This document shows positions 1-50,129 of a stretch of 50,129 bases of DNA, piece by piece (the first letter of the stretch is position 1; every line of letters begins with the position of its first letter). A model generated the notes under the pieces. It was not told the origin of the DNA, searched no databases, and saw only the letters and a list, made by a program, of their open reading frames with translations. The stretch spans positions 1 to 50,129 of the forward strand of contig JAFYIE010000017.1 of NCBI GenBank assembly GCA_017538795.1. The letters are read 5' to 3'. The DNA is from Bacteroidales bacterium. Its GTDB lineage: Bacteria; Bacteroidota; Bacteroidia; Bacteroidales; F082. The position numbers were made by a program, and so were the translations under genes.

Positions 1-1450
1 CGCTGCGATACTTTGAGAACACTGGAGCTGTCAAGAATGCTGAGGTTCTTCTCATGCCTTCCTGGATGCCACAGAAATTCTGGCAGTTAGGGTCGCAAAC
101 GAGTGGCTGATGTTTCTTGCCGAGAGCTTCAGCGATGACCATTCCGATTTCGTCGAGGTCTTCGCGGCATGTTGTTTCATCGATGCTGATGCCGAAGTGC
201 TGCTTGTCGATGATACGGAAGTTCATGCAGTGTTTCTCAGCGACTTCCTTCACTTTGCATGTGCAAGCGCCTTCCGGCAACTCGAACAACAATGTGTCGA
301 AGAAGTATTTGTTGAGCTGTTTCACGCCGTATTTCTCCAATTCCTTGGCGAGCTTGCCGGCGAGGCAGTTGATATGATGTGCAATTTCTTTAATACCATC
401 CTGTCCGTGATAGATTGCGTAGAATCCTGACATGATAGCGAGCAATGCCTGAGCTGTGCAGATGTTTGAAGTAGCCTTCTCACGTTTAATGTGCTGCTCA
501 CGTGTCTGCAATGCAAGACGATATGCCGGATTGCCGAGGGCATCCTTTGAGATACCGATGATACGGCCTGGCATTGAACGTTTGTAAGCTTCTGTTGTTG
601 CGAAGTATCCTGCGTGTGGACCGCCGAAGCCCATCGGGAGACCAAAACGCTGGTTGCTGCCGAACACCACGTCAGCGCCCCATTCGCCTGGAGGTGTGAT
701 AAGAGCCAAGCTCATCAAGTCGGCTGCAACACCAACCTGCATGCCTTTTTCTTTCCAAGCTTTCACTGACTCGCGATAGTCGATGACTTCACCGAACTGG
801 TTAGGATTCTGGACGATGACGCCGAAGTATTCCTCGCCTGCGCTGAAGTTCTTGATATCGTCAACAACGACTTCGATTCCGAGGAAATGAGCTCTTGTCT
901 TGATGACCTCGATTGTCTGTGGGAACATGTCGTTAGCCACAAAAATCTTCTTGACGTCAGCTTTCACCTGAGCACGTGTACGCTCGTGGTAGAACATGAG
1001 CATTGTCTCAGCGGCTGCTGTAGCCTCGTCGAGCAATGAAGCGTTTGCCAATGGCATTGCAGTCATGTCGCTGATAACAGTCTGGAAGTTGAGCAAAGCC
1101 TCAAGACGGCCTTGTGAAACCTCAGCCTGATAAGGAGTATATGATGTGTACCAACCTGGGTTCTCGAGGATGTTACGTGTAATGACGCCTGGGGTGATCA
1201 CGTTGTAGTAACCCATTCCGATGTAGCTGCGGAACTGTTTGTTCTTCGCGCCGAGAGCCTTGAGGTGGCTGATGCATTCGTATTCGTTCATTCCGCGCCC
1301 GATATTGAGGTCTTTTTTAAGACGAATATCAGGAGAAATAATCTCATCGACGAGCTGTTCGGTCGATTTCACGCCAATGACCTTAAGCATTTTTTCAACA
1401 TCTGCTTCTGTCGGGCCATTGTGACGTTTAATGAAGTTATTGTTAATCAT
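1..1450 (-). CDS. gcvP: Glycine dehydrogenase (P-protein of the glycine cleavage system), N-terminal part, cut by window edge
   Basis: This is the PLP-dependent P-protein, which decarboxylates glycine and passes the aminomethyl group to the lipoyl H-protein in the cytoplasm. An open frame runs on the minus strand from an ATG at 1450 to the window edge, about 483 codons. The start reads MINNNFIKRHNGPTEADVEK, followed by family stretches such as YTPYQAEVSQGRLEALLNFQ, ANASLLDEATAAAE, GADVVFGSNQRFG and, at the edge, FLTAPVFSKYRS. The full family length is about 950 residues, so the C-terminal half with the PLP lysine lies outside the window. No frameshift is seen. A TAAATTTG promoter box lies 40 bases upstream, and the gene is divergent from the lipoprotein at 1557. 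The identity is secure; only completeness is unknown. Confidence 0.95.
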   Translation of the reverse strand, partial: MINNNFIKRHNGPTEADVEKMLKVIGVKSTEQLVDEIISPDIRLKKDLNIGRGMNEYECISHLKALGAKNKQFRSYIGMGYYNVITPGVITRNILENPGWYTSYTPYQAEVSQGRLEALLNFQTVISDMTAMPLANASLLDEATAAAETMLMFYHERTRAQVKADVKKIFVANDMFPQTIEVIKTRAHFLGIEVVVDDIKNFSAGEEYFGVIVQNPNQFGEVIDYRESVKAWKEKGMQVGVAADLMSLALITPPGEWGADVVFGSNQRFGLPMGFGGPHAGYFATTEAYKRSMPGRIIGISKDALGNPAYRLALQTREQHIKREKATSNICTAQALLAIMSGFYAIYHGQDGIKEIAHHINCLAGKLAKELEKYGVKQLNKYFFDTLLFELPEGACTCKVKEVAEKHCMNFRIIDKQHFGISIDETTCREDLDEIGMVIAEALGKKHQPLVCDPNCQNFCGIQEGMRRTSAFLTAPVFSKYRS

Positions 1451-1489
1451 AGAGTTATATTTTGATTTGTTATTTATCACAAAAACGTG

Positions 1490-1497
1490 CAAATTTA
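1490..1497 (-). promoter_or_regulatory. Bacteroidota -7 promoter box for gcvP
   Basis: The minus strand reads TAAATTTG, matching the TAnnTTTG -7 consensus of the Bacteroidota primary sigma factor. It ends 39 bases before the gcvP ATG. I see no convincing TTTG -33 box at the usual spacing, so this is a moderate call. Confidence 0.5.
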
Positions 1498-1529
1498 ATT
1501 TTTTTTCTTCAATCTTCCGAAATATTTTT

Positions 1530-1537
1530 TAATTTTG
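1530..1537 (+). promoter_or_regulatory. Bacteroidota -7 promoter box for the lipoprotein gene
   Basis: TAATTTTG matches TAnnTTTG and lies 19 bases before the ATG at 1557. It sits back-to-back with the gcvP box about 30 bases away. No clear -33 element is seen. Confidence 0.5.
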
Positions 1538-1556
1538 CGTCATAAATTTTAAAAAT

Positions 1557-2357
1557 ATGAAAAAGATAGTTTTTTTATCAATGATTTTGGCTGTTTTGGT
1601 CACAAGTTGCAAAAAAGATGACAGCAAAACAACCACCTTAAATTACAAAGATTCAGATCCTATCAAAATGGTGTTTCAAGACACTCACAAAATAAAAGTC
1701 AGTTCTGATTATGATATCACCTATGAAATATTAAATACCGACACTATTCCTGTGGTGAGATTTGAAAGTAAAGGTGTCTTAAAGGCATTAAACATGGGAA
1801 CTGATAAGGTTAGAATCAGCAATGGATACGAGACCAAAACAGTTGATGTTGTAGTTGACCTTTTCACAGAGCCTCCTTTCGAATTTGGATGCGGTCCAAG
1901 CAGAATAAAAGAACTTTTTGGAGAGCCAATTTATTCTGCCACCACTCCTGACAACAGCTATCTATACTACGAATATATAGGCACCGATCCGGCAACAAAC
2001 TATATGTATTCGCCTACATGCTACCACATGGATTTCTACTTCAAAGATTGCGCGAATTATGAACAAGCCGAGCTTTACATCAGAAAGGCTAATATAGTAT
2101 TTTCTTTAAACAAATATTTAAGAAATAACTTCGATTTCCTGTTCCAATACCCGAACTTCTATTACGATTCCATAATAACTCACGACTCGGTTCCAGCTGA
2201 CATATACCAGAACAAACTGAATCCTAGTATTGTTTGCTTCAAATACGAGCATGCAAATCAGCACGACGACTATGGCTTGGTGTACAGGGAATTGGACATC
2301 GACTCTCTCGCTAATTCTTTGAAAACACGTCCGCGCTCTTCAAAATTCTTATATTGA
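1557..2357 (+). CDS. Surface-type lipoprotein of unknown function
   Basis: A 266-residue protein with a lipoprotein signal: basic start, hydrophobic core and lipobox LVTSC with Cys18. The residues after the Cys are KKDDS, close to the lysine-plus-two-acidics signal that exports lipoproteins to the cell surface in Bacteroidota, so surface display is likely (inference). The mature part is rich in Tyr, Asp and Phe and has several Cys (GCGPS, SPTCYH, KDCAN), but I recognise no catalytic motif or named family. Residues about 70-90 loosely resemble a bacterial Ig-like segment. The gene stands alone behind its own promoter. Its last 29 codons lie antisense to the 3' end of murD. It is a plausible real gene because of the promoter, signal and lipobox; the function is unknown. 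Confidence 0.75.
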   Translation: MKKIVFLSMILAVLVTSCKKDDSKTTTLNYKDSDPIKMVFQDTHKIKVSSDYDITYEILNTDTIPVVRFESKGVLKALNMGTDKVRISNGYETKTVDVVVDLFTEPPFEFGCGPSRIKELFGEPIYSATTPDNSYLYYEYIGTDPATNYMYSPTCYHMDFYFKDCANYEQAELYIRKANIVFSLNKYLRNNFDFLFQYPNFYYDSIITHDSVPADIYQNKLNPSIVCFKYEHANQHDDYGLVYRELDIDSLANSLKTRPRSSKFLY

Positions 2358-3574
2358 TCGTAGCTCGCAGCGGCAGGCGAAAGCAGGCATATATCGCCGT
2401 TTTTCGATAAACTCTTAATAATTTCAAAGGCTTCGTTGAGGTCTTTGAAATTTTTTATATCCCCTTGATAACCGGCTCTTTGAAGCATATCAAACATACG
2501 TGCGCCAGCCTTGCCGGTGTACAGAATATGCTCAACAGGATTATTCATCAGATATTCAATCAACGGAGAATAGTCGATTTCACGGTCAAACCCGCCAAGA
2601 AGCAGGAACTTCACTCCTTTTATTGTCTGCAAAGCCGCTATCGTGGCCTGCGGAATGGTCGAGATGCTGTCGTTATAGAACGTCACCCCGCCGAATGTGC
2701 CGACGAACTCTTGCCTGTGCTCCAACGGCTGGAACGTGTATAGATGAGGCAACACCTCATCGACAGGGATGCCGAAAGCGTAAATGGCACACAACGCAGC
2801 CTTGACATTCAAGCGGTTATGGTCACCATGCAGTGGTACATCATCCCAATTCACACCGAAATCGTAATACTGATAATTGAGCGAATGAACCATCATCTTA
2901 TCCGCCTCATAACAGAACTCGTCGTTGGTGACAGCCCAGTCTTTCTCGCCCATCTTCCTGATAATGTTCAACTTAGCGTTGCGATAAGCCTCAAAAGTGC
3001 CGAAATGATCGAGGTGCTCCTCAAAGACATTCAGCAAAATCCCGATGTGGGGACTGCGATGGATAAACTGCAGCTGATGCGCCGAAAGCTCGAAAACGAT
3101 TATCGTCTTATTGTTGATTTTCTCGATGACATCGAATATCGGAATGCCAATATTTCCAGCTAAAATAGCGTCTCTTCCCGACTCCTTCAGGAGATGATAA
3201 ATCAACGTCGAAGTCGTGCTTTTGCCCTTCGTTCCGGTAATGCCAATGATTTGGCTGTGAAACTCCTCGAGAAACAAATCGGTTTGCGAAGTGATTTTTG
3301 AGAAATCTACACTCTTGTCTTTCAATGAGATACCCGGCGTTTTCAACACGATATCATAATCTTTTACAGCATCGAAGTAATTGTCGCCGAAATATAATTT
3401 AGCATCAGTTTTCAGATCCTTAAAAGCGGCTTCGTTTTTGTCAGCGACACCGACCACGGCATGAGGCAGGAACTTTTGGATGAACGCCAACGACGACTTC
3501 CCCTCGCGCCCGAAGCCGAGGATGAGGATGCGCTTGCCACGAAGACGTTTGAATATGGTGTTCATGCTAACCAT
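2270..3574 (-). CDS. murD: UDP-N-acetylmuramoyl-L-alanine--glutamate ligase, MurD2-type (partner of MurL)
   Basis: A cytoplasmic Mur ligase of 434 residues. A Rossmann-like N-terminus (ILILGFGREGKSS) is followed by the ATP loop GITGTKGKSTTS at about 111-122, the central FELSAHQLQ and NVFEEHLDHFGTFEAYRNAK segments, HNRLNVKAALCAI, NDSISTIPQATIAAL and a C-terminal SPAAASYDQYKNFEERGRVF typical of MurD. Its start overlaps the MurL stop by 8 bases (ATGGTTAG); an in-frame ATG three codons later is an alternative start. Because it is coupled to MurL, I infer that it adds L-glutamate rather than D-glutamate to UDP-MurNAc-L-Ala, as MurD2 does in Xanthomonas. The sequence alone cannot prove the stereochemistry. 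Whether a second, classical murD or a murI exists lies outside the window. Confidence 0.85.
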   Translation of the reverse strand: MVSMNTIFKRLRGKRILILGFGREGKSSLAFIQKFLPHAVVGVADKNEAAFKDLKTDAKLYFGDNYFDAVKDYDIVLKTPGISLKDKSVDFSKITSQTDLFLEEFHSQIIGITGTKGKSTTSTLIYHLLKESGRDAILAGNIGIPIFDVIEKINNKTIIVFELSAHQLQFIHRSPHIGILLNVFEEHLDHFGTFEAYRNAKLNIIRKMGEKDWAVTNDEFCYEADKMMVHSLNYQYYDFGVNWDDVPLHGDHNRLNVKAALCAIYAFGIPVDEVLPHLYTFQPLEHRQEFVGTFGGVTFYNDSISTIPQATIAALQTIKGVKFLLLGGFDREIDYSPLIEYLMNNPVEHILYTGKAGARMFDMLQRAGYQGDIKNFKDLNEAFEIIKSLSKNGDICLLSPAAASYDQYKNFEERGRVFKELARESMSNSLYTKP

Positions 3575-4931
3575 TTAAGCCCTCCTTCAGTATGTTTTCA
3601 AACAGTTTCGGAAGATTGTTTCCATCGTCGAACTGCGCCACGTAATCCTCAACGGTCATGTCATCGGTTTTCGCCACACCGTTAAGGATGGTATCTTTCA
3701 GATTATCATCGGTTTGCAAAATCTTGTTGACGCAGGCTCTCACCTCGCCCACCGTCCCGACGCATTCAAACGGCTTCACGTCCACAGAACCGTCCAACTG
3801 GTCTAAAATAGGGCGTAAACTATTGTCGCTCAATAGGTCTTTGCCGAATATTTCAGTAAGTTCTTTTCTTGAAACGAACGGCGACAACGCCAACCATGTG
3901 AACAAACATTTCGGACATTTGCCGCACCACGAATCGGTCTTCGAACCAGCGTTACAGCTCTTGAACACTGGCCTATACTCCTTCGAGCGGCTAAACAACT
4001 TGGCTATCTGCAGCTCGTTCAGCGGGCGTAAGAAACTGAAATATTGAATGTCAACATTGATATATTTCTCGACATAATGACGGAAATCGTTTTCAAACGC
4101 CACCGACTTGCTGTACTGGTGGTTAATCTCGGTGTCAGGCACCGTTGGTTCGTTGGCCGACGACTCATTCGACAGCGCTATGTACTTCGATTTCGTCGCG
4201 AAACCAAGCAAAACAGTATAAAATGCCAGCATCGCCGAAAACGGAGTGTGCCCGTTGAGGTATCCCTCCGCATTCATCTTCAGCATCGTCGGGTCGAGTG
4301 TGCGCTTGATTATTGCCGTTTGCTCTTCAGTGTAACCTGCCGCCGCCACGCATTCGTTTGTAGCTCCTCGAGGATTGATAATCAACGGGATAGCAGGCAC
4401 ACGATTCTTCAGCATTTCCAGAGTCACAACCGAATCCTTGCCGCCGCCAACAGGAATGAGAGTCTGCTCGTGTAAAATACCGTCATTTCGACCGACCGCA
4501 GGGAGCGGAGAAATCTCCGTCTCGATATGCATAAACTCATCAATACTCGTCTCAATCCCATTGACATAAAAAAACTCCCCTAATCCATTGAAATACAACT
4601 TCTTCCACCAACGAATCTGTTCCTCGTCAAGCGAAAATGGTTTGATAATAACTGTTTTTGGACAAGCGATTTTCCAATAGCTGACAAGCTCAATCATCCC
4701 GATGTGGAAAATCAGGTTTTCAAGCAACGGCTTCGGTATCTCGTTCCAGTGATAAAATGGTCGTGCCGGAATCCGAAAACAAGGATGGAACTCAATTTTT
4801 TCATCATCGGATGAGATAAAAAAGTCAAATTTTGCAGAAAACTCGCCATTTTCCACGGAATAATTGTAACCTTGGAAGCAGAAAAATTCAAATTTTTCTC
4901 TCAGAGAATCATATTTCGCTTGATTTGACAT
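3567..4931 (-). CDS. murL: UDP-MurNAc-L-alanyl-L-glutamate epimerase (MurL)
   Basis: A 454-residue cytoplasmic protein with a PP-loop-like IPVGGGKDSVV at about 159-169, a conserved NESSANEPTVPDTEINHQYS at about 255-274 and a Cys cluster WCGKCPKC at about 335-342. This layout matches my knowledge of the MurL family, which uses ATP to epimerise the terminal L-Glu of UDP-MurNAc-L-Ala-L-Glu to D-Glu. It is transcribed ahead of murD with an 8-base overlap, exactly the expected partner. The start ATG at 4931 follows a TAATTTTG promoter box by about 20 bases. Older annotations may call such proteins ATP pyrophosphatase-like or hypothetical. A tRNA-thiolation enzyme is the main alternative, but the gene pair argues against it. 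Confidence 0.85.
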   Translation of the reverse strand: MSNQAKYDSLREKFEFFCFQGYNYSVENGEFSAKFDFFISSDDEKIEFHPCFRIPARPFYHWNEIPKPLLENLIFHIGMIELVSYWKIACPKTVIIKPFSLDEEQIRWWKKLYFNGLGEFFYVNGIETSIDEFMHIETEISPLPAVGRNDGILHEQTLIPVGGGKDSVVTLEMLKNRVPAIPLIINPRGATNECVAAAGYTEEQTAIIKRTLDPTMLKMNAEGYLNGHTPFSAMLAFYTVLLGFATKSKYIALSNESSANEPTVPDTEINHQYSKSVAFENDFRHYVEKYINVDIQYFSFLRPLNELQIAKLFSRSKEYRPVFKSCNAGSKTDSWCGKCPKCLFTWLALSPFVSRKELTEIFGKDLLSDNSLRPILDQLDGSVDVKPFECVGTVGEVRACVNKILQTDDNLKDTILNGVAKTDDMTVEDYVAQFDDGNNLPKLFENILKEGLNG

Positions 4932-4950
4932 CTTCTATCTTAATGATTTA

Positions 4951-4958
4951 CAAAATTA
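4951..4958 (-). promoter_or_regulatory. Bacteroidota promoter for the murL-murD operon
   Basis: The minus strand reads TAATTTTG, 19 bases before the murL ATG. A TTTG lies 22 bases further upstream, slightly longer than the common spacing of about 20. Confidence 0.5.
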
Positions 4959-5004
4959 TATATAAAAACGTTATCTTTAACAAAAAAACTTACCAATTTG
5001 CATT

Positions 5005-5044
5005 AGATTTCTCAACTCAACTCCGTTCCGCTCGAAATAACAAA
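5005..5044. repeat. Degenerate 40-bp interspersed repeat, copy 1
   Basis: The segment begins AGATTTCTCAACTCAAC and ends CTCGAAATAACAAA. It aligns without gaps to 33658-33697, with 30 of 40 positions identical by hand count. It lies between the GH3 gene and murL. It resembles small GATTTCTC...GAAATGAC intergenic repeats I associate with Bacteroidota genomes. Confidence 0.5.
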
Positions 5045-5054
5045 TGTGTTCGTA

Positions 5055-7934
5055 TCATTTTACAGCATCGTAGAAACAGTCATGAATCTTCGTCCTGATG
5101 TCGAGTTTCGACAACTTGTTATTCGACGCGTCGGGGTAAACTCTATTCGACAAGAATATCACAATCAACTGATTCTCAGGATCCGCCCATGCGAAAGTTC
5201 CCGTAAATCCAGTGTGTCCGAAGCTTTTCATCGACGACTGCTTCGATGGTGTGTAATACGGCACCGCCGGATCTACTTCAGGCTTGTCGAACCCGATGCC
5301 ACGACGGTTCATATTGTCTTTGAACGGCGCCGACGTGAATTTCTTGATTGTATAACTCGACAAAAACTGTCTGCTGTTTGCATATCCCTCATTAAGAAGC
5401 AGTTGCATCATCACGGCGAGGTCTCTGGCATCTGCGAAAAGCCCTGCGTGACCCGAAACACCTCCCATCAAAGCGGCCGCCTGGTCGTGGACATCGCCTT
5501 GCAACAGCTGCATCCTAAAACAAGTGTCGTTTTCTGTCGGGGCGATCTTGTCTAACGCAATGTGTTTCAACGGCTTATAATAGATATGATTCAAATTCAA
5601 AGGCTTGTAGAAGTTCTCTTCAAGATACTTCTCATAAGGCATGTTCGTCACCATTTCCACAATCTTCGGCAGGAAATAAAAGCCCAAATCGCTGTATTTG
5701 TACTTCTTTTCGCACGTTTCCGACACGATCACGGTTTCCGCGATGTCAAACTTGTATTCTTTCGATATGTACATGTCCTTCGCCACCCTGACAGTATGGT
5801 CTTCATCAATGTTTTTCCTGTAAAAATCGGAATCGGGTTTGCCGTCTTTTATAGTGCTCTTATAAATTGGTATCCAAGCAGTTAACCCCGCCTGATGTGT
5901 CATTATCTCAATCAGTTTTATATCGCCTTTGTCGGTGTTTTTCAGATACGGAAAATAGTCGCTGAGCTTGCTTTCCAAACTGATTTTACCATCGTCGTAA
6001 AGTTTCATGATTGCAAAAGTTGTGGCAAAAACCTTAGTAAGCGAAGCTATGTCATACACATCATCCGGCTGAACCTCGTGCCCGCCATCGTAAGTAAAAT
6101 GTCCGAAACACTTGTCATAGACGATTTTGCCGTCTTTCATGGCGATAATTTGGCAACCCGGAAACGCTCCCACCTCAATGCCATTCAACGCTATCGAATC
6201 AACTTTTTTAGTGAACTTGTTGTCTATCAATGCCACCGGGAGCGTTTCCGGCGTAAGCATATTCTCAAAACCGATTCCATCCCCGGCTTTGAATTTCCGG
6301 CTTATCCTAACAGGCAATTTCCCGCTCGGATTGAGATTCCCGACCATCACGTCGACTACAGCATTCACAGCGCCCTGCACATCTTCATAGCCAACAATCA
6401 CGGCCAAAGGCGATTTCTTGAAATCAAACTTGTTTAAGGCATACGGACAAGCGAACAGGTTGAAAACCACCTTGTTGTTTTTGCTCAAATCTTTTACAAA
6501 ATCAACAATTTCATCGGTTATGCCGAAGTTTTTGGTTGCATAAATCGAAGTGCCCTGAATATTGACAACAACAAGTTTATAATGCTTTAATTCATTGATA
6601 ATCCGCAACTTATCGTGGCCTTTAATTTTCTTATCAAGCAAATATGATTTCACATCATAACCCTCGCTTACAAGCTTTTGGGCAACATTGTCTTTTTCAC
6701 CAAAAGAAACAACCGCCACCGTCTGGGTCTTTTCAAGCGGAAGCACTCCATCCTTATTTTTGAGCATCGTAACAGCTTCATTATAAAGACGTTGTCTCAA
6801 ATTATAATACTTTATCCGATGCAAGTCATTGTCGACCGAAACCTCTGATTGCGGTTTATAATTCGCTATTCCAAGACTATATTTATATCTCAAAATTTTC
6901 TTGCAGCTCTCTTCCACCCTACTCTGCAACTTCTCATCATCCAATTGATTTACAATGATTTGAATTGTATTTTCAGGATTTATCGGCATTAAAACGACAT
7001 CAGCTCCCGCCATTATCGCACGCAAACCAACACTGTCGGGATGAACGCCTTTATAAGCGCCTTTCATCTCCATCGCGTCAGTGAAAATTATTCCTTCAAA
7101 GCCCATTTCCTCTTTCAAAAGACCTGTCACCACATTTTTTGAAATCGACGACGACAAGTTTTTCTCAGGTTCTATCGCAGGCATATACAGATGCCCCACC
7201 ATTGCGCCAGCAACTCCTTGATTTATAAGATATTCAAAAGGATAAAGCTCTGTTTTTTTAAGTTCTTTAAGCTTCTTGTCAACCTTCGGAAGCGTTTCGT
7301 GTGAGTCGGTTTTTGTGTCGCCATGACCAGGAAAATGTTTCATGGTCGGAAGCACGCCATTGTTCTGAAGTCCTAAAGCATACTGCGTTCCACGCTCAGC
7401 CACATCTTTAGGGTCTTCGCCAAAGCTTCTCATTCCTATAACAGGGTTGGTCGGCTCGTTGTTCACGTCAATATCCGGAGCGAAATCCACGTTAATACCC
7501 AAACGCCTACACTGTTCAGCGATTTGAGCGCCCATTTCGCCTATAAGTGCCTGATTCTGAATGGCTCCCAACGTCATCTGGTAAGGATACGAGATTCCGT
7601 CGTTGAGACGCATCCCAAGTCCCCATTCGCCATCAATGCCAACCATCAAAGGCGTTTGCGCCAACGACTGCCACTGATTCACCTGCTTCAGCAACGACTC
7701 CGCGTCAGTACGGAAAAACGTCACTCCACCTATGTTATATTTTTCGATAAGTTCCTGAATCTCAGCAAAACAAGGCTTGTTCGGCAAATTGGCTCTAACG
7801 TTAAGAAGCTGCCCCACACGTTGCTCCATCGTCAGCGAGTTGTAAACAGAATCAACCCAATGTTCCTCGTCAGACTGGGCTTTAGTGACAAAACCAAAAA
7901 ACAGAATAATTATTAAGAGATAAATCTTCCTCAT
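5055..7934 (-). CDS. Secreted NagZ-type GH3 beta-N-acetylhexosaminidase fused to a serine beta-lactamase-like domain
   Basis: 959 residues with signal peptide MRKIYLLIIILFFGFVTKAQ. The GH3 domain spans about 25-350: KHFPGHGDTKTDSH at 199-212 is the NagZ loop with its catalytic His, and FTDAMEM at about 284-290 supplies the nucleophile Asp286. A second alpha/beta part follows to about 545. The C-terminus, from about 575, is a class C beta-lactamase/DD-peptidase-type domain with SLTK at 631-634, a KYSDLG motif as the YxN equivalent, and GHTGFTG near the end. It probably cuts GlcNAc from peptidoglycan or glycans in the periplasm; the second domain may be a D-aminopeptidase, esterase or penicillin-binding type hydrolase (inference). 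It overlaps the upstream thioredoxin-like gene by 4 bases, so it is the third gene of that operon. Confidence 0.92.
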   Translation of the reverse strand: MRKIYLLIIILFFGFVTKAQSDEEHWVDSVYNSLTMEQRVGQLLNVRANLPNKPCFAEIQELIEKYNIGGVTFFRTDAESLLKQVNQWQSLAQTPLMVGIDGEWGLGMRLNDGISYPYQMTLGAIQNQALIGEMGAQIAEQCRRLGINVDFAPDIDVNNEPTNPVIGMRSFGEDPKDVAERGTQYALGLQNNGVLPTMKHFPGHGDTKTDSHETLPKVDKKLKELKKTELYPFEYLINQGVAGAMVGHLYMPAIEPEKNLSSSISKNVVTGLLKEEMGFEGIIFTDAMEMKGAYKGVHPDSVGLRAIMAGADVVLMPINPENTIQIIVNQLDDEKLQSRVEESCKKILRYKYSLGIANYKPQSEVSVDNDLHRIKYYNLRQRLYNEAVTMLKNKDGVLPLEKTQTVAVVSFGEKDNVAQKLVSEGYDVKSYLLDKKIKGHDKLRIINELKHYKLVVVNIQGTSIYATKNFGITDEIVDFVKDLSKNNKVVFNLFACPYALNKFDFKKSPLAVIVGYEDVQGAVNAVVDVMVGNLNPSGKLPVRISRKFKAGDGIGFENMLTPETLPVALIDNKFTKKVDSIALNGIEVGAFPGCQIIAMKDGKIVYDKCFGHFTYDGGHEVQPDDVYDIASLTKVFATTFAIMKLYDDGKISLESKLSDYFPYLKNTDKGDIKLIEIMTHQAGLTAWIPIYKSTIKDGKPDSDFYRKNIDEDHTVRVAKDMYISKEYKFDIAETVIVSETCEKKYKYSDLGFYFLPKIVEMVTNMPYEKYLEENFYKPLNLNHIYYKPLKHIALDKIAPTENDTCFRMQLLQGDVHDQAAALMGGVSGHAGLFADARDLAVMMQLLLNEGYANSRQFLSSYTIKKFTSAPFKDNMNRRGIGFDKPEVDPAVPYYTPSKQSSMKSFGHTGFTGTFAWADPENQLIVIFLSNRVYPDASNNKLSKLDIRTKIHDCFYDAVK

Positions 7935-8752
7935 CGTTCAATTTCATTTATAAGTTCCTGAATATCAAATGGCTTAGCTATTATTTTTTTATCCTCGTCG
8001 AGTAGAAAAAACGCTGGTGTCATGTCGACAGCATAACTTTCAACAATACGGGAATTCCATCCTTCACCATCGAAAATATTATAACATTTCTCAAGATGTG
8101 TTTTCTTCAAAAGGCGCTTAACATTCCTCAAATCGCCCGAAATATTTATCGTCACAATTGCGACATCATCGTTCTTCTTGGCAAATTCGCCTAATTCCTT
8201 AATCATCTCACGACAATGCGGGCAAGCATACGACCAGAAAAACAAAATCGTATATTTCGAGTCGACATCACTTAAGTTGAAGTCTTCTCCATTTATCACA
8301 ACAGCTTGAATATCAGGAGATTTAGCACCGATTCTAACTCTGTCATACGAGTTGGCGATTTCCAAAATTTCTTTTTTCTGATTCTCGTTGGCATCAACAA
8401 ATTCAAAATATGGCAAACTCATCAGATAATCGACTACAATATTCGCGCCCATCTCTGAAAAACCATACATAAGATATTGATACACAGACTTATACATCTC
8501 GTAAGAGGTACAACTGCGATTCAAGATATTGTCGGAAGCAAGAATCATGGCATACATCTGAATCCTCTGCGACTGGGTCGTATCCTGCTTTGAAGTGATG
8601 TATTCCGCCAACGTTCTTTTCATAAAATCACTGTCAATCAAAGTGCTGTCGTTGAAGTCGATCTTATCGAGCAAGACCTCTCCCTCCTGTCCTTTCATTA
8701 CTGAAAAAACAGACAACAACAATATGATTATCAGCGATTTAAATACTTTCAT
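7931..8752 (-). CDS. Exported thioredoxin-like protein (TlpA/DUF5106-like)
   Basis: 273 residues with an N-terminal signal peptide ending near SVMKGQ. The N-terminal half (about 25-145) is helical and unassigned. The C-terminal half is a thioredoxin fold with the redox motif WSYACPHCREM (CPHC) and a cis-Pro segment VDMTPAFFLLDED. The CPHC centre resembles oxidising or isomerase-type TlpA/DsbA proteins more than CGPC thioredoxin. Similar N-terminal DUF5106-like regions are common in Bacteroidota. It sits one base after the HEAT-repeat gene and overlaps the GH3 gene by 4 bases, so it may keep a secreted partner folded. The substrate is unknown. Confidence 0.85.
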   Translation of the reverse strand: MKVFKSLIIILLLSVFSVMKGQEGEVLLDKIDFNDSTLIDSDFMKRTLAEYITSKQDTTQSQRIQMYAMILASDNILNRSCTSYEMYKSVYQYLMYGFSEMGANIVVDYLMSLPYFEFVDANENQKKEILEIANSYDRVRIGAKSPDIQAVVINGEDFNLSDVDSKYTILFFWSYACPHCREMIKELGEFAKKNDDVAIVTINISGDLRNVKRLLKKTHLEKCYNIFDGEGWNSRIVESYAVDMTPAFFLLDEDKKIIAKPFDIQELINEIER

Positions 8753-8753
8753 C

Positions 8754-10313
8754 TTATTTTAAAGCTTCACGTATCTTCTCGGCAAACTGTTCGTTTTCAA
8801 CAAGCATCAAAGCTTCTTTTGCCTCAAATTTATAATCCCCGTTTTTGTAAGCGTCAATAAGTTTATCAACGCACAACTCCGTTCCAAAATATGCGAAAAC
8901 ATTGTAGAAACGCGGCATAATGTTAGGTTTCACGTGTTTCAGCGTCGACGCGAACTCATCTTTAATTGCATCAGGCGCATTCTTTACGGCATTTTTTATC
9001 GCAATCTGAACCTGTTCGACATATTTCCCGTCACAATTCTCCAACAAAGCGCTCAAAGACTGATAATGCGAGATCACAACAACATACTTCAAATCGTTAT
9101 ATGCCGCATCTCTAATCTCTTGATTTTCAGAATATAACAACTCTCTGACACGGTTAAACATCCCAACATCTGGACGGCTCTCAACAATCTGCAAAACAGC
9201 CAATTTCTGCTTATCGTCTCCCCTGACAACATCGTTTAAAACCGCGCGGTAATTGCCTTCGTAAGCAATCATCGATTCTTTTATAACTCTTTGATACTCA
9301 CCGCCAAACATCGGCTTAACGGCATTAACTCCATCCGGGTTGTCGATCTTGAAAATAGCACAAATCGTTGCCGCCACAACTTTTTTGTCTTCCGAAGAGA
9401 GCTGTTTTATCAGAAACTCCATCTGCGAATCATTCTTGATATCGCCCAACCAGTTTATAGCATCAATAAGTGCGTCTCCTTTCTTGCATTTCTTTACAAC
9501 TGTCGCACAAACCTTCTGATTTACAAAAGGTTTCATGAGATTAAGAGCCTCAACGCGCACATTTCTGTCGTCACTTATCAATGCTTTATAAAGTTTTGGC
9601 ATTGCTTTCTCGCCATCAACGGCAACAACGAGTTTCATGCCTGCGATTTTAATTTCAGAGACCTTGCTGTTATAAAGTTTATTAGCTCCTTTTTTAACAA
9701 TCTTAGCCGTTTCATCATTGGTTTTAATCACCCAAAGCGCATTGTAAATCTCAACTTTAGTCTTATCATCGGCGCCTTTAATCCACGAAATAAGCTCGTT
9801 TTCCATGTTCGACATACCGAGTTTGCCGACAGCATAAGCCAAAGCCGCCTTATATCTCAAATTGTTTTGATTTTTAATAATATATTTTTCAATATAGCCT
9901 TCACTACCCGGTATATCGCCAACCGTCCTGATAGCATAATCCGCAATCGACTCATTATCAACTAATTCAAAAATTTCATAAGCGTCTTCTTTCGAACAGA
10001 AAATCGGCAATAAAGAGAACATAAACTCCCTGTTTTCTTTATTATTAAACTTTTCAGCAAAAGAAATTATCGATTTCTTAAGAGCATTCTTAGAGTCGCT
10101 ATCTCCTGTAAATTTAGCGTCTTTCGCAAGGCTGTCGAGGGTTCTCTTCGCTTCAGCGACCACGTTTTTATCCGTGGATTTTAGTTTTTCTAAAATTTCA
10201 ATTACACAATCCTCTCTATTACATCTTACTTTTTTTGAATTTTGGGCGAAAACGACCGACGGAAGCAATGCCATCAAAACAAAAACAACGATAATTTTTT
10301 TCAACATTTTCAT
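8754..10313 (-). CDS. Secreted HEAT-repeat protein
   Basis: 519 residues. A signal peptide (MKMLKKIIVVFVLMALLPSVVFAQ) is followed almost entirely by repeating helix pairs of about 35-40 residues, for example ALAYAVGKLGMSNMENELIS, ALISDDRNVRVEALNLMK and LLYSENQEIRDAAYNDL. These fit HEAT/PBS-lyase-like repeats, a scaffold for protein contacts. No enzyme motif is seen. It is the first gene of the operon with the thioredoxin-like and GH3 proteins, behind a TATATTTG promoter box about 80 bases upstream. Its role as a periplasmic binding scaffold is inference. Confidence 0.8.
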   Translation of the reverse strand: MKMLKKIIVVFVLMALLPSVVFAQNSKKVRCNREDCVIEILEKLKSTDKNVVAEAKRTLDSLAKDAKFTGDSDSKNALKKSIISFAEKFNNKENREFMFSLLPIFCSKEDAYEIFELVDNESIADYAIRTVGDIPGSEGYIEKYIIKNQNNLRYKAALAYAVGKLGMSNMENELISWIKGADDKTKVEIYNALWVIKTNDETAKIVKKGANKLYNSKVSEIKIAGMKLVVAVDGEKAMPKLYKALISDDRNVRVEALNLMKPFVNQKVCATVVKKCKKGDALIDAINWLGDIKNDSQMEFLIKQLSSEDKKVVAATICAIFKIDNPDGVNAVKPMFGGEYQRVIKESMIAYEGNYRAVLNDVVRGDDKQKLAVLQIVESRPDVGMFNRVRELLYSENQEIRDAAYNDLKYVVVISHYQSLSALLENCDGKYVEQVQIAIKNAVKNAPDAIKDEFASTLKHVKPNIMPRFYNVFAYFGTELCVDKLIDAYKNGDYKFEAKEALMLVENEQFAEKIREALK

Positions 10314-10392
10314 AAAACCTTTTTATTAAATCTTTAATATTCAATATTTTACAAAGTTCACACTTATCTTCTCGATAAAACTTTTCAAATTA

Positions 10393-10400
10393 CAAATATA
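10393..10400 (-). promoter_or_regulatory. Bacteroidota -7 box for the HEAT-thioredoxin-GH3 operon
   Basis: The minus strand reads TATATTTG (TAnnTTTG). It would give a leader of about 70-75 bases before the ATG at 10313. No clear -33 box. Confidence 0.45.
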
Positions 10401-10434
10401 ACAATTAAAACGCAAGTCACATCATAAAATTTTG

Positions 10435-10442
10435 TATTTTTG
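10435..10442 (+). promoter_or_regulatory. Bacteroidota -7 box for the MATE gene
   Basis: TATTTTTG matches TAnnTTTG and ends only 10 bases before the preferred ATG at 10453. If it is used, the mRNA would start within a few bases of the start codon. Confidence 0.45.
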
Positions 10443-10452
10443 CAACGATATT

Positions 10453-11781
10453 ATGACAACAAGTATTTCTACAAAGGAAATTTGGCGTATCGCGGTTCCG
10501 ATTATGATCGGAAACCTTGCGCAGACGCTCATCACGTTCACCGACACCGCGTTTCTGGGACACCTCGGAATCGTGGAACTCAGCGCGTCGATGATGGCGG
10601 GCATGTATTATTTCGTGTTCACCACCATGACAATGGGCTTAGCTATTGGTATTCAGATAATTATAGCGCGACGCTTCGGCGAGCAACAATACGATAAAAT
10701 CGGCAGCATCTTCCAACACGGGACAGCGGCGATACTTGTCTTCGGACTGCTTTTGTTCCTGATAATGAGGCTATTTTCTGGCATGCTCCTCGACTTCATC
10801 ATCGACTCGGAGAACATCTACGCAGGCGCCATGGAATACATCAGCGTGCGACAGTTCGGCATCGTTTTTGTGTGCATGAACTACCTCTTCCGCTCGTTGT
10901 ACACAGGGCTTTCCTTCACGAAAGTCATCACTTACACCACCATCGTCATGGCAGTCGTCAATATCGTGCTCGACTACTGCCTTATCTTCGGCAATCTGGG
11001 TTTTCCGGCAATGGGTATTGCAGGTGCAGCACTCGCCTCTATGATCGCCGAGATTTCCGCCACGACGTTCTTCTTCTTGTACACTTATATTAAATTAGGC
11101 AACGATAAATACGAGCTTTTCAAACATCACGGCATCAGCAAAGAATTGATTGTCAACATCTTCAAGGTCTCAACGCCAACGATGTTCCAGAAACTTTTCT
11201 CGTTCAGTGCATGGTTCATCTTCTTCATCATGGTCGAGAAAATGGGCGAGCAAGCCATCGGCATCTCGTCGATAGCACGCAGCATCTACATGATTCTGTT
11301 CATTCCGGTCTTCGGATTCCTGTGCACTTCCAACACTTTGACTAGCCGCGTCATCGGAGCGGGACACGCCGACGAGGTAATGAAAATTGTGTTCCGAATC
11401 GTTTTCAACTGCATATTATGCTGCATCCCGCTGATTCTGTTGTGCGCGTTCTTCCCTATCACGGTTATGAGTATCTACACCGACGATATGGCACTCGCAA
11501 ACGCAGCTTTACCTTCCATTTACGTCATCTTCGGCGCCATCATATTCCAAGCCATAGGAGCGGTTACATTCGAATCGGTGTCGGGAACCGGCAACACCAA
11601 CGCGGCACTCTGGCTTGAATTCGGCATCCTGATCCTCTACATCGCCTATATCTGGATGCTGACACGTCTCACAACAAAAGTGGAATGGGTATGGACATGC
11701 GAATATATTTACGGAGGCTTAATCGCCTTAAGCTCAATACTTTATATTAGATTAGCAAACTGGAAAAAAATAAAAATATGA
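10453..11781 (+). CDS. MATE-family multidrug/cation exporter
   Basis: A 442-residue inner-membrane protein with about 12 hydrophobic segments and MATE features: KEIWRIAVPIMIGNLAQ near the start, FTDTAFLGHLG, and the mid-protein repeat around KLFSFSAWFIFFIMVEKMG. It exports drugs or metabolites using an ion gradient. I chose the ATG at 10453 because it gives the usual MATE N-terminus and because the longer frame from 10432 begins inside the promoter box. The stop overlaps the next ORF by 4 bases (ATGA), so the three plus-strand genes are probably one transcript. The substrate cannot be told from sequence. Confidence 0.92.
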   Translation: MTTSISTKEIWRIAVPIMIGNLAQTLITFTDTAFLGHLGIVELSASMMAGMYYFVFTTMTMGLAIGIQIIIARRFGEQQYDKIGSIFQHGTAAILVFGLLLFLIMRLFSGMLLDFIIDSENIYAGAMEYISVRQFGIVFVCMNYLFRSLYTGLSFTKVITYTTIVMAVVNIVLDYCLIFGNLGFPAMGIAGAALASMIAEISATTFFFLYTYIKLGNDKYELFKHHGISKELIVNIFKVSTPTMFQKLFSFSAWFIFFIMVEKMGEQAIGISSIARSIYMILFIPVFGFLCTSNTLTSRVIGAGHADEVMKIVFRIVFNCILCCIPLILLCAFFPITVMSIYTDDMALANAALPSIYVIFGAIIFQAIGAVTFESVSGTGNTNAALWLEFGILILYIAYIWMLTRLTTKVEWVWTCEYIYGGLIALSSILYIRLANWKKIKI

Positions 11782-12089
11782 AAAAAATAGAAATCCGCGA
11801 CTTCGAGCTTTACACCACGGGTATCATCAGCATTGCGTGGAAAGACGGAAAGAAAGACATGTTTTTGAACGTCGACCTCGACCTTGCCGCAATGATGAAG
11901 CTGTGCAAAATCGAAGGCATCTCATACGAAACAGTGCAGAAACTCTCGGCCGACCAGAAGCCTCTGACATTCCACAAAGCATCTGTTTATCTCTTCCAGG
12001 AGGACGACCGTCCAGGCCAGTACTGCCTCAGTGAAGCAATGTTCGAAGACGATGGAATCGACATCTACTACTGCGAAATCAAAGGCTAA
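11778..12089 (+). CDS. Small conserved-looking protein of unknown function
   Basis: A 103-residue cytoplasmic protein, acidic, beginning MKKIEIRDFELYTTGIISIA. It has no signal peptide, membrane segment or motif that I recognise. Its start overlaps the MATE stop by 4 bases and its end overlaps the start of the exonuclease gene, so it appears translationally coupled on both sides. Good codon continuity and tight coupling support it as real. Confidence 0.65.
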   Translation: MKKIEIRDFELYTTGIISIAWKDGKKDMFLNVDLDLAAMMKLCKIEGISYETVQKLSADQKPLTFHKASVYLFQEDDRPGQYCLSEAMFEDDGIDIYYCEIKG

Positions 12090-12642
12090 CGATATCTTAC
12101 CCGACCTCCCCGACTTCGTCGCCATCGACTTTGAAGCCGCCAACGGCGCGACAACTAGCGTTTGCAGCATGGGTGTCGTCATCGTGCGTGACCGCGAGGT
12201 CGTGGAGGAGTTTTACAGCCTGGTGAAGCCTGTGCCGAACTACTACGACTTCTACACCACCAAGATTCACGGGCTCAAGAAAAAAGACACCGACGACGCT
12301 CCAATTTTCCCGCAGGTCTGGAATCAAATAGAAAAGAAAATCAAGGGATTGCCGTTCGTGGCACACGGCTACGAGTTCGAGAAGCGTTGCCTGAACTCGC
12401 TCTTCGAATACTACAAAATGGGACGCAAACGATTCAAGATTTACGACACCAAACGCGCCTCAGAAATCGTCTTTCCCGACTTGGAAAACCACAAACTTCA
12501 AACTGCTGCCTCAGCCTGCGGCTACGATTTCACCAAAAAGAACAAACATCACAATGCGTTGGCGGATGCGGAGGCGTGCGCGGCTATCGCTATTGAAGTC
12601 TTTCAAAACGACTCCACATCCTACATAATTAAATCCATTTAA
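12052..12642 (+). CDS. DEDDh 3'-5' exonuclease (DnaQ/epsilon-like)
   Basis: About 196 residues. The metal-binding motifs of the DEDDh exonuclease fold are visible: FVAIDFEAAN (ExoI), HGLKKKDTDDAP and FVAHGYEFEKRCL (ExoII region), and HHNALADAEACAAIA with the final His and Asp (ExoIII). It is a stand-alone exonuclease domain, not fused to a polymerase. The ATG at 12052 lies inside the preceding gene (38-base overlap); a GTG at 12031 is a less likely start, and the true start may be even nearer the domain. The 3' end overlaps the glycogen fusion gene on the other strand by 14 bases. It could act in DNA repair or RNA trimming. Confidence 0.85.
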   Translation: MESTSTTAKSKANDILPDLPDFVAIDFEAANGATTSVCSMGVVIVRDREVVEEFYSLVKPVPNYYDFYTTKIHGLKKKDTDDAPIFPQVWNQIEKKIKGLPFVAHGYEFEKRCLNSLFEYYKMGRKRFKIYDTKRASEIVFPDLENHKLQTAASACGYDFTKKNKHHNALADAEACAAIAIEVFQNDSTSYIIKSI

Positions 12643-15600
12643 CCAACGGCAAATCCTGTCGGTGCGGCAGCATCACGTTGGTCGGGAAGATTCTAAACGT
12701 GTAGTGGAACACCCCTGCCCTGTTGATTTGCAGGCTTATGTAATAGCGCACCCAGCCATCTCCGGAATCGACCAGTTGCAGCTTATCGACACGTATAAGT
12801 TTGTCTATCACGTCGTTAGTTTTTGCAGCGGCGACCATCTCTATGCCGACATCGCCTTTCTTCAATCCTGGCGTATTCAACGTGATTTCAGCAATCATAA
12901 CATCACCGAAGTTCAGCGGACGCACATCAGGATCCGGCACCTTGATGGATTCCACCTCAATCTTATCCCAGTTAGCCTGAATATTACGCTTCCATTCGAC
13001 GATTTCAAACGCCTTGGCATATCTGTTCTCCTTCATCCAATTGGTGCGCTCGATGAGTTTGTTGTAATACTGGCTGAAATAATCGTCAAGCATGCGTTTC
13101 ATGGTGTAGAACGGCGCAATCTGCATCATGTCGTTCTTCATATACTGGATCCACTCTGTCGGCACACCGTCTTTATCTCTCTTGAAATACAACGGAATAA
13201 TCTCATTTTCAAAGGTGTTGTAAATCGTCTCGGCATCGAGTTCATCCTGATAATGCTGATCGTCGTAAGTGCGCTCCTCTTTGATAGCCCAGCCTGCCTT
13301 CGGACGATAACCCTCAGCCCACCAGCCGTCGAGCACCGAGAAATTGAGCGTTCCGTTCATCGCAGCCTTCTCGCCCGACGTTCCGGAAGCCTCCAGTGGA
13401 CGTGTCGGTGTGTTCATCCAGACATCGACACTCGAGGTCAACAACTTACCGATCTCCATGTCATAGTTATTGAGGAACAGCACCTTACCGATAAATTCCT
13501 TCCTCCTGCTTACCTCGATGATATTCTTGATCAAATCCTGACCTGCTTTGTCGTTCGGGTGTGCCTTACCTGCAAACAGGAAGATGACCGGACGCTTCGG
13601 GTCGTTGACGATTTCCGCCAATCTCTCAAGATTTCCGAAAAGCAGATGCGCGCGTTTATAGGTGGCGAAACGTCTCGCAAAACCGATAATCAAAGCGTTT
13701 TCATTGAGTTTATCCAATGTCTCGATGATGAGTTTCGGGCTCTCCGAACGACGACGCATATCATCGGCAAGTTTTACCTTTATAAACTCAATCAGATTGT
13801 GTTTCAACTCTTTACGAATCTTCCAGAACTCACTGTCCGTCACATCCTGAATCTTCTTCCAAACTGTCGGGTCCGACTGGTTGGCAAGATAATCCTCGCC
13901 CAGCACCTTATTATATAAGCTCTGCCAGTGCTTGTCGGCCCACGTCGGGAGATGCACGCCGTTTGTGACGTAGCCGATATGGTTCTCCTCGGCGAAATAG
14001 CCAGGCCACATCTGCTGGAACATCTCGCGGCTCACCCTGCCGTGAATCTTACTCACCCCGTTGACTTCCTGACTGAGGTTCACCGCCAAAACGCTCATCG
14101 AGAACTTCTCGTTAGGGTCATCGTGATGTATGCGTCCCATGTTCATAAACTCCTCCCACGAGATATTAACCCTTGGCGGAAAATGCGACAGGTATGTCCT
14201 CATCAAATCCTCCTCAAACGCGTCATGACCTGCCGGAACCGGTGTGTGTGTCGTGAACAATGTCGAAGTGCGCACAAGCTCTTTCGCCACATCAAAGTCA
14301 AGGTTGTGTTTTGTGACATAATTACTCAATCTCTCGAGTCCGCAGAACGCCGCGTGACCTTCGTTGCAGTGATATATAGTAGGCTTGATATTCAACGCGT
14401 TAAGCATCCTGATACCGCCAATGCCAAGGAACACCTCTTGTTTTATTCGCATCTCGCTGTCACCACCGTAAAGCTGTCCGGTGATGGCTCTGTCTTCAGG
14501 TGAATTTTGCTCTATATCGGTGTCTAGCAGATAGAGACTTATCCTTCCCACTCCAACTTTCCACACTTTCGCGTATACGCTCCTGCCAGGGAACGCAATG
14601 CTGATCATCACCCAATTGCCGTCTTCACCACGAACCGGCTCAATAGGCAGCATCGAGAACTTCTGCGGCAGATACTGCGACAGCTGCTCACCCCACACCG
14701 ACAGCTCCTGATTGAAGTAGCCGTAACGATACAACAATCCGATAGCCAGCAGGTTAGCGTTCGAGTCGGATGCCTGCTTGAGATAGTCGCCTGCAAGGAT
14801 GCCGAGACCGCCTGAATAAATCTTCAGCGACTTCTGCAAACCGTATTCCATTGAGAAATAAGCGATTTTGTTGTCGTCAGCCGGCTTCACCGACATGTAC
14901 GCTTTAAATCTGTCATATACTTTATTCAGTCTGGCAATGAATTTCTCGTCTTGCTCAAGGTCATCAATCTGTGACTTCGTGAGGCTATTCATCAAAGCTA
15001 TCGGGTTCTGCTCGAGACGCTCAAATGCGATAGGATCTAGACTTTCAAACAGTTCGATAGCGTCCACGTTCCAACACCACCACAGGTTATTAGCGAGCTC
15101 CTGCAACTTCTTCATCTCATCAGAATACACAGGATCTATCATAATCTTCTTCCATGTAGGCGAATCTTGTTTCTTATAGTCGAAATTCCTTAACAATTCC
15201 GAATATCTCCTACTCTGTTTCAGATAATCTTTTCCTCCCGCCTTCTTTACCGCAAGATCATAAGAATTAAAATAATTGATTATCAAGTCTTTCCATGTCA
15301 ACGACGATGCTATCTCCAAGGCTTGTTTCGAGATCTCAGCCGCTTCTTCGTTTGAATGAGCCGTCATCTTCAACACCACTTTTTCCATCTCGTTGACGAC
15401 AGAATCTTCGTTTCCTTCTTCCCGATGAACAACCGTAACAGCTTCACTGTCAATCTTTTTACTCTGGATATATTTTCCAAATCCCGACACATCCATTGTT
15501 ATCGTCGGAATACCATGCGCAATGCTTTCGAGCGGAGTGTACCCCCATGGCTCATAATATGACGGGAACACCGAAAGGTCGAATCCATACAGGAAATCGT

Positions 15601-16864
15601 TATATTTTATATTGAAAATGCCATCGCTGCCGTTAAGATAAGCCGGAATGAACATCACCTTCACGCGGTCGCCTTCGTTGTTTTGCAAGCCATTGTCGTG
15701 CAAGGCATTAAGCACCATATCCCATTGATAATCATGAATATAATGTGTGCAAGGATAGTCAGTGTGGCCTTTTATTTCGACTTCTTTATTAAGACGATGC
15801 ATCAAATCTTTCGACGGTCCTGCGATGTTGCCCGGAACAGCTATCACCGCTACGATGTCGCGTTTCAGGTTCGCGTCGTGGTTTAGCTTAGCTAACATCT
15901 TGATATACAAGTCGATACCTTTATTATGAAACTCGTAGCGACCGCTGTTTATCAACAACATCGAGTCACGAGACACTTCTTTCCCGCAAAGGGCGTCGAT
16001 TATTTCAAAAACTTTAGCTCTACTCTTGATTCTCAAGCTATCACGGCATTTATCGACCGACTTTTTAAAATCAGAATTGATGCCGTTCATCGTGATAAAA
16101 TCGGGGTTGCGTTGTAAAAACTGCTCGCATTCCTGAGCTGTAATCTCACTCACTGTGGTGAAGACGTCGGCGTTTTGTGCTGATTTCATCTCCATCGACT
16201 GCTGCGAAACGATGTTGAAACGGCTCGCCATCGTCTGCCAGTTGTATGATCTGAGGTCACGATAAAGCGGCAGTCCGTTGCCACTTATCGCTCTTCCCAA
16301 ATATGTCGCATGGGTCGTGAAAACCGTTGAGATATAAGGACAATGCTCTTTGATATAAAGCACGCCGGCGCCAGTCATCCACTCATGAAACTGCGCCACC
16401 ACGCTGTCGTCCTGCCCCACATTCCACTCCACAAAATTCTCTATGACCTTTCCCGCGGCATATCCAAACACCACCGGCTCTATATAATCCCACTGACCCT
16501 GAATGGAGTCGAGCTGATACTTCTCCCAAAGATGCGCCAATATATCATTCTTCATGGAATACATCGAGGTATAGTCGATGAGGATGGCCATCGGTTTGGC
16601 TGAAATTTTCCATCTTCCGATACGAACCTTCACGCCAAGCTGCTCCGACACCTTCTCGCGCCACTCAGGAAACAGCGACTGATCCTCAACAAAATACATA
16701 GTCTCATGGGCTTCCTTCACTACGTCAGGACCAATCGTAATATAATGATCGTCAAGAAGTTGCTTCAATTCCTCCGCTTTAGTCGAGATGACGGTATAAA
16801 TACCGCCCACCATGTTACAAACTTCCCAACTCGTCTCAAATAAATAATCTGTCCTCTTTTTCAT
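12629..16864 (-). CDS. Fused glycogen synthase-like and alpha-glucan phosphorylase (GT3/GT5-like + GT35)
   Basis: A 1411-residue cytoplasmic enzyme. Residues 1 to about 560 are a glycogen-synthase-type GT-B domain: SWEVCNMVGGIYTVISTKA at 12-30 binds the donor nucleotide sugar, and SYYEPWGYTPLESIAHGIPT at 435-454 is the GT-B E-x7-E region of eukaryote-like synthases. From about 575 it is a DUF3417/GT35 phosphorylase: ELANNLWWCWN, YFSMEYGLQKSLKIYSGGLG at 669-688, and near the C-terminus EASGTSGEKAAMNGTLNFSV with the PLP lysine in SGEKAAMNG. One polypeptide could thus both build and phosphorolyse alpha-1,4-glucan. It is the last gene of the glycogen operon. The frame is continuous, so the fusion is not an annotation artefact. 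Confidence 0.92.
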   Translation of the reverse strand: MKKRTDYLFETSWEVCNMVGGIYTVISTKAEELKQLLDDHYITIGPDVVKEAHETMYFVEDQSLFPEWREKVSEQLGVKVRIGRWKISAKPMAILIDYTSMYSMKNDILAHLWEKYQLDSIQGQWDYIEPVVFGYAAGKVIENFVEWNVGQDDSVVAQFHEWMTGAGVLYIKEHCPYISTVFTTHATYLGRAISGNGLPLYRDLRSYNWQTMASRFNIVSQQSMEMKSAQNADVFTTVSEITAQECEQFLQRNPDFITMNGINSDFKKSVDKCRDSLRIKSRAKVFEIIDALCGKEVSRDSMLLINSGRYEFHNKGIDLYIKMLAKLNHDANLKRDIVAVIAVPGNIAGPSKDLMHRLNKEVEIKGHTDYPCTHYIHDYQWDMVLNALHDNGLQNNEGDRVKVMFIPAYLNGSDGIFNIKYNDFLYGFDLSVFPSYYEPWGYTPLESIAHGIPTITMDVSGFGKYIQSKKIDSEAVTVVHREEGNEDSVVNEMEKVVLKMTAHSNEEAAEISKQALEIASSLTWKDLIINYFNSYDLAVKKAGGKDYLKQSRRYSELLRNFDYKKQDSPTWKKIMIDPVYSDEMKKLQELANNLWWCWNVDAIELFESLDPIAFERLEQNPIALMNSLTKSQIDDLEQDEKFIARLNKVYDRFKAYMSVKPADDNKIAYFSMEYGLQKSLKIYSGGLGILAGDYLKQASDSNANLLAIGLLYRYGYFNQELSVWGEQLSQYLPQKFSMLPIEPVRGEDGNWVMISIAFPGRSVYAKVWKVGVGRISLYLLDTDIEQNSPEDRAITGQLYGGDSEMRIKQEVFLGIGGIRMLNALNIKPTIYHCNEGHAAFCGLERLSNYVTKHNLDFDVAKELVRTSTLFTTHTPVPAGHDAFEEDLMRTYLSHFPPRVNISWEEFMNMGRIHHDDPNEKFSMSVLAVNLSQEVNGVSKIHGRVSREMFQQMWPGYFAEENHIGYVTNGVHLPTWADKHWQSLYNKVLGEDYLANQSDPTVWKKIQDVTDSEFWKIRKELKHNLIEFIKVKLADDMRRRSESPKLIIETLDKLNENALIIGFARRFATYKRAHLLFGNLERLAEIVNDPKRPVIFLFAGKAHPNDKAGQDLIKNIIEVSRRKEFIGKVLFLNNYDMEIGKLLTSSVDVWMNTPTRPLEASGTSGEKAAMNGTLNFSVLDGWWAEGYRPKAGWAIKEERTYDDQHYQDELDAETIYNTFENEIIPLYFKRDKDGVPTEWIQYMKNDMMQIAPFYTMKRMLDDYFSQYYNKLIERTNWMKENRYAKAFEIVEWKRNIQANWDKIEVESIKVPDPDVRPLNFGDVMIAEITLNTPGLKKGDVGIEMVAAAKTNDVIDKLIRVDKLQLVDSGDGWVRYYISLQINRAGVFHYTFRIFPTNVMLPHRQDLPLVKWI

Positions 16865-16873
16865 ATTTTTATA

Positions 16874-18004
16874 TTATTTCATTCTATTTATAAAATCTGT
16901 TAAAATGTTCATGTAATTGATGTAATAATCGTATGGCGTCCCGCCCTGATGCTTGGTGCACATCGCGGAAAAATTCTCTGCCGCCTGGAGTGCACGCCAA
17001 TCACGCATAAGTTCTTCATCCTTAGAGGTTTTCACCTTCTTGAAGCAGCCATATAATGTCGCCAAAGCGTCGTCCTGCATGTCGTTGCCCATCCAGTTCG
17101 AGAGGTCGCGTTCCTCATCCTGGCACGACAACGGAATAGGTGCGTCAAACACTCCCGTAGGCTGCAGCTTGTCGACAATCTGATGTGGCGTAACAAATTG
17201 AAAATCAGTATTTTTCAAGACAGCATCAGGCAGATAATTCATAAACTCAAAGATGCCTGTCGAAACGTCCAAGGCCTCGCCAAAGGTCTCGTAATCAACG
17301 AAAACATTAACAATTTCCTCCTCTTTCGGTATCGAGTTGAGCATGTCGACGAAATCCTCAACCTTCAAATTCCCGTTAGCAAACTTCAAAGCTATCTCGT
17401 CGCTCATCTTCCAATTACGCAACATCACCTTCAATTTTGGATTTATTGCATTGACGTACAGATAGTTAGGACTCTTCCAACCGAGCACGTGCTTCGCTCC
17501 TTCCGTCAGCATCAGGTCGAAGCCCATCTCAGCCACATCAGCTCCTATCTCGTTGGAATAAATAAGCTCAGTGTTATGGAAAGTCTTCGTTCTGACACCA
17601 AAAACATCTTTCATAAGTCGTTTGTGTTCAGCGACTTCCATCTTGAAAGCGTCTTTATTCATCAGCGAGGCCACAGAGTGCGAATATGTCTCCGCAAGCA
17701 CCTCCACGTTACCGGTGGCAACGAGCTTTTTAAAGCTGTCAAGCGCATACGGAGCATACGTCTCCATCTGTTCGATGGCTATGCCCGAAAATGAAATCGC
17801 AAACTTCATTTTATTTCCAAGTTCCGCTATCTTCTTGAGCATCAGGTTATTCATCGGAAGATAGCATCTCTCAGCCACGCGCTGCATCGTGATGCGGTTG
17901 TTATAATCGTCATAGTAAAAATGACGTTTTCCGATATCGAAGAAACGATATGTGCGAAGCCTATATGGCTGATGCACTTGGAAATAGAAACATAAACTTC
18001 TCAT
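16874..18004 (-). CDS. Glycoside hydrolase family 57 (alpha-amylase/4-alpha-glucanotransferase type)
   Basis: 376 residues, no signal peptide, cytoplasmic. GH57 signatures: VHQPYRLRTY at about 10-19, the nucleophile Glu146 in TFHNTELIYSNE and the acid/base Asp237 in VFVDYETFGEA. It acts on alpha-1,4-glucan as an amylase, transferase or branching-type enzyme; the exact specificity cannot be read here. It lies between the GT4 gene (3-base gap) and the synthase-phosphorylase fusion (9-base gap), the usual company for this group in Bacteroidota glycogen operons. Confidence 0.92.
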   Translation of the reverse strand: MRSLCFYFQVHQPYRLRTYRFFDIGKRHFYYDDYNNRITMQRVAERCYLPMNNLMLKKIAELGNKMKFAISFSGIAIEQMETYAPYALDSFKKLVATGNVEVLAETYSHSVASLMNKDAFKMEVAEHKRLMKDVFGVRTKTFHNTELIYSNEIGADVAEMGFDLMLTEGAKHVLGWKSPNYLYVNAINPKLKVMLRNWKMSDEIALKFANGNLKVEDFVDMLNSIPKEEEIVNVFVDYETFGEALDVSTGIFEFMNYLPDAVLKNTDFQFVTPHQIVDKLQPTGVFDAPIPLSCQDEERDLSNWMGNDMQDDALATLYGCFKKVKTSKDEELMRDWRALQAAENFSAMCTKHQGGTPYDYYINYMNILTDFINRMK

Positions 18005-18007
18005 ATC

Positions 18008-19297
18008 TTATCTTAAATTTATTGCTAATTCATAAACATTTTTAATTTTTTTCGCGGCGTACTCCCATTTCAGGTTGTCGACCTCTTCCTTTCCTTCATT
18101 ACGGAAAACATCGCTCACGGCTTTGTATTTACACAATCCGTAGATAGCGTCGGCGAGGCCGTTGATGTCCCAGAAGTCGACCTTCAAAGCGTGCTCCACG
18201 ACCTCCGAAACGCCCGACTGTTTTGAAATGACAACCGGCACTTTCAGACGCATGGCCTCAAGTGGTACAATACCGAAAGGCTCTGATATTGAAGGCATTA
18301 CGAATACATCTGTCATGGCGAACATCTGATCGACGTCGTTGCCTTTCAAGAATCCTGTGAAGTGGAAATTCGCTCCTATCTTCAGCTGCGCCACACGTTT
18401 TATCATCTTCTGCAAGAGGTCGCCAGTGCCCGCCATCACGAAATGTATGCTCGGGTCGACCTGCAAAATCTTGTAAGCGGCTTCAACGAAATATTCCGGG
18501 CCTTTCTGGTAAGTGATACGTCCGAGGAACGTCACCACCTTGTTCTTCAGACCGCTGCGCTCGTATTCGTCGAGTGACTTGTCGCTCGGCTCCACAGCGT
18601 TGTGCACGGTAATCACTTTTTCAGGATTGATGCCGTATTTCTCGATGACGATGTTTCTCGTCCAGTCGCTCACCGTGATTACGAGGTCTGCCGCCTCCAT
18701 TCCGCGTCGTTCAATGGCGTAAACGTCGGTGTTGATGTTCTCGCCCGAACGGTCGAACTCCGTGGCGTGCATGTGCACCACCAAAGGCTTTCCTGTCGTC
18801 TCTTTCGCGGCGATTCCAGCCGAATATGTCAGCCAGTCGTGGGCATGGATGACGTCGAAATCGTATTTTGTGGCAAGCGACGAGCCTATCAAAGCGTAAC
18901 GCGCGACCTCTTCCATCAGGTTGGCGCCGTATTTGCCCGAGAACTCGTATCGTGGCGCAAACACCGAGCTACGGAAGCCTCTTGTAGCATGTCTCTGCTC
19001 TTCAAACATCAGCTCGTACTGCTCTGGCCCCACGTAAGGAATGATGTTCGAGCCGATTTCCATGTATTGCACTCTGTCCCAATAGCTTCGCTCCGTCTCA
19101 TGGTCGATGTCGACGGTCACGTCGCTGGCGTTGAGAAGACGCACACTCGTCTGATCCTCATCGCCATGAGCCTTAGGCACCACAAAAAGCACCTCCACGC
19201 CGTTCTTGGCAAGACCTTTTGTCATGCCGAAACACGCTGTTCCGAGACCGCCCGTGATATGAGGCGGGAACTCCCAACCAAACATCAAGACTCTCAT
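18008..19297 (-). CDS. GT4-family glycosyltransferase, glycogen synthase-like
   Basis: A 429-residue GT-B enzyme. MRVLMFGWEFPPHITGGLGT carries the GT5/GT4 glycine-rich acceptor/donor loop; VIHAHDWLTY and VTFLGRITYQKGPEYFVEAA follow, then the donor-site motif SISEPFGIVPLEAMRLKVPV with the E-x7-E pattern. It probably adds glucose from ADP- or UDP-glucose to a glucan. Its start overlaps the debranching enzyme stop by 4 bases, so the two are translationally coupled. Whether it or the N-terminal half of the downstream fusion is the main glycogen synthase is not clear. Confidence 0.9.
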   Translation of the reverse strand: MRVLMFGWEFPPHITGGLGTACFGMTKGLAKNGVEVLFVVPKAHGDEDQTSVRLLNASDVTVDIDHETERSYWDRVQYMEIGSNIIPYVGPEQYELMFEEQRHATRGFRSSVFAPRYEFSGKYGANLMEEVARYALIGSSLATKYDFDVIHAHDWLTYSAGIAAKETTGKPLVVHMHATEFDRSGENINTDVYAIERRGMEAADLVITVSDWTRNIVIEKYGINPEKVITVHNAVEPSDKSLDEYERSGLKNKVVTFLGRITYQKGPEYFVEAAYKILQVDPSIHFVMAGTGDLLQKMIKRVAQLKIGANFHFTGFLKGNDVDQMFAMTDVFVMPSISEPFGIVPLEAMRLKVPVVISKQSGVSEVVEHALKVDFWDINGLADAIYGLCKYKAVSDVFRNEGKEEVDNLKWEYAAKKIKNVYELAINLR

Positions 19298-21309
19298 AAT
19301 TTTATGTTTTTTGAGTTATCATTACCGTAGACATGATGAATCGCATACAACGGGTCATCATTCTTCAGGTAATTAATCACATGATTCAAATACAATAACG
19401 CCGCCACGCTCGTCGACTGCGAAATACAGCCACGAGCCTCATGAGGCGGATTGCCGTCATAGATCTCAGAAATGCTGCCGATGCCATTCTCGAAGATAGC
19501 CGTCTCAAAGCCGTTGTAAAGATCCTCAAGATACGGAAGCGCCGTTCTGCCATAAATTCGAACGCACAAATCGGTGTAAGGCATTATGAGCCAAGGGAAT
19601 ACTGTTCCCATGTGATAGGCTTGCTCACGCTCACGATGGTTGCCGATGGTCACGCCTTTATAATGCTCATCACGTGGCGACAGCGAACGTAATCCCCTGA
19701 TTGTCAGCAATTCAGAACGTGTTAAATCCAAGATACGTTTCTTCATCTTGTCGTCGAGAGGCGAATAACGCAGCGAGCCTGCCAGAAGCATGTTAGGTCG
19801 CACCATCTCGTTTTTCTCCTTCTCGTTCACAAAATCGTAAAACATATCTTTCTTTTCGTCATAAAACACAGGCAAGAACGACTTTTCGACCTTGTCGGCG
19901 ACATCCTGCCATGTCTTCAGATGCGGATTCTTTTTGTCGGCAGCTTTCAGAAGCTCGACGCCATAACGTAAAGCGTTGTACCACAATCCGTTGACCTCGA
20001 TAGCATATCCTGTTCTTGGTGTCCAAGGCTTGCCGTCGCAGAACACGTTCATCCATGTGAGGGCAAGGTTCTCATTGCCTGCGTAAAGCAAACCGTTTTC
20101 CTGCGCCTTCACATTGAAATCGGTGCCGTTGATGAAGCTGTCGAGTATTGTGGTGATGACTTTGCCGTATTCACGCCATATCGCCTTTCTTTCTTTGCCC
20201 AGCATCGACTCATATTTCTGTAGGTCAACGAAGAACCATAGCGGCGAGTCAACTGCCGTGTAATAAAGACTCTTTTGATAGTATTTATGGGGAAAGAAAG
20301 CGCCTTGCATCCTCTCGATGAAATATTTCAGCAACTCTTTGAATGTCTTCTCGTCGTTGTTTGCCAGACAGATACCAGGCAGCGAGAGGAAGGTGTCACG
20401 GCTGCATGAGCCAAACCATGGGAAGCCGGCGAACATTCGGGTTCCTTTATCACTTTTTATAACAAACTGCTGTGCCGAGTTCTGCAGACAATGCTCGAAG
20501 CTGTTACGTGGAATGCGGTGTTCTATCTGGTTTTCGAACTGTTTCTTAAACATGGCGGGATTCTTTTCCTCCACACCCGCCGACACCACGATGCAATCGC
20601 CTTTCTTCATCGCAACCTCGAAGAAACCAGGCACGTAGAGGTCTTCCACGGCATCGTAGCCACGCTCGAACTCGCGGATATAAAACACGTTTTTATACCA
20701 AAGCGGGCAATGCGTGTATTCGTTAGCTTTTGAGATCTGGAAGCACAGCGTGTCGTAGTTCTCATACATCTTCCATGCCGCGCCATTTTTCAGAGTCATG
20801 TATCTACGGTTGGCATCGTAGTTCTCGTGTGTCAGCATGTGGACGTTACGGAACGCAAGGAACGGCATCAGACGCAGCTTGATCGGTTGCGCCGCCTCTT
20901 CTAAAGTGTAGCGAATAAGGATTCGGGGTTCTTTCTCCTCGAAGATATACTCTTTTGTGAGGATGGAGCTTCCCACGCGGTATTTCAACTTAGGAATCGG
21001 TTCTGCCGTAAACTCACGCAGATACTTGTGTCCTCGCGGCGCAACCGTCCCGTCCTGATATTCACGCACTCCAAGATGAAACTCTTCCTTGTTTGCAATA
21101 ATCGTCTCGTCAATCGACGACAGCAGCACGTGGTTGTTGTTGTCGAGCTGAGGCTGCGGAACCACCAACAGTCCATGGTATTTCCTTGTGTTACAGCCGA
21201 TTATCGTTGTGTTGTAAAAAGCCCCCGAACGGTTGGAGCGCAGAATCTCCTTGTTCATGGTAAACTCCAGGTTCACCAGTTGCCGTTTGTCGAAAGAGAT
21301 ATATGCCAT
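19294..21309 (-). CDS. Glycogen debranching enzyme (GDE_N + amylo-alpha-1,6-glucosidase GH133)
   Basis: 671 residues, cytoplasmic. The N-terminal beta domain of bacterial debranching enzymes is seen in NRSGAFYNTTIIGCNTRKYH and the C-terminal (alpha/alpha)6 barrel in FAGFPWFGSCSRDTFLSLPG, FVDLQKYE, VEVNGLWYNALRYG-like residues and GCISQSTSVAALLYLN. It removes alpha-1,6 branches of glycogen. It is the promoter-proximal gene of the four-gene glycogen operon. Its ATG at 21309 is preceded by a four-copy heptamer repeat in the leader and a good TTG-N20-TATATTTG promoter about 80 bases upstream. Confidence 0.93.
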   Translation of the reverse strand: MAYISFDKRQLVNLEFTMNKEILRSNRSGAFYNTTIIGCNTRKYHGLLVVPQPQLDNNNHVLLSSIDETIIANKEEFHLGVREYQDGTVAPRGHKYLREFTAEPIPKLKYRVGSSILTKEYIFEEKEPRILIRYTLEEAAQPIKLRLMPFLAFRNVHMLTHENYDANRRYMTLKNGAAWKMYENYDTLCFQISKANEYTHCPLWYKNVFYIREFERGYDAVEDLYVPGFFEVAMKKGDCIVVSAGVEEKNPAMFKKQFENQIEHRIPRNSFEHCLQNSAQQFVIKSDKGTRMFAGFPWFGSCSRDTFLSLPGICLANNDEKTFKELLKYFIERMQGAFFPHKYYQKSLYYTAVDSPLWFFVDLQKYESMLGKERKAIWREYGKVITTILDSFINGTDFNVKAQENGLLYAGNENLALTWMNVFCDGKPWTPRTGYAIEVNGLWYNALRYGVELLKAADKKNPHLKTWQDVADKVEKSFLPVFYDEKKDMFYDFVNEKEKNEMVRPNMLLAGSLRYSPLDDKMKKRILDLTRSELLTIRGLRSLSPRDEHYKGVTIGNHREREQAYHMGTVFPWLIMPYTDLCVRIYGRTALPYLEDLYNGFETAIFENGIGSISEIYDGNPPHEARGCISQSTSVAALLYLNHVINYLKNDDPLYAIHHVYGNDNSKNIKL

Positions 21310-21316
21310 TTCTTTA

Positions 21317-21344
21317 AAGTTTGAAGTTTGAAGTTTGAAGTTTG
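21317..21344. repeat. Four perfect tandem copies of AAGTTTG
   Basis: Heptamers at 21317, 21324, 21331 and 21338, followed by GAGTTAA. They sit in the 5' leader of the glycogen operon, 7 bases before the start codon. The same heptamer family recurs near 26707-26720 and 35645-35679. Confidence 0.85.
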
Positions 21345-21388
21345 GAGTTAAAAGCCTCCGACAACAAAATTCAAAATTATTGGAACTG

Positions 21389-21420
21389 CAAATATATGAT
21401 ATTACATTTAAAAAAACAAG
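21389..21420 (-). promoter_or_regulatory. Bacteroidota promoter of the glycogen operon
   Basis: The minus strand shows CTTG (21417-21420), a 20-base spacer and TATATTTG (21389-21396), a good fit to the TTTG...TAnnTTTG promoter. The predicted leader is about 70-75 bases and contains the heptamer repeat. Confidence 0.65.
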
Positions 21421-21451
21421 AAAAAAAGTGATTTTTTGACCATATTTTTCT

Positions 21452-21459
21452 TATCTTTG
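21452..21459 (+). promoter_or_regulatory. Bacteroidota -7 box for the M3 peptidase gene
   Basis: TATCTTTG, 25 bases before the ATG at 21485. The glycogen operon promoter diverges from the same intergenic region. Confidence 0.5.
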
Positions 21460-21484
21460 CAACTCGTACAAATATCGTAAAATC

Positions 21485-23656
21485 ATGAAATTTAAAAACT
21501 CTTTAATCGTTTTGGCAATGAGTATGATTGGTTTAACTTCTTGCAATTCAGAGAGTCACGACAAAAATCCGTTTTTATCCGACTATGGCACTTATCTCGA
21601 GGCGCCGGCTTTCGATAAGATAAAAAATGAGCATTATCTGCCTGCTTTTATCGAGGGGATGAAACAGCAAAAAGCCGAAATCGAAGCGATTTGCAACAAC
21701 ACCGAAACCCCAACTTTCGAAAACACCATCTGGGCTTACGACAAATCGGGCGAGCTGCTCGGCAAGGTCGGCGGAGTGTTCTTCAACATGATGGAATGCA
21801 TGAACAACGACGAGATGCAGAAGATCGCTGAAGAGGTGATGCCTCTCATGACAGCTCACGGAGATGATATCGCGATGAATCCCGTGCTTTTCAAGAAGAT
21901 TAAATATGTTTACGACCACCGCGCCGAGATGAACCTCGACGACCAGCAAAACCGCGTGGTTGAGAAATATTACAACGACTTCATCCGCAGAGGCGCCAAT
22001 CTGAACGAGGAAGACCAGACGAAACTGCGTGAAATAAACGAAAAACTATCGATTTTGAGTCTGCAGTTCGGCAACAACCTCCTAAAAGAAAACAGCAACT
22101 TCAAGCTCGTCATCGACAATGAGAAAGACCTCGCCGGATTGCCACAAAGCAGCATCGACGCAGCCGCCGAACAGGCCAAGAAAGACGGCATGGAAGGCAA
22201 ATGGGTGTTTACATTGAGCAAACCGAGCCTCATCCCATTCCTGACATACGCCGAAAACTCGATGTTACGCAAAAAGATGTACGATGCATATTATAACCGC
22301 GGCGACAACAACAACGAGTACGACAACAAGGCCATCATAAAGGAAATGCTGGCGTTGAGACTGCAGAAGGCACAGCTTTTCGGTTACGACAACTACGCAA
22401 ACTATGTTTTGGCCGTCAATATGGCAAAGGACGACAAAACCGTCGACAAATTCCTCAGCGACATCTTCAAGGCCGCTAATGAATTAGCCAAGAAGGAATT
22501 GGACGAAATGAGCCACATCCAATATCTTGAAGTGCTTGCGGAAGAAAAAAGATTGTCGGAACAAGAAGGCATGGTTGTTTCCTTGTGCGATTACAATGTT
22601 GAACGTTATGACTGGTGGTATTACTCGGAGAAACTCCGCAAGGCAAAATATGACTTCGACGAGAATCAGATTCGCCCTTACCTCTCATTGGACAACGTTC
22701 GCAACGGTATGTTCATGGCAGCCAATAAGTTATACGGCGTCACTTTTGAAAAGAGAACCGATATCCCAGTCTATTTTGAAGGCGTCGAGACCTACGAGGT
22801 GAAAGACTTTGACGGCTCGACATTAGGTCTTCTTTACCTCGACTTCTATCCGCGCGAGTCGAAAAGCAGCGGTGCATGGTGTACCTCGTTCCGCGAAGGT
22901 GGCTACGACATCAACAATGTGTGGCATCCTGCTCTTATTCAATTGGTTATGAACTTCACGCCGGCATCGGGCGACACCCCTGCCCTCCTCGACTGGGACG
23001 AGACAGAGACCATGTGGCATGAGTTCGGACACTCGCTGCACGCCTTCTTCTCGAAAGGGAGATACAGCAGAACCTGCGGCAACGTGCCTCACGACTATGT
23101 GGAACTTCCGTCGCAGATCATGGAAAACTGGGCCGGCGAACCTGAGGTTATTAGAATGTACGCTAAACACTACCAGACTGGCGAGGTCATGCCTGACAGT
23201 CTCATTGAAAAGATTGAAAACAGCGCTTTGTTCAATCAAGGATTCAATACCACAGAGCTCATCGCGGCTTCAATTTTGGACATGAGATATCACGAATTGA
23301 CCAACCTCGATGAAATCAATAATCTTGACGTTGACGAATTTGAAAAAGCTCAAATGAAAGCCATCGGCCTGATTCCTGAGATTCAGCCACGCTACCGCAG
23401 CACAAATTTCGGTCATGTGTTCAGCGGCGGCTACAGCGCAGGATATTACGCCTACACCTGGGCCGAAGTTCTCGACAAGGACGCTTTCAACTTCTTCAAA
23501 GAATCGGGCGATTTGTTTAATCCAGAGCTTGCCAAATCATTCAGAATCAACTGCTTGCAAGAATGCGGCAACGATGAAGGCATGGTTCAATACAAGAAGT
23601 TCCGCGGTCAAGAGCCGAGCATCGAGCCTTATTTGAAAGCACGCGGTTTGAAATAA
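21485..23656 (+). CDS. dcp: M3-family zinc peptidase, peptidyl-dipeptidase Dcp type, lipoprotein
   Basis: 723 residues. The lipobox is GLTSC with Cys20, so it is probably anchored in an envelope membrane. The long helical N-terminal region (ENTIWAYDKSGELLGKVGGV) is typical of Dcp. The catalytic zinc motif is HEFGH at 512-516 in METMWHEFGHSLHAFFS-like sequence, followed by the conserved PSQIMENWAGEPEV with the third zinc ligand Glu, and FGHVFSGGYSAGYYAYTWAE near the end. It removes C-terminal dipeptides from peptides. It lies divergent from the glycogen operon with its own promoter box and is followed 18 bases later by the LutA-like gene. Confidence 0.95.
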   Translation: MKFKNSLIVLAMSMIGLTSCNSESHDKNPFLSDYGTYLEAPAFDKIKNEHYLPAFIEGMKQQKAEIEAICNNTETPTFENTIWAYDKSGELLGKVGGVFFNMMECMNNDEMQKIAEEVMPLMTAHGDDIAMNPVLFKKIKYVYDHRAEMNLDDQQNRVVEKYYNDFIRRGANLNEEDQTKLREINEKLSILSLQFGNNLLKENSNFKLVIDNEKDLAGLPQSSIDAAAEQAKKDGMEGKWVFTLSKPSLIPFLTYAENSMLRKKMYDAYYNRGDNNNEYDNKAIIKEMLALRLQKAQLFGYDNYANYVLAVNMAKDDKTVDKFLSDIFKAANELAKKELDEMSHIQYLEVLAEEKRLSEQEGMVVSLCDYNVERYDWWYYSEKLRKAKYDFDENQIRPYLSLDNVRNGMFMAANKLYGVTFEKRTDIPVYFEGVETYEVKDFDGSTLGLLYLDFYPRESKSSGAWCTSFREGGYDINNVWHPALIQLVMNFTPASGDTPALLDWDETETMWHEFGHSLHAFFSKGRYSRTCGNVPHDYVELPSQIMENWAGEPEVIRMYAKHYQTGEVMPDSLIEKIENSALFNQGFNTTELIAASILDMRYHELTNLDEINNLDVDEFEKAQMKAIGLIPEIQPRYRSTNFGHVFSGGYSAGYYAYTWAEVLDKDAFNFFKESGDLFNPELAKSFRINCLQECGNDEGMVQYKKFRGQEPSIEPYLKARGLK

Positions 23657-23674
23657 CATAAATCATTGACAATC

Positions 23675-24400
23675 ATGACAGTAGACCTCTTTGTATCTTG
23701 TATTATCGACCAGTTTTATCCGACGACGGCGATGAACACCCTGAAGCTGCTGAAGGCGGCTGGCGTCGAGGTGGAATATAATCCTGACCAGACTTGCTGT
23801 GGAAAATTCGCATTCAACAGCGGCTATGTCGAGGAGGCAAGGACTCTTGCCGAGAAGTTCATCAACGATCTCAACAACAACCGCCCTATCGTAGGCATCA
23901 GCGCGTCGTGCGTAGGATTCATCAAGACGAGATACAAAGAGATTTTCCACAACTCGAGTTTTCACCTCAAATGCAAGCAATTTGTAGGAAACATCTACGA
24001 AATAACAGATTTCCTTGTAAACAAATTACATAAGGACTGTTTTGAAGCCGTTTTCCCGCACAAAGCGGCATATATCGACTCATGCTCAGCTTTACGCGAA
24101 CTTGGTCTGAAAAACGAGGCGCGCCAATTGCTCAATAATGTCTTCGGACTTGAACTTGTGGAGCTGAAACATCCTGAAATCTGCTGCGGAATGGGAAAAG
24201 GCCTGTTTGCAGTGCAACACGAGACAATCTCGTCTTCTTTGGCCGACCAAAAGCTTAAAGACGCCATCGATGCAGGTGCTGAGTATCTGATTACCAACGA
24301 CATATCGTGCCTCATGCATCTCGATTCATATGCCAAGAAGCAGGGATTACCGATTAAGGTTATTCACATTGTCGATGTATTGACTAACGGCTGGGAATAA
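23675..24400 (+). CDS. CCG-domain Fe-S protein, LutA/YkgE-like
   Basis: About 241 residues, cytoplasmic. Two cysteine-rich CCG repeats are seen: TCCGKFAFNSGY in the first half and ICCGMGKGLFAV in the second, with further conserved SASCVGFIK and IDSCSALREL. These bind Fe-S clusters in LutA and in heterodisulfide-reductase-like subunits. LutA normally works with LutB and LutC in lactate oxidation; neither gene is nearby, so the partner is unknown. The ATG at 23675 is preferred over a TTG at 23666. The 3' end overlaps aroA on the other strand by 17 bases. Confidence 0.85.
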   Translation: MTVDLFVSCIIDQFYPTTAMNTLKLLKAAGVEVEYNPDQTCCGKFAFNSGYVEEARTLAEKFINDLNNNRPIVGISASCVGFIKTRYKEIFHNSSFHLKCKQFVGNIYEITDFLVNKLHKDCFEAVFPHKAAYIDSCSALRELGLKNEARQLLNNVFGLELVELKHPEICCGMGKGLFAVQHETISSSLADQKLKDAIDAGAEYLITNDISCLMHLDSYAKKQGLPIKVIHIVDVLTNGWE

Positions 24401-25613
24401 TTTTTTGAAATTCATCCCAAAATCCCGGATACGATTTTGAAACAACTTCGGCGTTATTGATTTCAATGGCTCCGATTTTCATTGCGAGAGGCGCCAATGC
24501 CATAGCGATACGGTGGTCATTGTGGGAATCGAAAACGATGGCAGACGTTTCGTGCCGGGACATCTCTATACGCGATAATTCCGTTGTCATCGCCGCCACC
24601 CGATCCGATTCCTTGTGAATGAGGTTGCGCAAACCCGTGAAACGACCTTCGACTTGCAATCCTGCGCAGGTGGCGGCGATTGTCGGGTACAAATCAGGGT
24701 TATTGATGAAATCAAACGTATATACGCAATTGCGACGGTTTTGAGACGTTTCGGGAGCCTCTACATGTTCAATAACAACATCATCACCATCCTGTATTGA
24801 TTTTACACCGAAATTTTCGAACCAATTTGCAACGATGGCGTCACCTTGTTTGGAATCCAGATGCAGGTTACGCAATCTGGCACGACCGTTTTCGCTGAGG
24901 GCAACTATTTCGTACCAATATGATGCGCAAGTCCAATCAGATTCGACAATATATTCAACATCTTGATAATCAGATGGTTCAAGGAAAATATCACGTCCAT
25001 CACGATGTACCTTGACGCCGAATTTCCGCATCACGTCAATTGTCATGTCGATGTAAGGTAGAGACGACAGGTCGCCGTCCAAATGTAGAGACACACCATA
25101 GCACGTCTGTACAATAGGCGTTGCTAACAAAAGTGACGACGCAAATTGCGAACTGCGGGTGATATCAATGTGTATCGGTAGAGACGCACGACCGTGCGTC
25201 TCTACAATATTTTTACCATGGATGCGTAACGGCGGAAATCCCTCCTGCCCTATATATTCAATGTCAGCACCAATTTTCCGCAAGGTGTCGACAAGATCGC
25301 CTACAGGACGTTGCTGCATGCGGTCTGAACCGGTAAGAACGTGTTCACCGTCACGAACTGCCAATACTGTCGCGAGAAAACGCAGGACGGTGCCAGCGTT
25401 AGCACAATCTATTTTTTTAGGATAAGAAGGATAAGAAAAAGAGTTAATAATCTCTTTCAATAACTTGGTGTCGTCGGATTCTGAAAGGTTCTTGATGCGA
25501 GGTTTGAAGCCGCCGTAATAGCCTATCATCAGGGCGCGGTTTGACTCGCTCTTGCTGCCCACGAGGTCGACGACGACATCAAAATTTTTATTTATCCCAG
25601 TAATTTGTATCAT
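24384..25613 (-). CDS. aroA: 3-phosphoshikimate 1-carboxyvinyltransferase (EPSP synthase)
   Basis: About 409 residues, cytoplasmic. It makes EPSP from shikimate-3-phosphate and PEP. Motifs: GSKSESNRALMIG near the start, NAGTVLRFLATVLAV, GSDRMQQRP, SSQFASSLLLA, and C-terminal KESDRVAAM and DHRIAMALAPLAMK. The start is the ATG at 25613, which overlaps the aroB stop by 26 bases; a TTG upstream at 25625 is unlikely. Unusual: residues VETHGRASL just before the SSQF motif are encoded by a perfect palindrome (25178-25205) and look like an insertion of several residues compared with my memory of the family. Confidence 0.95.
   Translation of the reverse strand: MIQITGINKNFDVVVDLVGSKSESNRALMIGYYGGFKPRIKNLSESDDTKLLKEIINSFSYPSYPKKIDCANAGTVLRFLATVLAVRDGEHVLTGSDRMQQRPVGDLVDTLRKIGADIEYIGQEGFPPLRIHGKNIVETHGRASLPIHIDITRSSQFASSLLLATPIVQTCYGVSLHLDGDLSSLPYIDMTIDVMRKFGVKVHRDGRDIFLEPSDYQDVEYIVESDWTCASYWYEIVALSENGRARLRNLHLDSKQGDAIVANWFENFGVKSIQDGDDVVIEHVEAPETSQNRRNCVYTFDFINNPDLYPTIAATCAGLQVEGRFTGLRNLIHKESDRVAAMTTELSRIEMSRHETSAIVFDSHNDHRIAMALAPLAMKIGAIEINNAEVVSKSYPGFWDEFQKIIPSR
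25178..25205. repeat. Perfect 28-bp palindrome inside aroA (13-bp arms, 2-base centre)
   Basis: Arm GTAGAGACGCACG at 25178-25190, AC centre, arm CGTGCGTCTCTAC at 25193-25205. It shares the TAGAGACG...CGTCTCTA outer core with the intergenic inverted repeat at 46547-46583. It is translated in-frame as part of aroA. Confidence 0.85.
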
Positions 25614-26616
25614 TTTGATATTCAACGAGATAGTTGACAGAATCTATAATATACTTTAAGTCCACAACCACATCATAAACAGGCTTCCCGATGTCTTCAA
25701 TCAGCACAAAACGTATGTCGCCGCCCTCGTTTTTTTTGTCGTGACGCATGATCTCAATCAATTCGTCAACAGGAATGTCGTTGAGGTTAAATCTGTTGAA
25801 ATTCTTCGCGTACAAATCCTTGTAAAAAACCGTCCACTTATGGTCTAAATTGCAATATTTTTCAGAAAGATACAATGCCGACACCATGCCAAGCGCCACT
25901 CCTTCCCCATGGCGTATCTCCTGATTATGATCTATGAGATATGTTTCTAAAGCATGACCGATTGTATGACCGAAATTGAGAATTTTACGAAGACCCTGCT
26001 CTGTCGCGTCGTTTCGAGTAATCTCGTCCTTTACTTCAATCGCCTTGATTATAAAAGTAGGATCAAGAGGATATTTCGCTTCCAAAAAACTTTTGTCGAC
26101 GATGAAACCGTATTTGATGATTTCAGCGAGACCCGACAGCACCTCTCTTTTCGGCAATGTTTCAAGAAAATCGAACAAAACCACCACCGCGAGCGGCTGC
26201 GAGAAAACACCAATTTGATTTTTAAGTCCCTGGAAATCAATGCCTGTCTTACCGCCTACTGCTGCGTCTATCATTCCCAACAGCGTTGTCGGGATGTTGA
26301 TAAAATCGATTCCACGCTGATAGCACGATGCCACAAAACCTCCTATGTCGGTAACCATGCCACCGCCTAAGTTTATCAGCAAAGACTTTCTATCAGCATG
26401 ATTATCAACGAGTTGTGACCAAATAAACTGAACTGTTTCAATGTTTTTGTTTTGCTCGCCAGAAGGAATTACAATTTTTATAACATCTTGTAAATCAATG
26501 TCTTTTAAAGTCTGAAGACAATATTTCTCTGTGTTCTCATCCAACAACAAAAAAGTTTTGGTGTGAGAAGAAACGAGATTTCTTAATTGTTCGATGTCGT
26601 TTTTATATAGTATCAT
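25588..26616 (-). CDS. aroB: 3-dehydroquinate synthase
   Basis: 342 residues, NAD- and divalent-metal-dependent, second step of the shikimate pathway. Diagnostic block: NLGGGMVTDIGGFVASCYQR followed by GIDFINIPTTLLGMIDAAVG and GKTGID. The metal-binding region shows GLAEIIKYGFI and NFGHTIGHALE. It is followed by aroA with a 26-base overlap, giving a coupled aroBA pair. A short TCGCC-GTAA-GGCGA stem lies just upstream of the ATG. Confidence 0.96.
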   Translation of the reverse strand: MILYKNDIEQLRNLVSSHTKTFLLLDENTEKYCLQTLKDIDLQDVIKIVIPSGEQNKNIETVQFIWSQLVDNHADRKSLLINLGGGMVTDIGGFVASCYQRGIDFINIPTTLLGMIDAAVGGKTGIDFQGLKNQIGVFSQPLAVVVLFDFLETLPKREVLSGLAEIIKYGFIVDKSFLEAKYPLDPTFIIKAIEVKDEITRNDATEQGLRKILNFGHTIGHALETYLIDHNQEIRHGEGVALGMVSALYLSEKYCNLDHKWTVFYKDLYAKNFNRFNLNDIPVDELIEIMRHDKKNEGGDIRFVLIEDIGKPVYDVVVDLKYIIDSVNYLVEYQNDTNYWDK

Positions 26617-26621
26617 TTTTG

Positions 26622-26640
26622 TGTCGCCTTACGGCGAAAA
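26622..26640 (-). other. Short hairpin in the aroB leader
   Basis: The minus strand reads TTCGCCGTAAGGCGA, a 5-6 bp stem with a GTAA loop about 10 bases before the aroB ATG. It may affect initiation or be a relic of a small repeat. Weak evidence. Confidence 0.3.
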
Positions 26641-26674
26641 ATCTTTCAAAATCTATTTTAAAAATCTTTAAATT

Positions 26675-26720
26675 AACTGATTAACTGATCAACTGATTAA
26701 CTGAACAACTTCAAACTTCA
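26675..26720. repeat. Short tandem repeats: octamer AACTGATT x4 and heptamer AACTTCA x2
   Basis: AACTGATT, AACTGATC, AACTGATT and AACTGAAC occupy 26675-26706, followed by two copies of AACTTCA (26707-26720). On the other strand AACTTCA is TGAAGTT, a rotation of the AAGTTTG heptamer seen at 21317. The block lies between tsaE and aroB. Confidence 0.8.
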
Positions 26721-26722
26721 AA

Positions 26723-27157
26723 CTACTCAATAATTGTGCATTTGATTATTCTTGCATTATCGCTGTCTCCCAAGGCTATCTCAACCTTAATGAAATGCTC
26801 TGGCATAAGCGGATCGATGAGTTCCGGCCACTCCAGCAAACATAATCTGCCGCTATAGAAATAGTCCTCGTAGCCGATGTCGTAGACTTCCTCCAATTTC
26901 TTGATTCTGTAGAAATCGAAGTGGAAAATCGAGCCTTCTATCGGCGTAGGATATTCATTTACAAGGGCAAAGGTCGGACTGTTGACTTCGTCGGTCACGC
27001 CAAGTTTGTGGCACAGATTCTTGATTAAAGTCGTCTTGCCAGCACCCATCGAACCATAAAAAGCGATAATATTCGATTTATCTCGCCAACTTATCAATAA
27101 ATCAGAAATCTGCGAAAGCTCGTCTACACTGTTGATTATGAACGTTTTTTCCATCAT
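26723..27157 (-). CDS. tsaE: tRNA t6A37 biosynthesis ATPase TsaE
   Basis: 144 residues. The P-loop AFYGSMGAGKTTLIKNLC is followed by the family block SPTFALVNEYP...IFHFDFYRI and LLEWPELI. TsaE drives turnover of the TsaBD complex that attaches threonylcarbamoyl to adenosine 37 of ANN-decoding tRNAs. The start ATG overlaps the porX stop by 4 bases (ATGA), so the two are coupled. Confidence 0.95.
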   Translation of the reverse strand: MMEKTFIINSVDELSQISDLLISWRDKSNIIAFYGSMGAGKTTLIKNLCHKLGVTDEVNSPTFALVNEYPTPIEGSIFHFDFYRIKKLEEVYDIGYEDYFYSGRLCLLEWPELIDPLMPEHFIKVEIALGDSDNARIIKCTIIE

Positions 27158-28710
27158 TTTGCCTTCAGATATGCGACAGGAATCATCATCTCATTCATGG
27201 AGATACCGCCATGTTGGAAGGTGTTCCTGTAATAATTCACGTAATAATTGTAATTGTTAGGATATGCGAAGAAATCATTGGAACGCGCGAACACGTAAGA
27301 AGTCGACACATTGATTCGAGGCAGGAAAATCTTCTCTGGATCTTTCACTTCAAAGACCTCTTTTGCATTGTAATTCAATGATTTACCGTATTTATATCTC
27401 AAGTTCGTGTTCACTGCTTTGTCGCCCAGAATCTTCACAGGATTTTTCACCCATACAGAACCATGGTCGGTGGTGACAATGGCGTCGCAGCCTTTTTGAG
27501 AAATGAATTTCATCATGTCGAACAGCGATGAATGTTCGAACCACGACAGCATCAGCGAGCGGTATGCCACTTCGTCGTCGGCGAGCTCACGGATAATCTC
27601 CATCTCGGTACGGGCGTGCGAAAGCATGTCGACAAAGTTGTACACGATGACGTTTAACTTATTCTGCATCAGGTTGTTCATCTGCTCGTAGAGCTTCTTT
27701 CCTGCCGCCAGATTCAGCACTTTATTGTAGGAATATTTGATGTTCTTACCATATCTGCGCAGCTGTTCACCCAAAAGTTCGCCTTCAAACTGGTTCTTTG
27801 TTCCTTCATCTTCTTCGTCGGTCCAATATTTCGGGTAATGACGACGGATTTCAAGCGGCATCAGCCCCGCGAAGATAGAGTTACGCGCATATTGCGTGGT
27901 AGTCGGCAGTATGCTGTAATAGATATCATCGTCAGCGACACGGAAATAGTTCTCAATCAAAGGCTGTATAGCTTTCCACTGGTCGTAGCGTAAATTGTCT
28001 ATAAGAATAAAAAACAACGGCATTTCGCTATTTTCAAGACGCGGGAACACCTTATCCTTCATCACGGTGTGCGACATCGTCGGCTTGTTGACACCCTTAC
28101 CCGACACCCAGTCGCAGTAATTTTTCTCCACGTAACGCGAAAATTGCGTGTTTGCCTCCTGTTTCTGCATGAAAAGCACCTCTTTTATGCCTTCGTCGGT
28201 GGATTTTTGCAGCTCAAGCTCCCAACGCGTGATGTTTTTGTAAACCCCAACCCATTCGTTGTGGTCAAGATTGTTGTTCAGATCCATTCCAATTTTACGG
28301 AACTCCTGCTGGTATTTGGATGTCGACTTCTCATCGACGAGCTTTTTATTCTCAAGATTACGCTTCAGCGAAAGCAAAATCTGGTTCGGGTTGACCGGTT
28401 TTATGAGGTAATCGGCTATATTGCTGCCGATAGCGTCCTCCATGATGCGCTCCTCCTCGCTCTTCGTAATCATCACGACAGGCAGATTCGGAAACTCAGC
28501 CTTAATCTTCTCCAACGCCTCAACGCCTGATATTCCAGGCATCTGCTCGTCAAGGAAAACGATGTCGAAATGCCCGTCACGCACCATCTCCACCGCGTCG
28601 CTGCCGTTGTTGGCGGTCTCCACTTCATACCCCTTCTGTTCTAAAAACATAATATGCGGCCTGAGAAGTTCAATCTCATCGTCAGCCCAAAGAATTCTTG
28701 TGTTTGCCAT
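27154..28710 (-). CDS. porX: PorX: response regulator with PglZ/alkaline-phosphatase-type domain, type IX secretion regulator
   Basis: 518 residues, cytoplasmic. Residues 1-120 form a receiver domain: acidic pocket ADDE at 9-12, phospho-acceptor Asp54 in VFLDEQMPG, MITKSEE and the lysine in YLIKPVNPNQ. The large C-terminal part is a PglZ/alkaline-phosphatase-like domain with metal-binding segments FFILIDNLRYDQW, LPTTTQYARNSIFAGLMP, YNFVDMLSHARTEME and IVTTDHGSVWV. PorX controls T9SS genes in Porphyromonas and Flavobacterium with PorY and SigP; those partners are not in the window. Two T9SS-sorted proteases at 42315-46115 fit an active T9SS. Confidence 0.95.
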   Translation of the reverse strand: MANTRILWADDEIELLRPHIMFLEQKGYEVETANNGSDAVEMVRDGHFDIVFLDEQMPGISGVEALEKIKAEFPNLPVVMITKSEEERIMEDAIGSNIADYLIKPVNPNQILLSLKRNLENKKLVDEKSTSKYQQEFRKIGMDLNNNLDHNEWVGVYKNITRWELELQKSTDEGIKEVLFMQKQEANTQFSRYVEKNYCDWVSGKGVNKPTMSHTVMKDKVFPRLENSEMPLFFILIDNLRYDQWKAIQPLIENYFRVADDDIYYSILPTTTQYARNSIFAGLMPLEIRRHYPKYWTDEEDEGTKNQFEGELLGEQLRRYGKNIKYSYNKVLNLAAGKKLYEQMNNLMQNKLNVIVYNFVDMLSHARTEMEIIRELADDEVAYRSLMLSWFEHSSLFDMMKFISQKGCDAIVTTDHGSVWVKNPVKILGDKAVNTNLRYKYGKSLNYNAKEVFEVKDPEKIFLPRINVSTSYVFARSNDFFAYPNNYNYYVNYYRNTFQHGGISMNEMMIPVAYLKAK

Positions 28711-28761
28711 AACTATTATTTTTTAATAGAACGTGAAAGGTCGCTTAATGTTTTACAAATC

Positions 28762-29358
28762 TTAAAATAATTTCAACTGAATCGACATATTGAACGTTTT
28801 GCGGTGATACGGCGACATTCCGTGTTCCGCCACAGCGTTTTTGTGCTCAATCGTCGGATAGCCTTTATTCTGTTTCCAATTATATGCAGGATATTGATTA
28901 TCAAGCTCTTGCATGATATGATCACGAGTCGTTTTCGCCAAGATGGAAGCCGCCGCGATAGCCTGATATTTCGCGTCACCGCCTACGATGCACTGATGTT
29001 TTATGTCGTGATATTTGTTGAAACGATTTCCGTCGATGAGTAGCAGCTCAGGGCGTATTTTAAGCTGGTCGATGGCACGATGCATTGCCAAAAACGAAGC
29101 ATTAAGGATATTGATTTCGTCGATTTCCTCGGCCGAAACGATACCCACACCATAAGCCGCCGCATTTTCCAACACTTTGATTCTCAGCTTTTCACGTTGT
29201 TTCTCGGTAAGTTTCTTTGAGTCGTCGAACTCCGGGAAATCCATGCCTCGGGGCATAATCACAGCGGCAGCGACCACCGGACCGGCAATACAACCACGAC
29301 CAGCTTCATCACAGCCCGCTTCAACAAGATCTTCGGTAAAAAAAGGCTTTAAGTTCAT
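28762..29358 (-). CDS. rnhB: Ribonuclease HII
   Basis: 198 residues. Removes ribonucleotides from DNA. Motifs: [20 protein letters not shown] with the catalytic Asp-Glu, [40 protein letters not shown] and the C-terminal NKGYPTIEH. Its ATG overlaps the stop of the upstream membrane-protein gene by 4 bases. Confidence 0.96.
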
Positions 29359-30347
29359 AACACTACACCAAACAGCGGCAAATATTGGTTTACAATAATC
29401 ACAAGCATCATTACAACTATTACAATATCCATGATTTTTGTTTTTTTAACATAGCAGAGAACCATGGAGACAAAAGTCGCCAACACCATGAATATCAATC
29501 CGTTATACATTACAGGTTTCTGCATGAAAAGCATCACAAAACCAAAGAAAAACAGCCATATCGTTTCGCTTACCTTTTTTCTTGTAGCCACGGAATTGTC
29601 CATTTTATCCGACATAATTACCATAAGCGACAGCCATGTCAACGCCAAAACTATCACCAAAACCACAAAATCAGCAGTCTTCACCCCCAATTTTTCAAGT
29701 CCCATCTCATTGAATGACAACAGATAAGTATTTATATTTTCAACCAAAGTATGATTAAAATAAAAAAGGACAAGCAATATGAAATACGGGAAAAAGAAAC
29801 CTAAAACAGGAATCAGATAATGCTTCAATTCCTTAAAATCCATTATCGAAATCGAAACTAACACCCAGAAAATCAATATGATAGCCGGAAAATAAAACAT
29901 TGACGCCAGCGCGATGAAAAATCCCGAGTTCATGAGATACATCTCCGGCCTGTCGACCTGATAGATAAGATACATCGTCTGTATCGCTATCATGATAAAC
30001 GGACTGGCGAGTAAAAACGGATAATATTCGTCCTGCATCGGGATACAGCACATGCAAAGTACAAAAACAAACGCCCCTATGCTGCTGTTTCGCGTAACAA
30101 ACTGATTTACAGACAGCATCGAGTTAAAAAAGAGCACATTTACAATAAAAACCACAAATGCAAGTATCGAAATCACGACACTCGAATGGCCGCAAATGTT
30201 AACAATTATGTTGTAGAGAGGCGTTATCGGATTTTCGACAGCTATCTCGTAAGCCTGTGAGATAAACACAGGGAGCCACAGCACCACTATCAGCAGCACT
30301 ATCACAACAAGTTGTGCTATGTAACTGTGTTTGAAGAACTTAAGCAT
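29355..30347 (-). CDS. Polytopic membrane protein, DUF6427-like
   Basis: 330 residues with about nine or ten hydrophobic helices spread along the chain, starting [20 protein letters not shown]. Its position between purD (8-base overlap) and rnhB (4-base overlap), and the start sequence, fit the Bacteroidota-restricted DUF6427 proteins. No catalytic motif is seen; the function is unknown. Confidence 0.75.
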
Positions 30348-31716
30348 TGTAATTCATCAAATCCAAACCGATGTCGTGACGATAGTTTTTGCCTTCAAAC
30401 ACAATTTGTTTCGCATTATGATAAGCTTTTTCCCTCGCTTCTTCAATGTTTTTGCCGTGCGCTGTCACTGCGATGACGCGACCGCCTGATGTAACTATGT
30501 CGTTACCGTCAAATTTAGTGCCGGCATGAGCCACAACGCAGCAAGGGCAAACGTTTTCAAGTCCGGTAATCTTCATTCCTTTCTTGTAAGCCTCAGGATA
30601 ACCGCCAGAAACAAGCATCACCGTGACTGAAGTCTCCTTACTTGCTTGATAATGAGCCTCTTTAAGCTTTCCTAAAGCACATTTTTCGAGCAGTTCAGCG
30701 AAGTCAGAGTCGATGCGAGTCATCACACCTTCAGTCTCAGGATCGCCCATGCGGACGTTGTATTCGATAACGTAAGGGTCGCCGCCGCAGTTCATCAAAC
30801 CCAAGAAAATGAAGCCTTTATAATCGATTTTCTCGTTTTTAAGACCTTGGATTGTAGGTTTTATGATGCGGTTTTCCACTTTTGCGACAAATTCCGGGGT
30901 GACGAAAGGAACTGGAGAAACAGCGCCCATGCCGCCGGTGTTGAGGCCAGTGTCACCGTCGCCAATTCGTTTGTAATCCTTGGCTTCCGGGAGGATGACG
31001 TAGTTGTCGCCGTCGGTGAGGACAAACATTGAGACCTCGATGCCTTTCAGGAACTGCTCGATGACCACCTTTGCGGATGCAGAACCGAATTTGCCCGAAA
31101 GCATCTCTTTCAATTCAGATTTCGCTTCCGCTAAATCGTCGAGAATCAAAACACCCTTACCTGCCGCGAGACCGTCAGCTTTAAGGACGAACGGAGCCTC
31201 AAGCGTTTCGAGATATTTCAAACCATCATTGAGATTTTCAGATGTAACCGTGAAACATTTCGCTGTCGGAATGCCATATTTCTCCATAAACTGTTTAGCG
31301 AAAGCCTTGCTGCCCTCGAGTTGGGCGCCTTTCTTGTCAGGACCTATGATTTTCACGTCTTTCAGGTCAGCGTCGGCCTTGAAAAAGTCGACTATTCCAT
31401 CGACGAGAGGCTGCTCAGGACCCACTACAACTATGTTAATGCGATACTTTAAGACAACATCTTTAATAGATTGAAAATCAGAGAGATTTATCGCTAAATT
31501 TTCACCAACAGACGCTGTCCCCGCGTTACCTGGAGCGATATAAACTTTCGACACTCTTTCACTTTGAGCTATTTTCCAGGCAAGAGCGTGTTCACGGCCG
31601 CCTGAACCCAAAACCAATATATTGCGTTCCACTGCAGTAATGTACTGTGCTTGAATATCTTTAAAATTCACAGCATCTTTTTTGTTTTCACCAGGATACA
31701 TGACAATCTCTTCCAT
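30340..31716 (-). CDS. purD: Phosphoribosylamine--glycine ligase
   Basis: 458 residues; second step of purine synthesis, ATP-dependent. The N-terminal loop ILVLGSGGREHALAWKIAQS, the ATP-grasp segments VLKADGLAAGKGV and NTGGMGAVSPVPF, and NVRMGDPETEGVM are diagnostic. About 29 residues precede the usual N-terminus if the ATG at 31716 is used; a GTG at 31632 would give the standard start. I keep the ATG because the 12-base gap to the upstream gene and the A-rich upstream stretch fit initiation. The stop overlaps the next gene by 8 bases. Confidence 0.95.
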   Translation of the reverse strand: MEEIVMYPGENKKDAVNFKDIQAQYITAVERNILVLGSGGREHALAWKIAQSERVSKVYIAPGNAGTASVGENLAINLSDFQSIKDVVLKYRINIVVVGPEQPLVDGIVDFFKADADLKDVKIIGPDKKGAQLEGSKAFAKQFMEKYGIPTAKCFTVTSENLNDGLKYLETLEAPFVLKADGLAAGKGVLILDDLAEAKSELKEMLSGKFGSASAKVVIEQFLKGIEVSMFVLTDGDNYVILPEAKDYKRIGDGDTGLNTGGMGAVSPVPFVTPEFVAKVENRIIKPTIQGLKNEKIDYKGFIFLGLMNCGGDPYVIEYNVRMGDPETEGVMTRIDSDFAELLEKCALGKLKEAHYQASKETSVTVMLVSGGYPEAYKKGMKITGLENVCPCCVVAHAGTKFDGNDIVTSGGRVIAVTAHGKNIEEAREKAYHNAKQIVFEGKNYRHDIGLDLMNYNA

Positions 31717-31728
31717 ATTTTTCAGTTT

Positions 31729-32853
31729 TTAATTGTTAGCAAATTTTTCAATGACGTTCCACCAGCCTTCGGCGGCTTTGTCCCACGAGAAATCGTTTCG
31801 GCGCATTTTCCCATTCTCTATCAACGATTTACGAACATTTTCATCCATCACCAACTCCAATGCGCCAGCTATTGACTCGATATCGAACGGGTCGACGAGC
31901 AGTGCCGCATCACCTGCCACTTCGGGCATTGACGTGACATTGGACGTTATCACCGGCACTTCGCACTTATATGCCTCGATAATCGGGATGCCGAAGCCTT
32001 CGAAATAAGAGACATAAACAGAAGCAAAAGCCGCCGCTGTGACGCGATGCAGCTCATCAATCTGCAAATGACCCACAAACACCACATCATCTTTATGCTT
32101 CATCGCTTCGTAAGCCTTCTGGATAGGCTCTGTCCACCAACGTTTCTCCCCTACTATCAACAACTTAAGGTCAGAACCTGTACGTTCTTTAAAAATGTCG
32201 AATGCCGGGAACAATCTCGCCAGATTCTTTCGCGGATGCAGCGAGCCCACAAACATAAAGTATTGATAACCAGCAGTATAGCATTCTCTAACCTGTCGCT
32301 TTTCATCTTCAGAAATAGGCTTAAAGCCTTCATTGGCGCCGTTGTAAACAACGTTTATCTTCTCTGGCTCAACGCCATAATTTTCGATGATATCCTGCTT
32401 TGAAAACTCCGAAACCGTTATTATTTTATCAGCTTTTTGGGCAAATTTCGGAAAGAATTTTTTGTAATGCCAAAGCGCCAATCTCGGGAAATCCTGCGGA
32501 AAATGTTCAAAGTTAATATCATGAAACACAGCTATTTGCGGCGTTTCAGAGCGCAGACTGAGATAAGCGTCGGTTGAGACATAGACATCAGGTTTAATCC
32601 TGCGAAGAGCGCGATAAACCGCTATTTCGAAATAGATGATATACAAAAACGGGTGTCTCGCTTGCGGGAAAAGCACCACAGGCTTGACGTTCTCTGAGAA
32701 AATGAACTTCGGATCCGGCTTGCGGTCGAAAAAGAAGTAAAATTCGTCGTTCGGGTGCGCCTTCACAATACGGCTAAGGGTTTCGTAGGCCACCCAACCG
32801 ATGCCTTCGAGCTTGTCTTTCAACAGCAAACGAGTATTTACCGCGATTTTCAC
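31729..32853 (-). CDS. GT4-family glycosyltransferase
   Basis: 374 residues, GT-B fold, no signal peptide. MKIAVNTRLLLKDKLEGIGW at the start, VSTDAYLSLRSE and AVFHDINFEHFP in the acceptor half, then FMFVGSLHPRKNLARLFPAF and YFEGFGIPIIEAYKCEVPVI with the E-x7-E donor motif. It probably transfers a sugar in cell-surface glycan or lipopolysaccharide synthesis; the substrate is unknown. It is the first gene of the run into purD. Confidence 0.88.
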   Translation of the reverse strand: MKIAVNTRLLLKDKLEGIGWVAYETLSRIVKAHPNDEFYFFFDRKPDPKFIFSENVKPVVLFPQARHPFLYIIYFEIAVYRALRRIKPDVYVSTDAYLSLRSETPQIAVFHDINFEHFPQDFPRLALWHYKKFFPKFAQKADKIITVSEFSKQDIIENYGVEPEKINVVYNGANEGFKPISEDEKRQVRECYTAGYQYFMFVGSLHPRKNLARLFPAFDIFKERTGSDLKLLIVGEKRWWTEPIQKAYEAMKHKDDVVFVGHLQIDELHRVTAAAFASVYVSYFEGFGIPIIEAYKCEVPVITSNVTSMPEVAGDAALLVDPFDIESIAGALELVMDENVRKSLIENGKMRRNDFSWDKAAEGWWNVIEKFANN

Positions 32854-32877
32854 TTCGTTAGTTTTTGCAAAGTTACG

Positions 32878-33633
32878 TTATTTTTTTATTGGTTCAGCAA
32901 TTTTTGCCGCTAAAAACTGTCTATTCATGCGGGCGATATTCGTCACCGAGATGTTTTTAGGGCATTCCGCCTGGCATGCGTAGGTGTTTGAGCAGCTTCC
33001 AAAGCCGAGTTCATCCATGCGAGCCACCATCTTCTGCACCCTATCAGCCGCCTCCACCTGTCCTTGCGGGAGAAGCGCGAACTGCGACACTTTAGCGCCA
33101 ACGAAGAGCATCGCGCTACCGTTTTTGCAAGCTGCCACGCAGGCACCGCATCCGATGCAAGATGCAGCATCCATCGCAAGGTCCGCATTATGTTTATTAA
33201 CCGGGATGGCATTGGCATCAGGCACGCCTCCAGTGTGCACTGAAATGTAACCTCCCGCTTGGATGAGTTTATCCAAAGCCGAGCGGTCGACCATCAAATC
33301 CTTGATGATAGGAAACGCCTCCGAACGCCACGGCTCCACGGTGATGGTGTCGCCGTCCTTGAACTTACGCATATGCAGCTGGCACGTCGTGGTGTTCTTG
33401 AAACGTCCGTGAGGATGACCGTTGATATATAATCCGCAGGCGCCGCAGATACCCTCGCGACAATCGTGGTCGAAGGTGACAGGGTCATCGCCTTTGAGAA
33501 CAAGCTGTTCGTTGAGAATATCCAACATTTCCAAAAACGAGGCTTCTGCCGGAACGTCATTTAATTGATATTCAACGAATTTGCCTTTGGAAGAGGCATT
33601 GCGCTGGCGCCAAATCTTTAATCTTATATTCAT
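32878..33633 (-). CDS. sdhB: Succinate dehydrogenase/fumarate reductase iron-sulfur subunit
   Basis: About 251 residues. Cluster ligands are in order: [19 protein letters not shown] plus a later Cys for [2Fe-2S], [11 protein letters not shown] for [4Fe-4S] and [12 protein letters not shown] for [3Fe-4S]. It carries electrons between the flavin subunit and the membrane quinone. The ATG at 33633 gives the normal start [10 protein letters not shown]; an upstream in-frame extension crosses the interspersed repeat at 33658 and is unlikely. Last gene of sdhCAB. Confidence 0.95.
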
Positions 33634-33657
33634 ATCTCGTATCTTTCTTTTTGCAGG

Positions 33658-33697
33658 AGATTTCTCCACTTCACTTCGCTTCGGTCGAAATGACGGA
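33658..33697. repeat. Degenerate 40-bp interspersed repeat, copy 2
   Basis: Begins AGATTTCTCCACTTCAC and ends GGTCGAAATGACGGA. About 75 percent identical, ungapped, to 5005-5044. It occupies most of the 69-base gap between sdhA and sdhB. Confidence 0.5.
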
Positions 33698-33702
33698 AAA
33701 AA

Positions 33703-35637
33703 CTACTTGTAATTTCTTTGTTTCAGTTCAACATTTTCAAATTTGAGCTCTTCTTTGTGCAGAATCGGCTCGTTATCAACACCTTGAAACTCGTAGGCGG
33801 CGACAAAAGCGAAGTGCTCGTCATCGCGCATAGCCTCGCCGTCAGGAGTTTGATATTCAGCACGGAAGTGACCGCCGCACGACTCGTTACGCATCAAGGC
33901 GTCGCGTGCTATGAGTTCACCCATCTCGAGGAAATCGGCCACACGCAAGGCTTTCTCAAGCTCGGCGTTCATGCCTTCCACGTTCGGCACCTTCACTTTT
34001 TGCCAAAATTCTTCTCTCAAAGCCTTGATTTCTTCAATGGCTTCCTTGAGGCTCTGCTCGGTGCGCGACATGCCGACTTTTTCCCACATTATATGTCCCA
34101 AACGACGATGAATCATGTCGACAGTCGTATCGCCATTTATCGACAAAATCTTTGTAATCTTCTGACGCACAGCGTTTTCCGCCTCTTCAAATTGTGGAAG
34201 GTCGGTTGAGAAACGCGGCACGTTGATTTGGTCTGCAAGATAGTTCTGCATGGTGTAAGGCAGCACAAAATAACCATCCGAAAGACCCTGCATCAAGGCA
34301 GAAGCGCCGAGACGGTTCGCTCCATGGTCGGAGAAGTTGGCCTCGCCTGCCGCGAACAGACCTTTAACTGTTGTCTGAAGCTCATAATCAACCCAGAGAC
34401 CGCCCATGGTGTAGTGGACAGCAGGATAAATCATCATCGGGGTGACGTAAGGATTCTCGTCGACGATGCGTTCGTACATCTCGAAGAGGTTTCCGTATTT
34501 CTCTTCAACTGCTTGTTTTCCAAGACGTTGGATAGGTTCTTTGAAGTCGAGATAGACGGCGCGGCCAGTGTTATTCACACCGTAGCCAGCGTCGCAACGT
34601 TCTTTGGCCGCGCGTGACGCCACGTCACGAGGGACGAGGTTTCCGAACGCCGGATAACGACGTTCGAGGTAGTAGTCACGCTCCTCTTCCGGGATGTCGG
34701 TGGCTTTGATCTTGCCTTCGCGGAGCAAACGGGCTTTCTCGGCGTCTTTTGGCACCCAGATACGACCGTCGTTACGCAGCGACTCGCTCATCAGCGTCAG
34801 TTTCGACTGGTAGTCGCCGTGAACAGGGATACATGTAGGGTGAATCTGCGTGAAGCAAGGATTTGCCATGCAGGCGCCTTTCTTGTAGCATTGCCAGATT
34901 GCCGATCCGTTCGACGACATCGCGTTCGTTGAGAGGAAGAAAACACGTCCGTAGCCGCCAGAAGCGACGACGACGGCATGTGCTGAATATCTCTCGAGCT
35001 CGCCTGTGACGAGGTTTCTGACAATAACGCCTCGTGCGCGGCCATCTACGACCACCACATCCATCATCTCGCGGCGAGAATACATTTTCACAGTCCCCTT
35101 CTCTATCTCCTTGCTAAGAGCCCCGTAAGCGCCTAAAAGCAACTGTTGGCCGGTCTGACCCTTGGCATAAAACGTCCTCGACACCTGAGCGCCTCCAAAC
35201 GAACGGTTTGCGAGCAGTCCGCTGTAGTCGCGGGCAAACGGCACGCCTTGTGCCACACATTGGTCGATGATGCTGTTGCTGACCTCGGCGAGGCGATACA
35301 CATTAGCCTCACGTGCGCGGTAGTCGCCGCCTTTGATGGTGTCGTTGAACAGACGTTGCACGCTATCGCCGTCGTTGGCATAGTTTTTAGCCGCGTTGAT
35401 ACCGCCCTGTGCAGCGATGCTGTGGGCGCGACGAGGGCTGTCCTGGATGCAGAACACCTTCACGTTGAAACCCATCTCACCAAAAGAGGCAGCAGCAGAT
35501 GCGCCGGCAAGACCCGTGCCTATCACAATGATGTCGAGCTTGCGTTTGTTGGCAGGGTTCACGAGTTTCTGCTCGGCTTTATATTTTGTCCATTTTTCAG
35601 ATAAAGGACCACTTGGTATCTTTGAATTCAGTTCCAT
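33703..35637 (-). CDS. sdhA: Succinate dehydrogenase/fumarate reductase flavoprotein subunit
   Basis: 644 residues. FAD dinucleotide loop [20 protein letters not shown], the covalent-FAD histidine motif [14 protein letters not shown], the substrate site in [18 protein letters not shown] and the FAD segment [20 protein letters not shown]. It oxidises succinate or, more likely in a fermenter, reduces fumarate. The ATG at 35637 is preferred; the longer TTG start at 35646 lies in the heptamer repeat. Gene order C-A-B without a D subunit is typical of Bacteroidota and epsilonproteobacterial-type enzymes. Confidence 0.96.
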
Positions 35638-35644
35638 CTTTTTC

Positions 35645-35715
35645 AAGTTAGGAGTTAGAAGTTAGTAGTTAGAAGTTTGAGATTTTACTTAAAGTTTTAC
35701 TTGAAGTTTTATTGT
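35645..35715. repeat. Heptamer (A/G/T)AGTT(A/T)G x5 followed by a 12-mer x3
   Basis: AAGTTAG, GAGTTAG, AAGTTAG, TAGTTAG and AAGTTTG fill 35645-35679. Then AGATTTTACTTA, AAGTTTTACTTG and AAGTTTTATTGT fill 35680-35715, up to the sdhC stop. The whole sdhC-sdhA spacer is thus repeat. Confidence 0.8.
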
Positions 35716-36369
35716 TTAAACTATTAACCAATAATATATTACAACTGAGACAAACATCAAAACAATGATGGTGGCGAAGAAGCTTCCGAGGAATTCGATG
35801 CGGCGTTTCCAGACGAGGTTGCTCCACCCTATCGATTGCATCACGCTGGCTATTCCATGCGAGAGATGGAACCATATCGCGACGAGCCAGAGCAGATACA
35901 TTATGCTGAGATAGTTGTTCGAGAAGATGAATTTTATCTGGTCGATGCCGTCGACAGGTGCGTTGCCATAGATTTCGGCGAGTTGCATCTTCGACCAGAA
36001 GTCGTACAGATGGAACGCGAGGCCGAACAAGATGAAAGCGCCTATAGCGAGCATGTTTTTCGATGCCCATGACACACCTTCAGGGCGTTCGTTGACAGCA
36101 TAACGCTGACGTCCGCGCGCCTTGTAGTTCTGATATGACAGTATGAAGGCGTAAATGAGGTGTAACGCCATTAAAGCGGCCAAGCCAACCGTTCCGACGA
36201 GAGCGTACCAATTGGCGCCTAAAAACTCGCAAATCCAACGATATGCGTCTTCAGAAAATATTGAGACGACATTCATAGCGCCGTGAAACAGCATAAAAAA
36301 GACGAGGCCGGCACCGGATATGGCCATTATAAGCTTTTTTGTGATTGAGGAGAGACCTTTATTGATCAT
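35716..36369 (-). CDS. sdhC: Succinate dehydrogenase/fumarate reductase cytochrome b subunit
   Basis: 217 residues with five hydrophobic helices. Candidate haem-ligand histidines: FHGAMNVVSIF, ALHLIYAFIL, AFHLYDFW and WFHLSHGIASVMQS. It anchors SdhAB in the inner membrane and exchanges electrons with menaquinone. First gene of the operon, with a TACTTTTG promoter box about 25 bases upstream. Confidence 0.94.
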   Translation of the reverse strand: MINKGLSSITKKLIMAISGAGLVFFMLFHGAMNVVSIFSEDAYRWICEFLGANWYALVGTVGLAALMALHLIYAFILSYQNYKARGRQRYAVNERPEGVSWASKNMLAIGAFILFGLAFHLYDFWSKMQLAEIYGNAPVDGIDQIKFIFSNNYLSIMYLLWLVAIWFHLSHGIASVMQSIGWSNLVWKRRIEFLGSFFATIIVLMFVSVVIYYWLIV

Positions 36370-36393
36370 TTCAAGAATGTTTAATACAAGCTA

Positions 36394-36401
36394 CAAAAGT
36401 A
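36394..36401 (-). promoter_or_regulatory. Bacteroidota -7 box for sdhCAB
   Basis: The minus strand reads TACTTTTG, 24 bases before the sdhC ATG. No clear -33 element. Confidence 0.5.
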
Positions 36402-36433
36402 CAAAAAAAATCGGAATGACACGAGCTTACCAT

Positions 36434-36471
36434 AAAAAAATGAGCGAGGCGGCCGGTCGGCCGCCTCGCTC
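36434..36471 (-). terminator. Strong intrinsic terminator after btuB-btuG
   Basis: A perfect 14-bp GC-rich stem (GAGCGAGGCGGCCG with its complement, 2-base centre, 36442-36471) followed on the minus strand by A and TTTTTTT. It lies 18 bases after the btuG-like stop. Confidence 0.92.
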
Positions 36472-36489
36472 GAGCAAATTAGGATTATA

Positions 36490-37617
36490 TTAATTGAAAA
36501 GCATATAGCTCGGGATTATGCCTAATGTAGCCGTTGCCAAGAGAGTGCCATCGGCTGAATAGCGTAACAAATCGCCGTTGCTGACGTAATCTTTCGCGTC
36601 GGTGATGTAAATGTCGCCATTATCCGGATTAACCTTAAGATTGTAGAAAAGCTTGCCATTTGCCGAAATAAACGGATTGGCAGGAAACTCATTGGCATCA
36701 ACAGACATCTTGTAAACGTTCAACGTGCCATAGCCGCCGTTCATAAAGAAAACATTCTCCCCTGTCCCATCGATAGCAAGACCACTCGGATAATCGGCAC
36801 CCGGAGTGAAATTGAAACGTTTGATGACAGTTCTCGTCGCAGGGTCGATGCAAATCAAAGCAGGGTCTTGCACATTATTATAACTGCCACTGCACGACAC
36901 CCAAATATGATCGTTCTTGTCAACAACCATAGCGTTAGGCTCTTGAGCGACCTCGATAGTTGCAACAATCGTATCTCTTTCGCAATCAATAACTTGAATA
37001 GTCTTGTTAGATGTAGTAATACCGATTTGTGACGGATAATAATTTGACCAGTTTGAAACAAACACCTCATTCCCCACTTTCACCATGGCTTCGGTGGTAT
37101 TACCTGTCTCAATGAAAGTTTTTTCCAAAGTGTTAAGATTCAGAGACCACAATCCAAGACTTTCCAAATCAGAAACGTAAGCCTTGTCGCTGCTGACCGG
37201 AAGCATGTATCGAGGAGATGTGAAACCTTCAATCTTAGCCTTATATACTATACTTTGCGCATCAACCTTATAAATATATTTACTATTATTTACGACTATA
37301 TACAAATCATCGCCAACCTTTGTCAATGACTGGCCCACATCGCCGATTGGCGCATCGTTTACTCTAAAAAAGATGTTATTTTCAACAGTGCCGGTTTCAA
37401 TATCATAATATGAAAGCGACGAGTTAGCATACGTGAAAGTGCCTTCATTAAGGATAAAAAGTCCTTGATACAGAGAAGGTTGGATAGTATCGCCGCCAGG
37501 CTGGATTGTGTCACCACTTGGCGGGATGACAGGAGAATCGTCACTAACACTTTTTTTACTACATGAAGCAATAACAATTGCAAAAATCACAGCTAACAAT
37601 AAAAGTTGTCTTTTCAT
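36490..37617 (-). CDS. btuG: BtuG-like surface lipoprotein, beta-propeller vitamin B12-binding candidate
   Basis: 375 residues. Lipobox VIASC with Cys19, then a linker with two GDTIQP copies, then repeated beta-propeller blades of the YncE/DUF5074 type (GLFILNEGTFTYANSSLSYY, GQSLTKVGDDLYIVVNNSKY, EPNAMVVDKNDHIWVSCSGS, LKVNPDNGDIYITDAK). Bacteroides BtuG is a propeller lipoprotein that captures cobalamin at the cell surface and hands it to BtuB. Here the gene is 4 bases after a btuB-type receptor behind a cobalamin riboswitch, which fits that role well. Binding is inferred from context; other surface propellers share the fold. Confidence 0.82.
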   Translation of the reverse strand: MKRQLLLLAVIFAIVIASCSKKSVSDDSPVIPPSGDTIQPGGDTIQPSLYQGLFILNEGTFTYANSSLSYYDIETGTVENNIFFRVNDAPIGDVGQSLTKVGDDLYIVVNNSKYIYKVDAQSIVYKAKIEGFTSPRYMLPVSSDKAYVSDLESLGLWSLNLNTLEKTFIETGNTTEAMVKVGNEVFVSNWSNYYPSQIGITTSNKTIQVIDCERDTIVATIEVAQEPNAMVVDKNDHIWVSCSGSYNNVQDPALICIDPATRTVIKRFNFTPGADYPSGLAIDGTGENVFFMNGGYGTLNVYKMSVDANEFPANPFISANGKLFYNLKVNPDNGDIYITDAKDYVSNGDLLRYSADGTLLATATLGIIPSYMLFN

Positions 37618-37621
37618 AATT

Positions 37622-39511
37622 TTATAATTTAAAACTTAAACTTACTTCATAACTTCTTCCGGGCATGGCGCGCCAAAGTATCGCCATATATTCTTCATCC
37701 GTAATATTATTGACTTTAAACTCAATATTAAATTTCTTAATCTGTTTTCCCAACGACACATGATGCAAGGTATAAGGCATCAGGCGGAAACCGTAGAATT
37801 CATTGGCATTCATGGATGTCTTGCGCTCGCCGGTATACTCCATTGTATAGGTAAAATTCCATGTCTTCCATTTCGCTTCCGCGAAGGCGTTGGCGTGATG
37901 CAACGGAATGTAAATCAGCTGCAAACCTCTTTTGTCTGTCGTGTTGCTATACACATAATTGCCCGAAACCGAAAATTTCCAATTATAAATATTATAATTA
38001 AGTTTCAGATGTGTCTCCACACCGTATGCGATGACTGTGGCGACGTTTTCAGGCACCCAATATCTGTAAGTGGTCGGGACCCATTGAATCCAATCGGAAA
38101 TCTCAGAATAGTATAGTCCGAACTGGCTTTCGAGCGAGAAATCGCCAAAATCAGCCGAATACATCAGGTTTCCGTCAACGGTATGACCTTTTTCAGGTTT
38201 CAAGTCAGGGTTTCCGCCAGGATTCCAGTAAAGGTCGTTCAAACTCGGGCTTCTGTAGTTATGACTGTATCCGACATTGAGTTTCAAGCCATTAACATAA
38301 ATGAAACTGTAAGAAACAGTCGCTGTCGGGAATAATCCGGCAGACTCTCCATCAACCAAATCGTTTCGCAATGTGAGACGTAAGTCGATAGGTTTCAGCA
38401 ACTTACCAATCAAAGCGGCATAAAGCGACAAGGTGTTTCTGTCTTTGATGCCTTTGTAGTTATTTGAGGTCACCTGTTCGTAGTCGAACTGCACCTTGGC
38501 GTTGAGTTTCCACGATTTATACAAATCCTGGTTCACATCCACTATTTCATGAAGCACATTGGCGTCGTTCTTAGAATTAATGCTTGTCACCGGCGTACCT
38601 ATCGAGGTGTAAGATTCGAGGAAATAGTGCTGTTTTTCGTAAAAATACGCCGATTTAATCTCTATTTTTCCTGTATTCCAATATGTTTTATATGAGATAA
38701 AGTTTCTGGAATATCCGTTTTCGGTGTATTCTTTTGTGCTTGAATTATTGACATTAGGCATTATTTGCGGGCAGTTACGGTCGCTCCACTGATTCCACGA
38801 CACAATGGTTATCAACGAGTTACGAAAACGCCACTGGTATTCCGGCATAAGTCCGTAGTCGACGAAATCAGCATTTTTTTGCTTCATCACCTGATGCGGG
38901 ATCACGCCTATGTTGTTGTACTCGAAGTCGTTGTCGCTCGATGTACGATAAGCCTTCACCCGCAACAGGTGACTCGCCCATGAATAACCGGCAGTAATGT
39001 AAGAGCCGAAGGAATTGAAGCTGCCGTATGTCTGTTTCAGGTCGAGGATTAGTCCTTCCCCGAAGTGCTGATTTGTTTCGATGTTGACCGTTCCGCCGAG
39101 TCCGCCGCTGTTGGCCGATGTGCCGCTACCCCACTTCAACGCCACCTGTTCGGTCATAAACACCGGAATGGTGCTGAAATCGACCTGCCCGAGTGTTGGC
39201 GCATTGAGTTGGAAGCCATTCCACAAAACCAAAGTGTGGCTCGCGGTGGTGCCTCTGAACGATGCCGTCGCCACTCCGCCAGGACCGTATGTCTTTATAA
39301 ATACGGGACTGTGCTGTATCAGCAACTGCGACATCGTAATGGTGTTGAGACGTTTGAGCAGAGCGGTGTCCATCTTACGTTCCATTGCCGTTTCTGCCTG
39401 GTTTTTCCGAATGGCATCGGCGTTGACCTCGACAGACTGCAGCACTATAGTATCCTGTGCCATAGCGGCAAAGGAAACAACAAGAAACAGTAATACAAAC
39501 AATTTCTTCAT
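37622..39511 (-). CDS. btuB: TonB-dependent cobalamin receptor (BtuB-type)
   Basis: 629 residues with signal peptide ending AAMAQ. The plug domain shows PGGVATASFRGTTASHTLVL and GSGTSANSGGLGGTVNIE; the rest has alternating beta strands of a 22-strand barrel, ending in an aromatic-containing strand YEVSLSFKL. Outer-membrane import powered by TonB. The upstream cobalamin riboswitch identifies the substrate as a corrinoid. Followed by the BtuG-like lipoprotein. Confidence 0.92.
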   Translation of the reverse strand: MKKLFVLLFLVVSFAAMAQDTIVLQSVEVNADAIRKNQAETAMERKMDTALLKRLNTITMSQLLIQHSPVFIKTYGPGGVATASFRGTTASHTLVLWNGFQLNAPTLGQVDFSTIPVFMTEQVALKWGSGTSANSGGLGGTVNIETNQHFGEGLILDLKQTYGSFNSFGSYITAGYSWASHLLRVKAYRTSSDNDFEYNNIGVIPHQVMKQKNADFVDYGLMPEYQWRFRNSLITIVSWNQWSDRNCPQIMPNVNNSSTKEYTENGYSRNFISYKTYWNTGKIEIKSAYFYEKQHYFLESYTSIGTPVTSINSKNDANVLHEIVDVNQDLYKSWKLNAKVQFDYEQVTSNNYKGIKDRNTLSLYAALIGKLLKPIDLRLTLRNDLVDGESAGLFPTATVSYSFIYVNGLKLNVGYSHNYRSPSLNDLYWNPGGNPDLKPEKGHTVDGNLMYSADFGDFSLESQFGLYYSEISDWIQWVPTTYRYWVPENVATVIAYGVETHLKLNYNIYNWKFSVSGNYVYSNTTDKRGLQLIYIPLHHANAFAEAKWKTWNFTYTMEYTGERKTSMNANEFYGFRLMPYTLHHVSLGKQIKKFNIEFKVNNITDEEYMAILWRAMPGRSYEVSLSFKL

Positions 39512-39562
39512 TTTACCCTGAATTTCCGACCGACTCTTATCCCGAAAGTCTCAAATGTCTTC

Positions 39563-39724
39563 GATTTCAGGCAGGTCTTCTGACTCACTCCTTACGTCTG
39601 CGTCTTCCCGTTCATATGGGATGAACAGTGACATCTGCAAGCGCTGCAAGAGTTCACAGCAGCGGGAACTGTCCGGGGTTCTCACCCGATTCCCTGTTAG
39701 GCCTTCTTCAGGCACCTGAAATCA
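39563..39724 (-). ncRNA. Cobalamin (AdoCbl) riboswitch upstream of btuB
   Basis: On the minus strand: CAGGTGCCTGAAG, GGGAATCGGGTGAGAACCCC, GGACAGTTCCCGCTGCTGTG and the 3' box GAGTCAGAAGACCTGCCTGA. These are the conserved core segments of the cobalamin riboswitch in the right order, ending about 50 bases before the btuB ATG. It would repress btuB-btuG when B12 is plentiful. Confidence 0.95.
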
Positions 39725-39728
39725 GTTG

Positions 39729-39736
39729 CAAAAGTA
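39729..39736 (-). promoter_or_regulatory. Bacteroidota -7 box ahead of the riboswitch
   Basis: The minus strand reads TACTTTTG immediately before the riboswitch 5' end, so the leader would start at the aptamer. Confidence 0.6.
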
Positions 39737-39769
39737 GTAATATTTTTTGATATAGAAATAATTTTTATT

Positions 39770-39851
39770 AAAAAAAATTAGCCATTAGCTGTTAGCCATT
39801 AGAACTGTTCTACCACAAACCTAATGGCTAATAGCTAGTGGCTAATGGCTA
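39770..39851 (-). terminator. Terminator-like large inverted repeat after the Nfn-type gene
   Basis: TTAGCCATTAG occurs at 39778 and 39792, and its complement CTAATGGCTAA at 39821 with a near copy at 39842. Together they make imperfect arms of roughly 25-30 bases around an 18-base spacer. On the minus strand the fold is followed by a run of eight T. It ends the transcript of the gene at 39871. With the riboswitch it accounts for the 360-base gap without a protein gene. Confidence 0.6.
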
Positions 39852-39870
39852 GTCACTCAAAGCTCAACAA

Positions 39871-42144
39871 TTACATCATCTCGCCGCGGAGATAATCATC
39901 AATGGCCTTGGCTGCTTTCTTTCCGGCTCCCATTGCCAAGATGACAGTTGCTGCACCGCTTACGGCATCTCCACCTGCGTAAACGCCGTTACGCGTGGTG
40001 CGACCGTTGTCGTTGGCGATGATGCAGCCGTGCTTGTCGGCGTTCAAACCCGGTGTTGTTCTGAAAATCAACGGGTTTGGCGATGTACCGAGTGCCATGA
40101 TGACCATATCGACATCGAGAACGAACTCTGAACCCTTAATCTCGACTGGACGACGACGACCTGATGCGTCAGGCTCGCCGAGACCCATTCTCACGCACTT
40201 CATACCGTTGACCCAGCCGTCTTCGTTGCCGAGTATCTCAACAGGATTGCAGAGCAAATCGAACTGGATGCCTTCTTCCTTGGCGTGATGCACCTCTTCG
40301 GCACGTGCCGGAAGCTCGGCTTCCGAACGGCGATAAACGATATGAACGTCGGCGCCAAGACGCAAAGCTGTACGGGCAGCGTCCATAGCGACGTTACCGC
40401 CACCGACCACAGCCACCTTCTTACCAACGTAGTTAGGCGTTTCGAAACCTTCTTTATATGCGAAGAGCAAGTTATTTCTTGTCAAGAATTCGTTTGCAGA
40501 GACGACACCGCAGAGGTTCTCGCCCGGGATGTTCATGAACTTAGGCAGACCGGCGCCAGAGCCAATAAATACTGCATCAAAGTGCTCATCTTTCATCAAC
40601 GATTCGATTGAAGCGGTACGACCGATGACCACGTCTTTGAAGAAATGGCCGCCAAGACGCATCACGTTTTCGACCTCATGACGCACGACAGTCTCTTTCG
40701 GCAGACGGAACGAAGGGATACCGTAAGCCAACACACCGCCGAACTCATGCAATGCCTCGAAAACAGTGACATCGTAACCGCGCACGAGAAGTTCCTTGGC
40801 GCATGTCAAGCCTGAAGGACCTGAACCGATGACAGCGACACGTTTACCGTTCTTCTTAATAGGTTTTACAAGGTTGATATTGTTCTCGCGTGACCAGTCG
40901 CCAACAAATCTTTCAAGCTTTCCGATTGCGATAGGTTCGAACTTCACTCCCATCACGCACTTGCCTTCGCACTGTGTCTCCTGCGGGCACACACGACCGC
41001 ACACTGCCGGCAATGCTGAGTCTTCGTCGATGATTTGAGCGGCACCAAGGAAATCGCCTTCAGCCACTTTCTTAACGAAACCAGGGATATTGATGTTTAC
41101 CGGGCAGCCAGTGACGCATTGAGGACGACCGCAATTCAAGCAACGCTGAGCCTCAACGATAGCTTCTTCGGCTGTATAACCGAGGCACACCTCATCAAAG
41201 TTATGTGCGCGCACGAGCGGATCTTGTTCAGTGATCTTTACACGATGTTTCTTGTCGCGAGGTTCGTCGAGGATGCCGCCGACATGGCATTTGTGACCTT
41301 CGGCTTTCTCTTCGTTTTCAAGCTGTTTGTGCTCGACCACGTTGTTATACATCGACTGGCGTTTCATTGCCTCCGCAAAGTCGACTTTTGCGCCGTCGAA
41401 CTCAGGGCCATCAACGCAGGTGAACTTGGTCTGTCCGCCCACGCTGATACGGCAGGCACCGCACATACCTGTTCCGTCGACCATCAAGGCGTTCATTGAA
41501 ACCGTGCATTTGATATTGAGTTTCTGCGCAAGCTGGCACACAAACTTCATCATGATCATCGGGCCGATGGCGATACACTCGTCGTAGTGATTGCCTTGAT
41601 CCACAAGACGTTGCAGCATATCGGTGACGAGACCTTTATATTCTGATGTGCCGTCATCTGTTGTGACGTAAAGATTCGACATTGAAGAGAGCTCATCTTC
41701 GTAAACGAGGAGGCTGTGAGTACGGGCGCCAATGATGACGTCGGCTTTCACGCCGTTGTGATACAACCATTTCACCTGCGGGAAGATAGGTGCGATACCC
41801 ACGCCGCCGCCGATGAAGACGTAACGTTTGGTCTTACGTTCCTCATACGACATGTGAATGAACTCCGAAGGACGTCCGAGAGGGCCTACAACATCGAGGA
41901 AAGTGTCGCCGACCTTGTATTTAGCCATCTCTTGAGTCGATTTTCCGATAGCCTTGAAGACAATTGTCACAGTGCCGTTCCAAGGGTCATTGTCGCTGAT
42001 TGTAAGCGGGATACGCTCAGCTTTTTCTGTCATTTTAATAATCAGGAACTGTCCCGGGAGAGCCGCTCTCGAGAGACGAGGCGCTTCGATTTCCATCATG
42101 AAAGTGTCCTGTGCTAATTCTTTCTTATTGACTATCAGATACAT
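39871..42144 (-). CDS. Fused ferredoxin-dependent NAD(P) transhydrogenase-type protein (NfnA-NfnB / SudB-SudA like)
   Basis: 757 residues. The N-terminal part (1 to about 260) is an FNR/DHOD-B-like domain: RIPLTISD for FAD, FIGGGVGIAPIFPQ for NAD(P), and DGTGMCGACRISV for a [2Fe-2S] cluster. The C-terminal part (about 300-757) is GltD-like: Cys-rich CLNCGRPQCVTGCPVN and VCGRVCPQETQCEGKC for [4Fe-4S], FAD loop VAVIGSGPSGLTCAK and NADPH loop VAVVGGGNVAMDAA. This is the NfnAB (NADH-dependent ferredoxin:NADP oxidoreductase) pair in one chain. It often carries the glutamate-synthase small-subunit name. It probably couples NADH, NADPH and ferredoxin pools; bifurcation itself is inferred. Confidence 0.9.
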   Translation of the reverse strand: MYLIVNKKELAQDTFMMEIEAPRLSRAALPGQFLIIKMTEKAERIPLTISDNDPWNGTVTIVFKAIGKSTQEMAKYKVGDTFLDVVGPLGRPSEFIHMSYEERKTKRYVFIGGGVGIAPIFPQVKWLYHNGVKADVIIGARTHSLLVYEDELSSMSNLYVTTDDGTSEYKGLVTDMLQRLVDQGNHYDECIAIGPMIMMKFVCQLAQKLNIKCTVSMNALMVDGTGMCGACRISVGGQTKFTCVDGPEFDGAKVDFAEAMKRQSMYNNVVEHKQLENEEKAEGHKCHVGGILDEPRDKKHRVKITEQDPLVRAHNFDEVCLGYTAEEAIVEAQRCLNCGRPQCVTGCPVNINIPGFVKKVAEGDFLGAAQIIDEDSALPAVCGRVCPQETQCEGKCVMGVKFEPIAIGKLERFVGDWSRENNINLVKPIKKNGKRVAVIGSGPSGLTCAKELLVRGYDVTVFEALHEFGGVLAYGIPSFRLPKETVVRHEVENVMRLGGHFFKDVVIGRTASIESLMKDEHFDAVFIGSGAGLPKFMNIPGENLCGVVSANEFLTRNNLLFAYKEGFETPNYVGKKVAVVGGGNVAMDAARTALRLGADVHIVYRRSEAELPARAEEVHHAKEEGIQFDLLCNPVEILGNEDGWVNGMKCVRMGLGEPDASGRRRPVEIKGSEFVLDVDMVIMALGTSPNPLIFRTTPGLNADKHGCIIANDNGRTTRNGVYAGGDAVSGAATVILAMGAGKKAAKAIDDYLRGEMM

Positions 42145-42164
42145 AATATATAAATTTTAAATTA

Positions 42165-42208
42165 AATCCCTAAAATTGTGTTCAAAACGAACTACAAAAT
42201 TAGGGATT
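42165..42208. promoter_or_regulatory. Imperfect palindrome over the promoter of the Nfn-type gene (candidate operator)
   Basis: On the minus strand AATCCCTAATTTTGTAGTTC, a GTTTT centre, then GAACACAATTTTAGGGATT. The arms are about 19-20 bases with a few mismatches. The upstream arm contains the -7 box and the centre lies at the expected start of transcription, so it suits a repressor site better than an RNA hairpin. Confidence 0.5.
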
Positions 42209-42226
42209 ATTTTGAATAAAAACAAA
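42195..42226 (-). promoter_or_regulatory. Bacteroidota promoter of the Nfn-type gene, both boxes
   Basis: The minus strand shows TTTG (42223-42226), exactly 20 bases, then TAATTTTG (42195-42202). This is the best match to the Bacteroidota consensus in the window. Leader about 40-45 bases. Confidence 0.75.
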
Positions 42227-42302
42227 ATTTTAAAAATTATTTTTTATGTTACTTTTTTCTGCGCGAGCCAACCCACCTGAGACAATCTGGCGCGAAGCGA
42301 AC

Positions 42303-42326
42303 AAAAAAAAGATGTCAAAAGACATC
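42303..42326 (-). terminator. Intrinsic terminator whose stem contains the S8 protease stop codon
   Basis: On the minus strand GATGTC, TTTT loop, GACATC, then eight T. The TGA stop of the protease is formed by the loop end and stem. The stem is only 6 bp, so strength is uncertain. Confidence 0.55.
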
Positions 42327-44003
42327 ATTAATGACTCGCTGCATGCTTACGCCTTGTGCGGTTTCGATCCTTATCAAGAAGAGACCGGTGCCAAATTGGG
42401 ACAAATTTATTTTATTATCAATGGTTTCGTAGACTTTTTGACCGAGAGCATTGAAAACCACGATATTTTTCAAACCGTTTGCGGCGATATTGACGATGCC
42501 GTTGGTCGGGTTCGGATAGATGCTGACATTGTCATCGATTTCTGCAACACCATCATTCCCTACTGCGTTTACGGCGGCGAGGGCGTCGATGCGACCTGAG
42601 CCGAAATCGTTGCTTTTATGCGCTGACAACGGAATGGCTGTTCGTTCCAATATCTCATCAATTTGTGCCGGCGTCAGTTCATGATTTTTCGAGAGCATCA
42701 GGGCGATGGTGCCAGCCACGCAAGGTGTCGCCATCGATGTGCCACTTTTCAGGCAATAGCCATTTGTTGTGTTCCAATCCAATGATTTGATATTCACGCC
42801 TGGAGCGCAGACATCAGGACGGATGAGGCCGATATTTGTAGCGCTTCCTGAAGAGTAAGGATAGTCGTTGTATTGTGCCACGTCGCTCCATGTGGATGGT
42901 CCTTCCGACGAGAAGCCGCCGATAACATCGTTGAAATCGACAGCGCCCACACAAATCACGCAACTTGTGCCGCCAGCGTTAACCATCTGATCTTCATGAA
43001 GATGAGGCGGCGGACAATCGCCTGGCGACCATATATTATAAGGTACTGGTGCCAGCATCTGAATCAGACGGGAGTTGCCAGCGCACACAGCTGCCACCAC
43101 GCCAGCAGCAAGAGTGTTATCGCACGCTTGTCGCATCATCAACTTGACAGCGGCATCAGGCAAAGGCTGTCCGAGCGACATGTTAAGGACGTCGGCGCCA
43201 TGTTCAACAGCAAACTGCATCGCCTCCACACACATAGTAGGCTCAGTGAGGTTGTCTTCGCCATGAAACACCTTCAGTGCCATGATTTTAGCCCCGGGAG
43301 CGACGCCGGTCCGAGTACCCGAAGCGCCGGTTCCAACAATAGTTCCTGCCACATGAGTCCCATGTCCGTGGGTATCCGACGGGTCGTTGTCATGCGAATA
43401 GAAATCGTAGCCATGATTAGGAAATTCCGCGCCGCCATCCCAAAAACGTCCCTGCAAATCAGCATGATCCAGTCTGACACCAGTGTCGATTACCGCAACG
43501 AGCACGTCCTCGCCAGTGTAGCCAAGCTCCCACACCTTGTCGGCGTTGACTTTCACAATATTCTCGGCGATTTCGCGACCGTCGCCACGTTCGGCAGGAA
43601 TCACAACACTCTCATCCTCAGGCAATTGCAATTCTTCAACATGATAAACAGCCAAGACATCGTCGCGCTGCGAAATCTTATCCATCAACAGCTCATCGGC
43701 ATAACAACTCACAGAATTAACAATCCATAATGGTCTTATTTCTTCTACTAAACCATTTATTTCCAATTCATTAAGATAGTTTAACAAATCAGCTTGTGAC
43801 TCTTCCGCTTGACGTTTCAGGGTGTTTACAACAAACAAACGGCGCTCAGCCTTCGTTGACAAAGCATCTGCCATACGAGACAACTCCATCGCATCCGACT
43901 GTGACTTAAGAATAATGTTGATCTTGATTTTTCCGTCAGGATTAGCCGAAAAAGCTGTCAAACAAAGGAATATTACAAATATCGTAATAAAAAATCTTTT
44001 CAT
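42315..44003 (-). CDS. Secreted subtilisin-like (S8) protease with T9SS sorting domain
   Basis: 562 residues from the ATG at 44003, which begins a clear signal peptide (MKRFFITIFVIFLCLTAFSA); the longer frame from 44075 would bury it. Pro-region to about 145, then the catalytic triad: Asp173 in VIDTGVRLDH, His214 in HGHGTHVAG, Ser423 in SGTSMATPCVAG. From about 483 a type A T9SS C-terminal domain: VSIYPNPTNGIVNIA, VFNALGQKVYE and GLFLIRIET. It is exported to the periplasm and then through T9SS to the surface or medium. Divergent from the C10 protease with overlapping promoters. Confidence 0.95.
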   Translation of the reverse strand: MKRFFITIFVIFLCLTAFSANPDGKIKINIILKSQSDAMELSRMADALSTKAERRLFVVNTLKRQAEESQADLLNYLNELEINGLVEEIRPLWIVNSVSCYADELLMDKISQRDDVLAVYHVEELQLPEDESVVIPAERGDGREIAENIVKVNADKVWELGYTGEDVLVAVIDTGVRLDHADLQGRFWDGGAEFPNHGYDFYSHDNDPSDTHGHGTHVAGTIVGTGASGTRTGVAPGAKIMALKVFHGEDNLTEPTMCVEAMQFAVEHGADVLNMSLGQPLPDAAVKLMMRQACDNTLAAGVVAAVCAGNSRLIQMLAPVPYNIWSPGDCPPPHLHEDQMVNAGGTSCVICVGAVDFNDVIGGFSSEGPSTWSDVAQYNDYPYSSGSATNIGLIRPDVCAPGVNIKSLDWNTTNGYCLKSGTSMATPCVAGTIALMLSKNHELTPAQIDEILERTAIPLSAHKSNDFGSGRIDALAAVNAVGNDGVAEIDDNVSIYPNPTNGIVNIAANGLKNIVVFNALGQKVYETIDNKINLSQFGTGLFLIRIETAQGVSMQRVINDVF

Positions 44004-44021
44004 AGTTAAAATATTTTGATG

Positions 44022-44053
44022 CAAAGATACAAAAAAATAATTACTTTTGCAAG
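44022..44053 (-). promoter_or_regulatory. Promoter of the S8 protease
   Basis: The minus strand shows CTTG (44050-44053), a 20-base spacer, then TATCTTTG (44022-44029). The spacer contains the -7 box of the opposite-strand C10 gene. Confidence 0.65.
44042..44049 (+). promoter_or_regulatory. -7 promoter box of the C10 protease
   Basis: TACTTTTG, about 41 bases before the ATG at 44091, located inside the promoter of the divergent S8 gene. A TTTG at 44015-44018 is 23 bases upstream, a looser spacing. Confidence 0.55.
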
Positions 44054-44090
44054 CTATTAAATCTGAATTTAACAACTTAATTCAAATAAA

Positions 44091-46115
44091 ATGAAAAAGA
44101 CTTTATTACTTATTGCCATTTTTGCTTTGACCATTGGCAAAATGTTTGCAGGACCTGTCGATGCACAGCACGCTCAACAGCTCGGACAGCATTTTTTGAG
44201 CACAGCTAAAGGTTCTCAAAAAATTGATGTTAAATTAGTTCATACATCAGCCACTCGAGGTGATGTGGACTATTACGTTTTCAACGTCGGCGATAACAAC
44301 GGTTTCGTCATCATTGCAGGCGACGACCGCGTGAAGCCGGTGTTGGCATATTCTACAACAGGAAGCTTCAATCCTAACGACGTCTCGGAAGGCTTTGGAT
44401 TCACGCTCAACAGCTTCAGCGAAGAGATTCAATATGTTAGAGAGCACAACCTTGAGGCTACAGCCGACATCGTTGCTGAATGGAAATCTGTTGCTGAAAA
44501 CGGTATTATTAAACAAGGTAGAGGCAATAGCATTGTTGTCGGTCCTCTCCTTCAGACATTATGGCACCAGAACTTCCCATACAACAGCCAGTGTCCTGAA
44601 GACCCTGAAGGCCACGGCGGACACACCTACGCAGGATGCGTCGCCACGGCTATGGCTCAAGTGATGAAGTTTTACGATTGGCCACCTCAAGGAGTTGGTT
44701 CACATTCATATTATCTTCAGGGTTATGGCCAACAGTCGGCTAACTTCGGTGAAACTGAATATCATTTTGAGTTGATGCCTCTTACACTTGACTCATTGAG
44801 CACTGAAGAGGATTATTTTTACATCGCACAGTTCCAACGTCACTGCGGAGTTGCTGTCGACATGTCGTACAGCGGCCACGGCAGCGGTGCTTATTCCGAC
44901 GATGTGCCAGATGCGTTACGCAACTATTTCCGCTATTCATGCGATGATCACATTACCAACTACGGCGGTTTTTACCCTGGCTGGGGCTATTCCAACGAAG
45001 AATGGATTCAAATGCTTAAAGACGGCGGTCTCGACGAAGGAATTCCGTTGTATTACAGCGGACAGGACGACGACGGCCAAGGCGGTCACGCCTTCGTGTG
45101 CGACGGCTACGATGAGAACGACTATTTCCACTTCAACTGGGGATGGAACGGCAAAGACGACGCTTGGTGCCCTATCGGAGCGCTCAACACTACAAAATAT
45201 CACTTCAACACTTTCACAGGATTCACTGGCCACATCATGCCGAACTCACCGGAATATATGAACCGTCCTGAAGAAATCACTGATTTTGAAGTGGTTGAAA
45301 ACGAAGACATGACAAGTGTCAACATTACATGGACCAACCCTGAAAATAACCTTAACGGCGAGCCTCTTGACGATTTCACCATCTATGTCTATCGCGACAA
45401 AGAAATCATTTTCATGACAGAAGGAGTTAAAGGCACTACTATGGAGATTACCGACATGGATCTCGAAGCCGGTCTCTACAAATATTCAGTAATAACTGAG
45501 AACGAGGCTGGATACAGCAGAAGAAGCTACTTCGATATCTTGGTCGGCGATAAATGCGACATCACTTTTGAACTCACTGACGAAGGTGGCGACGGCTGGA
45601 AAGGCGCCTGCATCAGCGTGACAGATGATAAAGGACATCGTATCGCAAAAATTACGATGGAAGATGGTTCCGCCCAAACAATCGTGATGCCTCTGTTGAG
45701 ACAAAATATCAACTTCATCTGGAATCAAGGATGGTATCACACCAGCGAGTTCGACACCGATTATGAGTGCGCTTTCGTAATTAAGAATTCCGACGACGAG
45801 GTCATCTACACCTCTGGAGAACATTTCAACGGCATTTTCCTGACCTATGAAAACGATTGCGAACACATATCCGTTGCAGAATTTACAGAAAACAACGTGA
45901 GCGTCTACCCTAACCCAACCGACGGCATCCTCAGAATCGAAAGCGAAGGCGCGATGACCATCAGCGTTATGAACGTGCTCGGCCAAAAGGTTATGGAAAC
46001 AACAGCCACCGACAACGCTGTCATCGATTTGAGCAACTGCGAAGCAGGAATTTACATGGTGAGAGTTGAGACCGAGAATGGCTCTATGACAGAAAAAATA
46101 AACGTAAGGAGATAA
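44091..46115 (+). CDS. Secreted C10 (streptopain-like) cysteine protease with T9SS sorting domain
   Basis: 674 residues. A signal peptide ends near MFAGPVDA. The pro-domain (AQQLGQHFLSTAKG, NNGFVIIAGDDRVKPVLAYS) is of the SpeB/PrtT type. Catalytic Cys183 is in AGCVATAMAQVMKFYDWP and His333 in GGHAFVCDGYD, with NWGWNGKDDAW completing the site. A fibronectin-like segment (about 395-480) and a beta-sandwich (about 490-600) follow, then a T9SS C-terminal domain: VSVYPNPTDGILRIE, VMNVLGQKVME, AGIYMVRVET. Related to interpain/periodontain-like enzymes of oral and gut Bacteroidales. OsmC follows 5 bases later. Confidence 0.95.
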   Translation: MKKTLLLIAIFALTIGKMFAGPVDAQHAQQLGQHFLSTAKGSQKIDVKLVHTSATRGDVDYYVFNVGDNNGFVIIAGDDRVKPVLAYSTTGSFNPNDVSEGFGFTLNSFSEEIQYVREHNLEATADIVAEWKSVAENGIIKQGRGNSIVVGPLLQTLWHQNFPYNSQCPEDPEGHGGHTYAGCVATAMAQVMKFYDWPPQGVGSHSYYLQGYGQQSANFGETEYHFELMPLTLDSLSTEEDYFYIAQFQRHCGVAVDMSYSGHGSGAYSDDVPDALRNYFRYSCDDHITNYGGFYPGWGYSNEEWIQMLKDGGLDEGIPLYYSGQDDDGQGGHAFVCDGYDENDYFHFNWGWNGKDDAWCPIGALNTTKYHFNTFTGFTGHIMPNSPEYMNRPEEITDFEVVENEDMTSVNITWTNPENNLNGEPLDDFTIYVYRDKEIIFMTEGVKGTTMEITDMDLEAGLYKYSVITENEAGYSRRSYFDILVGDKCDITFELTDEGGDGWKGACISVTDDKGHRIAKITMEDGSAQTIVMPLLRQNINFIWNQGWYHTSEFDTDYECAFVIKNSDDEVIYTSGEHFNGIFLTYENDCEHISVAEFTENNVSVYPNPTDGILRIESEGAMTISVMNVLGQKVMETTATDNAVIDLSNCEAGIYMVRVETENGSMTEKINVRR

Positions 46116-46120
46116 CGATT

Positions 46121-46525
46121 ATGGCAACAATAAAAGGAACATACAAAGGCAATTTGCGCAACGAGATGACGCATTTGCAGTCGGGAAACACCATCATCAC
46201 CGACGCTCCGACAGATAACCACGGCAAGGGCGAGGCTTTCTCTCCCACTGATTTGGCTTGCGCAGCATTGGCAGGCTGCATGATGACCATCATGGGAATC
46301 ACCGCACAGAGCAAAGGCTTCAACATCGACGGCGCCACTTATGAGATAACAAAGACAATGGCTGCCGACCCACGCCGCATCGGACAAATCGACATCGTTA
46401 TCACCTTCCCGAAAAACGACTACACCGACGCGCAGAAGGCGATGCTCAAACACGCTGCTGACACGTGTCCGGTTGGGAAATCGTTACATCCTGATGTGAA
46501 GGTGAATTTGGAGATGAGATTTTAA
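46121..46525 (+). CDS. OsmC/Ohr-family protein
   Basis: 134 residues, cytoplasmic. Family features: the first conserved Cys region in PTDLACAALAGCMMTIMGIT and the second in DTCPVGKSLHPDVKVN. These thiol peroxidases reduce organic hydroperoxides. It starts 5 bases after the C10 protease stop, so it is probably on the same transcript although functionally unrelated. The transcript probably ends at the following inverted repeats. Confidence 0.93.
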   Translation: MATIKGTYKGNLRNEMTHLQSGNTIITDAPTDNHGKGEAFSPTDLACAALAGCMMTIMGITAQSKGFNIDGATYEITKTMAADPRRIGQIDIVITFPKNDYTDAQKAMLKHAADTCPVGKSLHPDVKVNLEMRF

Positions 46526-46546
46526 GAAAATTATTCGATATTTCAA

Positions 46547-46583
46547 AAATATAGAGACGCCACACTGTGACGTCTCTATATTT
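46547..46583. repeat. Inverted repeat with TAGAGACG...CGTCTCTA core
   Basis: Perfect 13-base arms AAATATAGAGACG and CGTCTCTATATTT around CCACACTGTGA. It lies 20 bases after the OsmC stop, between convergent genes, so it may serve as a terminator. The core is shared with the palindrome inside aroA. Confidence 0.75.
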
Positions 46584-46598
46584 CATATTAATTAATAA

Positions 46599-46629
46599 GG
46601 TATAGGGCGAATATGATTCGCCCCTACCA
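46599..46629. repeat. Second intergenic inverted repeat, GGGCGAAT...ATTCGCCC
   Basis: Arms GGGCGAAT (46605-46612) and ATTCGCCC (46616-46623) with an ATG centre, and partly paired outer bases. It ends just before the hydC stop. Resembles small dispersed palindromes seen in many bacterial genomes; could also end hydC transcription. Confidence 0.65.
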
Positions 46630-46632
46630 AGA

Positions 46633-47112
46633 TTAATCCTTGTACTCAGCCAAAACTTCTTTGACTTTGTCTGGTGTCAAACGGCCATAGACCTTGTCAC
46701 CAATCATAGCGACTGGAGCAAGACCGCAGGCGCCAACGCAACGGAGGCAGTTCAATGAGAACTTTCCGTCAGGTGTTGTGCCACCGACTTCAACGCCGAG
46801 CTGACGTTTCAACTCATCCAAAACCTTCTCAGCACCACGCACGTAGCAGGCTGTACCCAAGCAAACTGAAATCGGGTATTTGCCCTTTGGAGTCATGGTG
46901 AAGAACGAATAGAATGAAACGATACCGTAAACTCTTGATACAGGGATGTTTAACTCCTTAGCGACAAGTTCCTGAACTTCTGCTGAGAGGTAGCCATACT
47001 CACCCTGAACCTTGTGAAGCACGTTGATAACTTCGCCACCATCATTACGGAACGATTTGCAAACGTCCTTAATGAATTTGATTTTATCTTCTGATAATTT
47101 AATAACTGCCAT
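46633..47112 (-). CDS. hydC: NuoE-like subunit of NAD-linked [FeFe]-hydrogenase
   Basis: 159 residues. Thioredoxin-like [2Fe-2S] domain with ligands in SVCLGTACYVRG and LNCLRCVGACGLAPVAMI. In HydABC this small subunit relays electrons near the NAD site. The ATG at 47112 gives the usual MAVIKLSEDK start; a TTG three codons upstream is unlikely. Third gene after hydB and hydA. Confidence 0.92.
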   Translation of the reverse strand: MAVIKLSEDKIKFIKDVCKSFRNDGGEVINVLHKVQGEYGYLSAEVQELVAKELNIPVSRVYGIVSFYSFFTMTPKGKYPISVCLGTACYVRGAEKVLDELKRQLGVEVGGTTPDGKFSLNCLRCVGACGLAPVAMIGDKVYGRLTPDKVKEVLAEYKD

Positions 47113-47139
47113 AATATTCAATTTTTAATTTTCCAACAA

Positions 47140-48927
47140 TTATTTTTCGCTAATCTCAACATGTTCTGATTTGTCGAAATAGTGTGTATGCAGCAGTTCA
47201 TGTGACTTGTGGCCGCATGGTTCACCAAAGTACTCAGCGTAAATCTTCTTGATTGAAGGATTCTCGTGTGACTTACGGATTGGTTTTCCGAGGTCTTCAC
47301 GATAGATAGCCTCTGTACGTTTCTTGATGATTTCACTGTTGCCATGGTGATATGGCTGACCAGCTCCACCGACGCAACCGCCTGGGCAAGCCATGACTTC
47401 GATAGCGTGGAACTGCTCCTTGCCTTCGCGAACTCTTTCGAGGAGCTTGCGTGCATTTGCCAGACCGTGAGCGATACCGATGTGGATTGGGGTGCCTGCG
47501 AAGTCAACCCAAGCGTCACGGATACCGTCCATACCACGGAGTTCTGTGAAGTCGATCTTTGGCAACGGTTTGCCTGTGAATACCTCGTATGCTGTACGGA
47601 CAGCAGCCTCGATAACACCACCTGTTGCACCGAAGATGACAGCAGCACCTGTTGACTCGCCGAGCGGATCGTCGTAATCCTCTGATGGCATGTCCTTAAG
47701 GTCGAGGTTGAACTGCTTGATCAAGCGAGCCAACTCACGTGTTGAAAGGACGTAATCGATATCCGGGTTACCGTCTTTGTAGAACTCTTTACGTTTGCTT
47801 TCGTATTTCTTAGCCAAGCAAGGCATGATAGAAACGACGACGAGGTCTTCTCTCTTGATGCCCATCTTCTCTGCCCAGTAGTTCTTGGCAACAGCACCGA
47901 ACATCTGCATAGGTGACTTAGCTGTTGAAGGAACGTCGAGCATATCCGGGAAGTTGTGCTCGAAGAAGTTGACCCAACCTGGGCAGCATGATGTCAAGAT
48001 AGGGAGACGCACTGATTTGTCGCCTGCCATGAACTTCTTGATTCTGCCGAGGAGCTCTGTACCTTCTTCCATGATGGTCAAGTCAGCGGTGAAGTCAGTA
48101 TCGAACACATAGTCGAAACCGAGGCGGCGCAATGCTGCTGCCATCTGGCCTGTGACGATGGTACCTGCCGGCATGCCGAACTCTTCGCCGAGAGCGACAC
48201 GTGTTGCAGGAGCTGTGTTCACGATGACGGTCTTCTTAGGATTGTTGATAGCTGCCATCACGTTACGTGTATCGTCAACCTCGCTCAAAGCGCCGACAGG
48301 GCAAACCTGGACGCACTGACCGCACATGACGCATGGTGAATCCATGAGGTCTTGCTCGAATGCTGGAGCGACGACGGCCTGGAAGCCACGGTTAACAGCG
48401 CTCAAAGCACCGACTGTCTGGATGTTGTTACATACGTTCTCGCAGCGGCGGCACATGATACATTTGTCGATGTCGCGGACGATTGAAGGTGACATATCCT
48501 TGCGGTATGTTGACTGCTCACCCTTGAATGGGATGTCGCGGATACCGAGGTTCTGAGCGAGCTTCTGGAGTTCGCACTGACCTGACTTGGCGCATGTCAA
48601 GCAGTCTGTCGGGTGGTCAGAAAGGATAAGCTCGACCACTGTGCGGCGTGCGTTGATAACGCGTGCGCTGTGTGTCAAAACTTCCATACCCTCGACGCAG
48701 TCTGTTGCGCAAGCTGGAGCGAGGTTACGACGTGGTTTGCCGTTGAAATCTTTTGTGATCTCGACAACGCAAACACGGCATCCACCTGGTTTGTTCTCAA
48801 AGTTCATTCCTGCCAACTCGAAATAGCAGAGGGTAGGAATATGAATACCGGCCTGACGGGCAGCTTTCAAAATTGTTGTGCCTTCTGCGACCTGAATCTG
48901 TTTGTTATCTATTGTTACGTTAATCAT
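47140..48927 (-). CDS. hydA: [FeFe]-hydrogenase large subunit
   Basis: 595 residues, cytoplasmic. N-terminal NuoG-like [2Fe-2S] (CYFELAGMNFENKPGGCRVC), a His/Cys cluster (HPTDCLTCAKSGQCELQ), two ferredoxin [4Fe-4S] motifs (CIMCRRCENVC at 156-166; CVMCGQCVQVC at 199-209), then the H-cluster motifs: L1 TSCCPGW at 312-318, L2 MPCLAKKYE at 368-376, L3 MACPGGCVGGAGQP at 512-525. All cluster ligands are present, so it should be active once matured. HydEFG maturases are not in the window. A canonical AGAGGAGGAG precedes the ATG. Confidence 0.96.
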   Translation of the reverse strand: MINVTIDNKQIQVAEGTTILKAARQAGIHIPTLCYFELAGMNFENKPGGCRVCVVEITKDFNGKPRRNLAPACATDCVEGMEVLTHSARVINARRTVVELILSDHPTDCLTCAKSGQCELQKLAQNLGIRDIPFKGEQSTYRKDMSPSIVRDIDKCIMCRRCENVCNNIQTVGALSAVNRGFQAVVAPAFEQDLMDSPCVMCGQCVQVCPVGALSEVDDTRNVMAAINNPKKTVIVNTAPATRVALGEEFGMPAGTIVTGQMAAALRRLGFDYVFDTDFTADLTIMEEGTELLGRIKKFMAGDKSVRLPILTSCCPGWVNFFEHNFPDMLDVPSTAKSPMQMFGAVAKNYWAEKMGIKREDLVVVSIMPCLAKKYESKRKEFYKDGNPDIDYVLSTRELARLIKQFNLDLKDMPSEDYDDPLGESTGAAVIFGATGGVIEAAVRTAYEVFTGKPLPKIDFTELRGMDGIRDAWVDFAGTPIHIGIAHGLANARKLLERVREGKEQFHAIEVMACPGGCVGGAGQPYHHGNSEIIKKRTEAIYREDLGKPIRKSHENPSIKKIYAEYFGEPCGHKSHELLHTHYFDKSEHVEISEK

Positions 48928-48933
48928 ATCTTT

Positions 48934-48943
48934 CTCCTCCTCT
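48934..48943 (-). promoter_or_regulatory. Strong Shine-Dalgarno for hydA
   Basis: The minus strand reads AGAGGAGGAG, ending 6 bases before the hydA ATG at 48927. Such a strong site is unusual in Bacteroidota, where most genes lack one; other starts in this window show only A-rich upstream sequence. Confidence 0.7.
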
Positions 48944-48945
48944 AT

Positions 48946-50129
48946 TTATTTGATAGAAATAGCATCAAATTTACATCCGCTCATACATGCACCGCACTTG
49001 ATACACTTCGTTGTGTCGATTTCCATTGAAGGAAGCTTGTGACCTTCGGCGATGTAGTTAGTCTTCGAGATAGCTTCTGCAGGGCAGTTCTTGGCGCACT
49101 TGCCGCAGCCGATACATTTATCTTTGTCGATGACGTAGTTCATGAGTTTCTTGCAGACACCAGCGCGGCATTTCTTGTCGACGACGTGCTCAACGTATTC
49201 ATCCCAGAAGTTGTCGAGTGTTGACAATACCGGGTTAGGTGATGTCTGACCAAGACCGCACAATGCTGTGTCTTTGATAACAGCGGCGAGGTTGCGGAGC
49301 TCCTGGAGGTCGTCCATTGTTCCGTTGCCTTCTGTGATCTTGTTGAGGATTTCGAGCATTCTCTTGTTACCGATACGGCATGGTGAGCATTTACCGCAGC
49401 TCTCTTCGCATGTGAACTCGAGGTAGAACTTAGCGATAGCAACCATACATGATGTGTCGTCCATGACGACCATACCGCCTGAACCCATCATTGAGCCGGC
49501 AGCCATCAATGAATCGTAGTCGATAGCTGTGTCGAGGTGTTTCTCTGTCAAGCAGCCGCCTGAAGGACCACCGGTCTGAACAGCTTTGAATTTACGACCA
49601 CCCTTGATACCACCACCGATTTCGTAGATGATGTCGCGGAGTGTTGTTCCCATAGGAACCTCGATAAGACCGACGTTGTTGATCTGACCAGCCAAAGCGA
49701 ACACCTTTGTACCTTTTGATTTCTCTGAACCGATTGATGCGAACCAGTCAGCGCCCTTTGTGATGATGATCGGGATGTTGGCGAATGTCTCAACGTTGTT
49801 AACGTTAGATGGTTTTGCCATATAACCTGAAACAGCCGGGAATGGTGGTTTCAAAGTAGGTTCACCACGTTTACCTTCCATTGAGTGGATAAGAGCTGTC
49901 TCTTCACCGCAGACGAATGCGCCGGCACCGTAGCGGAGCTCGATATCGAAGTTGAAGCCGCTGCCGAGGATGTCGTCGCCGAGGAGACCGTATTCACGAG
50001 CCTGAGCGATAGCAACCTGCAAACGGTGAATTGCCAATGGGTATTCAGCACGGATGTAAACCAAGCCCTTTGAAGCGCCGATAGCGTATCCGCAGATAGC
50101 CATAGCCTCGATGATTGAGTTCGGGTCAC
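48946..50129 (-). CDS. hydB: NuoF-like NADH-binding subunit of [FeFe]-hydrogenase, N-terminus outside window
   Basis: About 394 residues are visible; the frame is open to the window edge (DPNSIIEAMAICGYAIGA), so the upstream part, including any NuoE-like N-terminal domain, is missing. Visible: the flavin/NADH segment YGAGAFVCGEETALIHSMEG, GPSGGCL, the [4Fe-4S] motif ESCGKCSPCRIGNKRM with a later Cys, and a C-terminal two-[4Fe-4S] ferredoxin domain (CIGCGKCAKNCP, CIKCGACMSGC). It binds FMN and NADH in the trimeric hydrogenase. hydA follows after 18 bases. Confidence 0.94.
   Translation of the reverse strand, partial: DPNSIIEAMAICGYAIGASKGLVYIRAEYPLAIHRLQVAIAQAREYGLLGDDILGSGFNFDIELRYGAGAFVCGEETALIHSMEGKRGEPTLKPPFPAVSGYMAKPSNVNNVETFANIPIIITKGADWFASIGSEKSKGTKVFALAGQINNVGLIEVPMGTTLRDIIYEIGGGIKGGRKFKAVQTGGPSGGCLTEKHLDTAIDYDSLMAAGSMMGSGGMVVMDDTSCMVAIAKFYLEFTCEESCGKCSPCRIGNKRMLEILNKITEGNGTMDDLQELRNLAAVIKDTALCGLGQTSPNPVLSTLDNFWDEYVEHVVDKKCRAGVCKKLMNYVIDKDKCIGCGKCAKNCPAEAISKTNYIAEGHKLPSMEIDTTKCIKCGACMSGCKFDAISIK

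Follow-up and report, generated by a model that had tools for sequence, protein, structure and literature searches.

Supply of D-Glu by MurI followed by its addition by MurD is regarded as nearly universal in peptidoglycan synthesis. The closest described alternative is the MurD2/MurL pair of Xanthomonas oryzae. According to the available text of PMC8788868, X. oryzae MurD2 has E197 and R358 at the places of D182 and K348 of E. coli MurD, the E197D/R358K replacement switches its specificity to D-Glu, and the K319T replacement makes E. coli MurD accept L-Glu. Mutants of P433 and F435 kept their stereospecificity in the same work, which reports that these two residues do not set chirality. The route was placed in Gamma- and Alphaproteobacteria and Actinobacteria by that 2021 review, in which the string 'Bacteroid' does not occur, and the accessible part of PMC5808125 likewise names Gammaproteobacteria, Actinobacteria and Alphaproteobacteria and, at low similarity, orthologues from a fungus, from cyanobacteria and from an amoeba. 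In the text available from 2021 the route was furthermore described as confined to relatively few genera, and MurL was stated to be without known conserved domains. Searching titles and the starts of abstracts, with bioRxiv and most subscription papers outside the scope, we found neither the MurL route in Bacteroidales nor a stand-alone MurD domain 3.

The stretch of DNA analysed here (the window, 50,129 nucleotides) is contig C65 of the assembly of an uncultured, gut-type Bacteroidales bacterium (a MAG of 2.48 Mb in 122 contigs, 93.5% complete, 6.6% contamination). Its minus strand carries an ORF for a MurL-type epimerase (4931..3567, 454 aa) and one for a MurD-family ligase (3574..2270, 434 aa), the murL stop and the murD2 start sharing 8 bases (3567..3574). 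The first-pass annotation had claimed just such a pair, with this overlap and several quoted motifs, and all of it was confirmed in the ORFs: MurL has the PP-loop GGGKDS (residues 162-167, 4431..4448) and a four-cysteine motif C(x)9CxxCxxC (residues 326-342, 3906..3956), both found in 60 of 60 aligned MurL sequences, as well as the string WCGKCPKC, and the ligase has the ATP loop GTKGKST (residues 114-120, 3215..3235). The NCBIfam profile NF041275, MurL of Xanthomonadales, matches the window MurL with E 2.1e-77 over positions 5-406 of 447, at 260.5 bits far under its curated cut-off of 700, and the ligase exceeds the TIGR01087 cut-off of 211.95 with 324.2 bits. The same strand encodes, upstream of murL, a GH3/beta-lactamase-family fusion (7934-5055) and a protein resembling thioredoxin. 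A GH3/beta-lactamase-family match occurs in the flank of 17 of 80 named murL loci (the best 80 of 578 relatives), mostly in those closest to the window, and a tie of the fusion to wall recycling is possible. At its 3' end murD2 overlaps a lipoprotein-like ORF on the plus strand (1557-2357) tail-to-tail by 88 bases, and a comparable overlap of 64 bases is seen at locus L162.

The structural model of the window MurL (pLDDT 92.8) has a QueC/QatC fold, the structural match being well above the other rows, and the protein carries both QueC hallmark motifs, PP-loop and CxxCxxC. Predicted fold and motifs together suit carboxylate adenylation, which we infer as the likely chemistry of MurL and which makes its mechanism testable. 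The QueC family PF06508 gave no match to the window MurL at E 0.001, the only match being DUF6395, under its cut-off. A phmmer search for a solved MurL structure returned one meaningless match (E 0.64), and the accessible part of PMC2922099 makes no mention of MurL.

In the ligase, the places of E. coli MurD D182, K319 and K348 are by alignment occupied by E186 (in EEHLDH, 3005..3022), I304 (in NDSIST, 2657..2674) and R331 (in GGFDRE, 2579..2596), with E186 and R331 corresponding to X. oryzae MurD2 E197 and R358 (PMC8788868), and K116 of the ATP loop stands at the N113 place. Two of the four X. oryzae MurD2 substitutions are thus found in the window protein, the E and the R; at the positions matching A414 and L416 of E. 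coli, where X. oryzae MurD2 has P and F, it has A and Y. As P433 and F435 are reported not to set chirality, P and F were not treated as defining MurD2. Among 30 MurD2 rows N113K is present in all, K319I and K348R in all 29 rows that have a residue at those positions, and D182E in 28 of 29, the exception being Pseudobutyrivibrio xylanivorans. The dcw MurD rows that are not short (n=54), on the other hand, have N113, D182, K319 and K348 wherever these could be aligned (51-54 rows), and K319 and K348 occur in 92 of 92 full-length dcw MurD rows. In a FastTree phylogeny, which carries a long-branch warning on its E. coli outgroup, the 72 MurD2 and 92 dcw MurD rows split on one 100* branch.

The window genome was also searched for other sources of D-Glu and other MurD genes. 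Profile searches of this genome gave no match to TIGR00067 (MurI), none to the Asp/Glu-racemase family PF01177, which was searched in this genome only, and no D-amino-acid transaminase, the single Aminotran_4 match being IlvE_II over its cut-off. No second full MurD was found either, the window copy alone passing the TIGR01087 cut-off. Incompleteness of the MAG is an unlikely cause of the missing MurI, because two 99%-complete genus mates (G101, G201) likewise lack a MurI match and have MurL and a short dcw murD. On contigs C27, C24 and C30 of the window genome (G000), inspection showed two ORFs that resemble MurF and a longer one that resembles MurF/alanine racemase, which may reflect the 6.6% contamination. 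With neither a murI nor a second classical murD appearing, the dcw copy being domain 3 only, and with E, I and R of the MurD2 type in the ligase, the proposal of the first-pass annotation that this organism builds its wall by the alternative path is supported. In our judgement the window pair very probably represents the MurD2/MurL route to peptidoglycan D-Glu, and the organism probably obtains wall D-Glu by inverting L-Glu already on the wall precursor. MurD2 would join L-Glu to the precursor and MurL would then flip it to D-Glu, presumably activating the carboxylate by adenylation, and the pair would be the organism's only route to D-Glu. The substrates and activities of both enzymes are predictions here, standing on genes, fold model and motifs.

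The suggestion, made with a "perhaps", that the lineage shares the route was right, and its reach proved wider than guessed. Of 247 genomes sampled evenly across the order Bacteroidales, 86 matched MurL (two of these matches being fragments, at a contig edge in G052 and a relic with stops in G075) and 166 matched MurI, 148 of them over the cut-off. The MurL route would stand in for MurI in about one third of the genomes sampled from this large order. No genome combines MurL with MurI over cut-off (0 of 247), and 13 genomes have neither. The G075 relic (C54:16980-17183) has two stops and that genome a weak MurI-family match; G179, of the same family, matched neither MurL nor MurI. The distribution of MurL over a tree of dcw proteins requires five changes, with the short-murD genome G242 counted as positive despite having no MurL match; 43 of the 47 MurL-negative rows group on a single branch (98*), and MurI over cut-off is found in 43 of the 47. 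A D-amino-acid transaminase as hidden source of D-Glu was considered and rejected: at E 1e-40, TIGR01121 matches 10 of 247 genomes among the matches listed, but exceeds its cut-off only in G072 and G176, both MurL-negative, the MurL-positive G046, G156 and G177 having sub-cut-off matches among those listed.

Furthermore, MurL and MurD2 are coupled in most of these genomes. A MurD lies directly downstream in 29 of the 30 best MurL loci and in 45 of 55 further ones, with GTKGKS in 42 of these 45 frames, which makes 74 of 84 genomes, one genome (G120) being counted in both sets. With a MurD of the MurD2 kind adjoining MurL at this frequency, the pairing is more than chance. Three genomes (G107, G183, G079) have the two fused in a single frame. 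Nine of the ten genomes without an adjacent MurD2 have a full MurD2-like frame elsewhere, and in G054, which has MurL, no MurD2 was found in the genome. Among the best 80 of 578 relatives, MurD2 lies within 3 kb of MurL in 75 of 80 named loci. These 80 are assigned to Bacteroidales, Bacteroidia, Bacteroidetes or Bacteroidota with few exceptions (one each of Lentimicrobiaceae, Candidatus Colimorpha, 'uncultured bacterium' and Pseudobutyrivibrio xylanivorans DSM 14809), and many of them point to rumen, gut or lake. P. xylanivorans, a Lachnospiraceae type strain, has an overlapping MurL-MurD2 pair (locus L235, 2983-5668), its MurL being 47% identical to that of the window, and no MurI over cut-off was found in its genome (best E 6e-6). 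Horizontal transfer of the pair to this strain is our guess.

An unrecognised racemase or salvage of D-Glu might instead supply the wall, leaving the pair to some other job such as a side pathway. This would fit the 45 MurL-positive genomes that retain a dcw MurD of full length, K319 and K348 being canonical, though MurI over cut-off was not found in them, and the weak MurI-family matches (E 1.5e-5 to 6.6e-13) of 15 MurL-positive genomes. It is nonetheless made very improbable by the complete mutual exclusion of MurL and MurI over cut-off, by the 32 MurL-positive genomes that have no full canonical murD in the dcw cluster, and by the window genome, where no complete MurD besides MurD2 was found. 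The full-length dcw MurDs of MurL-positive genomes do not appear to be pseudoenzymes, having canonical residues at the checked sites, and one might guess that genomes with both MurL and a full dcw MurD salvage D-Glu from outside.

The state of the canonical murD was unexpected. The dcw cluster of the window genome (contig C56) reads mraZ, rsmH, ftsI, murE, mraY, a 180-aa ORF, ftsW, murG, murC, ftsQ, ftsA, ftsZ, where murE, murC, ftsW (below the TIGR02614 cut-off) and the 180-aa ORF were named by profile and the rest by inspection. The 180-aa ORF, between mraY and ftsW, thus sits in the canonical place of murD, and its sole NCBIfam match is to positions 279-419 of TIGR01087, that is domain 3. 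Used as query it returned at least 24 short frames (179-234 aa) and at least three frames interrupted at contig edges, all of these belonging to MurL-positive genomes, and a further search added eight short ones. In total the dcw murD is short in 32 of the 86 MurL-positive genomes and full-length in 45 (including G075), three are interrupted by a contig edge yet extend upstream of the cut point, and six gave no dcw murD match. In the MurL-negative genomes of the tree it is full-length in 47 of 47. G242 (68% complete, no MurL match), of the same family as MurL-positive G034, has a dcw murD without the N-terminal domains in a 265-aa ORF. The short ORFs with both neighbours are 176-185 aa in 31 of 31 cases when the ATG closest to full-length residue 266 is taken as start, and 29 of these 31 begin 1-94 bases past the mraY stop (274 in G200, 246 in G218).

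The reduction seems to have happened repeatedly. On a quick tree of MraY, MurE, MurG and FtsW (125 rows, LG+G4, 11 rows under half filled) the short and full states need 14 changes, 11 of them forced by starred branches, and with the 72 better-filled rows 12 changes are needed and 9 forced. Constraining the 23 short rows of the latter tree to one group, as a truncation with one origin would require, was rejected (p-AU 2.3e-51, quick tree). Both states occur within nine family codes (f4, f6, f13, f27, f35, f50, f74, f95, f120), with the reservations that the full-length member of f120, G246, is MurL-negative and that G012 of f13 starts at a contig edge.

Residues were compared between 33 short rows (G242 included with its last 186 residues) and 92 full-length ones. 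The short rows have mostly lost H267, N268 and N271, and retain the glutamate-binding lysine K348 in 7 of 33 and K319 in 17 of 33, but core residues persist: D317 is kept in 32, H301 and E304 in 29 each, and W341, I342, V363 and F429 in all 33; at position 302, 25 rows have R and 7 have K. In the window's genus (Nei-Gojobori, one pair, the synonymous sites of the other short pairs tried being close to or beyond saturation) the dN/dS of the orphan domain is 0.124 against 0.047-0.097 for murE, mraY, ftsW, murG and murC, with 0.062 for murL and 0.067 for murD2, and the orphan domain is therefore under purifying selection, if looser than its dcw neighbours.

We tentatively favour, with somewhat less than even confidence, the notion that the C-terminal domain of MurD does a further, non-catalytic job, such as docking within the wall machinery encoded by the dcw cluster, and that in Bacteroidales lineages where MurD2/MurL took over glutamate addition the two N-terminal domains disappeared in many independent events, domain 3 staying behind as a free protein; the uniformity of the repeated reduction would then reflect this second job. 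That the 180-aa ORF is instead a decaying, functionless relic is possible, if rather doubtful: its dN/dS exceeds that of the neighbours (for the one pair), K348 is mostly gone and six MurL-positive genomes have no dcw murD match at all, but the same domain-3 piece of near-constant length was retained after many separate reductions, D317, H301, E304, W341, I342 and F429 are nearly invariant, and dN/dS is well under 1. It has also to be considered that full-length murD in this order might give a domain-3 product as well, through internal initiation at Met266, the short genes retaining only that product. The short ORFs do begin at the Met266 place, and among full-length genes Met266 is present in 43 of 45 that are MurL-positive and 37 of 47 that are MurL-negative. 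Met167 and Met283 are equally conserved, however; Met266 may therefore be structural, and its conservation does not specifically support an internal start, which is unlikely. A non-catalytic role of domain 3 would, by its repeated carving-out, become testable for a Mur ligase, and if it is real, canonical Mur ligases elsewhere may share such a hidden role. Presence of the MurL route in about a third of the sampled genomes of the order, and of the pair in a Lachnospiraceae type strain, furthermore changes the range of organisms that MurI or MurL inhibitors would affect.

Compared with canonical E. coli MurD, the window MurD2 is a member of the same Mur ligase family with equivalents of N138, E157, H183 and K198, but it differs by N113K, D182E, K319I and K348R. 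With the PP-loop enzymes QueC, QatC and Cap9 the window MurL has in common the predicted fold, the GGxDS loop and the four-cysteine CxxCxxC site, and ATP-driven carboxylate activation is the proposed common chemistry. It departs from them in its C(x)9 rather than C(x)8 spacing, in having no PF06508 match, and in its substrate, which would be a nucleotide peptide instead of CDG. The X. oryzae pair (XOO_1320/XOO_1319) is the nearest relative in kind: here too the genes adjoin, MurI was not found, both positions that switch chirality (PMC8788868) have E and R, and MurL is homologous along the full length of the profile. In contrast to that system, the window pair belongs to Bacteroidales and has A and Y at the P433/F435 places, and Bacteroidales show MurL-MurD2 fusions and, in many genomes, a dcw murD cut to domain 3.
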